The notes below the pieces were generated by a model. That model was given only the letters and a program-made list of their open reading frames with translations, was not told the DNA's origin and made no database searches. Positions 1 through 64,000 of a stretch of 64,000 nucleotides of DNA are shown here, one piece after another. Each line of letters begins with the position of its first letter. The first letter of the stretch is position 1. This stretch comes from Ilumatobacter fluminis (GTDB lineage Bacteria > Actinomycetota > Acidimicrobiia > Acidimicrobiales > Ilumatobacteraceae). Position numbers and translations under genes: made by a program. The stretch lies in assembly GCF_004364865.1 (NCBI RefSeq), contig NZ_SOAU01000001.1, forward strand, positions 3,318,001 to 3,382,000. Reading direction: 5' to 3'.

Positions 1-1352
1 AGATAGCCGCCGACGATCGAGAACATCAGCAGCGCCTGCATCCGGAACAGCGTGAGCACCGAGGCGCCGGCCATCACGACCCAGCCGGTCGGCAGCGGCG
101 ACGCCGAACCGAACGACCGGCCGTCGAAGCTGGACCGATAGTCGGTGAGCAGGTCGCCGGGACTCTCGGGGAACGGCAGGAACTCGCCGACCGACGGCAC
201 GCCCCCGCGGATGAACTGGCGGCTGCCGATCACGATGGCCAGCACGACCAGGAACCAGGCGAGCGGCGGTCCGAACGAAGCCTCGCGCCACCGCCGGACG
301 GTGCTGTCGGCGCCGACGTACGTCGTCGTCTCCTTGCCGCGCAGGTACGACGTCAGGCGCGAACTGCCGCGGTCTTGAAGGCTCAGCACCTCGCGTTCGT
401 GCACGATCCGCTGACCGGCGATCGCTCGCCGACGCTTGACGATCGACCCGGTGCGCGGGATCAGCCCGCCGAGCGCCCGCAGCGAGGCGAGCGCCTCGCC
501 GAACCGGCCGGTGAAGAGGCCGACGACGAGTTCGACCATGGTCAGCAGGACCATCTGGATCGAACGCCCGAGCAGTCGCGACGCCCCCGTGAGGGTGGCG
601 ACGACCCGCATCCGGTGCCGGGCCCGCATCGTGCGGTGCGGCAGGTCGGGTCGGCGCAGCTCGAGCTGTTCGCGGTGGCGGACGACGGCATCGGGCACGA
701 CGACCACCCGGGCCCCCGTCATGTGGGCACGCCAGCACAGGTCGACGTCGTCGCCGTGGAACGTGATGGCCGGGTCGAAGCCGCCGAGGGTGCGGAAGAG
801 GTCGGCACGGACGAGGAAGCAGGCCGACGGCAGGACGAACACGTCGCGAACGGCGTCGTGCTGCTCCTGGTCGAACTCGCCCGGCTCGATGATGCTGTCG
901 ACCTCGCCGAAGCGGTCGAGGCCGAGGCCGACGTGCTGGAGACGCCGGGGCTCGTCCCAGTCGACGAGCTTGGGCCCGACGACACCGGCGTTCGAGCGGA
1001 ACAGTTCGGCGACGAGCACCCGAACGGTGTCGGGTGCGAGGGCGACGTCGTCGTGACAGATCAGGAAGAAGCCGTTGTCGCCCTCGACGAGTCGCAACAC
1101 CTCGTTGGCACCGGCGCCGAACCCGATCGTGCCGGGCAGGGTGCGGATGAACGCGCTCGGGAGCACGTCGCGAATGCGCGCCGAGATGTCCGCCGCACGG
1201 CCGTCGTCGCGCTCGGTGAGCAGGAAGAGGGTGCGGAAGTTGGCGTAGTCCTGGGCGGCGAGCGATGCGAGGGTCTCGTCGAACCAGTCACCCGGTTCGT
1301 GCACGACCATCACGGACACGACCGACGGAACGAGTTGGGGGTCCGTCTCCAC
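1..1352 (-). CDS. family 2 glycosyltransferase with membrane C-terminus (partial, 3' end outside window)
   Basis: The gene starts at a GTG (1352) and runs off the left edge; about 450 residues are visible. The N-terminal half is a GT-A glycosyltransferase: a Rossmann-like start (SVVSVMVVHEPGDWFDETL), a candidate metal-binding HDDVALAPD near residue 100, and a late GDDVDLCWRA near 200, as in rhamnosyl/galactosyl-transferase-like family 2 enzymes. After about residue 265 hydrophobic segments appear (IQMVLLTMVELVVGLFTG, LAWFLVVLAIVIG and one at the edge), so the catalytic domain is fused to a membrane region. It probably adds a sugar to a cell-envelope glycan at the membrane. The acceptor is unknown. 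No in-frame stop is seen before the window edge. Confidence 0.85.
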   Translation of the reverse strand, partial: METDPQLVPSVVSVMVVHEPGDWFDETLASLAAQDYANFRTLFLLTERDDGRAADISARIRDVLPSAFIRTLPGTIGFGAGANEVLRLVEGDNGFFLICHDDVALAPDTVRVLVAELFRSNAGVVGPKLVDWDEPRRLQHVGLGLDRFGEVDSIIEPGEFDQEQHDAVRDVFVLPSACFLVRADLFRTLGGFDPAITFHGDDVDLCWRAHMTGARVVVVPDAVVRHREQLELRRPDLPHRTMRARHRMRVVATLTGASRLLGRSIQMVLLTMVELVVGLFTGRFGEALASLRALGGLIPRTGSIVKRRRAIAGQRIVHEREVLSLQDRGSSRLTSYLRGKETTTYVGADSTVRRWREASFGPPLAWFLVVLAIVIGSRQFIRGGVPSVGEFLPFPESPGDLLTDYRSSFDGRSFGSASPLPTGWVVMAGASVLTLFRMQALLMFSIVGGY

Positions 1353-1539
1353 GATGGATCGAGGCTACTCCCGCGCGGTGCCGAGTTGGCGGCGGATCGA
1401 CCTCGAGGGGCTCGACGCACGCGAACGCTGTTACCGACGTCACAGCCCCTTCAACCGGAAATCCCGTCGAAGTGCTTGCAATAGTTAGCACTCTGAGGCA
1501 CACTTGCAATCACACCGCCGGAACCCGAAAGGCACCACC

Positions 1540-1902
1540 ATGATCGACATCACCGCCCTCGACCCCCGCAAGCTCGACCTCCAGAAGCTCGACGTCACCA
1601 AGATCGACTTCACGAACCTCGACCTGTCGAAGCTCGACCCCCGCAAGGTGGAACTCCCCGAGTTCGACATGCCCACGTTCGACTTCCCGAAGTTCGAGAT
1701 GCCCGAGATCGACCTGCCGAAGTTCGATATGCCGAAGTTCGACCTGCCGAAGTTCGACATGCCCGAGATCGACGTGCCGGCCGAGGTCGACCGCGTCGCC
1801 GACTTCGTCCGTGACGTCACCTACGCCGGCATCGGCGCCTGGGTGATCGCCGCCCAGAAGGTCGACAGCGAGGTCCGCAAGCTCGCCACCAAGGCCGCCT
1901 GA
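1540..1902 (+). CDS. pentad-repeat protein of unknown function (120 aa)
   Basis: I do not recognise a family. Residues 2-81 are sixteen uninterrupted five-residue units of the form hydrophobic-D/E-x-P/x-K/E/T (LDPRK, LDLQK, LDVTK, FDMPK, FDLPK, FDMPE). The last 39 residues form a helix-prone tail (VADFVRDVTYAGIGAWVIAA, then a basic end LATKAA). The D-L/F centre recalls pentapeptide-repeat beta-helices (A-D/N-L-x-x), but the small i-2 residue is replaced by bulky F/L/I and proline is frequent, so a standard fold is uncertain. The ATG at 1540 follows a purine-rich CCGAAAGG. It stands alone between a glycosyltransferase and a flippase-like gene. Confidence 0.75.
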   Translation: MIDITALDPRKLDLQKLDVTKIDFTNLDLSKLDPRKVELPEFDMPTFDFPKFEMPEIDLPKFDMPKFDLPKFDMPEIDVPAEVDRVADFVRDVTYAGIGAWVIAAQKVDSEVRKLATKAA

Positions 1903-1980
1903 ACCGACCGACATCGCGCGGGCCGAACGCCCGCACCGTCCCCCCACGAAGCGCAGGACGGCGGATAACGTAGAGACCTC

Positions 1981-3306
1981 GTGTCCTCGTCCGCCTCTCC
2001 TGCGCTTCGTCGCGTCCCCCTCCCCGAAGGCACCCTGCCGGTCGGCCTGAGCCTGCTCGTCGCGGGCATCGCGACGTACGCCTTCTTCATCGTCGGCGAG
2101 CAGGCACTCGGCAGCGAAGAGGCGTTCGCCCCGATCGTCTCGCTCTGGTTCGCGACCTTCTCGCTCGCTCCCGGCTTCTTCCTCCCGCTCGAGCAGGAGA
2201 TGGGTCGAGCGCTCTCGCACCGCAAGGCCCGCGCCGAAGGCGGGCTCCCCGTCGTCAAGCGCCTCGTCACCCTCGGCGCGATCATCGTCGGGCTCGTTCT
2301 CGTCGCGATCCTGTTCGCGAGCCCGATCATCACGTCCGAGTACTTCGACGGCGACTGGTGGATGTTCGCCGCGCTCGCGACCGCGTTCGTCGCCTACGCA
2401 CCCGCTCACCTGGCCCGCGGCATCTGTGCCGGTACCGGTCGCTTCACGTCGTACGCGATCGTCATCAGCTCCGACGGCATCGTCCGCATCGTCGCCTGCG
2501 TGGCGCTGGCGGCGATCGGCATCACCGCCGCCGGGCCCTATGGCTTCGCCGTGGCGCTCGCCCCGCTCGTGCCCGTCACCTACGTCGGGCTCCGCGGCCA
2601 GCTCCGCACCAAGCCCGGTCCGCCCGCCGAATGGCAGGAGGTCAGCCAGAACCTCGGCTGGCTGCTCGTCGGCACCGTGTGCGCAGCGGCGTTGCTCAAC
2701 GCCGGCCCGGTCACGGCCACCCTCCTCGCCGGCCCGAACGAGCAGGGCCTCGTCGCACGATTCGGCTACGGCGTGCTGCTCGCCCGCATCCCGCTCTTCC
2801 TGTTCCAGGCCGTCCAGGCCGCCCTGCTCCCGCGGCTGTCGCGCCTCGCGGCCAAGGGCGAGTTCGCCGAGTTCCGCGATGGTCTCCGCAAGCTGATGTA
2901 CCTCGTCGCCGCGGTCGGCGTCGTCGGGACCGCCGGTGCGTTCATCATCGGCCCGTTCGTGATCGAAACCGTGTACGACACCGAACTGTCGGGCCGCACC
3001 CTCGCCATGCTCGCCCTGTCGAGCGCCATCTACATGGCCGGGCTCGCCACCGCGCAGGCCGTCATTGCCCTCCAGGGCCACAAATGGGTCGCACTCGGGT
3101 GGAGCGTCGGCGTGGTGATGTTCGTCCTCGGCACGTGGCTGTCGAGCGACCTGCTGTTCCGCCGGATCGAGATCGGCCTCGTGATCTCGAGCGCATCGGC
3201 GCTCGCGATCTTCGCGTTCGCGCTGCGTCAGAAGCTGTCGTCGGGGGCGACGCCCACGAGCGACTCGGTGATGGACGCCATCACCGACATGCCCGTCGAG
3301 GGCTGA
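1981..3306 (+). CDS. polysaccharide flippase-like multi-pass membrane protein
   Basis: This 441-residue protein has about twelve hydrophobic segments spread through its length, with the layout of the MATE/MOP flippase superfamily (Wzx/MurJ-like): paired helices, a mid-protein loop RTKPGPPAEWQEVSQNLG, and an amphipathic region (FQAVQAALLPRLSRLAAKGE) typical of the second bundle. Such proteins move lipid-linked sugars across the cytoplasmic membrane. The GTG start at 1981 is chosen because no alternative lies close upstream. It lies beside a glycosyltransferase gene, which fits glycan export, although that gene is on the other strand. The exact substrate cannot be read from sequence. Confidence 0.75.
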   Translation: MSSSASPALRRVPLPEGTLPVGLSLLVAGIATYAFFIVGEQALGSEEAFAPIVSLWFATFSLAPGFFLPLEQEMGRALSHRKARAEGGLPVVKRLVTLGAIIVGLVLVAILFASPIITSEYFDGDWWMFAALATAFVAYAPAHLARGICAGTGRFTSYAIVISSDGIVRIVACVALAAIGITAAGPYGFAVALAPLVPVTYVGLRGQLRTKPGPPAEWQEVSQNLGWLLVGTVCAAALLNAGPVTATLLAGPNEQGLVARFGYGVLLARIPLFLFQAVQAALLPRLSRLAAKGEFAEFRDGLRKLMYLVAAVGVVGTAGAFIIGPFVIETVYDTELSGRTLAMLALSSAIYMAGLATAQAVIALQGHKWVALGWSVGVVMFVLGTWLSSDLLFRRIEIGLVISSASALAIFAFALRQKLSSGATPTSDSVMDAITDMPVEG

Positions 3307-3309
3307 CGC

Positions 3310-4218
3310 TCAGCCGGCCCGGCCGGCGACCGCCACGGCGATCTCTGCTGCCACCCTCGCGTTGTTCTCGGCCAGTGCGAGGTTGGCCGGCACGCTCTCG
3401 CCGGCGGTCGCCTCACCGATCCGGCCGAGCACGAACGGCGTGACGGCGGCACCGCCGATGCCGGCGGCGTCGGCGTCGGTCAACGCCTGGGCCAGCACAC
3501 CGTCGAGCGTGTCGGCGTCGAGCGCGTCGCCCTCGGGGATCGGCACGGCCACGAGCATGCCCGAGCGGTCGCGGCTGCGGGCGGCCAGGATCGCGGCGAC
3601 CTCGTCGGCCGACTCGACGCGATGCGGCACCGGGACGCCCGACGATCGCGTGTAGAACGCCGGGAAGTCGTCGTGGCGCCACCCGAGGACGGGCACGCCG
3701 ACGGTCTCGAGGTACTCGAGCGTCCGGGGCAGGTCGAGGAACGCCTTGGCACCGGCGCTGACGGTGATCACCGGATGATGTGCCATCGCGTCGAGGTCGG
3801 CGCTGATGTCGCCGGTGAGTTCGGCGCCGCGGTGCACGCCCCCGATCCCGCCCGTGGCGAACACGCTCACACCGGCGTGGGCGGCGAGGGCCACCGATGC
3901 CGAGACCGTCGTCGCACCGAACGCCCAGCCCTGGCCGATCGCCACGGCGAGATCGCGCTCGGCGGCTTTGCGGGCCGGGCCGAGGATGCGGGCGTGCTCG
4001 TCGGCCGACAGGCCCACTCGGGGCACCCCGTCGAGCACCGCCGTGACGGCGGGGACCGCTCCCCCGTCGACGATCGCCGACAGGCACCGGTCGAGCGCCT
4101 CCCGGTTGTTCGGCGACGGCAGACCGAGATGGGAGAAGATCGTCGACTCGAGCGCCACCACGGGCGCACCATCGGCGAGAGCGGCAGCGACGTCGTCGGA
4201 GAGAACCGGGGAGATCAC
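3310..4218 (-). CDS. psuG: pseudouridine-5'-phosphate glycosidase
   Basis: The 302-residue product matches PsuG in full length: VALESTIFSHLGLPSPNN at the N-terminus, GWAFGATTVSASVALAAHAG and VFATGGIGGVHRG in the middle (phosphate and metal site region), then VPVLGWRHDDFPAFYTRSSG and TPFVLGRI near the end. It cleaves pseudouridine 5'-phosphate to uracil and ribose 5-phosphate in the cytoplasm. The partner kinase gene psuK, often adjacent, is not in the neighbourhood. The stop lies three bases from the convergent end of the flippase-like gene. Confidence 0.93.
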   Translation of the reverse strand: MISPVLSDDVAAALADGAPVVALESTIFSHLGLPSPNNREALDRCLSAIVDGGAVPAVTAVLDGVPRVGLSADEHARILGPARKAAERDLAVAIGQGWAFGATTVSASVALAAHAGVSVFATGGIGGVHRGAELTGDISADLDAMAHHPVITVSAGAKAFLDLPRTLEYLETVGVPVLGWRHDDFPAFYTRSSGVPVPHRVESADEVAAILAARSRDRSGMLVAVPIPEGDALDADTLDGVLAQALTDADAAGIGGAAVTPFVLGRIGEATAGESVPANLALAENNARVAAEIAVAVAGRAG

Positions 4219-4249
4219 CCGGACAGTCTGCCGGGCGGCGACCGACGCG

Positions 4250-5443
4250 CTACACCGCGACGAACCGCGTGACGCATTCGACGTGGTGCGTGTGCGGGAA
4301 CAGATCGAGCACCTCGGTGCCGTCGTGGCGATACCCGTGCTGGTGCAACAGCGCCGTGTCGCGGGCCGCGGCGACCGGGTCGCAGCTGATCAGCACCACG
4401 ACGGGAGCGCCGGCACTCACGATGGCCGCCGTGCCGGGTCGCCCGAGACCGGAGCGGGCCGGATCGGCGATCACGACGTCGATGTCGAGGCCGTCGGGCC
4501 GACGCCACCGGCCGACCTGGTCGAACTCGACGGCAGCACGACGGTCGGCGAGGTTGTGCATCGCGTCGGCGACCGCAGTCCGCGAGCTCTCGACCGTCAT
4601 GAGGTACGACGCCGGGTCGGTGGCGGCGAGCGCGAACAGCCCGACGCCGGCGTAGGCGTCGAGCACCGCCCCGGCACCGGCGAGTTCGGGCGCCGCACGC
4701 TTGACGGCGTCGACGAGCAGCTCCGCGGCCGCCGGCCCACTCTGGAAGAACGATCCGGCCGACACGCGGAAGTCGTGGCCGGCGACCCGCTCGGTCAGCT
4801 GGGCCTTGGCCCCCACCCCCACGTCGGCGGGCAGGCTCTGCACGTCGCCGCGCCGGCGATCCCAGCGGGCGGTCCGCTCGCCGGTGGCGGCCGACACCCG
4901 GAGCGTTACCTCGAGCCCGGCGTCGATCACGATCGAGTCGAGCAGCGAGCGCAGTGCGGGATGCGCCACGAGGCACCCGGTGGCCGGCACCAGATCGTGC
5001 GACCGGTCGGCACGATACGACGGCCGCCCGTCATGGTCGCCGACGACACGGATCGTCGTGCGGTAGCCGTCGGGGTCGACGGCGGCACCGCGGGTGATGA
5101 TCGCGTCGGGCAGTTTGGCGGTGCGACGGAACGCGTCGTGCACGATCTCGACCTTGTGCGGGAGCTGCGAGACGACGGCCAGCTCTTGCCAGTCGCACCC
5201 GCCACACCCGAGGCGACGTTGCGGGCAGGGAGACTCGACCCGCTCCGACGACGCCACGACGACCTCGCCGACGACGGCGCGACTCCAGCCGTCCTTGCGT
5301 TCCGTCGTGGTGGCCAACACCTCGTCGCCGGGCACGGCGCCACGGACGAACACGACCTTGCCGTCGGGCTCGTGGGCCATGGCCTCGCCGCCGGCGATGT
5401 ACCGCTCTGCTCGCAAGGTGGTGCGGTCGTCGGGCGTGGTCAC
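4250..5443 (-). CDS. TrmA/RlmD-family 5-methyluridine RNA methyltransferase with TRAM domain
   Basis: From the GTG at 5443 the protein is 397 residues. An N-terminal TRAM-like OB domain (YIAGGEAMAHEPDGKVVFV) is followed by iron-sulfur cysteines at about 73, 80 and 83 (CPQRRLGCGGCDW) and a fourth near 157, then the methyltransferase fold: SFFQSGPAAAELL, VLDAYAGVGLFAL for SAM binding, IADPARSGL, and the catalytic ISCDPVAAARD. The family methylates uridines in rRNA or tRNA. Which uridine is modified cannot be told here. An open reading frame continues upstream of the chosen GTG, but that part does not look like the family. Confidence 0.88.
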   Translation of the reverse strand: MTTPDDRTTLRAERYIAGGEAMAHEPDGKVVFVRGAVPGDEVLATTTERKDGWSRAVVGEVVVASSERVESPCPQRRLGCGGCDWQELAVVSQLPHKVEIVHDAFRRTAKLPDAIITRGAAVDPDGYRTTIRVVGDHDGRPSYRADRSHDLVPATGCLVAHPALRSLLDSIVIDAGLEVTLRVSAATGERTARWDRRRGDVQSLPADVGVGAKAQLTERVAGHDFRVSAGSFFQSGPAAAELLVDAVKRAAPELAGAGAVLDAYAGVGLFALAATDPASYLMTVESSRTAVADAMHNLADRRAAVEFDQVGRWRRPDGLDIDVVIADPARSGLGRPGTAAIVSAGAPVVVLISCDPVAAARDTALLHQHGYRHDGTEVLDLFPHTHHVECVTRFVAV

Positions 5444-5490
5444 CCGTTCGAGCCTAGGCAGACCGGTCGCTCGTTCGCGATGCTGGTGCC

Positions 5491-5703
5491 ATGAGCAACC
5501 CCGACGAGCAGTGGTACTGGGACCTGCGCCGCGAGCAGGCGGTGCCGGCCGACGAGCGCGGACCCGCCGAGGACATGATGGGGCCGTACGCCACCAAGGG
5601 CGAGGCCGAGAACTGGCAGGCCAAGGTCGAGCAGCGCAACGAAGCCTGGGACGACGACGACGAGGAATGGGAGTCGTGGGGAGAGAACGACGAGGACGAC
5701 TGA
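5491..5703 (+). CDS. small acidic conserved actinobacterial protein (70 aa)
   Basis: The protein opens MSNPDEQWYWDLRREQAVPA and contains GPYATKGEAENWQAKVEQRN followed by an acidic tail of D/E/W. It matches the pattern of a widespread small actinobacterial protein (W-Y-x-C/D-L ... GPY-T-x-x-EAE ... ERNEAWD) that is sometimes misannotated as methionine aminopeptidase. The W/GPY part may be a short SPOR-like fold, but this is inference. It diverges from the RNA methyltransferase gene (47 bp gap) and precedes rpe by 30 bp, so the two may be co-transcribed. No function is known to me. Confidence 0.8.
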   Translation: MSNPDEQWYWDLRREQAVPADERGPAEDMMGPYATKGEAENWQAKVEQRNEAWDDDDEEWESWGENDEDD

Positions 5704-5733
5704 CCCGCCACGTCGGCGAGTAGGTTCGCTCCC

Positions 5734-6417
5734 GTGACACGACCGATCCAGATCGTCCCGTCCGTCCTCCCCGCCGACTTCGCCCGCCTCGGTGACGAGG
5801 TCGCCGCGCTCGAGGCCGCCGGCGTCGACCTCGTCCAGTGGGACGTGATGGACGGCCAGTTCGTCCCCAACCTCACCTTCGGGCCCGACGTCATCGCGGC
5901 AGCGCGATCTCACTGCTCCGTGCCGTTCGAGGCGCACCTGATGGTGTTGACGCCCGACGCGATGGCACAGCAGTACGTCGACGCCGGATGCTCGCGCCTG
6001 ATCGTGCACGCCGAGACCGCGCCGCACCTGCACCGCACCCTCGACAACATCAACGGCATGGGTGCCCGTGCCGCCGTGGCGCTCAACCCGGCGACGCCGG
6101 CGTCGGCGATCGAGCACGTGCTCGACCTGGTCGACCTCGTCCTCGTGATGACCGTCAACCCCGGGTTCGGCGGTCAGGCCTATATCGCCACCATGGAGCG
6201 CAAGATCGCCGAGGTCAGGGCGATGCTCGACGAACGAGGGTTGAGCGACAGCGTCGACCTCGAGGTCGACGGCGGCATCGGCCCGGCGACGATCGAAGGC
6301 GCCGTTCGAGCGGGCGCGAACGTCCTGATCGCCGGAAGCGCGCTCTACAAGGACCCCGACGGCCTCGAGCACGCCGTGTCGCACCTGCGGTCGCTCGCCG
6401 AGGGCGCTCGCGCCTGA
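5734..6417 (+). CDS. rpe: ribulose-phosphate 3-epimerase
   Basis: The 227-residue TIM-barrel enzyme interconverts ribulose 5-phosphate and xylulose 5-phosphate in the pentose phosphate pathway. Signature stretches are IVPSVLPADFARLGDEV, VDLVQWDVMDGQFVPNLTFG (metal-binding D and the catalytic aspartate), HLMV, VLVMTVNPGFGGQ and VDGGIGPATI followed by GANVLIAGSALY for phosphate binding. GTG at 5734 gives the usual N-terminus. It sits 42 bp upstream of the AddB-like gene on the same strand. Confidence 0.95.
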   Translation: MTRPIQIVPSVLPADFARLGDEVAALEAAGVDLVQWDVMDGQFVPNLTFGPDVIAAARSHCSVPFEAHLMVLTPDAMAQQYVDAGCSRLIVHAETAPHLHRTLDNINGMGARAAVALNPATPASAIEHVLDLVDLVLVMTVNPGFGGQAYIATMERKIAEVRAMLDERGLSDSVDLEVDGGIGPATIEGAVRAGANVLIAGSALYKDPDGLEHAVSHLRSLAEGARA

Positions 6418-6459
6418 CGGCGCGAAACCCTGCGACACCCCGCCCGTACGCTCGGAACC

Positions 6460-9400
6460 ATGTCCGTTCGGTGCACCCCCGTGTTCGCCCCCGACGCCAT
6501 CCAGGCGTTGGCCGCGGCCGTTCGCGCCGCGAAACAGGGCAACCCGCTCGCGCCGGTCACGGTGATCGTCCCCACCAACGCCGTGGGCGTCACGGCGCGG
6601 CGCCGGCTCGGCGCCGACGGTGGCGTGGCTGCCATCGAGCTCGTCACGCCCGGCCGCCTCGCCGAGCGCATCGCCGGCGCCGACCTGGCAGCAGCAGGCC
6701 GCCGTCCGGTCAGCACCCCGCTGATCGACATCACGGTCCGCGAGGTGCTGCGGCACGCACCCGGCCACTACGAATCCGTCGCCGACCACCCGTCCACGGT
6801 GACGAGCCTGCGCAACCTCCACCGCGAACTGCGGTTGGCCGGTCCGCTCGGTGCCGCGGCGCTCCGGGGCGCGTCGGCTCGTGGACGCGAGGCAGCGCGG
6901 GTGTCGTCGATGGTGTCCGAGCGGCTCGCCGCTCACTGGTTCGACGAGGCCGACCTGATCGCAGCGGCGATCGAGCGCATCCGGGCCGGCGAGCGTCCGT
7001 TCGAACGGGCGGTGGTGTTCCTCCCCCGCGTCGACCGTGGTCTCCCGGCCGACCTGCTACGCGCCATCGGCGACGTCACCGATCTCCAGGTCCTCGTCGA
7101 GTGGACCGGCATCGCGTCGGTCGACGCCGAGACGGTCGACTTCGCCACGGCGCTCGGCGCCTCGGTCGATCCCGTCGCCGATGCCATCCCGGTCGTGCCG
7201 GCCGACACACGCGTCGTGTCCACCACCGACGCCGACGAAGAGGTCCGCCACGCCGTCCGGCAGCTGGTCGACGCGGCACGCAGCGGCACCCCGTTCGCCC
7301 GCATGGCGCTCGTGTGGCCCACCGACCGTCCGTACGCCCGCCTCGTCGAACACCACCTCGGCGTCGCCGGTCTGCCCTGGAACGGCCGACCCGGCACGCT
7401 GGTCACCGAGCGGCTCGTGCCGCGATTCCTGCTCGACCTGCTCGATCTCGACCGACGCGGCCTGCGGCGATCGGAGCTGTTCGACCTGCTCGCCGACGTC
7501 CCGATCAACGGTCCCGACGGCGCGCGAGTGTCCGTCGCCGCATGGGAACGCCGGGCGCGCGCCGCCGGCGTCAGCACCGACGCCCACTGGACGCCCCGGC
7601 TCGCAGCCCACGCCGCCGCCATGCGGGCCACCGAGCGCGAGCGTCACGCCGACGACGCCGAAGCGCTGTCCGCGTTCGTCGACGACCTCCGGCGCGACCT
7701 GGGGCCGCGCTCGCGCACCCGCAGCTGGAGCGACTGGGCCGAGTGGTGCGAACGCCAGGTGCTGTATCGCCTCGGCCGTTCGGTGCTCGACCAACTCGAC
7801 GAAGCCGAGCGCCTCGCGTCCGACCATGCCAACCGTGTGCTCGACCGCCTGCGCTACCTCGACACCGTCGGCAAACCCGTCACGCGCAGCGAGTTCCGCG
7901 CCGCCTTCGCCGCCGAGTTCGAGGCCGCCCCGGGCCGTCTCGGCCGCTTGGGCGACGGCATCACCATCGGATCGTTGGCGGGCACGGTCGGTCTCGGCGC
8001 CGATCTCACCATCGTGCTCGGCGCCGCCGACGGGCTCCTGCCTCCCCCGCCCCCGTCCGACCCGCTGATCTCCGACGCCGACCGGCGCGCTGCCGGGCTC
8101 GGCTCTGCCGACGCTCGCGCCAACCGGATCCACCGCAGCTTCCTGTCTCACGCCACCACGTCGGCGACGCTCATCGTGCACACACCGCGTGGCGACCTGC
8201 GAGCCACCACCGACCGACTGCCGTCGCGCTGGATCGCCGAGCACCTCCCGTCGGTCTCGCCCCACTCGGTCCCGAGCCACCACGCAGGCCTCGTCGCCTG
8301 CGAGTTCCCCGGCTCCGCTCCCGAGCACCGACTGCGGGCACGGGCCGTCGCCGCGGCGAGCGGCGTCGATGCACTCGTCGCCGGGTGCGCCGACGATCCC
8401 GCTGCGATCCGCGGACTCCGTCTCCGTGCGAGTCGCCGCAGCGACCGGGTCACCGAGTTCGACGGCGACCTGAGTTCGGTGACGATCGATCACTTCCCAC
8501 GTCCGGTGTCCGCGTCGCAGATCGAGCTGTGGCCGTCGTGCCCGCACGCGTACTTCATGCGGTACCTGCTCGGGGTCCGCCCGATCGACGACCCGACCGA
8601 CGAGCTCGGTCTGTCACCGATGGAGCGCGGCAACGTCATCCACGACACGCTCGACGTGTTCCATCGTCGGGTCATCGCCGGCGACATTCCCCAGCCCGGG
8701 CCCGACGGCTGGTCGCCCGAGGCGACGGCTGCACTCGAGCAGATCTTCACCGAGACGGCCGATCGCTTCGAGCAGACCGGCCGCACCGGCCGCGCCGCCA
8801 ACTGGTTTCTCCAGCGGCCCTCGGTGCGAGCCGAGCTGTTCAACTGGTTCGTCCGTGACGGACGACTCGCCGGCTCACGGGGCGCACGGGTCGTCCACTC
8901 CGAGCTGCGATTCGGTCGCGCTCCCGACGTCGAGGTGTCGCTCCCGCTCGGCGACGGGCGTCAGCTCGCCGTGTTCGGCGCCGCCGACCGGATCGACCGA
9001 ACGGCCACCGGCGAACTCGTCATCGTCGACCACAAGACCGGCAAGGCCGACAAGTTCAAGAAGATCGACCGCACCGACCCGACCGAGGGTCGGACGAAGT
9101 TCCAGCTGCCGATCTACGCGGCGGCAGCACTCGCCACGATCGGCGAAGCGCCGGGTTCGACGCCTGTCCGGGCCGAATACGGATTCTTCGATCGTGGCAA
9201 CTACGAGCGCTACGGCTACTCGTTCGACGACGAGGTCTGGAATCAGGTGACCGACGACCTCCGGTGGCTGGTCGACGGCATCGAGTCAGGGCTGTTCCCC
9301 GCCATCACCGAGCCGCCGAAGTTCACGTTCTACGTCGACTGCCACTACTGCGACCCCGACGGTCTCGGTGTCGACGAGCGCTACGCCGACTGGAGCCGCA

Positions 9401-9467
9401 AGCAGGACGACCCGCGGCTGGTGGCCGTGTTCGCCGACGACGGGGCCGACGAGCAGGGAGCCGAACG

Positions 9468-9471
<4 letters not shown>
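6460..9471 (+). CDS. AddB-like helicase/PD-(D/E)XK nuclease subunit
   Basis: The 1003-residue protein has an inactivated UvrD-like N-terminal part (PVTVIVPTNAVGVTARRRL, with no Walker A) and a C-terminal RecB-type nuclease domain: SASQIELWPSCPHAYFMRYL near 690, ERGNVIHDTLD, FGAADRID and the catalytic VIVDHKTGKADK near 850. With the next gene, whose ATG overlaps its stop as ATGA, it should form an AddAB/RexAB-type double-strand-break resection machine that feeds RecA. AddB enzymes hold an iron-sulfur cluster with four cysteines. Here SCPHAY and DCHYC supply three, and the usual last cysteine reads as glycine. Confidence 0.85.
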
Positions 9472-12756
<3,285 letters not shown>

Positions 12757-12776
<20 letters not shown>

Positions 12777-13347
12777 CGGCGTTGAACAGGCCGCTGAGGC
12801 TGAGCCGGAACGTCGCGAGGGCGAAGATCGCGCCGAACGCGAGGCCGATCGGCACCAGGACGGCGCCGAGGATCCGGATCCGGGCGTCGAAGAACGGCTG
12901 CAGCAGGCTGGTCTCGATCGTGGTGCCGTCGACGTGCAGGGTCCGCATCGGATCGTCGAACTCGGGACAGTCGACGTCGGTCTCCGACACACCGATGACC
13001 TCGTCACCCCCGAAGTTCTCAATCGGGTCGGTCACCTTCGAGGTGAGCAGGCCGAGGTCGGGGTGGACGACTGCCGACACGAGATACGTCTCGCCGTCGT
13101 CGAGGTACTGGGCGTCGAGGCCGTACCGGACGTCGACCAGGTCGTCGTCGAACCCGAACGGGGCGGGGTTGCCGGCCCGGATCCGGTCGATCTCGAATCG
13201 GATCGTGCGGTAGTCACGATCGACGACCTCACCGACGAACACCACGTGCGGGGCGGTCGGTGCAGTGCACCCCTCCGGCACCGGTACCAGGGGGTCGGAG
13301 GCGGCCGGTGAGAGCCCGAGAAGGCCGACCAGCGCTGCTCGCCACAT
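12757..13347 (-). CDS. exported single-pass membrane protein of unknown function
   Basis: The 196-residue product begins with a short signal-like segment (MWRAALVGLLGLSPAASDP), has an extracellular beta-rich region with two cysteines (EGCTAP and VDCPEFDD) that could pair, and ends with a transmembrane helix (ILGAVLVPIGLAFGAIFAL) and a basic tail (RPSRR), giving a type I topology. VVFVGEVVDRDYRTIRFEID resembles the opening of a TIMP-like/OB-fold exported domain, but I cannot assign it. The stop codon lies inside the end of the AddA-like gene, and the start is only 32 bp from a divergent small gene. Confidence 0.7.
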
Positions 13348-13379
13348 GTTTTCCGAAGATACTGGCGATACTGGGAGCG

Positions 13380-13490
13380 ATGGGGTACAACCCGCAACGA
13401 AAGTTCAAGGCCCGCCCGACCGACTACATCGTCTTGGCGATCGGGATGCTCACCGCCGCCGCACTGGTCGTGTGGGGCTTCATGAGCTGA
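13380..13490 (+). CDS. very small single-pass membrane protein (36 aa)
   Basis: The frame reads MGYNPQRKFKARPTDYIVLA followed by IGMLTAAALVVWGFMS: a basic cytoplasmic head (KFKARPTD) and one hydrophobic helix. The composition and positive-inside pattern are those of a genuine membrane microprotein rather than a chance frame. It diverges from the exported membrane protein across 32 bp that contain a direct repeat GATACTG. No family is recognised, and the assignment rests on composition and the ATG at 13380. Confidence 0.5.
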   Translation: MGYNPQRKFKARPTDYIVLAIGMLTAAALVVWGFMS

Positions 13491-13535
13491 CGTGATCATT
13501 CGACGAGCTGCGTCGTCAGAAGGCGCTCTCGGGCG

Positions 13536-13898
13536 TCAGAACGCCGCTTCGTAGTGGGTGAGGGTGACCCCGTCGATCGCGATCACGTCGAACCGGACGT
13601 CGACCGCCGGCGAACCGGCAGCCCGGAGCCAGCTCTCGGCGAGGGTGCGGACCTGGGTCTGCTTGGCGGGCGTCACGGCAGCCACGGCACCACCGGGCGA
13701 GCCACTGCGGCGGGCCTTCACCTCGCAGAACACGACGAGGTCGTCGAGTCGGGCGACGAGATCGATGTCACCACGCAGCTCGACCTCGGGCGCGCGCCAC
13801 TGCTGGTCGACGATGTCGAAACCGAGCGACCGCAGATGGCGAGCCGCTCGGGACTCTCCCCAGGCACCGCGTGCCTGGTTCGAGCGATCGAGCGTCAG
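13536..13898 (-). CDS. yraN: YraN/UPF0102 family nuclease-like protein, apparent CTG start
   Basis: The C-terminal part carries the family core [20 protein letters not shown] followed by [10 protein letters not shown] and the ending [10 protein letters not shown]. Reading upstream in frame gives the expected N-terminus [20 protein letters not shown]. No ATG, GTG or TTG exists in frame between the end of rplS and the conserved core. The only family-consistent start is CTG at 13898, which overlaps the rplS stop as CTGA, the same arrangement as the ATGA/GTGA junctions elsewhere here. This gives 120 residues, the usual size. The family has a restriction-endonuclease-like fold, and its role is poorly defined. 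Confidence 0.8.
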
Positions 13899-14242
13899 AA
13901 CTCGCGCTTCTCGCGGACCTTGGCGGCCTTGCCGATACGGTCGCGCAGGTAGTAGAGCTTGGCGCGACGCACGTCGCCACGCTTGACGACCTCGATCTTC
14001 TGGACCGTGGGGGCGTGGATCGGGAAGGTGCGCTCGACTCCGACGCCGTAGCTCAGCTTGCGGACCGTGTAGGTCTCCTGCAGGCCGCTGCCCTGGCGCT
14101 TGATGACGTTGCCCTGGAACACCTGGACGCGCTCCTTGCCACCCTCGACCACGCGCACGTGGACCTTGAGTTCGTCACCGGGGAAGAACTCGGGGATGTC
14201 GTCGCGGAGCGAATCGTTGTCGATGATGTCGGTCGTCTTCAT
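13895..14242 (-). CDS. rplS: 50S ribosomal protein L19
   Basis: From ATG 14242 the protein is 115 residues, the normal L19 length. It contains the diagnostic [55 protein letters not shown] and a basic C-terminus ([20 protein letters not shown]). L19 sits at the 30S-50S interface. The gene follows trmD by 52 bp within the rpsP-khpA-rimM-trmD-rplS cluster found in many bacteria. It overlaps the start of yraN. Confidence 0.96.
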
Positions 14243-14294
14243 GGGTCTCTCTCGATCTCGGGCCGTCCGGGCAGGTGCGTGCCACAGGGGCGGA

Positions 14295-15029
14295 TCAATG
14301 ATACGGGTGAGGTGGGAACTCTTCCAACAACGCGCGGTCGTCATCTGTGAGACCACCGCGGGCGTCGATCAGGTCGGGGCGGGCCGCGATCGTGCGGTGG
14401 AGGGCCTGGGCGTGGCGCCAACGGGCGACGCGGGCGTGATCGCCACTGCGGAGGACGTCGGGCACCGACCACCCCCGGAAGTCGGCAGGCCGGGTGAAAT
14501 GGGGCTCCTCGAGCAACCCGGACGCCCCGAAACTCTCGGTGACCGGGCTCTCGGCGTTGCCCATCGCGCCCGGGAGCAGGCGCACGACGGCCTCGACGAC
14601 CAGGCAGGCAGCGACCTCGCCGCCGTTCAGCACGACGTCGCCGATGCTGAGCTCGTCGTCGACGAGATGCCGGCGGACCCGATGGTCGACACCTTCGTAG
14701 CGTCCGCAGAGCAGGCTGAACCCGTCGAGCTCGGCCAGCTCGCGAGCCATGCCCTGGTCGAAGGTGCGGCCGCCGGGACCGAGCAGGAAGAGGGGTCGGG
14801 GTGGATCGGCTGCCTCGACGGAGGCGAACAGGGGCTCCGGCTTCATCAACATGCCGGCGCCGCCACCGAAGGGTGCATCGTCGACCGTGCGATGGACGTC
14901 GGACGTGTGATCGCGCGGGTCGTGGAGGCGCAGATCGAGCAGGTCGTTGTCGCGCGCCTTGCCGAGCAGGCTGTCGGAGCAGAAGCCGTCGACCAGGCCC
15001 GGGAACAGGGTGAAGACGTCGATCCGCAC
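14295..15029 (-). CDS. trmD: tRNA (guanine37-N1)-methyltransferase
   Basis: The 244-residue product has the SPOUT trefoil-knot signatures of Trm[51 protein letters not shown] and [14 protein letters not shown], and the C-terminal domain motif [20 protein letters not shown] that holds the tRNA. It methylates G37 next to the anticodon and so limits frameshifting. It lies 4 bp downstream of rimM and is probably translated from the same message. Confidence 0.96.
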
Positions 15030-15033
15030 CGGA

Positions 15034-15534
15034 TCAGCCCTCGATCAGGTCGAACAGGCCCTCGGGCGGATCGATCGTGACGACGACCGGGTCGGCGTCG
15101 CGATCGATGCCGGTGACGAACGTGGCCGGCACCAGCGCACCCGAGTCGAGTTCGAGCAGGTCGGCGGCCGGGTTGTCGATCACCGAGACGCAGCTGCCAC
15201 GGCGGGTGCCGTCGGTCTCGACCACGTCGGCACCGATGATGAGGTGGATCCAGAGCGCCTCGGCGTCGTCGATCGGCTCGGCGTAGAGGACCGCGCCGGT
15301 CAGTGCTTCGGCTTCGGTGCGACCGTCGACGCCGGTGAGGTGCACTCGGAAGCGACGGTTGGCCCGGTTCGAGCGTTCGATCGTGTACCAGGTGCCGCGT
15401 GCCCACAGCCGGGCCCCGACGTCGGCCCGTTCGGTGCGGTCGGTGGTGAGGTCGACGAACAGGTCGCCACGCACCCCGTGCGCCCGCCCCAACTTCCCGA
15501 CCTCCAACAACCCCTCCGGCACGACATCACGCAT
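15034..15534 (-). CDS. rimM: 16S rRNA processing protein RimM
   Basis: The 166-residue protein starts MRDVVPEGLLEVGKLGRAHG, the RimM N-terminal beta-barrel with the GVRGDL motif, and continues to a PRC-barrel domain (LWIHLIIGADVVETDGTRRG, then DNPAADLLELDSG). RimM helps mature the 30S head. The expected order rpsP-khpA-rimM-trmD is kept, but a 206-bp spacer separates khpA from rimM and holds a structured element, a strong hairpin and a degenerate palindrome. The downstream genes may therefore be controlled separately from rpsP. Confidence 0.93.
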   Translation of the reverse strand: MRDVVPEGLLEVGKLGRAHGVRGDLFVDLTTDRTERADVGARLWARGTWYTIERSNRANRRFRVHLTGVDGRTEAEALTGAVLYAEPIDDAEALWIHLIIGADVVETDGTRRGSCVSVIDNPAADLLELDSGALVPATFVTGIDRDADPVVVTIDPPEGLFDLIEG

Positions 15535-15549
15535 GCCCCCAAACGTACC

Positions 15550-15576
15550 GTCGGTTGGGGTCAGACCTCATCCCAC
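15550..15576. repeat. degenerate copy of the 27-bp GTCGGTTG palindrome
   Basis: The stretch GTCGGTTGGGGTCAGACCTC matches 17 of the first 20 positions of the perfect palindrome found twice at 24033-24115, but its right arm is decayed. It lies just upstream of the rimM start on the minus strand. The GTCAGAC/GTCTGAC centre is shared with REP-like palindromes of many genomes. Confidence 0.5.
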
Positions 15577-15588
15577 GAAAACGCAGAA

Positions 15589-15613
15589 TCCCGGACCCTC
15601 AACGGGTCCGGGA
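15589..15613 (-). terminator. strong hairpin, possible terminator/attenuator upstream of rimM
   Basis: TCCCGGACCC and GGGTCCGGGA form a perfect 10-bp GC-rich stem with a 5-nt loop. Read on the minus strand it is followed by a weak T-rich stretch (TTCTGCGTTTTCG), so it could terminate transcription coming from khpA before rimM. Confidence 0.6.
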
Positions 15614-15633
15614 CCTGGAACTTCTTCTGGTTT

Positions 15634-15740
15634 CCGCTCCGAGTCAGATCGTTCGAGCGCAAGGCAGGCGAGCCCCGAGTTGCCTTCCGGCAACGAGCGG
15701 GCGATGCCAACGCAGCGATCGGGCGATCTGGCCGGAGCGG
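15634..15740 (-). ncRNA. candidate structured RNA element, copy A (downstream of khpA)
   Basis: On the minus strand the element begins at the base after the khpA stop codon. The closing stem is CCGCTCC/GGAGCGG plus CAGATCG/CGATCTG around a small internal loop. It encloses the core CGCCCGATCGCTGCGTTG, then a hairpin GCCC-GTTGCC-GGAA-GGCAAC-TCG-GGGC with a GNRA-type loop. Copy B after the peroxiredoxin gene has the same core and the same architecture with different stem bases, so pairing is kept by compensating changes. A strong hairpin follows 20 nt later. No known RNA family was recognised. Confidence 0.5.
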
Positions 15741-15995
15741 TCAGTCCAAGAACTCGATGTCGAGCTCTACGCCGTCCTTGCTCGCCGCGGCTCGGGTGAC
15801 CGTGCGGATGCTCGCAGCGGTGCGGCCGCGACGGCCGATCACGCGACCGAGATCGCCGTCGGCGACACGGACGTCGAGACGGAGCTTGCCCTCGTCGGTG
15901 ACCTCGTCGACCGTGACCGAATCGGGATTGTCGACGATCGAGGTGACGATGTGGGTCAGGACGGCAACGGCGGTGGGTGCAGCCTGGTCGCTCAC
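15741..15995 (-). CDS. khpA: KH-domain RNA-binding protein KhpA
   Basis: The GTG at 15995 overlaps the rpsP stop (GTGA) and gives 84 residues, the usual KhpA/YlqC size. It carries the single KH fold with LRLDVRVADGDLGRVIGRRG (the GxxG loop appears as GRRG) and a final acidic strand VELDIEFLD. KhpA binds RNA with KhpB and affects cell size and division in Gram-positive bacteria. Its position between rpsP and rimM is the standard one. Confidence 0.92.
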   Translation of the reverse strand: MSDQAAPTAVAVLTHIVTSIVDNPDSVTVDEVTDEGKLRLDVRVADGDLGRVIGRRGRTAASIRTVTRAAASKDGVELDIEFLD

Positions 15996-16255
15996 TTGGC
16001 GGCCTTGTACTGCTCCATCGCGCCCGAGATCTCGAGCAGCTTGGCCACTCGCTCGGTCGGCTGGGCACCCTCGCTCAACCACTTCACGGCCTTGTCGTTG
16101 TCGACGGTGAGGCCGGAGGGCTCCTGACGGGGGTCGTAGTGACCGAGAATCTCGATGAAACGACCGTCGCGGGGCGAACGGGCGTCGGCCGCGACGATGC
16201 GGTACTGGGGCTGCTTCTTCTTGCCGACTCGTGTGAGGCGCAGCTTGACTGCCAT
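15992..16255 (-). CDS. rpsP: 30S ribosomal protein S16
   Basis: Starting at ATG 16255 the 87-residue protein reads MAVKLRLTRVGKKKQPQYRI and VAADARSPRDGRFIEILGHY, with DPRQEP and the helix VKWLSEGAQPTERVAKLL, all hallmarks of S16. It binds early in 30S assembly. It heads the khpA-rimM-trmD-rplS series. The 200 bp upstream separate it from a divergent plus-strand gene and probably contain both promoters. Confidence 0.96.
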   Translation of the reverse strand: MAVKLRLTRVGKKKQPQYRIVAADARSPRDGRFIEILGHYDPRQEPSGLTVDNDKAVKWLSEGAQPTERVAKLLEISGAMEQYKAAK

Positions 16256-16455
16256 GAACTGTCTCCTACAGGCGAATTTGAGAACCACGAAAGGTTAGCG
16301 GCGTCCGGCGCGAATCCGAACGCCTCACTTTCGTGAGGGGTCCGGTGACCGATGTCTCACACAGTCCGAGTATCCGCCACACGCCGTTCACGAAGCCGAC
16401 ACACGAGTTCCGTACCGTCGCGAACGACCACCCACACCAGACGGAGGACTCTCTC

Positions 16456-16908
16456 GTGAACACCCCCACCCCGTCCACCGAACCGACCGCCACGTCGACC
16501 GACCGGGCGACCGTCGTGCTGGTCGACCCGACCTCGCCCGACGGTGAAACCTCACTCGACGCTTTGCACGACGCCGACCGCCACGTCCTGATCGTCGTGC
16601 TCACCAGCGGACGCGCCTGCAACGCCCTTCGGAACCGCGCACACGACCAGGGCGTGAGCGTCACCAGCGCAGCGTGGAGCTACCTCGAAGAGGTGGCGCT
16701 GCGGGTGAGCCGCAGCGGACGCGTCGTCGGGACGATCGTGGCGTCCGGCCCGGACGCCGCGTACGAGCTGATCTCGGTCGTCGCCGAGCACCCGTGCGAG
16801 CGGATCGTGCTCCCGGCGTCGACGGCCCGGATCGACCGCATGCTGCCGCGCCGGCTGACACGACAGACGCCGGTCGTCGTCGAGACGGCCGCGTTCGCCT
16901 CGGCGTGA
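16456..16908 (+). CDS. hypothetical protein, possibly universal-stress-like fold (150 aa)
   Basis: GTG 16456 is preceded by ACGGAGGAC, a good ribosome binding site, so the longer frame upstream is ignored. The product has a Thr/Ser/Pro-rich head and an alternating alpha/beta body: ATVVLVDPTSPDGETSLDAL, VLIVVLTSG, GTIVASGPDAAYELISVVAE and CERIVLPAST followed by TRQTPVVVE. The last part resembles the ADLIVVGS...APVPVLVV end of universal stress proteins, but the nucleotide-binding motif is not clear. It sits alone between rpsP and ffh, convergent with ffh. Confidence 0.65.
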   Translation: MNTPTPSTEPTATSTDRATVVLVDPTSPDGETSLDALHDADRHVLIVVLTSGRACNALRNRAHDQGVSVTSAAWSYLEEVALRVSRSGRVVGTIVASGPDAAYELISVVAEHPCERIVLPASTARIDRMLPRRLTRQTPVVVETAAFASA

Positions 16909-16911
16909 CGG

Positions 16912-18360
16912 TCAGCGCGGCGGGTTGAAGCCGCCGGGGAGCTGGCCGCCGGGCGCCCCGGGGCCGCCCTGGCCCATCATCTCCTGGAGCTCGGCCATGT
17001 CGGGCATGTCCTTCATGCCGCCGAGGCCACCGAGACCCGGGAAGCCACCGCGCTTGCCCTTGCCCTTCTTGCCCCCGCCGGTCATGCCCATCTTCTTCAT
17101 CATCTTCTGCATGTCGCCGAACTGCTTGACGAGGCGGTTGACCTCGCCCGGCTCGACACCGGCACCCTTCGCGATGCGGCCGCGGCGGCTGCCGTTGATG
17201 ATCTGAGGCCGGGCACGCTCTTCCGCGGTCATCGAGGAAATCATCGCCTCGATCGGCACGAGCATCTCGTCGTCGATCTCGGCGTTCTTCAGCTCCTTCG
17301 GCATGCCGGGCATCATCGACATGATGCTCTTGAGCGATCCCATCTTCTTGATGGCCTGCATCTGCTCGAGGAAGTCGTCGAGGGTGAACTCGCCCTCCAT
17401 CATGCGGGCGGCGGCCTGCTCGGCCTGATCGGCCTCGAAGGCACGTTCGGCCTGCTCGATGAGGGTGAGCACGTCGCCCATGCCCAAGATGCGCGACGCC
17501 ATGCGGTCGGGGTGGAACTGCTCGAAGGCGTCGAGCTTCTCACCGGTGGAGGCGAACGCGATCGGCCGACCGATGACTTCCTTCACCGACAATGCGGCAC
17601 CGCCGCGAGCATCGCCGTCGAGCTTGGAGAGGATGACGCCGTCGATCTGCAGCGTCTCGTGGAACGCCTCGGCGGTCTGGACGGCGTCCTGACCGGTCAT
17701 CGCGTCGATGACGAGGAACGTGTAGTCGGGCGAGACGGCGCCGGAGATGAGGCGCACCTGCTCCATCATCTCGGCGTCGATCGACAGGCGGCCGGCGGTG
17801 TCGACGATGACGACGTCACGGCCGAGACGCTTGGCTTCCTCGACGCCTTCGTAGGCGGTGAGGATCGGGTCTTCGGGGTCGGAGTAGACCGGCACGTCGA
17901 CCTGGCGGCCGAGGGTGCGGAGCTGTTCGACGGCGGCGGGACGCTGGAGGTCGGCACCGACCAGGAGCGGCTGGCGGCCCTGCGACTTGAACCAGAGGGC
18001 GAGCTTGCCGGTGGCCGTGGTCTTACCGGAACCCTGCAGACCGGCCATCAAGATGACGGTCGGGGGCTTGGAGGCGTACTGGACCGTGAGGGTCTCGCCG
18101 CCGAGGATGCGGACGAGTTCGTCGTTGACCGCCTTGACGACCTGCTGGCCGGGGTCGAGCGCCTGGCTGCGGGTGGCGCCGATCGCGTGCTCGCGGATCC
18201 GGTTGCAGACCGAGCGGACGACGGTGACGTTGACGTCGGCCTCGAGCAGCGCCGCCCGGATCTCTTTCATGATCTCGTCGACGTCGGCCTCGGTGAGGCG
18301 GCCCTTGCCGCGGAGGCGCTTGACGATCCCGTCGAGTCGGTTGGACAGATTGTCGAACAT
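16912..18360 (-). CDS. ffh: signal recognition particle GTPase Ffh
   Basis: The 482-residue protein has the N-terminal helical bundle (MFDNLSNRLDGIVKRLRGKG), the G domain (GLQGSGKTTATGKLALWF, DTAGRLSIDAEMMEQV, SKLDGDARGGAALSV) and the methionine-rich M domain (about 300-450; SIMSMMPGMPKELKN, QMQAIKKMG). It recognises signal sequences together with 4.5S RNA and hands ribosomes to FtsY. The C-terminal tail is unusually rich in G, P and M (GGFPGLGGLGGMKDMPDM), as in other actinobacteria. A large palindrome lies just upstream of its start. Confidence 0.97.
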   Translation of the reverse strand: MFDNLSNRLDGIVKRLRGKGRLTEADVDEIMKEIRAALLEADVNVTVVRSVCNRIREHAIGATRSQALDPGQQVVKAVNDELVRILGGETLTVQYASKPPTVILMAGLQGSGKTTATGKLALWFKSQGRQPLLVGADLQRPAAVEQLRTLGRQVDVPVYSDPEDPILTAYEGVEEAKRLGRDVVIVDTAGRLSIDAEMMEQVRLISGAVSPDYTFLVIDAMTGQDAVQTAEAFHETLQIDGVILSKLDGDARGGAALSVKEVIGRPIAFASTGEKLDAFEQFHPDRMASRILGMGDVLTLIEQAERAFEADQAEQAAARMMEGEFTLDDFLEQMQAIKKMGSLKSIMSMMPGMPKELKNAEIDDEMLVPIEAMISSMTAEERARPQIINGSRRGRIAKGAGVEPGEVNRLVKQFGDMQKMMKKMGMTGGGKKGKGKRGGFPGLGGLGGMKDMPDMAELQEMMGQGGPGAPGGQLPGGFNPPR

Positions 18361-18386
18361 GAGACCCCCCAGGCTACCGGCGGTCC

Positions 18387-18526
18387 CCGGGTCGGGTGAT
18401 CTCCCGAAACGTCGACTCCGTCGCCGTCCCGTACGACACCCGACCCGTTGGGTGGGTCCGCCGGGTCGGGTGTCGAAGGGAACGGCGAGGCGCAGCCGAG
18501 CCGTTTCCGGAGATCACCCGACCCGG
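18387..18526. repeat. 140-bp imperfect palindromic element upstream of ffh
   Basis: The outer arms CCGGGTCGGGTGATCTCC (18387-18404) and GGAGATCACCCGACCCGG (18509-18526) pair perfectly and extend inward to GAAACG/CGTTTC with one mismatch. A second nested pair GACACCCGACCC (18435-18446) and GGGTCGGGTGTC (18463-18474) sits in the centre. It fills the gap between the lipoprotein gene and ffh. The nested structure suggests a MITE- or REP-like sequence or a very long RNA hairpin. No coding capacity is seen. Confidence 0.7.
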
Positions 18527-18533
18527 TGCGCGG

Positions 18534-20486
18534 TCAGCACTCCCAGGGGTAGGTCTGTTCCTGGGTGGTGAGCCAGCGGTCGAGGTTGCCGCTGTCGGAG
18601 ACGAAGCGGGCGATGCCGTCCTCGTAGAGCACGAACGTGCCGATGTCGTCGCCGGGGCCCGGCTCGGCGACACGGGCGAACCCACTCGCCGCTGCGATCT
18701 CGAACGCATCGCGGTCGATCGTCGTCGCCGCTGCCCACAACTCGGGGGCGATGGTCTCGTCGATCGGGTACCAGAGCACACCGTCGAGGTCGAGGATCTC
18801 GTTGCCGCACGCCGGGTAGTACTCGACGCCTTCGACCACCTCGGTGATCGTCATCAGGGTCACACCGGGGATGTCGGTTTCACCGAGCAGGGTGCCGTCG
18901 TCGAGGGTCGCCCGCACGACGTACTCCGACCCGCCGTCACCCACGACGGCGACGTTCACCCGATCGGTCCGGAAGTCGTCCGTGACGGCGAGCGGCTCCC
19001 CGTTGCGTTCGACGACCCGCACCGTGAACCCGAGCGCTGAGGCAGTGTCGGTGTACTCGTCGAGGCTCATGCCGACGTTCGTGCCCAACCCGTCGGGAAC
19101 GACCGTCGCAGGCGGCTCGCCGGGCACGGTCGTGTCGACGGGGACCGGCTCGGCGGGAGCGGTCGTCGCCGGCGGATCGACCGGTTCGGGGGCCGGCTCC
19201 GTGACCGGCGGTTCGGTGGGCTCGGCCTGGATCAGGAACTCGTCGGTCACGGCGGGCACCGTGTACCAGCCGCCGTCGTCGCCGATGAACCGGTAGGCGG
19301 GCACGAGCCACGCAGAGCCGTCGGTGTCCCAGGCCCACCAGAGGTCGGGCTGGACGTCGACGAGGGTGACGGTGATCTCCTCGGGCTGGATCGTGTCGAC
19401 CGGGCCCTCGGGCACATCGACCGGCATCGGCTCCGACACCGCATCGTCCGTGACCGCGGCGTCGCTGCTCACGGCCTCGTCGAGCAGGGCCGGTTCGGCC
19501 CGGGGCAGGCCGCCCCACCCGCCGAAGGTCTGGTCCTCGAGGCGGGCGACGGCCGTGTCGAGGTCGATCAGCGGATATGGCCCGACCGGGGCGGGGGTGG
19601 CGCTGCTCCCCCACGCGTACTGGAGCTCGGCGTTCTCACCGAACGAGAAACCCCAGCTGCGGGCGCTGACACCGTCGATCTCTTCGCCGGCGGTGACGCT
19701 CGTCGTCCACTCGTCGGTGTAGGTCTCGAACGTGACGGTCGCTGTGTCGACGCCCATGGCGGCGAGCATGTCGGTCACCCGCTGCTCGGCGTCGGCTGCC
19801 GACGGCAGCCCGGTCGGCGGCTCGGGTTCGGGGCACGGCTCGACCGGGATCGTCTCGGGCACGGCGGAAACCACCGTGGTCTCGCCCTCGCCGAGCTCGA
19901 TCGTGTCGACGGTCTCGGGGTCGACGGCCGGCATCGCTGCGGTCTCGCAGGCGACCATCCCGGCGTCGCGTCCGGCCCAGCCCCAGTCGTAGCTCCACGA
20001 CTGCATGGCGTCGTCCCACAGCGTCATCGACGGGGCGGTGCCGTCGTCGGGGCCGACCCGCCAGTACACCGAGTAGCCGTCGTCGATCTGTTGGGCCTCG
20101 CCCTCGAGACCGAGTGCGGCGGCGATCGTCGCCGCGTCGGCGGCGGTCGGCATGCCGTTGGCGTCGAAGACGTAGCCGGTCGTGTTGTCGGGCAACGGCG
20201 GCAAGTCGCCGACCACGAAGTCGGCGATGACGTACGGGGCGATCATCATGTCGGTCGCCATGTCGGAGGCGGCGACCTCGACCGACGCTCCGGCAGTACG
20301 GGTGTCGGACGAGCCTCCGCCCGTCATCTGGATGGGTGACGGGGCACGGAGGCCGCCGTCGTCGGCCGTCGACGTCGTGTCGGGTGAGTCGATCGGGTCG
20401 GAGGACGAGTCGTCGCTGCCGCAGGCACTCAGGACGAGTGCGAGGGCCGCGGTGACGGGGACGAAACGCGTGAGGTGGTTGCGCAT
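18534..20486 (-). CDS. large secreted lipoprotein with I78-like C-terminal region
   Basis: A lipoprotein signal (FVPVTAALALVLSACGS) anchors this 650-residue protein outside the membrane. The body is acidic and contains a Pro/Thr/Glu-rich linker near residues 415-460 (EPPVTEPAPEPVDPPATTAP). After the linker, GMSLDEYTDTASALGFTVRV and VTDDFRTDRVNVAVVGD match the RVV...V-T-x-D-x-R-x-D-R-x-N-V pattern of potato inhibitor I / I78 protease-inhibitor folds. The N-terminal half has no family I recognise. It stands between ftsY and ffh, which is not a usual place for a lipoprotein. Function is unknown. Confidence 0.8.
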   Translation of the reverse strand: MRNHLTRFVPVTAALALVLSACGSDDSSSDPIDSPDTTSTADDGGLRAPSPIQMTGGGSSDTRTAGASVEVAASDMATDMMIAPYVIADFVVGDLPPLPDNTTGYVFDANGMPTAADAATIAAALGLEGEAQQIDDGYSVYWRVGPDDGTAPSMTLWDDAMQSWSYDWGWAGRDAGMVACETAAMPAVDPETVDTIELGEGETTVVSAVPETIPVEPCPEPEPPTGLPSAADAEQRVTDMLAAMGVDTATVTFETYTDEWTTSVTAGEEIDGVSARSWGFSFGENAELQYAWGSSATPAPVGPYPLIDLDTAVARLEDQTFGGWGGLPRAEPALLDEAVSSDAAVTDDAVSEPMPVDVPEGPVDTIQPEEITVTLVDVQPDLWWAWDTDGSAWLVPAYRFIGDDGGWYTVPAVTDEFLIQAEPTEPPVTEPAPEPVDPPATTAPAEPVPVDTTVPGEPPATVVPDGLGTNVGMSLDEYTDTASALGFTVRVVERNGEPLAVTDDFRTDRVNVAVVGDGGSEYVVRATLDDGTLLGETDIPGVTLMTITEVVEGVEYYPACGNEILDLDGVLWYPIDETIAPELWAAATTIDRDAFEIAAASGFARVAEPGPGDDIGTFVLYEDGIARFVSDSGNLDRWLTTQEQTYPWEC

Positions 20487-20505
20487 GCCCGTTGGACGTC
20501 TCGGA

Positions 20506-21654
20506 TCAGCCGTCGGTTCCCGTGTCGAACAGCGCGTTGACGAACTCGTCGGGGTCGAACGGGATGAGGTCGTTCACCTGCTCGCCGACGCCCACGAGCT
20601 TGACGGGGATCCCCAGCTCGGTTTCGACGGCGAAGACGATGCCGCCCTTGGCCGAGCCGTCGAGCTTGGTGAGCACGACGCCGGTCACGTTGGTGGCCTC
20701 GCTGAACTGACGGGCCTGCGCCAGACCGTTCTGGCCGGTGGTCGCATCGATCACGAGCAGCGTCTCGGTGACGGTGCCGGCACCCTTCTCGGCGACACGA
20801 CGGACCTTCTTCAGTTCCTCCATCAGGTTCGTCTTGGTGTGGAGGCGGCCGGCCGTGTCGGCCAGCACCAGGTCGATCTGCTTGGAGGCGGCACGCTCGA
20901 TGCCGTCGAAGATGACCGATGACGGGTCGCCGCCTTCGGTGCCTCGCACGAACTCGGTGTTCGAGCGTTCGGCCCACGTGCCGAGTTGCTCGGCCGCGGC
21001 GGCGCGGAAGGTGTCGCCGGCGGCCAGGAGCAGGGTGCGGCCGGCTTCGGTCTGCTGGCGGGCGACCTTGCCGATCGTGGTGGTCTTGCCGACACCGTTG
21101 ACCCCGACGAACAGCCAGACGTTCGGTTGACCGGGCTCGAGCGACTCGTCGAAGTGGACTTCACGATCCGCATCTGCCAATCGGGCGATCATGTCGGCCT
21201 GCAGCGCTGCGAGCAGGTCGGACGGCTCGGTGATCTCCTTCGCCTTCACGCGCTCCTTGAGCGGCTCGAGCAGACCGTCGGCGACACCGAGGCCGACGTC
21301 GGCACGCAGCAACGCCTCTTCGAGGTCGTCCCAGGTCTCGTCGGTGATGGCACCGCGCCCGAGGATGCTGCCGAACGCACCACTGAACGAGGCGCGTGCT
21401 TTCGACAGGCGGTCGCGCAGTGACAGCGGCTTGACCGGTTCCGGTTCGGGTTCCGGTTCGACGACCGGCGGCTCCTCGACGAGGGTGTCGCCCTCGGGTT
21501 CCTCGGTGGTGGTCGACGGTGCCGACGGAGCCGGACGCGGCGGCAGCTCGGTGCGCTGCCCGCTGCCCATCTTGCGACGGTTGGCGACGACGACACCGAC
21601 CCCGAAGACGAGGACGACGATCGCGAGGATCAGGAAAAGCCACTGGATGTCCAT
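20506..21654 (-). CDS. ftsY: signal recognition particle receptor FtsY
   Basis: From ATG 21654 the 382-residue protein begins with a transmembrane helix (MDIQWLFLILAIVVLVFGVG, first 25 residues), then an acidic linker (PVVEPEPEPEPVKP), the N bundle, and a G domain: VGVNGVGKTTTIGKVARQQT, DTAGRLHTKTNLMEELKKVR and TKLDGSAKGGIVF. It docks SRP-ribosome complexes at the membrane. The N-terminal membrane anchor is typical of actinobacterial FtsY. The stop is 19 bp from the lipoprotein gene. Confidence 0.96.
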   Translation of the reverse strand: MDIQWLFLILAIVVLVFGVGVVVANRRKMGSGQRTELPPRPAPSAPSTTTEEPEGDTLVEEPPVVEPEPEPEPVKPLSLRDRLSKARASFSGAFGSILGRGAITDETWDDLEEALLRADVGLGVADGLLEPLKERVKAKEITEPSDLLAALQADMIARLADADREVHFDESLEPGQPNVWLFVGVNGVGKTTTIGKVARQQTEAGRTLLLAAGDTFRAAAAEQLGTWAERSNTEFVRGTEGGDPSSVIFDGIERAASKQIDLVLADTAGRLHTKTNLMEELKKVRRVAEKGAGTVTETLLVIDATTGQNGLAQARQFSEATNVTGVVLTKLDGSAKGGIVFAVETELGIPVKLVGVGEQVNDLIPFDPDEFVNALFDTGTDG

Positions 21655-21801
21655 ATCGACCCCGACGCTAGCGGCGGGTCGCGACGGCCGGAATGGAAAA
21701 CGGTCGACCGACGTTGCCGCAAGGGCATGACGTTTGCCATGCTTCAATCCCGACCGAAGTGGTCGGGAAAGGTCCGAACAACGACTCGAGGGAGTACCCC
21801 A

Positions 21802-22431
21802 ATGTCCATCCGTCTCGGCGACGAAGCCCCCAACTTCACCGCGGTCACCACCGAGGGTGAGATCACGTTCCACGACTGGAAGGACGGCTCGTGGGCCGTG
21901 CTGTTCAGCCATCCTGCCGACTTCACCCCGGTGTGCACGACCGAACTCGGTCGCACCGCCGCGCTGAAGGACGACTTCGGCAAGCGCAACACGAAGGCGA
22001 TTGCCGTGTCGGTCGACCCGATCGAGGACCACCACGGTTGGGCTCCCGACATCGGCGAGGTCGGCGGCACCGACCTCAACTTCCCGATCATCGCCGACCC
22101 CGAGCGCGCCGTGTCGGAGGCGTACGACATGATCCACCCGGGCGAGGGCGACACGTCGACCGTCCGCTCGGTGTTCGTCATCGACCCGAGCAACAAGGTC
22201 CGCCTGACGCTCACCTACCCCAAGTCGGTGGGTCGCAACTTCGACGAGATCGTGCGTGTGATCGACGCCCTCCAGGCCACCGACGCCGCCCCGATCGCCA
22301 CCCCCGCCGACTGGCGCCCCGGCGACCGCGTCATCGTGTCGCCCGCCATGTCGACCGAGGACGCCAAGGCCAAGCTCCCCAACGTCGAGGAAGTCAAGCC
22401 CTACCTCCGCTACGCCGACCAACCCTCCTGA
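21802..22431 (+). CDS. 1-Cys (Prx6-type) peroxiredoxin
   Basis: The 209-residue enzyme has the peroxidatic motif HPADFTPVCTTELGRTAALK, the long C-terminal dimer domain of the Prx6 subfamily (DWRPGDRVIVSPAMSTEDAK), and no obvious resolving cysteine. It reduces peroxides in the cytoplasm. ATG 21802 follows GAGGGAGTACCCCA, a fair ribosome site. It is transcribed away from ftsY across about 147 bp. A candidate structured RNA and a strong hairpin follow its stop codon directly. Confidence 0.92.
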   Translation: MSIRLGDEAPNFTAVTTEGEITFHDWKDGSWAVLFSHPADFTPVCTTELGRTAALKDDFGKRNTKAIAVSVDPIEDHHGWAPDIGEVGGTDLNFPIIADPERAVSEAYDMIHPGEGDTSTVRSVFVIDPSNKVRLTLTYPKSVGRNFDEIVRVIDALQATDAAPIATPADWRPGDRVIVSPAMSTEDAKAKLPNVEEVKPYLRYADQPS

Positions 22432-22433
22432 GT

Positions 22434-22517
22434 CGGCCCGGTTCGCCCGATCGCTGCGTTGACGTCACGTCTGATTTCGCAGACTCGTGGCGCACAGTCG
22501 TAGCGAAGACCGAGCCG
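22434..22517 (+). ncRNA. candidate structured RNA element, copy B (downstream of peroxiredoxin)
   Basis: The element starts 3 nt after the peroxiredoxin stop. The closing stem is CGGC-C-CGGT-TCGC pairing with GCGA-AG-ACCG-A-GCCG. It encloses the core CGCCCGATCGCTGCGTTG, identical to copy A, and a hairpin GTCA-C-GTCTG-ATTTCG-CAGAC-TCG-TGGC. The hairpin and outer stem differ from copy A base by base but keep pairing, including a conserved TCG on the 3' side of the internal loop. A GC-rich hairpin follows 4 nt later. Confidence 0.5.
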
Positions 22518-22521
22518 CGCC

Positions 22522-22557
22522 GAGCCCCGGGTCCCCCTCGTCGAGGGCCCGGGGCTC
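22522..22557. terminator. GC-rich hairpin between convergent genes
   Basis: GAGCCCCGGG (22522-22531) pairs with CCCGGGGCTC (22548-22557). It lies between the peroxiredoxin gene and the convergent spermidine-synthase-like gene, so it may terminate in either direction. No T-tract is present on the plus side. Confidence 0.6.
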
Positions 22558-22567
22558 GCTCGCGAGC

Positions 22568-23272
22568 TCAGGGGTGGGAGAGGTAGACGGTGCAGGCGCT
22601 GTTGGCGCCGGTGTAGTGGTTCGGGAACTCGACGATCTCGGCCCGGACGTCGCCGAACACCCGCCCGAGCAGTGCCGTGAACCCGGCGTCGGGCGGGTCG
22701 TCCGACCACAGCGCGAACGTGCCGCCCGGTACGAGCTGGTCGGCGACCCGCTGCAACCCGCCCTCGCTGTAGAAGCCGGCGTGGCTCTCGTCGAGGTGGA
22801 AGTCGGGGGTGTGATCGATGTCGACGAGGATCGCATCGAACGGTGGTCCCCCACCGACGTCGATGCCGTCGTGCGCCATGGCGAAGAAGTCACCGTGCAC
22901 GAAGCGGCACCGCTCGTCGGCGACGAGCGTCGGGCCGAGCGGGACCAGGCCACGTTCGTGCCACTCGATCACCTCGGCGAGGGCGTCGATGACGGTCAGT
23001 TCGGCGACCCGGTCGCTCTCCAACGCTGCTGCGGCGGTGCAGCCGAGGCCGAGTCCGCCGACGACGACACGCAGGGCGTCGCCCTGGGTGTCGGCGATGC
23101 CGAGCCGGCCCACGGCCTCCTCGGTCGCCGTGAACATGCTCGACATGAGGAACGCCTCGCCCAGCTTCACCTCCCAGATGTCGATCTGCAGCACCGGTTC
23201 GAGCCGCCGTCTCAGCATCAACTCGCCCATCCGCGTCGGCCGGACGTCGAGCACTTCGAACGCGCGACTCAC
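22568..23272 (-). CDS. spermidine-synthase-like SAM/dcSAM-binding protein
   Basis: The 234-residue product has a small N-terminal beta domain (ELMLRRRLEPVLQIDIWEVK), a Rossmann glycine loop VVVGGLGLGCTAAAALES, the acidic LTVIDALAEVIEWHE, HGDFFAM, DAILVDIDHTPDFH and a final strand typical of the polyamine synthase/methyltransferase fold. The true aminopropyltransferase motif is not obvious, so it may be a methyltransferase of the same fold. The start is GTG 23272. It follows the flavoprotein gene by 19 bp on the same strand. Confidence 0.75.
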   Translation of the reverse strand: MSRAFEVLDVRPTRMGELMLRRRLEPVLQIDIWEVKLGEAFLMSSMFTATEEAVGRLGIADTQGDALRVVVGGLGLGCTAAAALESDRVAELTVIDALAEVIEWHERGLVPLGPTLVADERCRFVHGDFFAMAHDGIDVGGGPPFDAILVDIDHTPDFHLDESHAGFYSEGGLQRVADQLVPGGTFALWSDDPPDAGFTALLGRVFGDVRAEIVEFPNHYTGANSACTVYLSHP

Positions 23273-23291
23273 GTCGCACCGACCGAGTCGG

Positions 23292-24008
23292 TCACGAGCG
23301 GTACTCGGGGTTCTCGAAGTCGAAGCGTGCGCCGGCTGCCCAGGCGTTGCGGTCGTTGCCCTCGTTCGGGATCGGGTTGGCTTTCAGGATCGATGCGAGG
23401 TGCATCAGATTCCAGGTCATGATGGTGGTGTTGCGCTGGGTGAACTCGTTGTCGAACCCGACTCGACCCCCGTCGTCGGTCTCGTCGCCGTACGACGGGC
23501 CCGGCCCTGCCTCGCCGATCCAGCCGCAGTCGGCCTGAGGCGGGATGGTGTAGCCGAGGTGTGAGAGCGCGTAGCCGATCGTCATGGCGGCGTGCTTGAT
23601 GCCGTCTTCGTTGCCGGTCACCACGCACCCGCCGACCTTGCCGTAGTAGATCGACTGGCCTTTGTCGTTGAGGTTGCCCGACATCGCGTAGAGCCGCTCG
23701 ATCAGCACTCGGCAGACCGAGCTCTCCTCACCGAGCCAGAGCGGTGTGCCGACGACGAGGATGTCGGCGGCCTTCACCCGTTCCCAGATCGACGGCCAGT
23801 CGTCGCGATCCCAGCCGTGTTCGGTCATGTCGGGGTACACGCCGGGCGGCACCTGGTGTTCGAGGAGGTACACGTGGTCGACCTCGACGCCCTGCTTCTC
23901 CATGATCGCCGCCGAGGCACCGAGCAACAGCCCGGTGTGGCTGTCGACCGACTCCCGCTTCAACGACGTGTTGACGTACAGCGCCCGCAATCCCTCGTAC
24001 TGCCCCAT
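23292..24008 (-). CDS. flavodoxin-fold NAD(P)H-dependent FMN reductase
   Basis: The 238-residue protein starts LRALYVNTSLKRESVDSHTG (a phosphate loop of the FMN reductase family) and has VKAADILVVGTPLWLGEESS, GNLNDKGQSIYYGKVGGCVV and TGNEDGIKHAAMTIGYALSH, all characteristic of NADPH-dependent FMN reductase/NAD(P)H dehydrogenase flavoproteins. The C-terminal 60 residues (TTIMTWNLMHLASILKANPI) are longer than in the minimal fold. Two 27-bp palindromes occupy its upstream region and could be its operator or simply intergenic repeats. Confidence 0.85.
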   Translation of the reverse strand: MGQYEGLRALYVNTSLKRESVDSHTGLLLGASAAIMEKQGVEVDHVYLLEHQVPPGVYPDMTEHGWDRDDWPSIWERVKAADILVVGTPLWLGEESSVCRVLIERLYAMSGNLNDKGQSIYYGKVGGCVVTGNEDGIKHAAMTIGYALSHLGYTIPPQADCGWIGEAGPGPSYGDETDDGGRVGFDNEFTQRNTTIMTWNLMHLASILKANPIPNEGNDRNAWAAGARFDFENPEYRS

Positions 24009-24032
24009 GCGACCCAGCTTGCCACGCCCGCG

Positions 24033-24115
24033 GTCGGTTGATGTCAGACATCAACCGACAGGCCGTTCACGCTCGCCCGGCAACACCCGTCGGTTGATGT
24101 CTGACATCAACCGAC
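24033..24115. repeat. pair of perfect 27-bp palindromes
   Basis: Each unit is GTCGGTTGATGTC, one central base, then GACATCAACCGAC (24033-24059 with central A; 24089-24115 with central T), so the two are the same element in opposite orientation, 29 bp apart. They fill the gap between smc and the flavoprotein gene. They could be operators, a terminator, or REP-like repeats; a decayed copy sits at 15550. Confidence 0.85.
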
Positions 24116-24118
24116 ACG

Positions 24119-27100
24119 TCACCTGGAGGTGGCGGTGCCGGCTTTCTCGGTGACGACCTTGCTGCTGCCGCCGGGTTGCATGCTCACGCCGAGCAGGCTG
24201 TCGCCGGCCTCCATCGTGCGCTTCTGGTGCGACACGATGACCAGCTGGGCGTCCTTGCGGAACTCGTTGATGAGTCCGAGGAAGCGGTGCAGGTTGACGT
24301 CGTCGAGCGCGGCCTCGACCTCGTCCATCACGTAGAACGGCGACGGGCGGCTGCGGAACACGGCGAACAGGAACGCGAGCGCGGTGAGGCTGCGCTCACC
24401 ACCCGACAGCAGTGACAGCTTCTTCACGTTCTTGCCGCTCGGCTTGGCCTCGACCTCGATCCCGGTGTTGAGCAGGTCGTCGGGCACCGTCAGCTTCAAC
24501 TTGCCGGAGCCACCGGGGAACAGGGTCGAGAACAGGTTCGTGAAGTTCTCGCTCACGTCGGCGAACGCCGACGCGAACACCGTCTGGATCTCCTGGTCGA
24601 CCGCCTTGATGACCCGGCTGAGTTCGCGACGCGTCGACCGGACGTCTTCGAGCTGTTCCTCGAGGAACGTGTGCCGCTGCTGCAGCTCGTTGTATTCCTC
24701 GAGCGCGAGCGGGTTGATCGGTCCGAGCAGTCGGAGTTCGCGATCGAGTTCACGCACCCGACCGGCCGCCGTGGCACCCTCGGGCAGCTCGGGCTGCTCC
24801 GCCGCCTCGGCAATCTCGGGCTCGACGTCGAGGTCTCGGCGGAGGGTCTCGACGGCCGTCTCGAGTCGGAGCTTGGCCTCGGCCTCTTCGACCTCCGACC
24901 GGTGCAGCTTGTGCCGCAGCTCTTCGAGGCGGCGCTCGGCGTCGGAGCGGCCCTTGCGGGCGGAGTCGAGCGCCGTGGTGAGGCCGCGCACCTCTTCGCT
25001 CTGGCGACGGCGTCGGGCGACGAGGTCGTCGTGCTCCACCTCGATCACCGAACGGTGGGTGTCGACCAGCGTGGCGAGCCGGTCGATGGCGACGATCGCC
25101 TTCTCGACCTGGACCCGGCGCTCGGCGGCGAGCGCACGCGCCTCCTTGTCGGCCTCGAGGCGTCGTTCGGTCTCGGCGATGCGGTTCTCGAGCAGCTGCT
25201 TGCGTTCGTGCAGGCCGGCGTTGCGCACTTCGAGTTCGCGACGACGCGATGCCAGCACGGCGGCGCGGGCCTCGAGTTCGGCGCGGGCTTCGCCGCGTGC
25301 TTTGGCCGCGTCGGCCTCGGCCTGTTCCTCGGCATCGAGCGCCGGCAGCACCGCTTCGAGTTCGGCGATGCGAGTCTGCTCGCCGTCGATCAGGGTCGTC
25401 AGCTCCTCGATCGAACGATCCAGGTTGTCGCATTCGGCGGCGGCCTCACGACGCTGACCGAGCACACGCGACAGGCCCTCCGACGCAGCGGTGAAGCGAG
25501 CATCGTTCTGGTCGAGCTGGCGGGTGAGGTCGGCTTCGGTCTGACGAGCGGCCGACTGCCGTTCCTTCGCCCCGCGCAGCGCCTCGTCAGCGGTGGCGAG
25601 GGCTCGGGTGCACTGTTCGGCTCGCTCCTGCGCGTCGGCCAGCGCGGCGGCGGTGGCGCCGCCGGCCGCGGCGCCGACGCGCCAGCCGGTCGGGGCGAAG
25701 CGATCGCCGGTGGCGGTGACGATGACGGCCCCGGGGTGCTCGATGGCCGCCGACACGGCGGCGTCGACCGAGTCGACCCGGACGGCGCCGGCGATCAAGG
25801 CCTCGAGCAGCCCGCTCACGCCGGGACGGCCGGAGCGCACGTGCGGCAGCACCGGGTCGCCGACCGGCGGCGGGGTGATCGAACCGTGACGTCCGCCGGC
25901 GGCCAGGACCGCACCGCTGGTGTCGGACGACTGGAGCGCTTCGAGTGCCCGCTGTGCCGCCTCGGGGTTCTCGACGACGACGGCGGTGAGGGCCTCGCCG
26001 AGCGATGCCTCGACGGCTTCCTGCCAGCCTTGGTCGATCTCGACGAGGTCGAGCAGGGTGCCGAGCACCCCGTCGACGCCGGCGAGTCGTTCGGCGCCGG
26101 CGCGGGCGTGCGCCGCGTCGAGCGCGAGCTGCAACGCCTCGACGCGGGCCGAGGCCCGCGACGACGCCTCGTTGGCGTCGGCACGTTCGGTGGTGAGCCG
26201 CTCCACGTCGGCGTCGGCCTCGACACGTTCCTGCTCTGCGGCGGCGATCTGGTCGACCAGCGGCGACTCGACCGACTCGGCCTGGGCGCAATCGGCCCGC
26301 AGGCGCTCGGTATCGGCCTCGAGTTGTTCGATCCGACCCGTCAACTCTTCGCGGCGCGTCGTGGCGCGGCGGCGCTCGCTCTCGCTGCGTTCGACGCCGC
26401 TGCGGATCGAGCGCAGCTCGCCACGCACTTCGGCGGCGGCGCTGGCCGCCTTGGCGCTGCTCTTCTCGTTCTCGAACAGGGTCGGCGCGATCTTCTCGCG
26501 CTCCTCGCGAAACGCCGCTTCGTCGGCTTCGAGCTGCTCGGATTCGGGCTGGACCTGACCGAGTGCCTCTTCGACCTCGTCGAGTTCGGCAGCGAACTTG
26601 GCCGCGTCACCTTCGAGGTTGGCGACCACACCGGCGTCGAGCAGTGAGCCCTTGTCGCGTTCGAGCGACCGCTTGCGCTCGACCAGCACGGCGGCGAGGC
26701 CGCGGGCGCGCTCGCGGAGCTGCTCGACCTGCATCAGGCGGTCGGCGACGTCGCTCTCGCCGCGGGCCGACAACTCGGCTTCGAGCGACATGATCTCGGT
26801 GTCGAGGCGGGCCAGTTCGGTCTTGAGCTCGCCTTCGAGTCGTCCGGCGTCGAGACGGTCGGCGGCGATCGACTCGAGCTTGGTGCGCAGCCCGGCGATC
26901 TCACGCCCGGCGACGAACACACGCAGTGTCTGGAGTTCGACGACGATCTCGCCGTGGCGGCGAGCAGCCTCCGCCTGGCGTTCGAGCGGCCGCAGCTGGC
27001 GCCGGACCTCACGCAAGAGGTCTTGCAGGCGCAGCAGGTTGGCCTCGGTCGCGTCGAGGCGGCGCTCGGCCTTCTCCTTGCGACGGCGGAACTTGAGCAC

Positions 27101-27598
27101 GCCGGCGGCCTCTTCGATGATCCCGCGACGATCCTCGGGGCGGGCGTTGAGCACCGCGTCGATCTGGCCCTGGCTGACGATCACGTGCTGCTGGCGTCCG
27201 ACGCCGGCGTCGGAGAGCAACTCCTGGATGTCGAGGAGGCGACACGGGGCGCCGTTGATCATGTATTCGCTGTCGCCGGAGCGGAACAGGACACGGGTGA
27301 TCGTGACCTCGTTGAACTCGACGGGCAACAGGCCGGACGTATTGTCGAGGGTCAGGCCGACCTCGGCGCGACCGAGGGCGGGGCGCTTCTCGGTTCCGGC
27401 GAAGATCACGTCGTCCATCTTCTGGGAGCGGACCGACTTGGGTGCCTGGGCGCCGAGCACCCACGCGATCGCGTCGACGACGTTCGACTTCCCGGAGCCG
27501 TTCGGGCCGACGACCACGGTCACCCCGGGTTCGAGGTGCATGTTGGTGGCGTCGGCGAACGACTTGAAGCCCTTGAGGGTGAGGCTCTTCAAAAACAC
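24119..27598 (-). CDS. smc: chromosome segregation ATPase SMC
   Basis: The 1159-residue protein begins MFLKSLTLKGFKSFADATNM with Walker A VVVGPNGSGKSNVVDAI, has two long coiled coils, a hinge at about 510-650 (AGVDGVLGTLLDLVEIDQGW and its glycine-rich GGRHGSITPPPVGD region), and the C-terminal ABC signature KKLSLLSGGERSLTALAFLF and Walker B PFYVMDEVEAALDDVNLHRF. It organises and segregates the chromosome with ScpAB. It follows mutM and rnc, the order seen in many Gram-positives, and precedes ftsY. Confidence 0.97.
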   Translation of the reverse strand: MFLKSLTLKGFKSFADATNMHLEPGVTVVVGPNGSGKSNVVDAIAWVLGAQAPKSVRSQKMDDVIFAGTEKRPALGRAEVGLTLDNTSGLLPVEFNEVTITRVLFRSGDSEYMINGAPCRLLDIQELLSDAGVGRQQHVIVSQGQIDAVLNARPEDRRGIIEEAAGVLKFRRRKEKAERRLDATEANLLRLQDLLREVRRQLRPLERQAEAARRHGEIVVELQTLRVFVAGREIAGLRTKLESIAADRLDAGRLEGELKTELARLDTEIMSLEAELSARGESDVADRLMQVEQLRERARGLAAVLVERKRSLERDKGSLLDAGVVANLEGDAAKFAAELDEVEEALGQVQPESEQLEADEAAFREEREKIAPTLFENEKSSAKAASAAAEVRGELRSIRSGVERSESERRRATTRREELTGRIEQLEADTERLRADCAQAESVESPLVDQIAAAEQERVEADADVERLTTERADANEASSRASARVEALQLALDAAHARAGAERLAGVDGVLGTLLDLVEIDQGWQEAVEASLGEALTAVVVENPEAAQRALEALQSSDTSGAVLAAGGRHGSITPPPVGDPVLPHVRSGRPGVSGLLEALIAGAVRVDSVDAAVSAAIEHPGAVIVTATGDRFAPTGWRVGAAAGGATAAALADAQERAEQCTRALATADEALRGAKERQSAARQTEADLTRQLDQNDARFTAASEGLSRVLGQRREAAAECDNLDRSIEELTTLIDGEQTRIAELEAVLPALDAEEQAEADAAKARGEARAELEARAAVLASRRRELEVRNAGLHERKQLLENRIAETERRLEADKEARALAAERRVQVEKAIVAIDRLATLVDTHRSVIEVEHDDLVARRRRQSEEVRGLTTALDSARKGRSDAERRLEELRHKLHRSEVEEAEAKLRLETAVETLRRDLDVEPEIAEAAEQPELPEGATAAGRVRELDRELRLLGPINPLALEEYNELQQRHTFLEEQLEDVRSTRRELSRVIKAVDQEIQTVFASAFADVSENFTNLFSTLFPGGSGKLKLTVPDDLLNTGIEVEAKPSGKNVKKLSLLSGGERSLTALAFLFAVFRSRPSPFYVMDEVEAALDDVNLHRFLGLINEFRKDAQLVIVSHQKRTMEAGDSLLGVSMQPGGSSKVVTEKAGTATSR

Positions 27599-27661
27599 GG
27601 CGGCCCCGAATCTACTGCCCAGTCCGCCAACCCCACCGCATGCCGCGTCGGCGGCCCGGGG

Positions 27662-28513
27662 TCAGCGTTGGCAGCGGGGGCAGTAGTGGGTCGAACGTTG
27701 GGCGCTCACCGTGAGGCGGATCCAGCCGACGCCGCAGGTGCGGCACCGCTCCCCCGCCCGGCCGTACACGTGGTGGGCGTCCTGATAGCTCCCTCCCTCG
27801 CCGAAGAGGTCGACGTACTGGGCATCGCTCAGGGTCGACCCACCGGCGTCGATCGCCTCGTTCAGGATCCGGTGGATGGCGGCGTGCAGGCGCCGCTCCG
27901 ACTGCGTCGACAGCTCGTTGCTGATCCGGTTGGGCCGCAGACGAGCCTCGTGCAGGATCTCGTCGGCGTAGATGTTGCCGATGCCGGTGATCAGGTGCTG
28001 GTCGAGCAGCAACGGTTTGAGCAGCCGACGTCGTGAGCGCAGGATGCGGCGCAGTTCGGGCAGCGACAGGTCGTCGACGATCGGATCGACACCGAGGCGA
28101 GCGACGTCGGGCAGCTCGGTCTCGACGTGGTCGGGGTCGAACACGACCACTTCGCCGAAGGTGCGTGGGTCGACGAACCACAGTTCGTGCCGCTCCCCTG
28201 CTGCATCGGGGTCGAAATGGAGCACGACGTGGGTGTGCGGCGGCCGGGGCGAGCCGGCCTCGGCGACGAGCACCTGGCCGCTCATCCGCAGGTGGATCAT
28301 GACCTCGTCGCCCGAATCGAGGGGGAGGAAGAGGTACTTGCCGCGCCGGTTCGCTGCGAGGATCGTCGTGCCGGTCAGCCCGTCGATGACGGCCTGCGCC
28401 GACGTGCGACGCACCGTGCGCTCACGACCGACCTCGACGCGACCGACGCGGCGTCCGACGGCGTGTCGTTCGAGCCCGCGCCGGACGGTCTCGACCTCGG
28501 GGAGTTCGGGCAT
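27662..28513 (-). CDS. mutM: formamidopyrimidine-DNA glycosylase
   Basis: ATG 28513 gives MPELPEVETVRRGLERHAVG, with the catalytic N-terminal proline and glutamate, and a 283-residue product. Other signatures are RRGKYLFLPLD, the H2TH region LDQHLITGIGNIYADEILHE, and a C-terminal zinc finger with cysteines in GERCRTCGVGW and HYCPRCQR. It removes 8-oxoguanine and other oxidised purines. It lies 4 bp after rnc. The frame extends upstream into rnc, but the PELPE start is decisive. Confidence 0.96.
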   Translation of the reverse strand: MPELPEVETVRRGLERHAVGRRVGRVEVGRERTVRRTSAQAVIDGLTGTTILAANRRGKYLFLPLDSGDEVMIHLRMSGQVLVAEAGSPRPPHTHVVLHFDPDAAGERHELWFVDPRTFGEVVVFDPDHVETELPDVARLGVDPIVDDLSLPELRRILRSRRRLLKPLLLDQHLITGIGNIYADEILHEARLRPNRISNELSTQSERRLHAAIHRILNEAIDAGGSTLSDAQYVDLFGEGGSYQDAHHVYGRAGERCRTCGVGWIRLTVSAQRSTHYCPRCQR

Positions 28514-28517
28514 CGGG

Positions 28518-29201
28518 TCAGGACTCGACGAGCGACTCGTACGCGTCGGCCGCCGCGGCCTGCTCGGCCGACTTCTTCGACCGGCCCTCACCACGACCGA
28601 TCGTCTGGCGCGCCACCATTACCTTCGCCGTGAAGGTCTTGTCGTGATCGGGGCCCGTCGAACTGACCTTGTAGTCGGGGTTCGGCTTGCCGTCACGCCC
28701 GAGCAGCTCTTGGAGCGCGGCCTTGTAGTCGAGCCGGTGCAGCGAGTCGACGGCGTCGTCGAGACGGTCGGCGAACAAGCGCTCGATGAAGTCGAACGAC
28801 GCCTGGCGACCGCCGTCGAGATAGACGGCGCCGATCACTGCCTCCATGGCGTCGGAGAGGATCGAGGTCTTCCGGCGTCCACCGGCTGCGTCCTCGCCTC
28901 GGCCGAGCAGGAGGTGATCGCCGAGGCCGAGTTCCACGGCGACCTCGGCCAGGGCGTTGGCGTTGACGACGCTCTTGCGCAGGTCGGTCAGCGCACCCTC
29001 GGCGAGGTGCTGGAAGTTGCGGAAGACGAGGTCGGCGACGACCCATCCCAGCACGGCGTCGCCCAGGAACTCGAGGCGTTCGTTGCTGACTTCCGGCTCG
29101 GCCGACTCGGCGACCCACGAGCGATGACACATCGCCCGGTGGAGGAGGTTCGGATCGTCGAAGGAGTGGCCCAGACGCTGTTCGAGTGCGCCGAGGCCCA
29201 T
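28518..29201 (-). CDS. rnc: ribonuclease III
   Basis: From ATG 29201 the protein is 227 residues: MGLGALEQRLGHSFDDPNLL, the signature NERLEFLGDAVLGWVVADL, the catalytic SDAMEAVIGAVYLDGG, and a C-terminal double-stranded RNA-binding domain (DYKAALQELLGRDGKPNPDY, then GEGRSKKSAEQAAAADAYES). It processes rRNA and cleaves structured RNAs. The start lies 4 bp after the acyl carrier gene stop; an in-frame upstream start at 29243 inside acpP is less likely. Confidence 0.95.
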   Translation of the reverse strand: MGLGALEQRLGHSFDDPNLLHRAMCHRSWVAESAEPEVSNERLEFLGDAVLGWVVADLVFRNFQHLAEGALTDLRKSVVNANALAEVAVELGLGDHLLLGRGEDAAGGRRKTSILSDAMEAVIGAVYLDGGRQASFDFIERLFADRLDDAVDSLHRLDYKAALQELLGRDGKPNPDYKVSSTGPDHDKTFTAKVMVARQTIGRGEGRSKKSAEQAAAADAYESLVES

Positions 29202-29205
29202 CGGA

Positions 29206-29499
29206 TCAGCCGCCGACCCGCTCGTGGACGTAGTCGACGGCATCTCGCACGGTCTTCAGGTCTTCGAGGTCTTCGTCCTCGATGCGGAACCCGACGGTGC
29301 GGTCGGACAGTTCCTCTTCGAGCGACTCGACGAGTTCGATCAGGGCGAGCGAGTCGGCGTCGAGGTCGTCGACGAACGACTGTCCCTCGGCGATGGTGGA
29401 CGGCTCGATCTCGAGGATGTCGGCCAGACGGTCGCGGACGATCTCGAAGATCTCGTCGCGCCCGATCGGGTCGTTGTTGACATGAGTCTCTGCAGGCAC
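29206..29499 (-). CDS. acpP: acyl carrier protein
   Basis: GTG 29499 gives 97 residues with the phosphopantetheine site in FVDDLDADSLALIELVESLE and the acidic helices typical of fatty-acid synthase ACP (IFEIVRDRLADILEIEPSTI, then FRIEDEDLEDLKTVRDAVDY). It carries growing acyl chains. The acpP-rnc-mutM-smc order is common. The open frame continues upstream through the iteron array as a repetitive TPGGFNRLGV string; that extension is rejected as a product of the repeats. Confidence 0.92.
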   Translation of the reverse strand: MPAETHVNNDPIGRDEIFEIVRDRLADILEIEPSTIAEGQSFVDDLDADSLALIELVESLEEELSDRTVGFRIEDEDLEDLKTVRDAVDYVHERVGG

Positions 29500-29573
29500 G
29501 GCCGCAAGCCTACCCACCGCCCCCGCCCGGGTCACCGAACCGATGCTGCGCCGGCGCCTCCCCCACCCCGAGC

Positions 29574-29842
29574 GGACGCCCAGGCGATTAAATCCACCAG
29601 GCGTCCACCGGTGGACACCCAGGCGATTCAATCCACCACGAGTCCGGGCCACCGACCACGGCACCACCCCGAGCGGACGCCCAGGCGATTAAATCCACCA
29701 GGCGTCCACCGGTGGACACCCAGGCGATTTAATCGACCAGGAGTCCGGGTCACCGACCACGGCACCACCCCGAGCGGACGCCCAGGCGATTAAATCCACC
29801 AGGCGTCCACCGGTGGACGCCCAGGCGATTTAATCGACCAGG
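29574..29842. repeat. six 28-bp iterons with alternating spacers
   Basis: Copies of GGACGCCCAGGCGATTAAAT plus CCACCAGG start at 29574, 29613, 29675, 29714, 29776 and 29815, so start-to-start distances are 39, 62, 39, 62, 39 bp. The higher-order period is 101 bp, repeated three times counting the last partial unit. Each iteron has an AT-rich palindromic core GATTtAATC in a very GC-rich setting, and the pairs meet across GGCGTCCACCGGTGGACGCC, a 20-bp palindrome in the last copy. The array fills the intergenic space between acpP and the propeller-protein gene. No gene is seen in it. Confidence 0.9.
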
Positions 29843-29850
29843 AGTCCGGG

Positions 29851-31755
29851 TCAGGAGAAGGCGTCGGTGGTGATGGTCGGGGTCGACGCCTCGGGTGGGA
29901 GCCAGACCCGGAGGCGATCGCCGGTCGCCTCGAACAGCACGCCACCGTCGAGGCGGGTCCAGATGTAGTCGCCGGCGCCGCAGCACTCGTTGAAGAAGAT
30001 GTCGTCCTGCGGCCAGGCGGCGACCGCGACGTCGTCCACCCGCTCGCCGGTGCGGAGGTCGATCAGCTCCCAGCCGACATCCGCCGTGACGATCCCACGG
30101 TTCCCGTCGAGGGCGGCGAAGGCCTGCCCGCCCGGACGACTCCACAGCCGCTCGCCGGTCTCGAGATCGAACGCCACCAGCTGCTCGTCGGGCGGTGTGT
30201 TCTCGTCGAGCCACTGGCACCCGGCGCCGTCGGTCCAGGTCAGGCACTCCATGACGAGCGCGACCGAGCCGGAGACCGCCGACGCGAAGCCCTCACGACT
30301 GATGTGATGGAAACCAGGTTCGGACCAGACGACATCACCGGCACCGTCGAGGAGCTCGAGCACCGAGTCCTCGCCGTACGGGATCCGGAGCGTCGGCGGC
30401 AGCGACCGGAGATCGTCGGGGTCGCTCGACCAGGCCTCGCCGGTCCACACGGTCTCCGGCAGACTGCCGTCGATGGGCGTCGCGGCAACCAGGAGCGCGC
30501 CGTCGCCCTCGATGAGTTCGTAGCGCACCCGGTCGGACGGCGTTCCGATTGCGACGTCCGGGTACGGGATGTCGGTCGCGGTAAAGCCGTCCAGATCGAT
30601 GACGCCGAGGCGGCTGTCGGCATCGATGACGCCGGCGTCCCAGGGAACACCGACGAGGACGCGGTCGCCGAGAATCCCGTCGATCGTCCGGTCACCGGTG
30701 CTGAACGGTGGCGAGAAGTCGGCACCGGTCGAGAGGTCGAACGGCAGCAGCAGCGCCTCCCCGTCACCGGCGGCGAGCCAGAGCTGTCGCCCGGCCGGGA
30801 CGAGCGCCCTCGGCCAACCGACGCCCTCGAGGCAGCGTCGCCACCTGACGGCGCCGTCGAGATCGACGACCTCGACGGTGATCGCGTCGGTGCCGTCAAG
30901 GGACTGTCCGTAGAGCGTCAGCGCCACGCCACCCGGGACCACGACAGGAGACAGGAGTGGGGATTCGCTGCCGTTGCGCGTCTCGATCGTCGGGACCCCC
31001 AGGTCGAGCGTCGGCTCGGCGCCGACCGTCGTGAACTGGGTGAGGGCCTGGTCGATCGAACCGAGGGTTGCGGCACCACTCGTTCGTTCGACACAGTCCG
31101 GGTTCCACGCCGCGACGACCTCGCCATCGACCATGTCGGGCACGTTGTCGGGCACGGTGTCGGGCGGCGGCGCCGCCGTCTCCGGCGACACTGCGACCGT
31201 CAGCTCGACCACCGAGCCCGTCGGGACGAGCGATCCCGGCGCTGCATCGACGTCTCCGAGCACCGACCAGCCGAGCACGACGTCGTGCCCGGCCGTCTCG
31301 TCGACGACTTCCACGAGCTGGAACCTCAGCCCGACCGCCTGCAGGTCCTCGATCGCAAGGCCGGCCGGCATGCCGGTCCAGTCCGACAGCTCGACCAGGT
31401 CGTCTGCGATCGTCGACTCGGGAGGCTCGGTGGGCGATACCACCGGCAATGACACGGTGGTGTCGGGCGGCGGCATGGTGGCATCCGGTGTGGTGGCCGG
31501 CGTCGGGGCGCTGTCGTTGCCCGATCGGACCGAGACGGCCACGGCTGCGACCGCGACGAGGGCGACGGCGGCGGCAGCCATGAACCAGGTGGCCGGTGAC
31601 CGGCGCGAGCTGGCCGACGATGACGAGCCGAGCTCGGCGCCGTCGGCGCGGCGGGTGATGTCGTCCCACTGGTCGGGCACGGCGACGGCGTCGAATGCGT
31701 CGAGCCCCATCCGATCCAGGGCGTGCTCGTCGGGCCGGTCGGGCTGGTCGCTCAT
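29851..31755 (-). CDS. membrane-anchored beta-propeller protein with PASTA-like domain, sigma-factor partner
   Basis: ATG 31755 overlaps the sigma-factor stop (ATGA), giving 634 residues. Residues 1-55 are cytoplasmic, 56-77 a transmembrane helix (TWFMAAAAVALVAVAAVAVS), then a Thr/Pro linker. Residues 120-190 resemble a PASTA domain (WTGMPAGLAIEDLQAVGLRF with V-x-G-S-V-V-E-L-T-V), and the remainder is a PQQ/quinoprotein-like propeller (VVDLDGAVRWRRCL, VAFDLETGERLWSRPGGQAF, WELIDLRTGERVDDV). The cytoplasmic part lacks a clear anti-sigma zinc motif. The layout implies an extracellular sensor tied to the sigma factor. Confidence 0.8.
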   Translation of the reverse strand: MSDQPDRPDEHALDRMGLDAFDAVAVPDQWDDITRRADGAELGSSSSASSRRSPATWFMAAAAVALVAVAAVAVSVRSGNDSAPTPATTPDATMPPPDTTVSLPVVSPTEPPESTIADDLVELSDWTGMPAGLAIEDLQAVGLRFQLVEVVDETAGHDVVLGWSVLGDVDAAPGSLVPTGSVVELTVAVSPETAAPPPDTVPDNVPDMVDGEVVAAWNPDCVERTSGAATLGSIDQALTQFTTVGAEPTLDLGVPTIETRNGSESPLLSPVVVPGGVALTLYGQSLDGTDAITVEVVDLDGAVRWRRCLEGVGWPRALVPAGRQLWLAAGDGEALLLPFDLSTGADFSPPFSTGDRTIDGILGDRVLVGVPWDAGVIDADSRLGVIDLDGFTATDIPYPDVAIGTPSDRVRYELIEGDGALLVAATPIDGSLPETVWTGEAWSSDPDDLRSLPPTLRIPYGEDSVLELLDGAGDVVWSEPGFHHISREGFASAVSGSVALVMECLTWTDGAGCQWLDENTPPDEQLVAFDLETGERLWSRPGGQAFAALDGNRGIVTADVGWELIDLRTGERVDDVAVAAWPQDDIFFNECCGAGDYIWTRLDGGVLFEATGDRLRVWLPPEASTPTITTDAFS

Positions 31756-32237
31756 CGGTCGTTCTCCAGGATCTCGCGGGCTCGTTCGGTGGCTCGATGG
31801 AGTCGCACGCGCACGCGCCCGGCGGGCTCGCCGAGCACCGTGGCGAGTTCGCCGGGTTTCCATCCGCCGACGTGGCACAGCACGATCAGTTCACGATCCT
31901 GCTCCGACAGCGCAGCGAGTCGCCGGAGGAGACCGCCGAGGCCGTCGACGGTGTCGACGCTCGGAACCTCGGCCGGTTCCCCGTTTGCCCTGCGTCGTCG
32001 TTGCAGTTCACCACGAGCGATCGCGAACGCCGAGCGCCACACCCATGCTGCGACGTCGCGCAGCTCGTCGCCCCGTCGGAGGGCTTGGGCGAACGCCTCG
32101 GCGGTCGCCTCGTCGGCGACGTCTCGTGAGCCGGCGAAGGCGTAGATCGAACGCCACAGGCGCGCATGATCGGTCTCGTAGACCGAGCGCACCCGCTCCA
32201 CGACCGCATCGGTCTGCATCACCACTGATTCCATCAC
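31752..32237 (-). CDS. ECF-type (sigma-70 family) RNA polymerase sigma factor
   Basis: The 161-residue protein shows region 2 (YETDHARLWRSIYAFAGSRD, VADEATAEAFAQALRR, ELRDVAAWVWRSAFAIARGE) and region 4 (LRRLAALSEQDRELIVLCHV, GGWKPGELATVLGEPAGRVR, RVRLHRATERAREIL). It directs polymerase to a small regulon. The stop overlaps the start of the membrane propeller gene, so the pair forms one unit. An inverted repeat AACGA-N6-TCGTT (32253-32268) lies just upstream of the start and could belong to its promoter or operator. Starts at 32237 or 32219 are both possible. Confidence 0.88.
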   Translation of the reverse strand: MMESVVMQTDAVVERVRSVYETDHARLWRSIYAFAGSRDVADEATAEAFAQALRRGDELRDVAAWVWRSAFAIARGELQRRRRANGEPAEVPSVDTVDGLGGLLRRLAALSEQDRELIVLCHVGGWKPGELATVLGEPAGRVRVRLHRATERAREILENDR

Positions 32238-32361
32238 GTCGTACAGGGAGCGAACGACACGATTCGTTACACGGGCCGCGACGGCGGTGTCGGGACGAGT
32301 GTGACGCCCGACCGCCGGACAGCGAGGTTTTCGGCTTGCCAGAGGTACACCGCATGTCTAT

Positions 32362-32379
32362 TGTTAGGCCGCCTTACCA
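32362..32379 (+). promoter_or_regulatory. possible iron-regulator (DtxR/IdeR-like) box
   Basis: TGTTAGGCCGCCTTACCA is an imperfect palindrome with TTAGG- and CCTTA-like halves, resembling the IdeR/DtxR box TTAGGTTAGGCTAACCTAA. It lies about 40 bp before the start of the siderophore-binding protein gene, where such a box would be expected. The match is weak, so this rests mainly on context. Confidence 0.35.
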
Positions 32380-32420
32380 CCCGGTGAGGTCCCCGCTGAC
32401 ATGATGATGGAGCCCCCACG

Positions 32421-33545
32421 ATGACTTTCCGACGACGCGTCGTCCCGACTCTGGCCGCCGGCCTGTTGCTGTTCACCGCCGCATGCGGTGGTGATGACGA
32501 CGATGCCGGCACCGACGCCGAACCCGTCGAGGAGACCGAGACGTCCGAAGCCCCCGCCGAGGAGACCGAGTCGTCCGAGGCCCCCGCCGAGGAGACCGAG
32601 TCGACCGAGGCCCCCGCCGAGGAGACCGAGTCGACCGAGGCCCCCGCCGAGGAGACCGAGTCGGCCGAGGCCGGCACGGTCGTCGTTGCCGACTACTACG
32701 GCGAGGTCGAGGTGCCGCTCGATGCGGAGCGCATCGTGCTCACCGACAACCGCCTCGTCCGCTCGTTCGACGACTGGGGTGTCGAGCTCGTCGCAGCGCC
32801 GCTCGAGATCTTCCCCGACAGCATCTCGTACCAGTCGAACGACGACGTCGCCGACCTCGGCAACCACGGTGAGCCCAACCTCGAGACGTTCGTGGCCGCC
32901 GATCCCGACCTGGTCTTCACCGGCTACCGCTTCTCGACGTTCTACGAGGACATCACCGAGCTCGTCCCGGACGCGACCGTCGTGAGCACCGACTTCGACC
33001 TCGACGAGGCCGATCCGGTGGGTCCCCTCGTCGACCAGCTCCTCATGGCCGGCGCTGCACTCGGTCACGAGGACGAGGCGCAGGCCACCGTCGACGAGCT
33101 GTACGCGGCGATCGACGCCGCCAAGGCCGCCTACGACCCGTCGGAGACCGTCATGGGTCTGATCACCTCTGGCGGCGACATCGGATACGTCGCCCCGGTC
33201 AACGGTCGCGCCATCGGCCCGCTGTTCCCGGTGCTCGGCCTGACCCCCGCCATCGAACAGGACGGCGACAGCGGCCACACCGGTGACGACATCTCGGTCG
33301 AGGCGATCGCTGCGGCCAACCCCGACTGGATCATCGTCCTCGACCGCGACGCGTCGTTCGCCGACACGCTCGACGTCTACACCTCGGCCGAAGAGGTGCT
33401 GTTCGGCTCGGAGGCGCTCGCCAACGTGACCGCCATCGTCGAAGGCAACGTGGTCTACCTGCCGGCCGACTTCTACCTCACCGAGGACGTCATGGCCTAC
33501 ACCCAGGTGATCAACGACTTCGCCGACGCCGTCGCCGCGGACTGA
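32421..33545 (+). CDS. iron-siderophore ABC transporter substrate-binding lipoprotein
   Basis: A lipobox (AAGLLLFTAACGG) is followed by an acidic linker of about 60 residues built from near-identical units (APAEETESSE, APAEETESTE), then a Fe-siderophore binding domain: TVVVADYYGEVEVPLDAERI, VAADPDLVFTGYRFSTFYED, AAANPDWIIVLDRDASF and NVTAIVEGNVVYLPADFYLT. It captures ferric chelates outside the membrane for the two permeases and ATPase that follow. The linker DNA is a 30-bp tandem repeat and may vary in copy number. Confidence 0.9.
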   Translation: MTFRRRVVPTLAAGLLLFTAACGGDDDDAGTDAEPVEETETSEAPAEETESSEAPAEETESTEAPAEETESTEAPAEETESAEAGTVVVADYYGEVEVPLDAERIVLTDNRLVRSFDDWGVELVAAPLEIFPDSISYQSNDDVADLGNHGEPNLETFVAADPDLVFTGYRFSTFYEDITELVPDATVVSTDFDLDEADPVGPLVDQLLMAGAALGHEDEAQATVDELYAAIDAAKAAYDPSETVMGLITSGGDIGYVAPVNGRAIGPLFPVLGLTPAIEQDGDSGHTGDDISVEAIAAANPDWIIVLDRDASFADTLDVYTSAEEVLFGSEALANVTAIVEGNVVYLPADFYLTEDVMAYTQVINDFADAVAAD

Positions 33546-33561
33546 CCCTCGTCGTCGACGA

Positions 33562-34566
33562 GTGACCACAACGGAACAACTCGACTCGGCGCGTGCGCAT
33601 GACGATGTGCGCACGCGCCGAGGCGCGTCCGGCTGGCTGTTCGGGCTGGCCGTCGTGGCGACGGTCGGCCTGCTGGTGCTGTCGCTGACGGTCGGCGTGT
33701 ACGACATCACGGGCAGCGAGGACGGGTGGCGCATGTTCGCGATCACCCGGGTGCCGCGCACCATCTCGCTCGTGCTCGCCGGCGCCGCCATGTCGATGTG
33801 CGGACTGCTGATGCAGCTCCTCACCCAGAACCGGTTCGTCGAACCGACCACGACCGGCACGACCGAGTGGGCCGGTCTCGGCCTGATGCTGGTGTATCTG
33901 CTCTCTCCCGGAGCGAGCATCTTCGTGCGCATGCTCGGGGCCATCGCCATGGCATTCCTCGGCACGTTCGTGTTCTTCCTCTTCCTCCGCCGCGTCGCTC
34001 TGAAGTCCTCGCTGATCGTGCCGATCGTCGGGATCATGATGGGCTCGGTCGTCGGCGCGGTGTCGAGCTACATCGCGCTCCGGTTCGACATGCTGCAGCA
34101 GCTCGGCATCTGGTTCGCCGGCAGCTTCACGTCCGTCGTCCGAGGCCGCTACGAGCTGCTGTGGATCGTGCTGATCGTCACGGTGGTCGTGTTCATCGTC
34201 GCCGATCGCTTCACGGTCGCCGGGCTCGGCAAGGACATCGCCACCAATGTCGGCGTCGACTACGACCGCGTCATCCTGCTCGGCGTGGCGATGGTGTCGA
34301 TCGCGACCGGCGTCGTCACCGTCGTGATCGGATCGCTGCCGTTCCTCGGGCTCGTCGTCCCGAACATCGTGTCGATGATCCGCGGCGACAATCTCCGCGG
34401 CAACTTGCCATGGGTCTGCCTGCTCGGTATCGCCGTGGTGACGCTGTGCGACCTGATCGGCCGCACGATCATCCAACCGTTCGAGGTGCCGGTGTCGCTG
34501 ATCCTCGGTGTGTTCGGCGCGGTCTTCTTCGTGTTCCTCGTGCTCTGGCAGCAACGCCGTGCCTGA
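33562..34566 (+). CDS. iron-chelate ABC transporter permease (FecCD family), first subunit
   Basis: The 334-residue permease has about nine hydrophobic helices and family motifs VPRTISLVLAGAAMSMCGLL, TTTGTTEWAGLGLMLVY and GSLPFLGLVVPNIVSMIRGD. GTG 33562 follows the binding-protein gene by 16 bp. Its end overlaps the start of the second permease by 8 bp, so the two are translationally coupled. Together they form the membrane channel for a ferric siderophore; sequence style is closest to the CeuB/YclN branch (inference). Confidence 0.9.
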   Translation: MTTTEQLDSARAHDDVRTRRGASGWLFGLAVVATVGLLVLSLTVGVYDITGSEDGWRMFAITRVPRTISLVLAGAAMSMCGLLMQLLTQNRFVEPTTTGTTEWAGLGLMLVYLLSPGASIFVRMLGAIAMAFLGTFVFFLFLRRVALKSSLIVPIVGIMMGSVVGAVSSYIALRFDMLQQLGIWFAGSFTSVVRGRYELLWIVLIVTVVVFIVADRFTVAGLGKDIATNVGVDYDRVILLGVAMVSIATGVVTVVIGSLPFLGLVVPNIVSMIRGDNLRGNLPWVCLLGIAVVTLCDLIGRTIIQPFEVPVSLILGVFGAVFFVFLVLWQQRRA

Positions 34567-35620
34567 GGCCGTCGTCGACATCGCCGTCGAGCGACGTGCT
34601 GCGTCGCCGGCCACGGAACGCCGGACGACCGGTTCGTTCCCGACGCAGCGGGCACGACGGCGCTACGTCATCGTCCTCGCCGTCCTGATCCTCGTCTGCA
34701 TCGCGTCGACGGTCGGCGTGATGACGTACGACAACCCGATGCCGTTCGGGAGCGACGGCTTCTGGCGGATCGTCGACCTCCGTGCCGATGCACTGCGCGT
34801 CATCGCCATCGTCGCCTTCTGCCAAGCGCTCGCAACCGTCAGCTTCCAGACCGTGACCGGCAACCGGATCCTGACCCCCGGCATCATGGGATTCGAAGCG
34901 TTGTACGTCGCCGTGCAGACGGCGTCGGTCTTCTACTGGGGCACCGAGGGCATCAACAAGATCACCGGCACGACCCAGTTCCTGGCGCTGGCCGTGGTCA
35001 TGGTGGTCGCGTCGACGCTGCTCTACACCACACTCCTGTCGGGCCGGTTCGGTGACATGCACACGATGCTGCTCGTCGGCGTGATCATCGGCGGGGGCCT
35101 TGCGTCCCTCACCGCGTTCATGCAGCGCGTCCTCACCCCGAGCGAGTTCGACGTTCTCGCAGCACGCTTGTTCGGCAGCATTGCCGCGGCCGACGACGAC
35201 TACCTCGACTGGGCACTCCCGATCTCGTTGCTCGCCGGCTTCGCGCTCATCCTGCGTTCGAAGCGACTGAACGTGCTCGGACTCGGGTCGCACGCGGCCG
35301 CCAACCTCGGGCTGCACCCCAAGCGCGAGACGATGATCGTGCTGTTCTTCGTGTCGGTCCTGATGGCCATGTCGACCGCAATGGTCGGACCGATGGTGTT
35401 CCTCGGCTTCCTCGTCGCCATGCTCACGTACCAGCTGGCCGACACGCACGACCACCGTTACCTGCTGCCGATGTCGGCACTCGTCGGCTACGCCACACTC
35501 AGCAGCTCGTACTTCGTGCTCCGGCACGTCTTCTACGCCGAGGGGCGAGTGACGATCATCATCGAACTCGTCGGCGGCCTCGCGTTCCTCGTCCACGTCA
35601 TGCGAAAGGGCCGACTGTGA
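34559..35620 (+). CDS. iron-chelate ABC transporter permease (FecCD family), second subunit
   Basis: GTG 34559 lies inside the last codons of the first permease gene and gives 353 residues. A basic N-terminal stretch of about 45 residues precedes the first helix (RYVIVLAVLILVCIASTVGV). FecCD-type motifs include VIAIVAFCQALATVSFQTVT, GNRILTPGIMGFEALYVAVQ and TAMVGPMVFLGFLVAMLTYQ. It pairs with the upstream permease. The stop overlaps the ATPase start as GTGA. Confidence 0.9.
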   Translation: MPEAVVDIAVERRAASPATERRTTGSFPTQRARRRYVIVLAVLILVCIASTVGVMTYDNPMPFGSDGFWRIVDLRADALRVIAIVAFCQALATVSFQTVTGNRILTPGIMGFEALYVAVQTASVFYWGTEGINKITGTTQFLALAVVMVVASTLLYTTLLSGRFGDMHTMLLVGVIIGGGLASLTAFMQRVLTPSEFDVLAARLFGSIAAADDDYLDWALPISLLAGFALILRSKRLNVLGLGSHAAANLGLHPKRETMIVLFFVSVLMAMSTAMVGPMVFLGFLVAMLTYQLADTHDHRYLLPMSALVGYATLSSSYFVLRHVFYAEGRVTIIIELVGGLAFLVHVMRKGRL

Positions 35621-36372
35621 TCAGCCTCACCGGAGTCACGAAGCGCTACGGCAGCGACACCGAGATCGGCCCCGTCTCGGTCGACATCCCCGCCGGCAGC
35701 ATCACCGCGCTCGTCGGGCCGAACGGCGCCGGCAAGTCGACCGTCCTGACCATGATCGGCAGACTCCTCCAACTCGACGAAGGGGTGATCGAGGTCGCCG
35801 GTCTCGACGTCGTGTCGACGCCGTCGAAAGACCTCGCCAAGATCCTGGCCATCCTGCGCCAGGAGAACCACTTCATCACCCGCCTCACGGTGCGCCAGCT
35901 CGTCGGGTTCGGTCGCTTCCCGCACTCACGCGGCAAGTTGAACGTCGAGGACGAGCGACAGATCAGCGCGGCGATCGACTTCCTGAACCTCGGCGATCTC
36001 GAGCACCGCTACCTCGATCAGTTGTCGGGAGGTCAGCGCCAGCGTGCGTACGTGGCGATGGTCCTCGCGCAGGACACCGAGTACGTCTTGCTCGACGAGC
36101 CACTGAACAACCTCGACATGGCGCACTCGGTCCAGATGATGCAGAAGTTGCGCAGCGCCGCCGACGACCTCGGCCGGACGATGATCGTCGTGCTGCACGA
36201 CATCAACTTCGCGGCCCGCTATGCCGATCAGATCCTGGCGATGAACGACGGGACGATCACCGAGTTCGGCCCCACCGCCGAGATCATCGACGCGGAGACG
36301 CTCACCCGCATCTTCCACACGCCGGTGACGGTGATCGACGGACCCCACGGCCCGCTCGCCGTGTACTACTGA
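35617..36372 (+). CDS. iron-chelate ABC transporter ATP-binding protein
   Basis: The 251-residue ATPase has Walker A ALVGPNGAGKSTVLTMI, Q-loop ILRQENHFITRLTV, signature YLDQLSGGQRQRAYVAMVLA, Walker B YVLLDEPLNNLDM and the switch histidine in VVLHDINFAARYAD, as in FecE/FepC enzymes. It powers ferric-siderophore import through the two permeases encoded just upstream. The start is GTG overlapping the previous stop. The four-gene operon ends here; no clear terminator is seen before the convergent DUF4097 gene 24 bp away. Confidence 0.94.
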   Translation: MISLTGVTKRYGSDTEIGPVSVDIPAGSITALVGPNGAGKSTVLTMIGRLLQLDEGVIEVAGLDVVSTPSKDLAKILAILRQENHFITRLTVRQLVGFGRFPHSRGKLNVEDERQISAAIDFLNLGDLEHRYLDQLSGGQRQRAYVAMVLAQDTEYVLLDEPLNNLDMAHSVQMMQKLRSAADDLGRTMIVVLHDINFAARYADQILAMNDGTITEFGPTAEIIDAETLTRIFHTPVTVIDGPHGPLAVYY

Positions 36373-36396
36373 AGACAGCCGACCTTGCAGCGGTGG

Positions 36397-37161
36397 TCAG
36401 TCGGCGCGCTGGACGTCGATGTCGCCGCTCACGGACTTCACCGTGAGACGGACGAGTCGGCGGGGGCGCTCGTCGTCCTGGCCGGTGTCGCGTCGCGGTT
36501 CGGGGAGACGGGTCGAGCCGGTGAAGGTGGTGAGTTCGGGAATGACCCGGATGCCGGTGGGGAGGCCGATCCGGACGTCGCCCGAGATCGTGCGCACCGC
36601 GAGTTCGGTGCCGTCGGCCCGCCGCACCCGCACATCTCCTGACGTCGATCCGACGGCCAGCTCGCCGGCGACCTCGCCGAGCCGGATGTCGCCCGAGGTC
36701 GTCGTGATCTCGACCCGCCCACCGACGTCGCCGAGGTCGACGTCGCCGGACACGGTGGTGATTTCGACATCGCCGTCACAGCCGAACGAGCGCAGGTCTC
36801 CGGATGCCGTGGACATCGCGAGCGAGGCGCACCGCCCGTGGTGGCGGAGGTCGCCGGACGCCGTGGCCAACGCGAGCGCTCCGAGGTCGCCCTCGACGCG
36901 CAGGTCGGCTGACGCCGACTTGAAGTCGACTCGGGTGCCGGGTGGCACCTCGATCGCGAGCCGACCGCTCCGCCGGCCGCGCTTGCCGGCGGGGGCGACG
37001 ACGACCGCATCGCCGACGTTCGAGATGCTCCATCTGTCGGGCTGATCGACCGTCACCACGACCCGACCGGCCTCCGCGACGAACACGTCGACGGCGCTCG
37101 CGTGGGTGCGGACGTCGAGCGACGCACGGTCACCGACGGCGAACTCGTACCGCTCGCTCAA
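36397..37161 (-). CDS. DUF4097 beta-strand-repeat protein
   Basis: From the TTG at 37161 (after GGCGAGGGC) the protein is 254 residues made of repeated beta units with the recurring SGDV/SGDI turns: LATASGDLRHHG, MSTASGDLRSFG, ITTVSGDVDLGD, ITTTSGDIRLGE, VGSTSGDVRVRR, VRTISGDVRIGL. This is the right-handed beta-helix-like DUF4097 family. There is no signal peptide or membrane helix, so it is probably cytoplasmic. It is the third gene after a microprotein and a ribbon-helix-helix protein. Role unknown. A TTG start is assumed because no ATG/GTG lies between the upstream stop and the conserved region. Confidence 0.82.
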   Translation of the reverse strand: MSERYEFAVGDRASLDVRTHASAVDVFVAEAGRVVVTVDQPDRWSISNVGDAVVVAPAGKRGRRSGRLAIEVPPGTRVDFKSASADLRVEGDLGALALATASGDLRHHGRCASLAMSTASGDLRSFGCDGDVEITTVSGDVDLGDVGGRVEITTTSGDIRLGEVAGELAVGSTSGDVRVRRADGTELAVRTISGDVRIGLPTGIRVIPELTTFTGSTRLPEPRRDTGQDDERPRRLVRLTVKSVSGDIDVQRAD

Positions 37162-37177
37162 CGAATGCCCTCGCCGC

Positions 37178-37627
37178 TCACAGGTCGAACTCCTCCGTGA
37201 CCGTGCCGCCCGTCGTGCCCTGACGCCGGGCATTACGCGACAGCGCCTCGACGACCCAGGTGTTGACGGACTCGCCGTCGGTGTTGGCGAAGCGTTCGAT
37301 CGTCGACTTGAGGGTGGGCGGCAGGCGGAGGGTGATGCGTGCGTCGAAATCCTCTTCGTCGTCGGCCGGTTCGGACGACGACACCGCGTCGACGACACGG
37401 AGTTCGAGGTCGCGGCCGCTGAGGACGACGTCGACCGATTGGTCGGCGAGCTGCGCTCCGATCTCGCTGGCCGCCTGCTGGGCGAGTTCGACCGCCGCCT
37501 GACGAACTGCCGGCTCGAGTGCGTCGGCCAGCCGCTCGGCGGCGAGTTCGAGGTCGGGGTCGTCGCTGATCGAGACGTTGGCGTTGATCGCGGCGCGCAG
37601 CGAGTTGATGACGGGGTCGAGGTGCAT
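37178..37627 (-). CDS. ribbon-helix-helix (Arc/HicB-like) DNA-binding protein
   Basis: ATG 37627 gives 149 residues. Residues 24-75 are a helical region (LELAAERLADALEPAVRQAA), then an acidic hinge, and a C-terminal ribbon-helix-helix at about 96-135: ARITLRLPPTLKSTIERFAN with GESVNTWVVEALSRNARRQG. Proteins of this shape (HicB/CopG/Arc) bind DNA as dimers on short repeated sites. The five phased half-sites upstream of the operon (37777-37826) are a natural target, so autoregulation is likely. No toxin gene is adjacent. The next gene encodes DUF4097. Confidence 0.8.
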   Translation of the reverse strand: MHLDPVINSLRAAINANVSISDDPDLELAAERLADALEPAVRQAAVELAQQAASEIGAQLADQSVDVVLSGRDLELRVVDAVSSSEPADDEEDFDARITLRLPPTLKSTIERFANTDGESVNTWVVEALSRNARRQGTTGGTVTEEFDL

Positions 37628-37641
37628 GTCGGCGGCGGGGA

Positions 37642-37776
37642 TCAGTACTCGTCGGCCGGACGGGATTGCCGGGCGGGCGTGGTCGCTTCCGGGTGGATGC
37701 GCTTGCCGGCACGACGGTACCGGATGCGATCGCCGTGGACGGCCTCGATGTAGTCGGGGTAGAGAAACGGGTGCAT
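37642..37776 (-). CDS. 44-aa microprotein heading the RHH-DUF4097 operon
   Basis: ATG 37776 is preceded by AAGGAG at 5-nt spacing, the best ribosome site in this part of the window, which supports a translated gene. The product MHPFLYPDYIEAVHGDRIRY continues RRAGKRIHPEATTPARQSRP and is basic. It is 14 bp from the RHH gene on the same strand. The start codon directly abuts the array of GACATC/GATGTC half-sites. No family is known to me. Confidence 0.65.
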   Translation of the reverse strand: MHPFLYPDYIEAVHGDRIRYRRAGKRIHPEATTPARQSRPADEY

Positions 37777-37826
37777 GACATCTCCTTGACATCGTGATGA
37801 TGTCATCATGATGTCACGTTGATGTC
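37777..37826. promoter_or_regulatory. operator array: five GACATC/GATGTC half-sites at 11-bp spacing
   Basis: GACATC occurs at 37777 and 37788, and its reverse complement GATGTC at 37799, 37810 and 37821, each exactly 11 bp from the next, so all lie on one face of the helix. The first abuts the microprotein start codon and the second sits beside its ribosome site, so binding would block expression. The downstream ribbon-helix-helix protein is the obvious candidate binder (inference). Confidence 0.75.
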
Positions 37827-37901
37827 GCAGAGTCAACCCTCCCTCGAGAACAGGGACGAAAGCCCTGGTCGACCTCGTACGGCGCCGACGAGAATGAAGA
37901 C

Positions 37902-38312
37902 GTGCGAAGCGAACCGATCTCCACCGTCATGACGACCGACCTCGTGTCGATCGATCTCGACCAGCCGCTGTCGGAGGCGTACCACGCCCTCCAGGGCGCG
38001 CCGTTCGAGCACATCCCGGTGCTCGACGTCGATCGGCCGGTCGGCATGCTGTCGTCGACCGACATCCTCCGACTCGTCTACGACGTCGAGGGAGCGAGCG
38101 ACAAGATGCTCACGAGCATGCTCGACCACCAGTTCACGATCGAGGACGCGATGTCGTCCGATCTCGTGACGCTGACGAGCGACGCGACGGTGCACGACGC
38201 CGCCGAGATCCTCGCCGAGGGCAAGACGCACTCGATCCTGGTGCTGAACGGCGGCACGCTCAGCGGCATCGTCACGACCACCGACCTGGTGCGCTACCTG
38301 CGCGACCTCTGA
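37902..38312 (+). CDS. tandem CBS-domain protein
   Basis: The 136-residue product is made of two CBS domains: ISTVMTTDLVSIDLDQPLSE to FEHIPVLDVDRPVGMLSSTD, and IEDAMSSDLVTLTSDATVHD to KTHSILVLNGGTLSGIVTTT followed by DLVRYL. Such stand-alone pairs bind adenosine nucleotides and regulate a partner that is not evident here. GTG 37902 is the start; the gene diverges from the microprotein operon across about 125 bp that include the phased operator. Confidence 0.9.
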   Translation: MRSEPISTVMTTDLVSIDLDQPLSEAYHALQGAPFEHIPVLDVDRPVGMLSSTDILRLVYDVEGASDKMLTSMLDHQFTIEDAMSSDLVTLTSDATVHDAAEILAEGKTHSILVLNGGTLSGIVTTTDLVRYLRDL

Positions 38313-38347
38313 GTCGCAGGCCGACTCGAACGCCGGCCGCCGGCCGA

Positions 38348-39343
38348 TCAGGCGTCGGCAGGTCGGATGGCGGCGCTGATCTCGCCGACCACGTCGGCTT
38401 CGACCATCTCGCGCGCCACCTGTATCGCATTCACGATCGCACGCTCACTCGACGAGCCGTGCGAGATGATGCAGACGCCGTCGACGCCGAGCAGCATCGC
38501 GCCGCCGTACGCCTCGGGGTCGAGCGTTTCGTAGAGGGGCAGCAGCGCCGGCATCAGGGCGTCGGCGTGCTCCTTGTACTCGGGCTTCGAGGTGAACGCG
38601 CCGAGCAGGGCTGCGACGACGGCCTTCATGCCGCCCTCGAGCGTCTTGAGGACGACGTTGCCGGTGAATCCGTCGGTCACGATGACGTCGGCGGTGTCGC
38701 TCATGACGTCGCGCCCCTCGACGTTGCCGATGAAGTTCAGGTCGTCACCGGCAGCCGCTTCGAGCAGGCCGAACGTCTCCTTGCGGAGCGAGTCGCCCTT
38801 GCCCGGCTCTTCACCGATCGACAGCAGACCGACCTTCGGCGAGTCGACCCCGAAGCGGTGATGCGAGAACACGGCGCCCATCTGCGCGAACTGCACGAGC
38901 CAGTCGGCCTGCACTTCGGCGTTGGCACCGGCATCGAGCAACACGGTGGGTCGACCCCCGGGGAACGGGATGATCGTCGCGATGGCCGGGCGGTTGACGC
39001 CCTTCACCCGCCCCATGCGGAGCAGGGCCGACGCCATCGTCGCGCCGGTGTTCCCGGCCGACACCATCGCCGACGCCTTGCCGTCGCGGACCGCCTCTGC
39101 GGCGCGCACGAGCGTGGCGTCCTTCTTGCGCCGGACCGACCGCCCACCGTCTTCGTCCATCTCGATGACCTCGTTCGCCTCGATGAGCGGGAGGTCGCCG
39201 ATGTCGGTCAGCTCGCCCAAGTTGGACGGGCCGACCAGGACGACGGGGGTGCCGGCGGCAGCGGCGGCCTTGGCACCGGCGACGATCGCGTCGGGTGCGT
39301 GGTCGCCGCCCATTGCGTCGACCGCAATGGGGAGCATCGTCAT
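38348..39343 (-). CDS. plsX: phosphate acyltransferase PlsX
   Basis: ATG 39343 gives 331 residues: MTMLPIAVDAMGGDHAPDAI, SAGNTGATMASALLRMGRVK, ATIIPFPGGRPTVLLDAGAN and DVIVTDGFTGNVVLKTLEGG are PlsX signatures. It converts acyl-ACP to acyl-phosphate for phospholipid synthesis. It directly follows rpmF (10 bp), and the yceD-rpmF-plsX order is conserved in many bacteria. The open frame upstream of 39343 overlaps rpmF and is not used. Confidence 0.95.
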   Translation of the reverse strand: MTMLPIAVDAMGGDHAPDAIVAGAKAAAAAGTPVVLVGPSNLGELTDIGDLPLIEANEVIEMDEDGGRSVRRKKDATLVRAAEAVRDGKASAMVSAGNTGATMASALLRMGRVKGVNRPAIATIIPFPGGRPTVLLDAGANAEVQADWLVQFAQMGAVFSHHRFGVDSPKVGLLSIGEEPGKGDSLRKETFGLLEAAAGDDLNFIGNVEGRDVMSDTADVIVTDGFTGNVVLKTLEGGMKAVVAALLGAFTSKPEYKEHADALMPALLPLYETLDPEAYGGAMLLGVDGVCIISHGSSSERAIVNAIQVAREMVEADVVGEISAAIRPADA

Positions 39344-39353
39344 GCGGGGCTGA

Positions 39354-39533
39354 TCAGCCGACGTCGATGACGACGCGGTCCTTGTACCAGCCGCACGACG
39401 GGCACACGGTGTGGGGCAGCTTGGCGTTGCCGCAACGCGGGCAGGTGCTGCGTGCGGGTGCGTCGAGCTTCCACGCCGAGGCGCGGGTGCTGCGGCTCTT
39501 CGACTTGGACTTCTTCTTCTTCGGAACGGCCAC
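39354..39533 (-). CDS. rpmF: 50S ribosomal protein L32 (zinc-binding type)
   Basis: The minus strand from GTG 39533 encodes 59 residues: VAVPKKKKSKSKSRSTRASA, then CPRCGNAKLPHTVCPSCGWY and a final KDRVVIDVG. The basic head and the two CxxC pairs identify the zinc-holding form of L32. It sits between yceD and plsX as expected. Confidence 0.95.
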   Translation of the reverse strand: MAVPKKKKSKSKSRSTRASAWKLDAPARSTCPRCGNAKLPHTVCPSCGWYKDRVVIDVG

Positions 39534-39619
39534 GGTGGGACTCCAGCGATATCAGGTCGTACAGGTGCCGGCAGATCGCGCGACACGGCTGCGCCAGGCT
39601 AGCGGCGGATTCGGCGCGT

Positions 39620-40150
39620 TCAATCGTCGAGTCGAAGGTCGTCGAGCGCAGCCCATCGCTCGTCGCGCACCGGGGTGTCGTCGTCGCGGGTCACGACGTC
39701 GGGTGCGTCGCCCGGCTCGAGACGGATCCCGGCACAGTCATCGCCGCACAGCACGTCGTCCGGGAGTTCGAGCATCAGATGCTCTCGCACCGCCGACAGC
39801 AGATCGATCTGGTCGTTCTCGATCGGGAAGGTCTGATCGTCGTCGGACAGGATGTCGCCCGCGTACTGGTAGACCTCGTCGACCTCGATCGTCGCCGTGC
39901 CGGCGAGGTCGGTCAGACAGCGGCGACACGGAGCTTCCCAGGGCATCGTCAGGGTGCCGTGCACGACGACGCTGTCGACGCCGGACGTCGCCATCAGGTC
40001 GATCGTGACGTCGTCGACGATGCGGTCGTCGTCGACACCAAGGTCGGTGGCCGGCGTGGTCAGTTCGACGTGCTTCTGGAGGCCCGGCTCACGCAGGAGC
40101 TCTCGGGCGTTGAGCCGCAGGGCCTGGATACGCGCCACGGGAGCGCTCAC
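39620..40150 (-). CDS. yceD: YceD/DUF177 family protein
   Basis: The 176-residue protein has the DUF177 pattern: an N-terminal strand region, VDSVVVHGTLTMPWEAPCRR with CLTDL (first cysteine pair), VDEVYQYAGDILSDDDQTFP, DLLSAVREHLMLELPDDVLC and a second cysteine pair CGDDC. The family acts in 23S rRNA accumulation and is nearly always upstream of rpmF, as here. The GTG start overlaps the upstream stop (GTGA). Confidence 0.92.
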   Translation of the reverse strand: MSAPVARIQALRLNARELLREPGLQKHVELTTPATDLGVDDDRIVDDVTIDLMATSGVDSVVVHGTLTMPWEAPCRRCLTDLAGTATIEVDEVYQYAGDILSDDDQTFPIENDQIDLLSAVREHLMLELPDDVLCGDDCAGIRLEPGDAPDVVTRDDDTPVRDERWAALDDLRLDD

Positions 40151-40806
40151 CGATCCTGGTCGAAGAAGCCCTTGGTCGGGTCGTCTTCGACCTCGTCGAC
40201 GTGTTCGAGCGGATGACCGCCGTCGCCGATCGACAGTTTCTGACGCCCGGCGGCGACGGTGCGGCCGAGCTTGTCGAGCAGGATCTCGAAGCTGGCGAGG
40301 CGCTGATCGAGGAAGTCTTCGGTCTCGAGCTTGAGGCGGCGGGCGTCGTTGTCGGCGGTCTCGACCACGTGGCGTGCCCGGGCCTCGGCAGCACGGACGA
40401 CCTCGGTGCGCTGCACCATGCGCTCGGCTTGGACGCGGGCGGCTTCGAGCATCTCGTTCGCTTCACGACGGGTCTTGTTGACGAACTCCTGGCGCTCTTT
40501 GAGCATCCATCGTGCCTGACGCAATTCGTCGGGCATCCGGGCGAGTGCTTCGTCGAGCAGTTCGATCAGTTCGTGCCGGTCGACGCGCGGTGACGACGAC
40601 AGCGGCATCGTCGGGGCGTTGGCGACCAGATCGATGGCGCGACGCAGCAGGGTCTCGGCATCGCCGACGTGGCCGGTCGTCTCACCCGGTTCGGGGTAGT
40701 CGTCGTCGATCTCTTCGTAGTCGTCGAACGGCTCGTCGTAGCCGTCGTCGTAGCGATCGCCCTGGCGGTCGTCGTAGCGCTGGTCGTACTGGTCGTCGTA
40801 GGTCAT
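40147..40806 (-). CDS. DivIVA-like coiled-coil protein
   Basis: The 219-residue product has a very acidic, tyrosine-rich head (MTYDDQYDQRYDDRQGDRYD), then a long coiled coil (RQARWMLKERQEFVNKTRRE, NEMLEAARVQAERMVQRTEV, RAAEARARHVVETADNDARR). It resembles the DivIVA/Wag31-like proteins encoded beside coaD-yceD-rpmF in actinobacteria (the Rv2927c group), which are linked to cell-wall growth and division. There is no membrane segment. The stop overlaps the start of yceD. Confidence 0.8.
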   Translation of the reverse strand: MTYDDQYDQRYDDRQGDRYDDGYDEPFDDYEEIDDDYPEPGETTGHVGDAETLLRRAIDLVANAPTMPLSSSPRVDRHELIELLDEALARMPDELRQARWMLKERQEFVNKTRREANEMLEAARVQAERMVQRTEVVRAAEARARHVVETADNDARRLKLETEDFLDQRLASFEILLDKLGRTVAAGRQKLSIGDGGHPLEHVDEVEDDPTKGFFDQDR

Positions 40807-40819
40807 GATCGGGCGGCCC

Positions 40820-41308
40820 TCACTGACCGCGACCTGCGAATCTATCGGTGAGTGCCGCCGACACCGGTGCAGGCACCAGATGATCGATGTCTCCCCCGTG
40901 GGAGGCGATCTCGCGGATGAAGCGGCTCGACACGAACGAGAACTCGGGATTGCACGGCACGAACACGGTGCGGATGCCGCTCGCCGACCGGTTCATGTGC
41001 GCCATCTGTTGCTCGATGTCGTAGTCGGCTGCGGTGCGGAGCCCTTTGACGATGAAGTCGGCGCCCACTGCGGACGCGACATCGACGACGAGGCCCTCGA
41101 AGGCGCCGACGGTGATCTCGGATCGGTCGGCGAAGGTGTCGATCGCGAGCCCGACGCGCTCGTCGGGGCTGAACAACCCCGACGGCTTGCTGAAGTTGAC
41201 GAGCACGCCGAAGACGACCTCGTCGAACAACTCGAGCGCCTGGTCGACGACGTCGACGTGGCCGTTGTGGAGCGGATCGAAGCTCCCGGGAATCAGCACC
41301 TTCGCCAT
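40820..41308 (-). CDS. coaD: phosphopantetheine adenylyltransferase
   Basis: The 162-residue enzyme shows MAKVLIPGSFDPLHNGHVDV (HxGH nucleotidyltransferase motif as HNGH), the loop IVKGLRTAADYDIEQQMAHM and FVSSRFIREIASHGGDI. It makes dephospho-CoA, the penultimate step of CoA synthesis. It follows rsmD by 22 bp on the same strand, the usual rsmD-coaD pair. Confidence 0.97.
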   Translation of the reverse strand: MAKVLIPGSFDPLHNGHVDVVDQALELFDEVVFGVLVNFSKPSGLFSPDERVGLAIDTFADRSEITVGAFEGLVVDVASAVGADFIVKGLRTAADYDIEQQMAHMNRSASGIRTVFVPCNPEFSFVSSRFIREIASHGGDIDHLVPAPVSAALTDRFAGRGQ

Positions 41309-41330
41309 GGGTTCCCCAACGGTAGTGCGG

Positions 41331-41873
41331 CTATTCGGCCGCCGGGTCGATGCGTTCGAAGAAGGTGACCCAGGTGCGCCCGTAGCGCTTCGACCGGGTC
41401 ACCTCCCATCCGAGGTCGTCGAGTCCGTCGAGCGAGTCGAGCGGGTGGCCGGCCTCGGCGGCCACGAACGGCGCGTCGACGGCGGCGAGCAGCCCCGCCC
41501 AGTCGTCGAAGTCGTACGGCGGGTCGGCGAGCACGACGTCGGCGGTGATCGACCGCGCGGCGATCAGGGCATCGCCCTGCACCACTCGTGAGCGGTCGGT
41601 CAGGTCGAGCGTGCGGAGGTTGTCGCGCAGGGTGCGCAACGCGGCCCGGTCGCGCTCGACGAACACGACCTCGGCGGCACCGCGGGAGAGCGCCTCGATG
41701 CCGAGACCGCCCGAGCCGGCGTACAGGTCGGCGACGACGGCGTCACGGACGACGTCGAGGCTCCCCAGCGCATTGAAGATCGCCTCGCGCACCTTGTCGG
41801 TCGTGGGCCTCGTGTCGAGGCCCGGCGGGCCCTCGAACAACCGCCCCCTGAGTTCTCCGGCCACGATGCGCAT
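41331..41873 (-). CDS. rsmD: 16S rRNA (guanine966-N2)-methyltransferase
   Basis: The 180-residue protein begins MRIVAGELRGRLFEGPPGLD and has TRPTTDKVREAIFNAL, the SAM loop VADLYAGSGGLGIEALSRGA and the catalytic VLADPPYDFD, all typical of RsmD. It methylates G966 of 16S rRNA. It lies upstream of coaD as usual, and a small zinc-ribbon gene diverges from it across 54 bp. Confidence 0.94.
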   Translation of the reverse strand: MRIVAGELRGRLFEGPPGLDTRPTTDKVREAIFNALGSLDVVRDAVVADLYAGSGGLGIEALSRGAAEVVFVERDRAALRTLRDNLRTLDLTDRSRVVQGDALIAARSITADVVLADPPYDFDDWAGLLAAVDAPFVAAEAGHPLDSLDGLDDLGWEVTRSKRYGRTWVTFFERIDPAAE

Positions 41874-41927
41874 CCGGTCAGGCTACGGCCGAGTCGGTCG
41901 GCTGGGCAGCAGGGCATACTGGGCGAC

Positions 41928-42104
41928 GTGTTGGAGCCAGATCAGCAGATCACCTGCATCGACTGCGGGGGACGAGCGTTCTTGCTCACACGGCCCCGCG
42001 AGGACGGTGTGTGGGAGGACGGCGACATCGTCGCCTACCGCTGCGAGGACTGTCTCGACCGTTGGGACCTCGTCCTCGAAGACGACGACCCGACCGACTA
42101 CTGA
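41928..42104 (+). CDS. 58-aa zinc-ribbon microprotein
   Basis: GTG 41928 opens a 58-residue frame with two CxxC knuckles: QITCIDCGGRAFLLTRPRED and IVAYRCEDCLDRWDLVLEDD, ending DPTDY. The spacing (CxxC-x29-CxxC) is that of a zinc ribbon. The pattern and an acidic tail make a chance frame unlikely. It diverges from rsmD. No function is known; proteins of this kind often bind RNA or polymerase (inference). Confidence 0.75.
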   Translation: MLEPDQQITCIDCGGRAFLLTRPREDGVWEDGDIVAYRCEDCLDRWDLVLEDDDPTDY

Positions 42105-42204
42105 GCCCACCCCGGCCGGAAATCCGAGCGGCGACGGCGGACACCCTGCCAAGCTGCCCTCCATCTGAACCCCGCTCACGGCGGAACCACGAGGAGGTCA
42201 GCTC

Positions 42205-43170
42205 ATGTCAACCACACGCTCACGATGGGCCGCGCTCGGCGCTGCGGTCGCGATCACGATCGGTGCCGGCGGCGCCGGACTGGTCGGGGCGACCAAGAGC
42301 AGCGGCGAACGCGCCAGCTACGAGGCGGTGACCGCATGTCGGCTGCTCGACACCCGCCCCGGCCAATCGGTCGGGGGCCGCACGACGCCGCTCGGCGCGG
42401 GCGAGACCATGACGGTCGACGCCCTCCCGGACGGCGGCAACTGCTCCGGGCTTCCGGACGGCACCGCGGTTGCCCTCAACGTCACTGCCGTCGGCGCCAC
42501 CGAGATCACCCACCTCACGATCTGGGACACCGGGTCGGTCCCCACGGCATCGAGTCTCAACCCCGCGCCGGGCCAGCCACCGACACCGAACGGTGTCACG
42601 ACCCGAGTCGACTCGAACGGCTCGTTCAAGATCTTCAACCTCCAAGGCGAGGTGCACCTCGTCGTCGACCTCGTCGGCGTGTTCTCCGACCACGACCACG
42701 GCGAGTCGAAGTTCCTGACGTTCCAGCCGACGACGCTGCCCCTGTTCGACGGGGCGACCGTCGCCAGCGGTCCGATCGACCGGACCGGCGTCGTGCTCGA
42801 CGACGGCCTCACGCCGGGGTTCGACGTGTCGTTCACCCTGCCGACCGACTACACGGCGAACTCGTCGATGTTCCTCGAACTCCTATGGCACATCGACGAG
42901 ACCGCCTGCGCCGTCGAATGGAAGTCCGAGTACGGCCACATGTACCGACACAGTGACGATCCGGCCTCCGCTGGGTTCGCCATGGTCGAGACCGATCCGG
43001 TTCCGGCAACAGCAGGGCAGGCCGTCCGCACGAGGTTCCAGATCCAGCCGAACGGCGGTTTGGCCCCGGGCGACGCCGTGGCGCTCGGGCTCAGCCGGAA
43101 CGCTCCGGCGGCCGGCGACACGTGCACCGGCGACGTGATCGTCACCGGGATCAGCGTCTCGTACAGCTGA
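42205..43170 (+). CDS. secreted surface protein with actinobacterial DTRP beta-domain
   Basis: A strong ribosome site (GAGGAGG) precedes ATG 42205. A signal peptide (MSTTRSRWAALGAAVAITIG) leads to a domain with TACRLLDTRPGQSVGGRTTP, VALNVTAVGATEITHLTIWD, then ASSLNPAPGQPPTPNGVTTR and VHLVVDLVGVFSD. This LDTRP ... NVTAV ... SxLN ... VDLVGxF pattern recurs in many secreted actinobacterial proteins, often several per protein. The remaining 150 residues (SGPIDRTGVVLDDGLTPGFD) are beta-rich with three cysteines and are unassigned. It is convergent with nth. Confidence 0.82.
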   Translation: MSTTRSRWAALGAAVAITIGAGGAGLVGATKSSGERASYEAVTACRLLDTRPGQSVGGRTTPLGAGETMTVDALPDGGNCSGLPDGTAVALNVTAVGATEITHLTIWDTGSVPTASSLNPAPGQPPTPNGVTTRVDSNGSFKIFNLQGEVHLVVDLVGVFSDHDHGESKFLTFQPTTLPLFDGATVASGPIDRTGVVLDDGLTPGFDVSFTLPTDYTANSSMFLELLWHIDETACAVEWKSEYGHMYRHSDDPASAGFAMVETDPVPATAGQAVRTRFQIQPNGGLAPGDAVALGLSRNAPAAGDTCTGDVIVTGISVSYS

Positions 43171-43188
43171 CCGTCGCGGGAGCCGCCG

Positions 43189-43866
43189 TCAGCGTCGCTG
43201 GGGGCGGCTCTTCGGGGTCATCTCTTCGCGTATCCGCTTCTTCGTCGCTGCCCAGCTGCAGATCGGACACGCCGTGAGGTCGTGGCGGAGGGCCGGGCAG
43301 TACTCGCGGCCGAAGAAGATGATCTGGAGGTGACGATCGTTCCACGTCTCGCGTGGGAACACCGCTTTCAGGTCGCGTTCGGTCCGTTCGACCGTCGTAC
43401 CGTTCGAGAGCCCCCACCGGGCGGCGAGCCGCTGGATGTGGGTGTCGACCGGGAACGCCGGCACGTCGAACGCCTGTGACATGACGACGCTCGCCGTCTT
43501 GTGGCCGACGCCGGCGAGCGATTCGAGGAACTCCCAGTCGGGCACGATCTCGCCCCCGGCGTCGATGATCTGGTTCGCTGCCGTCCACAGGTTGCGGGCC
43601 TTCGACGGAGCGAGCCCGACCTCGCGGATGTACTCGAGGATCCGATCGGGGCCGAGTTCGACCATCTTCTCCGGCGTCGGGGCGGCGTCGAACAGCGCCG
43701 GCGTGACCTGGTTGACCTTCTTGTCGGTCGTCTGCGCCGACAGCGCGACCGCCACCAGCAAGGTGTACGGATCGCGGTGGTCGAGCGGGATCGGGATCTC
43801 CGGGTAGAGGTCGTCGAGGATCTCCCCGATCAGCGCTGCCTTCTCCTTGCGGTTCACGGCGAGCAA
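43189..43866 (-). CDS. nth: endonuclease III
   Basis: The 225-residue enzyme has the helix-hairpin-helix LESLAGVGHKTASVVMSQAF with catalytic lysine, and the catalytic aspartate in FPVDTHIQRLAARWGLSNGT. It excises oxidised pyrimidines and nicks the abasic site. The C-terminal iron-sulfur loop reads FGREYCPALRHDLTACPICS: three cysteines in C-x9-C-x2-C, not the usual four in C-x6-C-x2-C-x5-C. Starts at 43866 (TTG/ATG-like) or the nearby GTG are both possible. Confidence 0.9.
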   Translation of the reverse strand: MLAVNRKEKAALIGEILDDLYPEIPIPLDHRDPYTLLVAVALSAQTTDKKVNQVTPALFDAAPTPEKMVELGPDRILEYIREVGLAPSKARNLWTAANQIIDAGGEIVPDWEFLESLAGVGHKTASVVMSQAFDVPAFPVDTHIQRLAARWGLSNGTTVERTERDLKAVFPRETWNDRHLQIIFFGREYCPALRHDLTACPICSWAATKKRIREEMTPKSRPQRR

Positions 43867-43928
43867 CCTACCGTCCCGGCCTCACCATCCCCGGCGGTGA
43901 TCAGACCCGGAAATCGGCAGGCAGGACG

Positions 43929-44858
43929 TCAGGCGACGGTCGCCGGCTCGCGGCGGAGGCGGACGGCGCGGCGGTGCGCACGCACCATCTCGACCGTCAC
44001 GAGACCGAGCGCGAACCAGACCAGGCCGAAACCGACGGCGCGCACCCACGGCAGCGATTCGTCGTAGACGACCCAGCCGAGCAGGAAATTGATGAGCGGC
44101 ACCAGATAGTTCGCCGGACCGAGCAGGGTGAACGGCACCCGTTGCGCGGCGAACGCGAACAGTGTCAGCGGGAACGCGGTGATCGCCCCGGTGCCGATCA
44201 CCAGCAGCCAGTCGATCCCGTCGGCCTGCGCCCACACCGCCTCGGCGCCCGGCCAACCGGCACCACTGCTCGCGACGACGATGGTGAGCAGCGCAGGCCC
44301 GAGCAGGACGAGCATCTCGGCGGTCAGGCTCTCGGCCGGTGCGAGCGGTACCCGCCGCTTGATCAGACCGTATGTCGACCACGAGCCAGCGATGACGAGG
44401 GCGATCCACGGGACGCGCCCGTATGACACCGTGAGGACCACGACCCCGGTCGCAGCGAACCCGATCGACGCCCATCGGAACGGAGTCAGCTGCTCGCCGA
44501 GGACGAAGACGCCGATCGCCATCGTGCCGAGCGGCGACAGGAAGTAGCCGAGCGCCGTCTCGAGCACACGATCGTTGGTGACCGCCCACACGTACGCCGT
44601 CCAGTTGACCGTGAGCAACACCCCGGCGGCTCCGAGCCGCAGTCGTGTCGGCGCGTCACGGAACGCGCCGAGCACCGGCGCCCAGCGACGCAGGACGGTG
44701 ACGGCGACGCTCATGATCAGCGCTGCGCTCGCAACACGCCACGCGATCAGCTCGACGGGATCGAACTCGCCGAGCTGCTTCCAGTAGACGGTGAGCAGCC
44801 CCCACGTCGTGAACGCCGCGATCGCTGCCTGCAGCCCCGCTCGTTCCCGCTGGTCCAT
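43929..44858 (-). CDS. rarD: RarD-like EamA-family transporter
   Basis: The 309-residue protein has ten hydrophobic helices in two EamA halves. The start RAGLQAAIAAFTTWGLLTVY, WKQLGEFDPVELIAWRVASA and the later NWTAYVWAVTNDRVLETALG with YFLSPL are the RarD signatures. RarD proteins export an unidentified small metabolite; chloramphenicol sensitivity gave the name. It lies upstream of nth on the same strand and follows recG. Confidence 0.9.
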   Translation of the reverse strand: MDQRERAGLQAAIAAFTTWGLLTVYWKQLGEFDPVELIAWRVASAALIMSVAVTVLRRWAPVLGAFRDAPTRLRLGAAGVLLTVNWTAYVWAVTNDRVLETALGYFLSPLGTMAIGVFVLGEQLTPFRWASIGFAATGVVVLTVSYGRVPWIALVIAGSWSTYGLIKRRVPLAPAESLTAEMLVLLGPALLTIVVASSGAGWPGAEAVWAQADGIDWLLVIGTGAITAFPLTLFAFAAQRVPFTLLGPANYLVPLINFLLGWVVYDESLPWVRAVGFGLVWFALGLVTVEMVRAHRRAVRLRREPATVA

Positions 44859-44902
44859 CGCCCCGACGCTACGGCCACCCGGCCGTTTCGGCTCGGCCGG
44901 TT

Positions 44903-47032
44903 TCAGCTCTTGGCGAGGAAGTCTTCGTCTTCGTCGGTGAAGAGCAGGTCGAGTTCGTCGAGCAGGACCGGGTGCTGCTCCAGCCCCGGATCGGCATCGA
45001 CGATCTCGAACGCCGCCTCGCGAGCCTTCGCAACGAGCTGACGGTCGCGACGGAGCGACGCCAGCTTCAGGTCGCTGCGACCCTTCTGCATCGTCGACAT
45101 CAGGGTGCCCTCACCGCGCAAATCGAGGTCGACCTCGGCGAGCTCGAACCCGTCGGTGGAGGCCACGAGTGCCTCGACGCGCGGGTTGCCACCGTCGTGC
45201 TCCTGCGTGACGAGCCAGCACATCGACTCGTGGGTGCCGCGCCCGACACGGCCACGCAGCTGGTGCAGCTGCGCGATGCCGAACCGATCGGCGTCGAGGA
45301 TCACCATGACCGTCGCGTTCGGGACGTCGACGCCGACCTCGATCACCGTGGTGGCGACGAGCACGTCGAGCTGCCCCGATCGGAACAGGCTCATGGTCAT
45401 CTCCTTCTCGGCCGGCGTGAGTCGACCGTGCAGCAACCCGAGCCGGAGCCCCTTCAACTCGTCGTTCGACAACCGCTGGAAGGTCTCCTCGGCCGATGCG
45501 ACCTCGAGCTTCTCGCTCTCGTCGATGAGCGGGCACACGACGTAGGCCTGTCGGCCCTCCCCCACCTCGTGGCGCACATCGGCCCACACCTCGGCTTCGA
45601 GCATCGGACCGTTGGCCCACTTCGTGACGATCGGCGTGCGGCCCGGCGGCAGCTCGTCGAGCACGCTCACGTCGAGGTCGCCGTAGACGGTCATCGCAGC
45701 GGTGCGCGGGATCGGCGTCGCCGTCATCACGAGGACGTCGGGCACGTGGCCGCCCGACTTGTCGCGCAACGCCGCCCGCTGCTCGACGCCGAAACGATGC
45801 TGCTCGTCGACGACGACGGCGCCGAGCGACGAGAACTCGACCCCTTCCTGGATGAGCGCGTGGGTGCCGATGGCGATGTCGACCGTGCCGTCGGCGAGTC
45901 CGGCCAGCACGTCCTTGCGCTCGGCACCGGTGACCCGGTTCGTCAGCAACTCAACCCGGAGCGGGCGATCGCCGAACAGGTTGCCGGGGTCGGGCACTCG
46001 CAGCTCGCCCAGCAGTTCGCGCACGCCGGTGGCGTGCTGCTCGGCGAGCACCTCGGTCGGCGCCATCAGTGCCCCCTGATGGCCGCCCTGCACCGCAGCG
46101 AGCAGTGTCGAGACGGCCACGACCGTCTTACCCGCACCGACGTCGCCCTGCAGGAGCCGGTGCATCGGCTGCGGTGTGGCGAGGTCGACCTCGATCTGGG
46201 CGATCGCCCGGCGTTGCGCCCCGGTGAGCGGGTACGGCAACGCCTCGAGGAAGCGCTGCACGAGCTCGCCGTCGACGTCGTGCGCGATACCCCGAGACGT
46301 CCGTTCGAGCTCTCGCTTGCGCAGCACGAGCACCAGCTGCACGCGCAGCAGCTCGTCGAACGCGAGACGTCGGCGAGCTGCCTCCTTCTCCCGCATCGAC
46401 TCGGGGGCGTGGATCGAGGCGAACGCCTGCCCACGTGCCATCAGGTCGAGGCGGTCGGTCACCTCGACGGGGACCGGGTCGGCGATGCCGCGCTCGGCGC
46501 AGCGGCGCAGTGCCTCCTCGACGAACGATGCGACCTCCCACGTGGTGAGCTGCACCTTCTCGCTCTGGGGGTAGATCGGCACGATGCGGCCGGTGCGATC
46601 GCCGATCAGATCGACGATCGGGTTCGCCATCTGGAGACCGCCCCGGTACGTGTCGGGCTTGCCGTAGAGCGCGATCTGCAGCCCCTCTTTCAGCTGACGT
46701 TCGCGCCACGGCTGGTTGAAGAACACGACGTGCATGCGCCCCGAGCCGTCGCCGACCTGCACGTTGACCATGGTGCGACGGTTCCGGGTCATCCGCTTGG
46801 TGACCGTGCGGACCGTGACGAGGACGAGTGCCTCCTCCCCGGGAACGAGGTCGGCGATGCGCGCCTCGTTGGTGCGGTCGACCCATCGACGGGGATAGTT
46901 CGTGACGAGGTCGAGCACGTTGTGGACGTCGAACGCGGCGAGCGCCGTTCGCTTCTTGTCACCGACGCCACGCAGCTGGGCGACGTCGATCGCCGCGAGG
47001 TCGCGCAGCGTGATCGGGGGACGTTCGCTCAC
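44903..47032 (-). CDS. recG: ATP-dependent DNA helicase RecG
   Basis: The 709-residue helicase has the N-terminal wedge/OB domain (LVLVTVRTVTKRMTRNRRTM, VQVGDGSGRMHVVFFNQPW), Walker A LLQGDVGAGKTVVAVSTLLA, motif II VVVDEQHRFGVEQRAAL, TATPIPRTAAMTVYGDLDVS, and the C-terminal RecA fold with LLHGRLTPAEKEM and HQLRGRVGRGTHESM. It remodels stalled forks and Holliday junctions. The GTG start lies 14 bp after the DAK2/FakA-like gene stop, the usual fakA-recG order. Confidence 0.96.
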   Translation of the reverse strand: MSERPPITLRDLAAIDVAQLRGVGDKKRTALAAFDVHNVLDLVTNYPRRWVDRTNEARIADLVPGEEALVLVTVRTVTKRMTRNRRTMVNVQVGDGSGRMHVVFFNQPWRERQLKEGLQIALYGKPDTYRGGLQMANPIVDLIGDRTGRIVPIYPQSEKVQLTTWEVASFVEEALRRCAERGIADPVPVEVTDRLDLMARGQAFASIHAPESMREKEAARRRLAFDELLRVQLVLVLRKRELERTSRGIAHDVDGELVQRFLEALPYPLTGAQRRAIAQIEVDLATPQPMHRLLQGDVGAGKTVVAVSTLLAAVQGGHQGALMAPTEVLAEQHATGVRELLGELRVPDPGNLFGDRPLRVELLTNRVTGAERKDVLAGLADGTVDIAIGTHALIQEGVEFSSLGAVVVDEQHRFGVEQRAALRDKSGGHVPDVLVMTATPIPRTAAMTVYGDLDVSVLDELPPGRTPIVTKWANGPMLEAEVWADVRHEVGEGRQAYVVCPLIDESEKLEVASAEETFQRLSNDELKGLRLGLLHGRLTPAEKEMTMSLFRSGQLDVLVATTVIEVGVDVPNATVMVILDADRFGIAQLHQLRGRVGRGTHESMCWLVTQEHDGGNPRVEALVASTDGFELAEVDLDLRGEGTLMSTMQKGRSDLKLASLRRDRQLVAKAREAAFEIVDADPGLEQHPVLLDELDLLFTDEDEDFLAKS

Positions 47033-47045
47033 CCGACCGTGTCTA

Positions 47046-48734
47046 CTACTCGACGCCGAACAGGTACGGGTACAGCGGTTGTCCGCCGCGGTGGATCTCG
47101 ACCTGGACGTCGGGGTGTCGGTCGGCGAGCCACGACTCGATCAGCTCGGTGACGGCCGGGTCGGCGTCGGTGCCGGTGATGATGGTGAGCAACTCGCCGT
47201 CGTCGGCGATCAGCTGGCCCAACAACTGCTGCACCACGAGCAACAGCTCGGTGTCGACGGCGACGATGCCGTCACCCTTCACGATGCCCATCCAGTCGCC
47301 CTCGGCGATCGGGCCGGCGTCGCTGTTGGTGGAGCGGACGGCCTGGGTGACCTCACCCGTGCGGACCGCGTCGACCGAGTCGTTCATCTCGGTGACGTTG
47401 TCGTCGGCATCGGCCTCGGGGTCGTAGACCACGAGCGCGGCGAGGGCTTCGGGCATCGTCCGAGTCGGGACGACCGACACGCGCTTCGAGGAGAGCGCGT
47501 CGACCTGCTCGGCGACCGGGATGATGTTCTTGTTGTTGGGCAGGATCACGACCTGATCGGCGTTGACGTGCTCGACCGTGTCGAGCAGCTCGGCCGTCGA
47601 CGGGTTGAGGGTCTGCCCGCCGGTGACGATGCCCTGCACGCCGAGGTTCGAGAACAACTCGGCGAGGCCGTCGCCGGAGCAGACCGCCACCACGGCGGTG
47701 GTGACCGGCGGCAGCCCGGCACCGGCGCGGGTGCCGACGTGGACGTCGCCGTGCAGCTCCGCTTCGCGTCGTGCGTGCTCGTCGTCGACCTCTTCGAACA
47801 GGTCGGTGACGCGGATCTGCTTCGGCCGGCCGTCGAGGTCGAGCGCGACCTCGATGGCGGCCCCGATGTCGTTCGTGTGGACGTGGCAGTTCCAGAGCCC
47901 GTCACCGCCGACGACCACGATGGAGTCGCCGATCGCCCCCCAACCCGATTTGAACTCGTCGATGCGTTCGTCGGCGAGGTCGAGGAAGTACATGACCTCG
48001 TATCGCTGCTCGCTGACGTCGATCTCGCCGTCGTGGGCAGCGGCACGGTGCGCCACCTGCTCGAGCTGGTCGGCGGTCGGCCCGTCGGGATCGTCCTCGG
48101 GCGCCGGCAGCGGTTCGCCGTCGACCACGTGGAGGGCGGAGTCGAGCAGGAGGAGATAGCCGGCGCCACCGGCGTCGACCACGCCTGCGTCCTTGAGGAC
48201 CGGGAGTAGATCGGGGGTCGAGGCGAGTGCCTGTCGCCCCGCTTCGCGGGCGGCACGCAACACGTCGACGAGCGAGGCGTCGTCGGCTGACGCCGATTTC
48301 GCTGCGTCGGCCGACTCTCGCACGACCGTGAGGATGGTGCCCTCGATCGGCTTGAGCACGGCCTGGTAGGCGCCGACGCTCGCCGCGGCGAGTGCATCGG
48401 CGACCCGCTCTCCCGTTCCCTCGGTCTTGTCTTTCAGCGTCGACGCGAGACCGCGCAGGATCTGGCTGAGGATGACGCCGGAGTTGCCGCGAGCCCCCAT
48501 GAGCGAGCCGTGGCTGATGGCGTCGCACGTTGCGTCGAGGCTGTCGGGGTCGGCGGTCTCCATCTCGGCCACGACCGCCTCGAGGGTGCGAGCCATGTTC
48601 GTGCCGGTGTCGCCGTCGGGGACCGGGTACACGTTGAGCCGGTTCAGACCGCCGGCGTGATCGCGCACGGCGTCGCGGAACGTCGTGATGACGCTCCGGA
48701 GCGCGTGGACGTCGAGCCGTTCGAGGGTGGTCAC
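47046..48734 (-). CDS. fakA: DAK2/FakA-type fatty acid kinase-like protein
   Basis: The 562-residue protein has an N-terminal DhaL/DAK2 domain (LNRLNVYPVPDGDTGTNMAR with the Mg-ATP aspartates, SHGSLMGARGNSGVILSQIL) and the long FakA C-terminal domain (GVQGIVTGGQTLNPSTAELL, VVILPNNKNIIPVAEQVDAL). In Firmicutes FakA phosphorylates fatty acids bound to FakB. A DegV/FakB partner is not seen in this window, so substrate is inferred only by family. It precedes recG directly. Confidence 0.9.
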   Translation of the reverse strand: MTTLERLDVHALRSVITTFRDAVRDHAGGLNRLNVYPVPDGDTGTNMARTLEAVVAEMETADPDSLDATCDAISHGSLMGARGNSGVILSQILRGLASTLKDKTEGTGERVADALAAASVGAYQAVLKPIEGTILTVVRESADAAKSASADDASLVDVLRAAREAGRQALASTPDLLPVLKDAGVVDAGGAGYLLLLDSALHVVDGEPLPAPEDDPDGPTADQLEQVAHRAAAHDGEIDVSEQRYEVMYFLDLADERIDEFKSGWGAIGDSIVVVGGDGLWNCHVHTNDIGAAIEVALDLDGRPKQIRVTDLFEEVDDEHARREAELHGDVHVGTRAGAGLPPVTTAVVAVCSGDGLAELFSNLGVQGIVTGGQTLNPSTAELLDTVEHVNADQVVILPNNKNIIPVAEQVDALSSKRVSVVPTRTMPEALAALVVYDPEADADDNVTEMNDSVDAVRTGEVTQAVRSTNSDAGPIAEGDWMGIVKGDGIVAVDTELLLVVQQLLGQLIADDGELLTIITGTDADPAVTELIESWLADRHPDVQVEIHRGGQPLYPYLFGVE

Positions 48735-48932
48735 GCGCCACAGGCTAGTGGCGCATGTCTCAGGGCGCTCGTTCCGACCGAGGGTGGGGACAACCCCACG
48801 ACGAGGACGGCGGCCTGCCGGGCTGACCCCGCTCCGACTCGTCCGTACCGTGGAGATCGCTCGCCGCTCGACCCATCGGTTCGCCCGCCTACCTCGACCG
48901 CGTGCTTCGACCGCCTACCAAGGAGACTCCCC

Positions 48933-49139
48933 GTGAAACTCGTCTCGCTCGTCCTCTGGCTGATCCTGCTGGTGCTCGCCTGGCCGCTCGCACTCCTCGC
49001 ACTCCTCGTCTATCCGCTGGCGTGGCTGATCTCGTTGCCGTTCAGGCTGGTCGGCATCTCGGTGGCCGGCGTGTTCGAACTGCTGCGGGCGATCGTGACG
49101 TTGCCGGCACGACTCCTGGGTGGAGGCCCGCAACGATGA
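48933..49139 (+). CDS. small two-helix membrane protein (68 aa)
   Basis: GTG 48933 follows AAGGAG at 7-nt spacing. The product KLVSLVLWLILLVLAWPLAL, LALLVYPLAWLISLPFRLVG, ISVAGVFELLRAIVTLPARL is two hydrophobic helices followed by an amphipathic segment. It is the only gene between fakA and the DEAD-box helicase; the 198 bp before it contain a short GTGGGG-ACAA-CCCCAC hairpin (48784-48799). No function known. Confidence 0.7.
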   Translation: MKLVSLVLWLILLVLAWPLALLALLVYPLAWLISLPFRLVGISVAGVFELLRAIVTLPARLLGGGPQR

Positions 49140-49201
49140 GGCCGTTCAACCCGTAGGGTGGTGCGTTCCCGTTTTTCGGGACCGAGCAGAACGAGTGCCT
49201 G

Positions 49202-51091
49202 ATGAACGACGACCACAACGACGACCACACCGACCAGAACGGCGGCCAGAACGACGAGGCCGCGGAGTCGGCCGACGCGCCCGAGACCGACCAGCAGGCC
49301 ACCGACGACGCGGTGCGGTTCGCCGACCTCGGGTTGCGCGCCGAGATCCTGGCTGCGCTCGACGAGCTCGGTTACGAGGAACCCACACCGATCCAGGCGG
49401 AAACGATCCCACCGCTGATCGAGGGCAACGACCTCCTCGGCCAGGCTGCGACCGGCACCGGCAAGACCGCTGCATTCGCCCTGCCGATCCTGCAGCGCGT
49501 CGAGCCCCACACGGGTCGCCGGGAGGCGCCCGCCGCTTTGGTGCTCGTGCCCACCCGCGAGCTGGCGATGCAGGTGAGCGAGGCGATCTTCAACTACGGC
49601 CGCCACATCGGAATCCGTGTCGTGCCCATCTACGGCGGTCAGCCGATCCACCGTCAGTTCAAGCAGCTCGAGCGAGGCGTCGACGTGGTCGTCGCCACAC
49701 CCGGTCGAGCGGTCGATCACATCGGTCGCGGATCGCTCCCGCTCGACGAGGTCGAGATGGTCGTGCTCGACGAGGCCGACGAGATGCTCGACATGGGTTT
49801 CGCCGACGACCTGGAGGCGATCCTCGCCGCGACCCCCGAGACCCGTCAGACGATCCTGTTCTCGGCGACGATGCCCCCGAAGATCAACTCGATCGCCAAG
49901 AAGTACCAGCGCGATCCGGTCCGCATCAAGATCGCCAAGGGACAGGGCGAGACATCGAGCGCCACGATCCTCCAGCGCGCCTACGTCGTGAAGCGGAGCC
50001 ACAAGGCGGCAGCGCTCGGTCGCGTCCTCGACATGGAGTCGCCGACCGCGGCGATCGTGTTCTGCCGCACCCGCGGCGAGGTCGACCAGCTGACCGTGAC
50101 GATGAACGGACGCGGCTATCGCGCGGAAGCCCTGCACGGCGGCATGGACCAGCTGCAGCGCGACCGGGTGATGAATCGCCTGCGCGACGGCACCGCCGAG
50201 TTGCTGATCGCCACCGACGTGGCTGCTCGCGGTATCGACGTCGACACCCTGACCCATGTCGTCAACTACGACGTGCCGTCGGCACCGGAGAGCTACGTGC
50301 ACCGCATCGGACGTGTGGGTCGCGCCGGCCGTGACGGTGTCGCGATCACGCTCGCCGAGCCGCGCGAGCAGCGTCAGCTGTCGAACATCGAACGGCTGAC
50401 GAAGCAGAAGATCGAGCTGGCGTCGGTGCCGACCCTCGCCGACCTGCGCGACCAGCAGGTCGCGTCGACCGCCGAGTCGCTCGTCGCCGCACTCGAACGA
50501 GACGACGACGACGGCGATCTCGCCGCGGTCGTGGACGACCTCGTCAACCACCACGACCTCCGCTCGATCGCGATCGCGGCCCTGTCGCTCGCCCACGAGG
50601 CGAACGTCCCCGACGACGAGGACGATGTCGAGATCCCCGATGCCCGTCGCACCGACGAGCCGCGCAAGCGGGAGCCGAGGCGCGAACGGTCGGGAACGTT
50701 CGACGAGCGAGCCCGCGACAACGACGAGCCGACCGGGTTCCTCTACATCGGACTCGGCCGACGTGCCGGCATCCGCCCGGGCGACCTGGTCGGCGCCGTG
50801 GCCAACGAGGCCGACCTGCCGGGCCGCCTGATCGGCCCGATCCGGATCTCCGACCACTACAGCGTCGTCGGCGTCCCCGAGCGCAAGGTCGACGAGGCGA
50901 TCTCGGCACTCAACAAGTCGGAGATCCGCGGCAAGTCGACCAAGGTCCGCCGGTTCGTCGACAACGACGGTGGCGGTGACCGCAAGGGCGGCCGCCGCGA
51001 CCGGTACGACGACGACCGTGGCGGCCGGGGCCCGAAGGGCGGTCGCGGACCGAAGCCGCACCGAAAAGGGCAGCGGCGCGACGCGAGGTAG
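49202..51091 (+). CDS. deaD: DEAD-box RNA helicase (DeaD/CsdA-like)
   Basis: The 629-residue protein has an acidic Asn/Asp-rich head (MNDDHNDDHTDQNGGQNDEA), the Q motif FADLGLRAEILAALDELGYE, Walker A AATGTGKTAAFALPI, VLDEADEMLDMGF, SATMP, and HRIGRVGRAGRDG. A DbpA/CsdA-type RNA-binding domain follows (about 530-600, FLYIGLGRRAGIRPGDLVGA), then an Arg/Gly-rich tail. It unwinds RNA in ribosome assembly or decay, often in the cold. Its leader contains a small TCCCG-TTTTT-CGGGA hairpin (49167-49181). Confidence 0.94.
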   Translation: MNDDHNDDHTDQNGGQNDEAAESADAPETDQQATDDAVRFADLGLRAEILAALDELGYEEPTPIQAETIPPLIEGNDLLGQAATGTGKTAAFALPILQRVEPHTGRREAPAALVLVPTRELAMQVSEAIFNYGRHIGIRVVPIYGGQPIHRQFKQLERGVDVVVATPGRAVDHIGRGSLPLDEVEMVVLDEADEMLDMGFADDLEAILAATPETRQTILFSATMPPKINSIAKKYQRDPVRIKIAKGQGETSSATILQRAYVVKRSHKAAALGRVLDMESPTAAIVFCRTRGEVDQLTVTMNGRGYRAEALHGGMDQLQRDRVMNRLRDGTAELLIATDVAARGIDVDTLTHVVNYDVPSAPESYVHRIGRVGRAGRDGVAITLAEPREQRQLSNIERLTKQKIELASVPTLADLRDQQVASTAESLVAALERDDDDGDLAAVVDDLVNHHDLRSIAIAALSLAHEANVPDDEDDVEIPDARRTDEPRKREPRRERSGTFDERARDNDEPTGFLYIGLGRRAGIRPGDLVGAVANEADLPGRLIGPIRISDHYSVVGVPERKVDEAISALNKSEIRGKSTKVRRFVDNDGGGDRKGGRRDRYDDDRGGRGPKGGRGPKPHRKGQRRDAR

Positions 51092-51184
51092 TTCCTCGTT
51101 CCGCCGATAGCATGTGTCAGCCGTGTGGACAGGCCCGATCGGCCGTCCCCAGGTACGTAACGAAGTCGCAGGAGAAGCAGTCAA

Positions 51185-51373
51185 ATGGCATCGGTTTGTG
51201 AATTGTGTGGCAAGGGCCCCTCGTGGGGCATGTCGGTGTCGCACTCGCACCGTCGTACGAAGCGTCGCTGGAACCCGAACATCCAGCGCGTGCGCGCATC
51301 GGTGAAGGGCGCGACCAAGCGCGTCAACGTCTGCACCAGCTGCATCAAGGCCGGCAAGGTCCAGAAGGCCTGA
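51185..51373 (+). CDS. rpmB: 50S ribosomal protein L28 (zinc-binding type)
   Basis: The 62-residue protein [20 protein letters not shown] continues [20 protein letters not shown] and ends with [14 protein letters not shown]. The two CxxC pairs mark the zinc-holding form. It is preceded by AGGAGAAG. L28 is often divergent from the fakA-recG genes, and here a helicase gene is inserted between them. A strong terminator follows. Confidence 0.96.
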
Positions 51374-51389
51374 TCAGGCCGCGTCCGAC

Positions 51390-51429
51390 GCCGACCGCAC
51401 CGCCGATCACGGTGGCGCGGTCGGCTTTT
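51390..51429 (+). terminator. rho-independent terminator of rpmB
   Basis: GCCGACCGC (51390-51398) pairs with GCGGTCGGC (51417-51425), with a partly paired inner ACCGCC/GGTGGC, and is followed at once by TTTT. It lies 17 bp after the rpmB stop. Confidence 0.88.
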
Positions 51430-51473
51430 GCGCGTCTGGGGCGATGACGCTCCCGGGCGGTAACCTCTCCCCC

Positions 51474-51698
51474 ATGCAAGGTGTCGTGAAGGCGTACGAT
51501 CCGGCGACGGGCATCGGTGTCGTGATGTGCGACACCGACCTGGCCGATTACGACATGGCCGGCAACGCCATCGAGAACTCCCTGTTCCGCATGCTGCGAC
51601 CCGGCCAGCGCGTCGTGTTCGATCTCGACGGTGACGGCCTGGCGACTCGGCTGCGCCTCGGCTCCGAGATCGACATGGGCACCCCCGGCGTCAACTGA
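51474..51698 (+). CDS. cold-shock/OB-fold-like small protein (74 aa)
   Basis: ATG 51474 gives MQGVVKAYDPATGIGVVMCD, then a middle strand SLFRMLRPGQRVVFDLDGDG and ATRLRLGSEIDMGTPGVN. The opening G-V-V-K-x-Y-D-P-x-T-G-x-G and the RPGQRVVFDL strand follow the layout of cold-shock domains, though the RNP motifs are altered (no K-G-F-G-F-I). It probably binds nucleic acid, but this is inference. It stands between rpmB and pckG. Confidence 0.72.
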   Translation: MQGVVKAYDPATGIGVVMCDTDLADYDMAGNAIENSLFRMLRPGQRVVFDLDGDGLATRLRLGSEIDMGTPGVN

Positions 51699-51902
51699 CG
51701 CCGGCCCGCCTCGAACACACCCGTTCTCCCACTCCCAGCGATCCTGGCGCGCCCCGCGATCTGTTTTTCCGATCGCACATCTGCACAAACTCCCCGGCGC
51801 GCTCCCCCTGGCCTCCCACGCCCGTTCACCGATCGGTCACACTGGGTACACGCCACACGCCCGGCAACGACGCCGATGCGCTGAACTCACGGGGAGAACA
51901 AC

Positions 51903-53699
51903 ATGGCAGCAACCACGTCGAACGAACGTCTCGAGGCGTGGGTGGACGAGTGGGCGGAGATCCTCCAGCCCGACGACATCTACTGGTGCGACGGCTCCGC
52001 CGAGGAATACGACCGACTCGCGCAGTCGCTGGTCGACTCCGGCACGTTCACCCGCCTCGACGAGGCGAAGCGCCCGAACAGCTACTGGGCCCACTCCGAC
52101 CCGGGTGACGTCGCCCGCGTCGAAGACCGCACGTTCATCTGCTCGGCCACCGAGGAAGAAGCCGGGCCCAACAACAACTGGCGCGATCCCGACGAGATGC
52201 GGGCGGAGATGAAGCGGCTCTACTCGGGAGCCATGCAGGGTCGCACGATGTACGTGATCCCGTTCTCGATGGGCCCGCTCGGCTCGCCGATCGCCCATAT
52301 CGGCGTGCAGTTGAGCGACTCGGCGTACGTCGCCACGAACATGCGGATCATGACCCGCATGGGACAGGGCGCGCTCGACGTCCTCGGCTCCGACGGTGAG
52401 TTCGTGCCGTGCGTCCATTCCGTCGGTGCTCCCCTCGCCGACGGTGAGGCCGACGTGCCGTGGCCGTGCGACGCCGAGAACAAGTACATCGTGCACTTCC
52501 CCGAGACGCGCGAGATCATGTCGTACGGATCCGGCTACGGCGGCAACGCCCTGCTCGGCAAGAAGTGCTTCGCGCTGCGCATCGCCTCGGTGATGGCCCG
52601 CGACGACGGCTGGCTCGCCGAGCACATGCTGATCCTGAAGCTCACGAACCCGGATGGTGAGTCGAAGTACATCGCCGCCGCGTTTCCGTCGGCGTGCGGC
52701 AAGACGAACCTGGCGATGTTGGTGCCGACCATCCCCGGCTGGAGCGCCGAGACGATCGGCGACGACATCTGCTGGATGAAGTTCGGCGACGACGGACGCC
52801 TCTACGCGATCAACCCCGAGGCCGGATTCTTCGGGGTCGCGCCCGGCACCGGTTACGACACCAACGCCAACGCGATGCGGGCGCTCGAACCGGGCAACTG
52901 CATCTACACCAACACGGCGCTCACCGACGACGGCGACGTCTGGTGGGAGGGCATCGGCGGCGACGCTCCGGCGCACCTGACCGACTGGAAGGGCAACGAC
53001 TGGACCCCCGACGCCGACACGCCGGCGGCACACCCCAACGCACGCTTCACCGCGCCGGCCGACCAGAATCCCGTGTGCGCCCCCGAATGGGAAGACCCGA
53101 AGGGTGTGCCGATCTCGGCGATCCTGTTCGGCGGTCGTCGCCGTACCACGGTGCCGTTGGTGACCGAGGCGTTCGATTGGGAGCACGGCGTGTTCCTCGG
53201 CTCGATCATGGCGTCGGAGAAGACAGCCGCTGCCGAGGGCTCGCTCGGCGAGCTTCGCTTCGACCCGATGGCGATGCTGCCGTTCTGCGGGTACAACTAC
53301 GCCGACTACTTCGCCCACTGGCTGACGATCGGCAAGGCGACCGACCCGAACAACCTGCCGAAGATCTTCTTCGTGAACTGGTTCCGGCGCGACGACGACG
53401 GTCGGTTCCTGTGGCCCGGGTTCGGTGAGAACAGCCGGGTGCTGAAGTGGGTGTTCGAGCGCTGCGACGGTCAGTCCGAGGTGACCGACACGCCCATCGG
53501 TCGACTCCCGACCAAGGACGCACTCGACCTCGACGGGCTCGACATCGACGACGCCGATCTCGACGCGATCCTGTCGGTCGACGCCGATGGCTGGAAGGCG
53601 GCGATCCCGCAGATCCGCGAGCACTACGCCAAGTTCGGCGACAAGCTCCCGGCCCAGCTCCAGATGGCCGTCGACACGCTCGAGGCGCAGCTCTCGTAG
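51903..53699 (+). CDS. pckG: phosphoenolpyruvate carboxykinase (GTP)
   Basis: The 598-residue enzyme matches GTP-type PEPCK throughout: [40 protein letters not shown], the kinase-1a loop [20 protein letters not shown] with the reactive cysteine, [20 protein letters not shown], and [20 protein letters not shown]. It makes PEP from oxaloacetate for gluconeogenesis. The leader (about 200 bp) contains a GCGATC-GATCGC hairpin (51756-51776). Its last codons and stop form the first unit of a 23-bp tandem repeat. Confidence 0.97.
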
Positions 53700-53831
53700 T
53701 CAGCACGGCGCAGCTCTCGTAGTCAGCACGGCGCAGCTCTCGTATTCAGCACGGCGCAGCTCTCGTAGTCAGCACGGCGCAGCTCTCGTAGTCAGCACGG
53801 CGCAGCTCTCGTAGCACGGCGCAGCTGCGCC
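53684..53831. repeat. 23-bp tandem repeat grown from the end of pckG
   Basis: The unit GGCGCAGCTCTCGTAGTCAG plus CAC occurs in tandem from 53684: five full copies (one with T for G at the third), a 19-bp copy lacking GTCA at 53799, and a final fragment GGCGCAGCTGCGCC. The first unit contains the pckG C-terminal AQLS codons and the TAG stop, so the array arose by duplication of the gene end. It is non-coding after the stop. Confidence 0.92.
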
Positions 53832-53860
53832 TCGACGTCGACGACCTGACGACTCGGAGA

Positions 53861-53893
53861 TCACCCCGCCGTTCTGCTAGATCGGCGGGGTGA
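53861..53893 (+). promoter_or_regulatory. hairpin enclosing the start codon of the DUF2889 gene
   Basis: TCACCCCGCCG (53861-53871) pairs perfectly with CGGCGGGGTGA (53883-53893) across an 11-nt loop. The GTG start codon at 53890-53892 lies inside the 3' arm and no separate ribosome site is visible. It could control translation or end pckG transcription. Confidence 0.55.
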
Positions 53894-54564
53894 CTTCGTT
53901 CGCGACCGACGACATCCTGCCCGAGCCGCCACCGGACGCGCTCGAGGTCCTGCACGACCGGGAGTACCGCGTGCGGGCGTTCCAGATCGCCGACGACCGG
54001 CTCCTGATCCAGGGAGCGGTGCGCGACCAGAAGCCGCCCGGCCTCTACGTGCCCGACGACCCGGAGCCCCTGACCATCCACCACATGCAGCTGAGCTTCG
54101 AGGTGGGATTCCCGAGCCTCGAGATCGTCGCGGCGACGGTGCACTTCGAGTCGCACCCGCACCCGACCTGCCCGTCGATCGAGACGCACTACGAGCAGCT
54201 GGTCGGTCTGTCGATCGCACGCGGTTTCACCCACAAGGTGCGTGAGCTCTTCGGTGGCCCGCGCGGCTGTACGCACACCACGGCGCTGCTCCAGGCAATG
54301 GCACCGGTCGCCGTGCAGTGTTTCTGGTCGATGCGTGCGGCGACGGCGAAGCGGGCGGGGGCCGACAATCCGGTCGTGTCGCGCGAACGCACCGGGAGCG
54401 GCGACGGCAACCTCGCCTACGTGATCAACTCGTGCCACGTCTGGGCCGACGACGGCCCTGCCCTCGCCGAGCGGCGAGCCGGGGGCGGTCCGTCGGTGCC
54501 GATCCCGATGCAGCGCCGACTCGACGAGCTCGGGATCGAGACCCCGGTCGACTTCGACGGGTGA
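53890..54564 (+). CDS. DUF2889-family protein
   Basis: The 224-residue product carries the DUF2889 core: LTIHHMQLSFEVGFPSLEIV, ATVHFESHPHPTCPSIETHY, GLSIARGFTHKVRELFGGPR and GCTHTTALLQAMAPVAVQCF. Conserved histidines and cysteines (HH, CPS, GCTH) look like a metal or active site, but the family has no established function. The GTG start is buried in a hairpin. It is convergent with ccdA, whose stop lies 2 bp away. Confidence 0.85.
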   Translation: MTSFATDDILPEPPPDALEVLHDREYRVRAFQIADDRLLIQGAVRDQKPPGLYVPDDPEPLTIHHMQLSFEVGFPSLEIVAATVHFESHPHPTCPSIETHYEQLVGLSIARGFTHKVRELFGGPRGCTHTTALLQAMAPVAVQCFWSMRAATAKRAGADNPVVSRERTGSGDGNLAYVINSCHVWADDGPALAERRAGGGPSVPIPMQRRLDELGIETPVDFDG

Positions 54565-54565
54565 C

Positions 54566-55474
54566 TCAGACGGTCTCGACGTCGGAGACGTCGGACGGGT
54601 CGAGCGGGTCGGGTTCGTCGGCCGCTGCCGAGCGCCGCGACCGGTACGCGGTCCAGCCGATGCCGGCCCCCAGCAGCACCAGCGCGCCGATCACCCACTG
54701 CCAGTAGTTGCCGGTGTCGGGCATGAGGCCCTGCAACCACGACTGGACGGATTCGCCGGCGTCGATGATCGGATCGTCGAGTTCGCCGTCGAAGAAGAAC
54801 AGCTGGACCTCGTAGTAGCCGTAGTACGCAACGTAGAAGCCGGCGATCACGAGCAGGACACCGGCGATCTTGTTCATCTTCGGCAGGAGCGATCGGAACT
54901 TCGCCACCATGCCGTCCTTGGCGAGGGCGACCGCCATGGTGAGCACGCTGACGACGAGCCCCATCCCGAGGCCGTAGAGCACGAACACCATCACGCCCGA
55001 GAGATAGTTCTCGTTGCGGAACGTCGTCGAGGTCACGGCGAGGAACGGGCCGATCGTGCACGACAGCGATGCGACGGCGTACGAGACACCGAACAGGAAC
55101 ATCGACAGCAAGGTGCCGTCGGCGCCGCCCTTCTGCAGCTTCGGAATGTTGAGCATGATCTGCCGACCGGTGAGCAGGTAGATACCGAGCCCGACCAGAC
55201 CGATGCCGATCACGATCGTCGCCCACGGCAGGTAGCGCTGCAGTTCGCTCGCCACCCCGGAGATCACGAGGCCGAAGATCCCGAAGACCGCGATGAAACC
55301 GGCGGTGAGCACCAGCGACACCTTCATGCCGCGAGCGACGGCCGTCGTACGTGCGGCACTGTCGTCGAGGCCGACGAACGCCGACAGGTAGGCGGGCAGG
55401 AGCGCGAACCCACACGGGTTCACGGTCGCCGCCATGCCGGCGGTGAGAGCGAGGGCGAATGGTCCGTTCAGCAC
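54566..55474 (-). CDS. ccdA: CcdA/DsbD-type thiol-disulfide membrane transporter
   Basis: From GTG 55474 the protein is 302 residues with six main membrane helices. The two functional cysteines are in GMAATVNPCGFALLPAYLSA and VASLSCTIGPFLAVTS, as in CcdA proteins that carry reductant across the membrane for cytochrome c or envelope thiols. Additional helices and an acidic tail extend the usual 240-residue core. No thioredoxin-like partner is adjacent. No Shine-Dalgarno is visible; a hairpin lies 8 nt upstream. Confidence 0.88.
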   Translation of the reverse strand: MLNGPFALALTAGMAATVNPCGFALLPAYLSAFVGLDDSAARTTAVARGMKVSLVLTAGFIAVFGIFGLVISGVASELQRYLPWATIVIGIGLVGLGIYLLTGRQIMLNIPKLQKGGADGTLLSMFLFGVSYAVASLSCTIGPFLAVTSTTFRNENYLSGVMVFVLYGLGMGLVVSVLTMAVALAKDGMVAKFRSLLPKMNKIAGVLLVIAGFYVAYYGYYEVQLFFFDGELDDPIIDAGESVQSWLQGLMPDTGNYWQWVIGALVLLGAGIGWTAYRSRRSAAADEPDPLDPSDVSDVETV

Positions 55475-55482
55475 GACAGGAA

Positions 55483-55506
55483 AACACGGTAGAGCAGCAC
55501 CGTGTT
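55483..55506 (-). terminator. hairpin with T-run upstream of ccdA
   Basis: On the minus strand AACACGGT, an 8-nt loop, ACCGTGTT and then TTCC form a terminator-like structure between the aminotransferase stop (55564) and the ccdA start. It probably ends the aminotransferase message or attenuates ccdA. Confidence 0.55.
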
Positions 55507-55563
55507 CCTCGCATGCCGACCGTGCGAAACAAACACGAAAAGGGGCGAAGGGCCCGGGTCGGA

Positions 55564-56721
55564 TCAGCCCGCCATGGCCGCGACCATCTCGGCGAGCACG
55601 CTCGGGCTGGTGGCGAGGTTCATTCGGACGTGGCCCTCTCCCCCACGGCCGAACTGGTGGCCGGCGCTGAGTTCGACGCCCCGTTCTCGGAACACGGCGG
55701 CCGGGTCGTCGCCGAGGTCGAGCGCCGACACGTCGAGCCAGGCGAGGTACGTGGCTGCGGGCGGCCGATATCGCACCTCGGGCAGGTGTTCGGCGAGCAG
55801 GTCGACGAGCGAGGTGCGGTTCTCGTCGATGACGCCGACGACGGCGCCGAGCCAGTCGTCGCCACGGGTCCAGGCAGCCGTCGCCGCCGTCACGGCCATC
55901 AGGTTCGGTGCGCCGAGATAGTGCCCCGGTAGGGCGTCGAGTGCGTCGTGGAACGTCCGGTCGCCGGCGTGGACGACCGCCCACCGGAGCCCGGCGAGGT
56001 TGAACGCCTTCGACGCCGACGTCACGGTGATCGTGTGCGCCGCCACCTCCGACGCCAGCGAGGCGAACGGGATGTGCGTGGTGCCCGGCATCGTCAGGTC
56101 GGCATGGATCTCGTCGGACACGACGGTGATGCCGTGGCGCAGCGCGATGTCGGCGATCCGTTCGAGCTCGGGCAGGTCGAAGACGTGGCCGAGCGGGTTG
56201 TGCGGATGGCACAGGATCCAGATCCGGGCACGTGAGTCGTGTCGGAGCCGTTCCTCGAGGTCGTCGTAGTCGAAGCCGTCTTCGGTGCGGCCGATGCCGA
56301 TCAGGCGCCGACTCGCTGGTTCGATCGAGTCGAGGAACGGGTGGTATGCCGGCAGATGGAGCACGACACCGTCGCCCGGTTCGCTCCGGTGGTGGATCGC
56401 CGCTCGCACCCCCTGGATCACGTCGATCAGGTCGTGCACCCGGTCGGGGTCGAGATCCCAGCCGTACCGCTGCGCCATCCGGGCCGGGAACAGCTTCGCT
56501 GCCGGAGAAAGAGCGTACGGGCCACCCCAGTTCGGGTAGCCGAGTTCGTGGCGATCGATCACCTCGTGCAGCGCCTCGGCGATCGGTGGCGCCACCTCGA
56601 AGTCCATGTCGGCGACCCAAGCCGCGAACGGGGCCGGGTGTGCCATCCACTTGGCACCGCGTCGTCGACGGAGCGCCTCGACGTCGAGCGATCGCAGCCC
56701 GAACGGGTCGTTGTTCGCCAT
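55564..56721 (-). CDS. PLP-dependent aminotransferase, MalY/PatB (C-S lyase) type
   Basis: ATG 56721 gives 385 residues. MalY/PatB features include WVADMDFEVAPPIAEALHEV, RHELGYPNWGGPYALSPAAK, LCHPHNPLGHVFDLPELERI, VVSDEIHADLTMPGTTHIPF, the PLP lysine in TVTSASKAFNLAGLRWAVVH, and RMNLATSPSVL. The group cleaves cystathionine and related C-S bonds. It diverges from the GNAT gene across 54 bp. Confidence 0.92.
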   Translation of the reverse strand: MANNDPFGLRSLDVEALRRRRGAKWMAHPAPFAAWVADMDFEVAPPIAEALHEVIDRHELGYPNWGGPYALSPAAKLFPARMAQRYGWDLDPDRVHDLIDVIQGVRAAIHHRSEPGDGVVLHLPAYHPFLDSIEPASRRLIGIGRTEDGFDYDDLEERLRHDSRARIWILCHPHNPLGHVFDLPELERIADIALRHGITVVSDEIHADLTMPGTTHIPFASLASEVAAHTITVTSASKAFNLAGLRWAVVHAGDRTFHDALDALPGHYLGAPNLMAVTAATAAWTRGDDWLGAVVGVIDENRTSLVDLLAEHLPEVRYRPPAATYLAWLDVSALDLGDDPAAVFRERGVELSAGHQFGRGGEGHVRMNLATSPSVLAEMVAAMAG

Positions 56722-56775
56722 CCCGGGAGTGTGACACATCGGCCGGATCGACGATCGACGCTAGATTCAGCCCGC

Positions 56776-57396
56776 ATGGCGGCACCCCTCACGCCCGTCA
56801 CCCTCACCGGGTCACGGGTTCGTCTCGAACCGTTGTCGACCGATCACGTCGCCGACCTCGCCGAGGCGGCCTCCGCCGACCGGTCGACCTTCGGACTCAC
56901 GTGGGTTCCCGACGGGCTCGACGCGACCGACGACTACGTGGCATCGCTGCTGGCCGACCACGCGGCAGGGCTCGTGCTGCCGTTCGCCCAGATCGATCAG
57001 CACACCGGCCGCGCCGTCGGCTGCACCCGCTACCTCGACCTGCGGTGGTGGCGCGGCCGCGACGTACCCGACGAGGTCGAGATCGGCGGTACCTGGCTCG
57101 CCCGGTCGGCGCAGGGCACCGGCATCAACACCGAGGCCAAGTACCTCCTGCTGCGGCACGCGTTCGAGGTGTACGACGCGTGGCGTGTGCAGATCGTGAC
57201 CGATGCCCGCAACGCCCGGAGCCGGGGTGGCATCGAGTCGATCGGAGCGACGTTCGAAGGCATCCTGCGCAACCACCGGATCGTCGCCGACACGCCGAGC
57301 CCGTCGCCGCGCCAAGCTGCGGTGTACTCGGTGATTCGTGACGAATGGCCCGATGTGCGAACGCACCTGCAGACCAAGATGGGGGTGCAACCATGA
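56776..57396 (+). CDS. GNAT-family N-acetyltransferase
   Basis: From ATG 56776 the protein is 206 residues: LTGSRVRLEPLSTDHVADLA, VGCTRYLDLRWWRGRDVPDE, VEIGGTWLARSAQGTGINTE with AKYLLLRHAFEV (acetyl-CoA loop of the RimJ/RimL group), and NARSRGGIESIGATFEG. The substrate is unknown. Its stop overlaps the start of the first quinone-reductase-like gene (ATGA), so it heads a three-gene operon. Confidence 0.9.
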   Translation: MAAPLTPVTLTGSRVRLEPLSTDHVADLAEAASADRSTFGLTWVPDGLDATDDYVASLLADHAAGLVLPFAQIDQHTGRAVGCTRYLDLRWWRGRDVPDEVEIGGTWLARSAQGTGINTEAKYLLLRHAFEVYDAWRVQIVTDARNARSRGGIESIGATFEGILRNHRIVADTPSPSPRQAAVYSVIRDEWPDVRTHLQTKMGVQP

Positions 57397-57983
57397 AGGC
57401 CCTGATCGTCATCGCCCACCCGAAGCACGACAGCTTCTGTCACGCCGCCGCAGCGGCGGCCGAGCGCGGCTTGCGGTCGGCCGGACACGACGCCGTCACC
57501 ATCGATCTGTACGCCGAGGGGTTCCGGGCGGCGATGTCGGTCGACGAGCGCATCGCCTACGACACCGACGACCCGATCCTCGACCCGCAGGTCGAGCGAC
57601 ACGTCGACCTGCTCCGGGCGTCGGAACTACTCGTGTTCGTCTACCCGACGTGGTGGAGCGGTCTCCCGGCGATCCTGAAGGGCTGGCTCGAACGCACGAT
57701 GGTGCCCGGCGTCGGGTTCACGTTCGACGAGCGGACCGGGAAGGTGCGTCCCGGATTGCAGCACGTGCGACGGATCGTCGGCGTGAGCACCTGGGGGTCA
57801 CCACGCCACTACGCGATACTGATGAACGACAACGGGCGACGCGTACTGTCGCGCGCGCTGCGGATGTCGTGCGGTTGGCGAGCGCGTCCGAGCTGGCTCG
57901 CTCTGTACGGCATCGACACGTCGTCCGACGCCGACCGGGCCGCGTTCCTCGACAAGGTCGAGACGAAGGTGGGGTCGTGGTGA
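57393..57983 (+). CDS. NAD(P)H quinone oxidoreductase-like flavoprotein, first of a tandem pair
   Basis: The 196-residue protein MKALIVIAHPKHDSFCHAAA has the flavodoxin-like NQO/MdaB/KefF fold: ELLVFVYPTWWSGLPAILKG, WLERTMVPGVGFTFDERTGK and VGVSTWGSPRHYAILMNDNG. It should bind FAD or FMN and reduce quinones or similar. The ATG overlaps the GNAT stop, and its own stop overlaps the next ATG (TGATG). The C-terminal SCGWRARPSWLALYGID is shared with its neighbour. Confidence 0.88.
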   Translation: MKALIVIAHPKHDSFCHAAAAAAERGLRSAGHDAVTIDLYAEGFRAAMSVDERIAYDTDDPILDPQVERHVDLLRASELLVFVYPTWWSGLPAILKGWLERTMVPGVGFTFDERTGKVRPGLQHVRRIVGVSTWGSPRHYAILMNDNGRRVLSRALRMSCGWRARPSWLALYGIDTSSDADRAAFLDKVETKVGSW

Positions 57984-58570
57984 TGCGCACCCTGGTCGTC
58001 TACTGCCATCCGAATCCCGACTCGTTCGGGGCAGCGATGCGTGACCGCACCCTCGCCGGCCTCCGCAAGGCCGGCCACGACGTGCGACTGACCGATCTGT
58101 ACGCCGACGGGTTCGAGCCCGAGCTCACCGTCGACGAGATCGAACGCCATCATGAGCCGGGTGTCGCTCCCGGCCTCGAGTCGTACGCCGACGACCTGCG
58201 CTGGGCGGAGGCGATCGTGTTCGTCTATCCCACGTGGTGGAGCGGCCAGCCGGCGATGCTGAAGGGCTGGATGGACCGCGTCTGGGCATCCGGTGTGGCA
58301 TGGGAACTCCCCGAGGGCTCCAACGTGGTCCGACCGCTGCTGCGCGACATCCGACGCCTGATGATCGTTACGAGCCACGGCAGCTCGAAGTGGATCAACG
58401 TCCTCGAAGGCGAGTCCGGGAAGCGGACGATCATCCGGTCGCTGCGGGCGATGTGCAGCCGACGTGTGCGCACCAAGTGGGTGGCGCTCTACGGCATCGA
58501 CACGTGCGGCCCCGTCAAGCGGGCCGACTTCCTCGACCGCGTCGAGATCGCCGCCTCCAAGCTGCGCTGA
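57983..58570 (+). CDS. NAD(P)H quinone oxidoreductase-like flavoprotein, second of a tandem pair
   Basis: The 195-residue product parallels the preceding one: MRTLVVYCHPNPDSFGAAMR, AIVFVYPTWWSGQPAMLKGW, MDRVWASGVAWELPEGSNVV, IVTSHGSSKWINVLEGESGK and SRRVRTKWVALYGIDTCGPV. The two probably arose by duplication and may form a heterodimer. ATG 57983 overlaps the upstream stop. It is convergent with gmd. Confidence 0.88.
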   Translation: MRTLVVYCHPNPDSFGAAMRDRTLAGLRKAGHDVRLTDLYADGFEPELTVDEIERHHEPGVAPGLESYADDLRWAEAIVFVYPTWWSGQPAMLKGWMDRVWASGVAWELPEGSNVVRPLLRDIRRLMIVTSHGSSKWINVLEGESGKRTIIRSLRAMCSRRVRTKWVALYGIDTCGPVKRADFLDRVEIAASKLR

Positions 58571-58582
58571 CCGACGCCCGGG

Positions 58583-59575
58583 TCAGAGTTCGATGCCGGC
58601 TTTCGCGGCTTCGAGCTGGAGGTCGTTCTGGACCATCATCGACACGAGGTCGGGGAAACTCACCTCGGGCTTCCAGCCCAACTGCTCACGGGCCTTGCTC
58701 GGATCGCCGATCAACAGATCGACCTCGGCAGGCCGGAAGAACTTCGGGTCCTGACGCACATAGTCACGCCAGTTGTCGATCTCGACCTCGGCGAACGCAC
58801 GCTCGACGAGTTCCTCGATCGAGTGCGTCTCACCGGTCGCGATCACATAATCGTCCGGCTCGTCCTGCTGCAGCATCAGCCACATCGCCTTCACGTAGTC
58901 ACCCGCATAGCCCCAGTCGCGCTTCGCGTCGAGGTTGCCCAACACCAACTCGTGCTGCAACCCGAGCTTGATACGCGCCACCGCGTTCGTCACCTTCCGG
59001 GTCACGAACTCGATCCCGCGACGCGGCCCCTCATGATTGAACAAGATGCCCGAACACGCGAACAGCCCGTAACTCTCGCGGTAGTTCACCACGATGTCGT
59101 GACCGAACACCTTCGCGCACCCGTACGGGCTCCGCGGATGGAACGGCGTCGACTCGGTCTGGGGCGTCTCACGCACCTTGCCGAACATCTCCGACGACGA
59201 GGCCTGGTAGAAGCGGATCGGATTGTCGTGCGTGCCGCCGATCATCCGGATCGCCTCGAGCATCCGCAACACACCCAACCCCGTCAGGTTCGCCGTCAAC
59301 TCGGCCTGGTTGAACGACAACGCCACGAAACTGATCGCACCCAGGTTGTAGACCTCGTCGGGCTGCGACAACTCCAGCGCCGCCACCAACGACGGCAGAT
59401 CAGCCAAGTCACCGGGCACCAACTCGACGAACGGCATCTCGTCGATCACCGACTGCGCCCGCGGGTTGTTCTGCCCCTTCACCATCCCGTAGACGTCGTA
59501 CCCCTTCCCGTGCAGGAACTCGGCGAGATGACGGCCGTCCTGACCGGTGATACCTGTGATGAACGCGCGTGGCAC
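58583..59575 (-). CDS. gmd: GDP-mannose 4,6-dehydratase
   Basis: GTG 59575, after AGGAGTTCTCC, gives 330 residues: [80 protein letters not shown] (YxxxK), [20 protein letters not shown] and [20 protein letters not shown]. It converts GDP-mannose to GDP-4-keto-6-deoxymannose for fucose, rhamnose or related sugars. A mannose-1-phosphate guanylyltransferase candidate lies 3 kb downstream in the window. Confidence 0.95.
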
Positions 59576-59650
59576 GGAGAACTCCTGACTCGGGGACGCA
59601 GCGAGTCTACGAGGGGGACGGGACGTTCCTGCGGCTACCGTGACCGCCCG

Positions 59651-60733
59651 ATGAAGGTCGCGATCGACGCCGGACCCCTCTACGGCCACCGGACCGGTGT
59701 CGGCATGGCCGCAGCGGGCATGATCGACGCCCTCGCCCGACGCGACGACGTCGACCTGGTGCCGTATCTCGTCAGCGGACGCTCGACGCCGGAACCCGGT
59801 CATCGTCGACTCCCGCTGCCCGGCATCGTCGCGTCCCACGTCTGGTCGAGGGCCGACGCACCGAAGGCCGATCGCTGGCTCGACGGCGCCGACCTCGTGC
59901 ACGGGACGAACTACGTCGCCCCGGCCACCGCGATGCCGGCGGTCGTGTCCGTCTACGACTGCTGGTTCCTCCGTCACCCCGAACAGGCGTCGGCGCTCGT
60001 GCGGCGGGCCGGCGCGAACCTGCGTCGAGCCGTCCGGCGCGGCGCGTGGATCCATGCGAGCTCCGACGTCACCGCCGACGCGGTCCGCGACCTGCTCGAC
60101 ACCGACCGGGTCCGGACCGTCCTGCTCGGTCCTCCGCCGACGCCGGTCGACATCGAGCCGCTGCCGGTCGATCGTCTGCGGGGTGCGCGCTACGTGATCG
60201 CGATCGGGACCGAGGAACGACGCAAGGGACTGCCGGTGCTCGTCGAGGCCTTCGCGCTCCTGCGCGAGCAGCATCCGCGGCTCCGCCTGGTGCTCGTCGG
60301 TGCGCCGGGCGACGACAGCGATGCGGTCGATGCTGCGATCGAGCGGCTCGGCGTGGCCGACGGGGTCGACCGCATGGGTCCGGTCGACGACGCGTCGAAG
60401 CTCTGGCTCCTCCGGAACGCGGCGGCGCTCGCCTACCCGTCGATCGACGAGGGATTCGGTTTCCCGGTGCTCGAGGCCCAGGCCGCGGGCACACCGGTCG
60501 TCGCAACGGCCGTCGGCTCGATCCCCGAGGTGGCGGGCACGGGCGCCGTGCTCGTCGACGATCCCACCCGGTCGGCGTCGGTGTTCGCCGACGCGATCGT
60601 CGAGGCGATCGACGGGCACGGGCGGCTCGCACTGCTCGAGGCCGGCTACCGCAACGTCCGCCGGTTCGACTGGGACACGACCGCCGCCGGCGTCGTCGAC
60701 CTCTACGAGAGCGCGATGGGAGGCTCCTCGTGA
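59651..60733 (+). CDS. GT-B glycosyltransferase (family 4)
   Basis: The 360-residue protein [20 protein letters not shown] has a glycine-rich N-terminal acceptor domain, [36 protein letters not shown] and the donor site [20 protein letters not shown] (E-x7-E) with VPEVAG-like [14 protein letters not shown]. It resembles mannosyltransferases of family 4. It diverges from gmd over 75 bp and overlaps cofD by GTGA, an unexpected coupling with F420 synthesis. Confidence 0.9.
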
Positions 60734-61698
60734 ACGTGACCGTGCTGTGCGGCGGCGTCGGTGCCGCACGATTCCTCCGGGGCCTGCTCGACGTTGTCGA
60801 AGCGTCGACCGTGACAGCGGTGATCAACACCGCCGACGACACCGTGCTGCACGGCTTGTCGATCTCACCCGACCTCGACACGATCACCTACACCCTGGCC
60901 GGCGCGACCGACGACGAGCGGGGGTGGGGCCTCGCCGGCGAGACCTGGAACGCGATGGCGGCACTCGGCCGGTACGCCGAGGTACGTCCCGCCGGTTCGG
61001 GTGCCGCACCGACCTGGTTCAACCTCGGCGACACCGACCTGGCCACGCACTTCTACCGGACGGCTCGCCTCACCGAGGGCGCGTCGTTGACGGAGGTCAC
61101 CGCCGAGATCGCCGCCGCGTGGGATCTCGGGCTGCGCATGCTGCCGGTCACCGACGACCGCTTCCGCACCCTCGTGACCCTCGGCGGCGACGGCGACGAG
61201 GCCGGGTCCGAGGTCACCTTCCAGGACTACTTCGTACGCCTCCGGCACGGCGTGCCCGTGACCGATGTGCGCTTCGAGCACCACGACGCCCGGCCCACCG
61301 ATGCGGTGCTCGCTGCCCTCCACGACGCCGACGTGGTCGTCATCGCCCCGTCGAACCCGATCGTGTCGATCGGGCCCCTGCGTGCCCTGCCCGGCATCGA
61401 TGAGGCGCTCGTCGCCCGACGCGAGTCGGTGGTGGCGATCTCGCCGATCGTGGGCGGCGCGGCGCTCAAGGGCCCCGCCGACCGGATGCTCACCGAACTC
61501 GGCGTCGAGCCGTCGGTGACCGGCGTCGCCGGTCTCTACGCGCCGGTCGCATCGGCACTCGTCGTCGACACCGTCGACGCCGACCACCGCGACGCCGTCG
61601 AAGCGGCCGGCATGCGCTGTGTCGTGACCCCGACGATCATGTCGGAGGCCGGCGTCGGTGCCGAACTGGCTCGAACCTGCCTGCAGTTCGCACGCTGA
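60730..61698 (+). CDS. cofD: 2-phospho-L-lactate transferase (coenzyme F420 synthesis)
   Basis: The GTG start overlaps the glycosyltransferase stop and gives 322 residues: [80 protein letters not shown] and [20 protein letters not shown] are CofD/FbiA signatures. It joins the lactyl or enolpyruvyl phosphate diphosphonucleoside to Fo, forming dehydro-F420-0 or F420-0. This shows the organism makes F420. The partner fbiB/cofE is not in the window. Confidence 0.95.
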
Positions 61699-61702
61699 CC
61701 GG

Positions 61703-62614
61703 TCAGAGCTGAGCCAGACCGTCCGACAGGTCGGTCCAGGGCGCCCACCCGAGATGGATACGGGCACGCACGGGCGACACGGCAAAGCGCAGGAGCTCGT
61801 CGATCGGGGCCGGCTCGGCGACCGGTTCGGGCGACGCGGCGCCCGACACCTGCTGCCAGACCTCACGGACGGGCGTGGCGACACCCGTCCCGACGTTGAT
61901 GACCAGCCCGCTCCCCTTCGCCCCTGCGCGCCCGAGTGCGTCGACCACGTCGTCGACGAACACGAAGTCTCGGGTCTGTCGGCCGTCGCCGCGGATGATG
62001 GCGGGCTCGCCTGACCGCGCTGCGTCCGCGAATGCAGCGACGACGCCTCCATCGGGACGCTGGCGAGGCCCGTACACGGTGCCCAAAGCGAGTGCGGTGA
62101 ACTCGACGGCGTCGAGATCGCGCGCCGCCTCGAGCAGATCGACCGTCGCTCTGGCGACGACGCCTCGGACGCCACGCGGTTCGAGCGGGCGCTCTTTCAC
62201 CGGGACGTCCTTGCTCGCCGGCCGGCCGTAGATCGCGCTGGCGGGAATCGCCGTCACGATCTTCGCCACGCCGTGGTGACGGGCGGCGTCGACGACGGTC
62301 ATCGTGGTGGCGAACGCCCGGGAGAGTTCGTCGGTCGACCGGCTGCGGGGCACGGCAGCCAAGTGGTAGATCACGTCGGGGCGGCGCATGCCGATGAGCG
62401 CAGCGCATTCGGCGCTGCCGGCGTCGAGGTGGTGGATCTTCAGGGTTCCGGCGGCGTTGCGGGCGTCGGCGAGATTGCCGAGGCTGCCGTGGGACAGGTC
62501 GTCGACCACGTCGACGGCGACGTCGTCGGCCAGGAGTCGCTCGACCAGGTGCGAGCCGATGAACCCGGCACCGCCGATCACCAAGGCACTCGTCACCGTC
62601 GAACCGCTCGTCAC
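61703..62614 (-). CDS. NAD-dependent epimerase/dehydratase with altered active site
   Basis: The 303-residue SDR has the cofactor loop SALVIGGAGFIGSHLVERLL, DVIYHLAAVPRSRSTDELSR, AIPASAIYGRP and FVFVDDVVDALG, like UDP-glucose 4-epimerases. Where the family has YxxxK (usually SPYAASK), this protein reads VRGVVARATVD, so tyrosine and lysine appear as glycine 151 and arginine 155 by my alignment. It may be a binding protein or a divergent enzyme. It lies 17 bp after the nucleotidyltransferase gene on the same strand. Confidence 0.82.
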   Translation of the reverse strand: MTSGSTVTSALVIGGAGFIGSHLVERLLADDVAVDVVDDLSHGSLGNLADARNAAGTLKIHHLDAGSAECAALIGMRRPDVIYHLAAVPRSRSTDELSRAFATTMTVVDAARHHGVAKIVTAIPASAIYGRPASKDVPVKERPLEPRGVRGVVARATVDLLEAARDLDAVEFTALALGTVYGPRQRPDGGVVAAFADAARSGEPAIIRGDGRQTRDFVFVDDVVDALGRAGAKGSGLVINVGTGVATPVREVWQQVSGAASPEPVAEPAPIDELLRFAVSPVRARIHLGWAPWTDLSDGLAQL

Positions 62615-62631
62615 GGCGCCATTCTGGCCGG

Positions 62632-63630
62632 TCAGGGAGCGTCTGCGGGCAACCGCTCGTCGACCACCGCCGTGCCTTCGGGCACGGAGTAGGTCGGACC
62701 GATGACCGAGTCGGTCACCGAGGCCGACGCCGAGACCGTGCCGGCCACGATCGAGTTGTCGACGCGAGCGCCGGCGGCGACCGTCGCACCGGGGAGCACC
62801 AGCGAGCCGCGCACCTCCGCGTCGGCGCCCACGGTGGCGCCGGCCGAGACGACCGAGTCGTCGACCGTTGCCGAGGCGTCGACGGCGGCGCCCGACTCGA
62901 CGGCGTCGACTCGGACGGCGCGTCGGCCACTCACGATGTCGAGGTTGGCCTGCAGGTACAGCTCGGGGCGACCGGCGTCGATCCAGTAATCGTCGGTCGA
63001 CATCGCGGCGAGCCGACGATCGGCGACGAGGGCCGGGAACACGACCCGCTCGACCGAGACGCGCTCGCCCTCGGGGACCAGATCGAGCACGGACGGCTCG
63101 AACACGTAGGTGCCGGCGTTGATCAGGTTCGAGTCGGTCTCACCGGGGGCCGGCTTCTCGACGAAGCGTCGGACGTGGCCATCGGACTCGGTCTCGACGA
63201 CACCGAACGCCGACGGGTCGTCGACCGGGGTCAGGTGGATCGTGGCGTCGGTGCCGACCGAACGATGGGCTGCCAGGAGTTCGGCGACGTCGAGGTCGGT
63301 GATGATGTCACCGTTGGCGACGATGAAGGTGTCGTCGACGCCGACGTGGCGGGCGGCGAAGGCGATCGCCCCACCGGTGTCGAGCGGCTCGGGCTCGACG
63401 GCATAGTGGATGTTCACGTCGCCGCAGCGATCGTCGGTGAACGCCGCCGCGAACGGCTCGGGCCGGAAACCGAGCGCCAGCACGACGTCGGTGACCCCGC
63501 ACGGGGCGAGGCGTTCGACCAGCTGCACGATCATCGGCCGGTGGCCGACCGGCAGCATCGGTTTCGGAACGTCGTACGTGAGCGGGCGGAGCCGGGTGCC
63601 GAACCCGCCGACCAGTACGACGGCGAGCAT
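62632..63630 (-). CDS. sugar-phosphate nucleotidyltransferase (mannose-1-phosphate guanylyltransferase-like)
   Basis: The 332-residue protein begins MLAVVLVGGFGTRLRPLTYD with VPKPMLPVGHRPM (nucleotide loop), has VEPEPLDTGGAIAFAARHV, FIVANGDIITDLDVAELLAA and FVEKPAPGETDSNLINAGTY, then a left-handed beta-helix tail with hexapeptide-like units (VDASATVDDSVVSAGATVGA). It activates a sugar phosphate with NTP; GDP-mannose is suggested by the nearby gmd. The start overlaps the preceding stop (TGATG). Confidence 0.9.
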   Translation of the reverse strand: MLAVVLVGGFGTRLRPLTYDVPKPMLPVGHRPMIVQLVERLAPCGVTDVVLALGFRPEPFAAAFTDDRCGDVNIHYAVEPEPLDTGGAIAFAARHVGVDDTFIVANGDIITDLDVAELLAAHRSVGTDATIHLTPVDDPSAFGVVETESDGHVRRFVEKPAPGETDSNLINAGTYVFEPSVLDLVPEGERVSVERVVFPALVADRRLAAMSTDDYWIDAGRPELYLQANLDIVSGRRAVRVDAVESGAAVDASATVDDSVVSAGATVGADAEVRGSLVLPGATVAAGARVDNSIVAGTVSASASVTDSVIGPTYSVPEGTAVVDERLPADAP

Positions 63631-64000
63631 CAGCCGTCGTCTTCCGTGTCGCCGGTGTCGTCACCGGTGTCGGTGTCGGTGTCGTCACCGGACTCGTCGT
63701 CGACGAGGGTGTCGCTCGGCGGCACCGTGCCACCGTCGATCGAGGTCTGCGTCTCGGTCTCGAGCAGCGACTCGAGGTCTTCCGGACGGAGCTGGCCGCT
63801 GTCGATGGCGCCGAGCTCGGGCAGATCGGGCGCCCACGGCGGCATGACCTGGTCGGTGCCGTCGGGCGTGAAGTAGATGCCGAACACCATGCCGTCGTTG
63901 TCGACGTGGATGTTGTTCATGTTGGCGATGTAGCGGTTGCCGCCGTCGGTGTCGGTGAACGACCCCCACGCGACGACCGTGACTTCGGCGTCTTCGCCGT
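63630..64000 (-). CDS. acidic-tailed protein, partial (5' end outside window)
   Basis: About 123 C-terminal residues are visible, entering at the right edge. AEVTVVAWGSFTDTDGGNRY, IANMNNIHVDNDGMVFGIYF and TPDGTDQVMPPWAPDLPELG form a beta-rich end, followed by a Thr/Asp-rich tail (DESGDDTDTDTGDDTGDTED). The family cannot be told. Composition suggests an extracellular protein. The stop overlaps the nucleotidyltransferase start. Confidence 0.65.
   Translation of the reverse strand, partial: GEDAEVTVVAWGSFTDTDGGNRYIANMNNIHVDNDGMVFGIYFTPDGTDQVMPPWAPDLPELGAIDSGQLRPEDLESLLETETQTSIDGGTVPPSDTLVDDESGDDTDTDTGDDTGDTEDDG

Follow-up and report, generated by a model that had tools for sequence, protein, structure and literature searches.

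Stop-Codon-Anchored, REP-Like Hairpin Repeats in Ilumatobacter and the Concerted Change of Their Arms

Introduction

What kind of element is the long hairpin that directly follows the khpA stop codon in Ilumatobacter fluminis, and does it serve its neighboring genes as an RNA or belong to a dispersed class of repeats? The hairpin lies in a 64,000-nt stretch of genomic DNA, here called the window, in which a second copy follows a peroxiredoxin gene. From these two copies, A and B, the original prediction had proposed a conserved regulatory or stand-alone RNA and a possible attenuation of rimM-trmD-rplS. About 100 copies have now been collected from several dozen sites, and as many of these sites are orthologous between species, the family offers an arm-by-arm test of how long hairpins stay paired.

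Two Copies in the Window

Copy A forms a 110-nt hairpin on the minus strand, which is the strand of khpA, and its first two bases are the last two of the khpA stop codon (TGA, 15743-15741). The features of both copies are compiled in Table 1. The stems named beforehand for copy A are present, with the arms of the apical hairpin, GTTGCC and GGCAAC, at 15679-15684 and 15689-15694, and a strong hairpin has been seen by eye behind each copy, as described. Copy B starts at a stop codon as well (peroxiredoxin TGA, 22429-22431), and the exact sequence said to be common to both copies has been confirmed as the 18-mer CGCCCGATCGCTGCGTTG, which is located at 22444-22461 of the plus strand in copy B and has exactly three sites in the 4.78-Mb genome, the third one at genome position 3987112. 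When copy A is used as a nucleotide query against this genome, nine additional sites are returned at E ≤ 0.012, and copy B ranks last among these.

Table 1. Features of copies A and B and their surroundings in the window.
Feature	Position	Strand	Basis
Copy A, whole element (model positions 1-110)	15633..15742	minus	R1 match, 118.9 bits; among the nine model-building copies
Outermost helix, 5' arm CCGCTCCG, directly 3' of khpA stop; partner 15634-15641	15733..15740	minus	fold, pair counts
Outermost helix, 3' arm CGGAGCGG	15634..15641	minus	fold, pair counts
Second helix, 5' arm CAGATCG; partner 15645-15651	15724..15730	minus	sequence, fold, pair counts
Second helix, 3' arm CGATCTG	15645..15651	minus	sequence, fold, pair counts
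Conserved 5' motif CGCCCGATCGCTGCGTTG, common to copies A and B	15708..15725	minus	exact matches
Conserved 3' motif CCTTGCGCTCGA	15653..15664	minus	copy alignments
Apical hairpin GTTGCC-GGAA-GGCAAC	15679..15694	minus	fold, pair counts; covaries strongly
khpA, upstream gene of copy A	15741..16046	minus	Pfam KH_KhpA-B
rimM, downstream gene of copy A	15034..15534	minus	Pfam RimM
Terminator-like hairpin distinct from copy A, CCCGGACCC...GGGTCCGGG plus tail ATTCTGCGTTTTCG, standing between copy A and rimM	15576..15612	minus	by eye; conserved in G003, G004
Copy B, decayed member behind peroxiredoxin gene	22427..22528	plus	R1, 18.8 bits, E 0.05 in window; shared 18-mer; L174 orthologue
Peroxiredoxin (AhpC/TSA) gene, upstream of copy B	21802..22431	plus	Pfam AhpC-TSA
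Strong hairpin GAGCCCCGGG...CCCGGGGCTC behind copy B	22519..22554	plus	by eye

Compared with shuffled sequences, copy A folds with a z-score of −3.9 on the minus (mRNA) strand and −6.0 on the plus strand. The fold of copy B is clear on the plus (mRNA) strand only (−4.1, with −1.8 on the minus strand), and copy B is, unlike most copies, the better folder as mRNA. It is also marginal to the covariance model R1 introduced below (E 0.05 in the window, 3.7 in the whole genome). We have nevertheless taken it as a decayed member of the family because the orthologous gene in genome G005 bears a clear R1 copy at the same place (locus L174, 57.9 bits, E 3 × 10−10), the C-terminal end of the upstream protein reading NVEEVKPYLRWADQPS in G005 and NVEEVKPYLRYADQPS at copy B. 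Copy B and locus L021 have a variant apex, and a pattern written for it matches this genome once, at L021 itself.

Several further repeats and hairpins have been noticed in the window. An SMC-like gene (24119-27598, minus) is followed, 3' of its stop codon, by two near-identical perfect palindromes (GTCGGTTGATGTCAGACATCAACCGAC) at 24033-24116, with a weaker relative at 15550-15577, and the G003 gene that has the C-terminal end of the SMC-like gene is followed by a khpA-type element instead (L144). A long nested hairpin of unrelated outer sequence at 18387-18526, with 22 net paired positions in a 25-nt arm, starts 7 nt behind the stop codon of a gene at 18534-20486 (minus). Three tandem 101-nt units, each palindromic, extend over 29563-29865; tandem 23-nt repeats (GGCGCAGCTCTCGTAGTCAGCAC) at 53661-53836 include the stop codon of the gene at 51903-53699 and continue beyond it, and tandem 15-nt and 30-nt repeats at 1528-1782 and 32493-32672 are situated inside predicted reading frames.

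A Dispersed Family of Diverged Copies

R1, a covariance model of 110 positions, has been built from nine aligned copies of this genome, in which it matches 13 places at E ≤ 1.8 × 10−5, including the nine that built the model. In the nine-copy alignment 90.8% of the cells of a 36-pair structure are paired, as against 30-38% with the partners slid by 1-3 columns, a comparison that favors the structure over its slid versions, since it was derived from the same nine sequences. Changes on both sides have been found in 21 of the 36 pairs, and the earlier claim that compensating changes occur in several helices beyond chance has held.

Homologues had been expected in related genomes, and a covariance-model search has found them. 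At E ≤ 0.1 R1 matches 16 of 61 relatives and, within the genus, nine of ten genomes with 4-30 matches each (this genome included in both counts); the sole genus genome lacking a match is 1.3 Mb in size and 74% complete. Outside the genus, G021, which belongs to a sister genus of the same family, has 13 matches and G026 has three, the others being weak. Among a draw of 296 genomes of the class seven match at E ≤ 1 × 10−4, and among 296 genomes of the phylum four match at E ≤ 0.001; weak copies may be missed in these large searches because stricter filters were used. A strict sequence pattern that recognizes 35 of the 110 copies in our collection has returned 23 stretches from a named genome collection, and all of the records are titled Ilumatobacter, Acidimicrobiaceae or Acidimicrobiia.

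The counts given below derive from 115 R1 matches at 99 loci, from which five reverse-strand readings of palindromic copies were dropped to leave 110 copies; most matches span all 110 model positions. Removal of ten tandem secondary copies left 100 first copies for the stop-codon count, and 99 remained for the arm, coding-overlap, folding-parameter, motif and T-tract counts after a copy beside an assembly gap had been dropped. Sufficient flank for the strict terminator count was available for 98, the arm and coding-overlap counts were further reduced to 97 by dropping copies without an upstream ORF of 40 aa, and the pair-position table comprises 82 copies with a mutual identity below 85%. The G021 copies stand outside all of these sets.

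Copies within one genome have a median identity of 54-70% (58% in this genome), although two G004 copies behind different genes are 95% identical. Given that divergence prevails and that a genome contains few copies (13 here), recent spread is rare. Tandem copies at several loci differ in the 5' arm and keep the 3' arm. By eye, a CGGTGGGGCGG stretch recurs 40-60 nt behind many copies (L177, L178, L190, L113, L167, L169, L174), apparently left over from the 5' arm of an additional tandem copy.

Nine weak R1 matches in G016, G035, G040, G049, G212, G258 and G259 have proved to be palindromes with the core CGCKGCGTT...CCTTGC and other outer arms, found in other genera of the order and class (L202, L203, L087, L088, L089, L101, L228, L229, L230). 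The template-side strand is the better folder in all nine, and only one of them lies within −10 to +20 nt of a sense stop codon, so a larger group of dispersed palindromes may exist of which the stop-anchored family is one branch.

Anchoring at Stop Codons

For 94 of 100 first copies, the start falls in the interval −10 to +20 nt relative to the stop of a sense-oriented ORF of at least 75 aa, compared with 23 of 100 for the opposite strand and 146 of 2000 random positions (7.3%); in G021, 12 of 13 copies are found at a sense stop codon (ORF of at least 60 aa). A preference for TGA has been considered and dropped, the difference between 87/94 copies and 42/50 genes of the window being too small to claim. 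The upstream genes of 97 first copies fall into 54 groups. According to Pfam they include rplI, rplQ, khpA, rpsJ, ahcY and genes for peroxiredoxin, aldehyde dehydrogenase and thiolase in this genome, and rpsO, a pheS-like gene, ilvC, clpP, rpmB and dnaN in relatives; as only 33 upstream proteins were scanned, three of them among the seven proteins scanned from the window, and these were partly picked by eye, no enrichment is claimed.

A place directly behind stop codons is also what a non-canonical transcription terminator would occupy, a long stem acting without a T tract, and at most loci no other terminator is seen, since a strict rule recognizes a classic terminator-like site within 140 nt of only 13 of 98 copies (controls 1/98, 1/98 and 0/95). 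The same count overturns the impression, gained by eye, that a terminator always follows. An intrinsic terminator has been rejected, with TTT in the first 10 nt behind none of 99 copies and at least four T in the first 8 nt behind two of 99; the missing TTT weighs against the non-canonical form too. By eye, moreover, a separate terminator follows at khpA, rplQ and rpsJ. Because a start codon lies within 75 nt behind the pheS-like gene in a relative, the element is not only an operon end and need not terminate a transcription unit. Termination is consequently regarded as a quite improbable role.

Orthologous sites differ in whether they carry a copy. In the nine genus genomes in which khpA was found, inspection by eye has placed the element behind it in five (G000, G002 with two copies of which the first is shortened, G003, G006 and G009) and has found it absent from four, G004 and G005 having only a terminator-like hairpin and G008 and G001 having rimM directly behind khpA. 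At rplQ the element is present in G000, G002, G003, G004 and G006, and it is absent from G009, where a terminator-like hairpin remains; absence is claimed for G009 only, as a loose motif matched the wrong gene elsewhere (G000, G001, G006 and G008 among others). The proposal that the element attenuates rimM-trmD-rplS had its basis in the position between khpA and rimM. It has become highly improbable, since copies sit behind 54 groups of upstream genes, the khpA site is empty in four of nine genomes, and an independent terminator-like hairpin separates the element from rimM.

Concerted Change of the Arms

In the outermost arms 851 of 949 positions form Watson-Crick pairs with their own partner, compared with 1013 of 1647 with the partner of the orthologous copy in another species and 52% with that of a random copy. 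Across the helix positions of 83 orthologous copy pairs, 1501 were the same, 578 had a double Watson-Crick change, 54 had changed to or from G-U, 86 to or from C-A, and 146 otherwise; the 83 pairs overlap, so that these figures are counts and not independent events. Two-step compensatory changes usually pass through G-U, as described in the work on template switching (PMC8794818). Of the double changes observed here, 362 of 578 are of a type without a G-U path, equal use of the three alternatives being expected to give two thirds.

Among copies with closely similar cores, some pairs show this pattern and others do not. At rplQ the 68-nt core is identical in G000 and G003, and yet four of 17 arm pairs differ on both sides while still pairing, a fifth differs on both sides and has lost its pairing in one of the two copies, and one-sided differences are absent. 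In the peroxiredoxin copies of the same two genomes, the cores of which are 97% identical, seven double changes stand beside three one-sided ones. Among the nine closest-core pairs four lack any double change, and the two outer helices together hold 21 doubles, 4 changes to G-U, 7 to C-A and 8 others, where 14 of the doubles stem from the G000 peroxiredoxin copy being counted twice (against G003 and G004).

At rpsJ the difference includes the last sense codon, which reads AGC in G000 and G004 but GGC in G006, with a corresponding difference in the 3' arm. Overlap with coding sequence does not hold as a general rule, as the terminal helix includes at least two coding bases in 36 of 97 copies and at least four in 21 of 97, against 56% and 39% with swapped arms, and exceeds this control only at six or more (15/97 versus 9.7%). 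The overlap therefore rests on single cases such as rpsJ and rplQ. In 46 of 97 copies all three bases of the stop codon are paired (33% with swapped arms).

Conserved pairing with compensatory changes, as expected of a structured RNA, is thus present, but the pattern of the changes is unusual: the covariation is massive and yet not of the usual RNA kind. It may still be read as the trace of selection on an RNA fold, i.e., of a cis-acting structured 3'-UTR RNA evolving stepwise on the mRNA strand. Such a role would suit the sense orientation and the place behind stop codons, the both-sided changes in 21 of 36 pairs, the conserved unpaired motifs GCTGCGTT and CCTTGC, the upstream genes, among them those for ribosomal proteins L9, L17, S10, S15 and L28 and for KhpA, and one pair (30/81) that is G-U on the mRNA strand in 73 of 82 copies. 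We find it doubtful nonetheless, given that changes involving G-U (54) are fewer than those involving C-A (86) and rare beside 578 doubles, and that the template strand folds better in most copies. The arms have changed in the pattern that template switching or gene conversion would leave. Template switching has been argued both to create and to maintain RNA hairpins (PMC8794818).

Which Strand Folds

Folding energies separate the two strands clearly, although the asymmetry varies along the stem. Only 12 of 110 copies fold better as the mRNA strand, with mean energies of −59.3 kcal/mol for the mRNA and −67.0 kcal/mol for the template strand; under DNA parameters 94 of 99 copies favor the template strand, and under RNA parameters all 22 of the more distant copies do so. 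In the table of 82 copies, the pairs 12/99, 18/93, 19/92, 20/91, 21/90 and 22/89, which were picked after the table had been viewed, contain C-A 148 times and G-U three times. At the remaining helix positions G-U (47) prevails over C-A (28). Two pairs of the loop, 29/82 and 30/81, are G-U on the mRNA strand in 29 and 73 copies and C-A in none.

These observations invite the idea of a mobile single-stranded DNA hairpin, similar to REP/RAYT systems or attC sites, the active form of which would be the template strand inserting behind stop codons. Its strength lies in the folding counts, in the C-A excess at the six chosen pairs and in the related palindromes elsewhere in the class. The six pairs were, however, selected post hoc, and the remaining helix positions and the two loop pairs point the other way. 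Y1_Tnp genes exist in eight of ten genus genomes, but G009 has none despite its 20 R1 matches, and four Y1_Tnp loci searched with R1 (in G003, G001, G008 and G005, this genome not being among them) contain no copy. As the core motifs of attC are found in none of 99 copies and no target-site duplication has been established, we consider a mobile hairpin of this type unlikely.

Origin and Possible Effect of the Repeat

Part of the original prediction stands, in that the secondary structure is conserved. A regulatory or stand-alone RNA is doubtful, because G-U changes are rare, most copies fold better as the template strand, and the family's dispersal, its tandem arrays and its presence or absence between species fit a REP-like DNA repeat. 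We favor with moderate confidence the explanation that the family, present in Ilumatobacter and close relatives, is a REP-like palindrome whose arms are rewritten together at the DNA level and which becomes a strong hairpin at the stop codon once transcribed. Its copies sit directly 3' of stop codons and keep one orientation relative to the gene upstream. Their arms would stay complementary for the most part because one arm is copied into the other at the DNA level, either by template switching in the hairpin or by gene conversion between copies, and not only through slow selection on single changes. A survey of Y1_Tnp in the genus genomes and the search of four such loci have revealed no mobilizing enzyme tied to the copies, which counts against this explanation. 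Also against it stand the rarity of recent spread, the weaker folding of the mRNA strand in most copies, the overlap among the orthologous pairs compared, the close pairs lacking double changes, and a coding overlap of the helix that does not exceed the swapped-arm control at 2 or 4 nt. A more specific version, in which a hairpin repeat that settles at stop codons has its outer arms co-rewritten by hairpin-templated DNA synthesis, the last codons are copied into the far arm at some loci, and the template strand is the one that folds, is put forward tentatively as a possibility.

In the mRNA of the upstream gene the REP-like repeat would fold into a highly stable hairpin where the reading frame ends, and this hairpin may act in cis, most likely, if E. 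coli REPs are taken as the model, by shielding the 3' end from exonucleases and by slowing ribosomes at the stop codon. Should the hairpins act on mRNA in this way, they would give the core genes of a little-studied actinobacterial group (those for ribosomal proteins and peroxiredoxins, khpA, ahcY) a 3'-end signal in common. The mode of arm change has a bearing of its own: if double changes are templated, covariation alone is no proof of a functional RNA, which concerns covariance-model searches in general, and if the reading of a stop-settling, DNA-templated repeat is true, the strong covariation would stem from templating of DNA and not from selection for an RNA, and covariation-based RNA discovery would be misled.

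Comparison With Known Systems

At gathering scores Rfam 15 has no match in the window, and at permissive E-values 12 loci have yielded only weak, chance-like matches, none of them at an element, so the Rfam search suggested earlier has not assigned it to any family. A sensitive blastn search of plasmids and phages with copy A has returned no match, and no description of the repeat family has been found in the literature, mainly in freely accessible papers.

Liang, Rudd and Deutscher reportedly described in 2015 E. coli REP elements within 15 nt of stop codons. Like these stop-codon REPs, the Ilumatobacter repeats are palindromic, dispersed, placed closely 3' of stop codons and able to form a hairpin in the mRNA. 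Unlike E. coli REPs they are about 110 nt long with a conserved core and several helices, they have no REP tag, and they occur with 4-30 matches per genus genome. As reported in PMC12306157, 446 of 4,072 predicted E. coli REPs are located within 15 nt of a stop codon, whereas 94 of 100 copies of the Ilumatobacter type are stop-anchored in one orientation; in the same report, REPs less than 16 nt from the stop codon lower translation. mRNAs bearing REP structures are, according to a review, targets of RNase R acting together with PNPase (PMC12320835). The copy number also sets the family apart, as REPs are described as usually exceeding 100 copies per genome (PMC2817692), compared with 13 here and 4-30 in matching genus genomes. 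REPs tagged with GTAG or CGTC, in the account of PMC3733652, are 20-40 bp long with an unpaired tag, and their termini can supply a TAG stop codon. The present repeats resemble them as dispersed palindromes able to abut or overlap coding ends, but the 5' foot is GTAG in three of 99 copies and CGTC in six of 99, and the length is 110 positions, so that an assignment to tagged REPs as characterized there has been rejected (PMC3733652).

Other likenesses are of a more general nature. The attC sites of integrons have the core motifs RYYYAAC and GTTRRRY at their two ends. In their general features they share with the repeats the place behind stop codons, the orientation with the gene, a structure kept while the sequence varies, and a template-side strand that folds; an attC site has been rejected, the two motifs occurring together, in either order, in none of 99 copies, which moreover lie behind core genes and not cassettes. 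The MIRU repeats of mycobacteria are oriented repeats at stop codons and are sometimes tandem, and on this general description alone the Ilumatobacter repeats, likewise set at stop codons, oriented and sometimes tandem, can be likened to them. In the manner of their change they come close to the template-switched hairpins of PMC8794818, in which multi-base compensatory changes arise together and the 3' arm can equal a reverse-complement copy; those are, as presented there, RNA genes followed by ancestral reconstruction, whereas here a dispersed repeat beside protein genes is known from pairwise counts. In its behavior the family belongs with the REP-like dispersed palindromes, and yet it is a family of its own.
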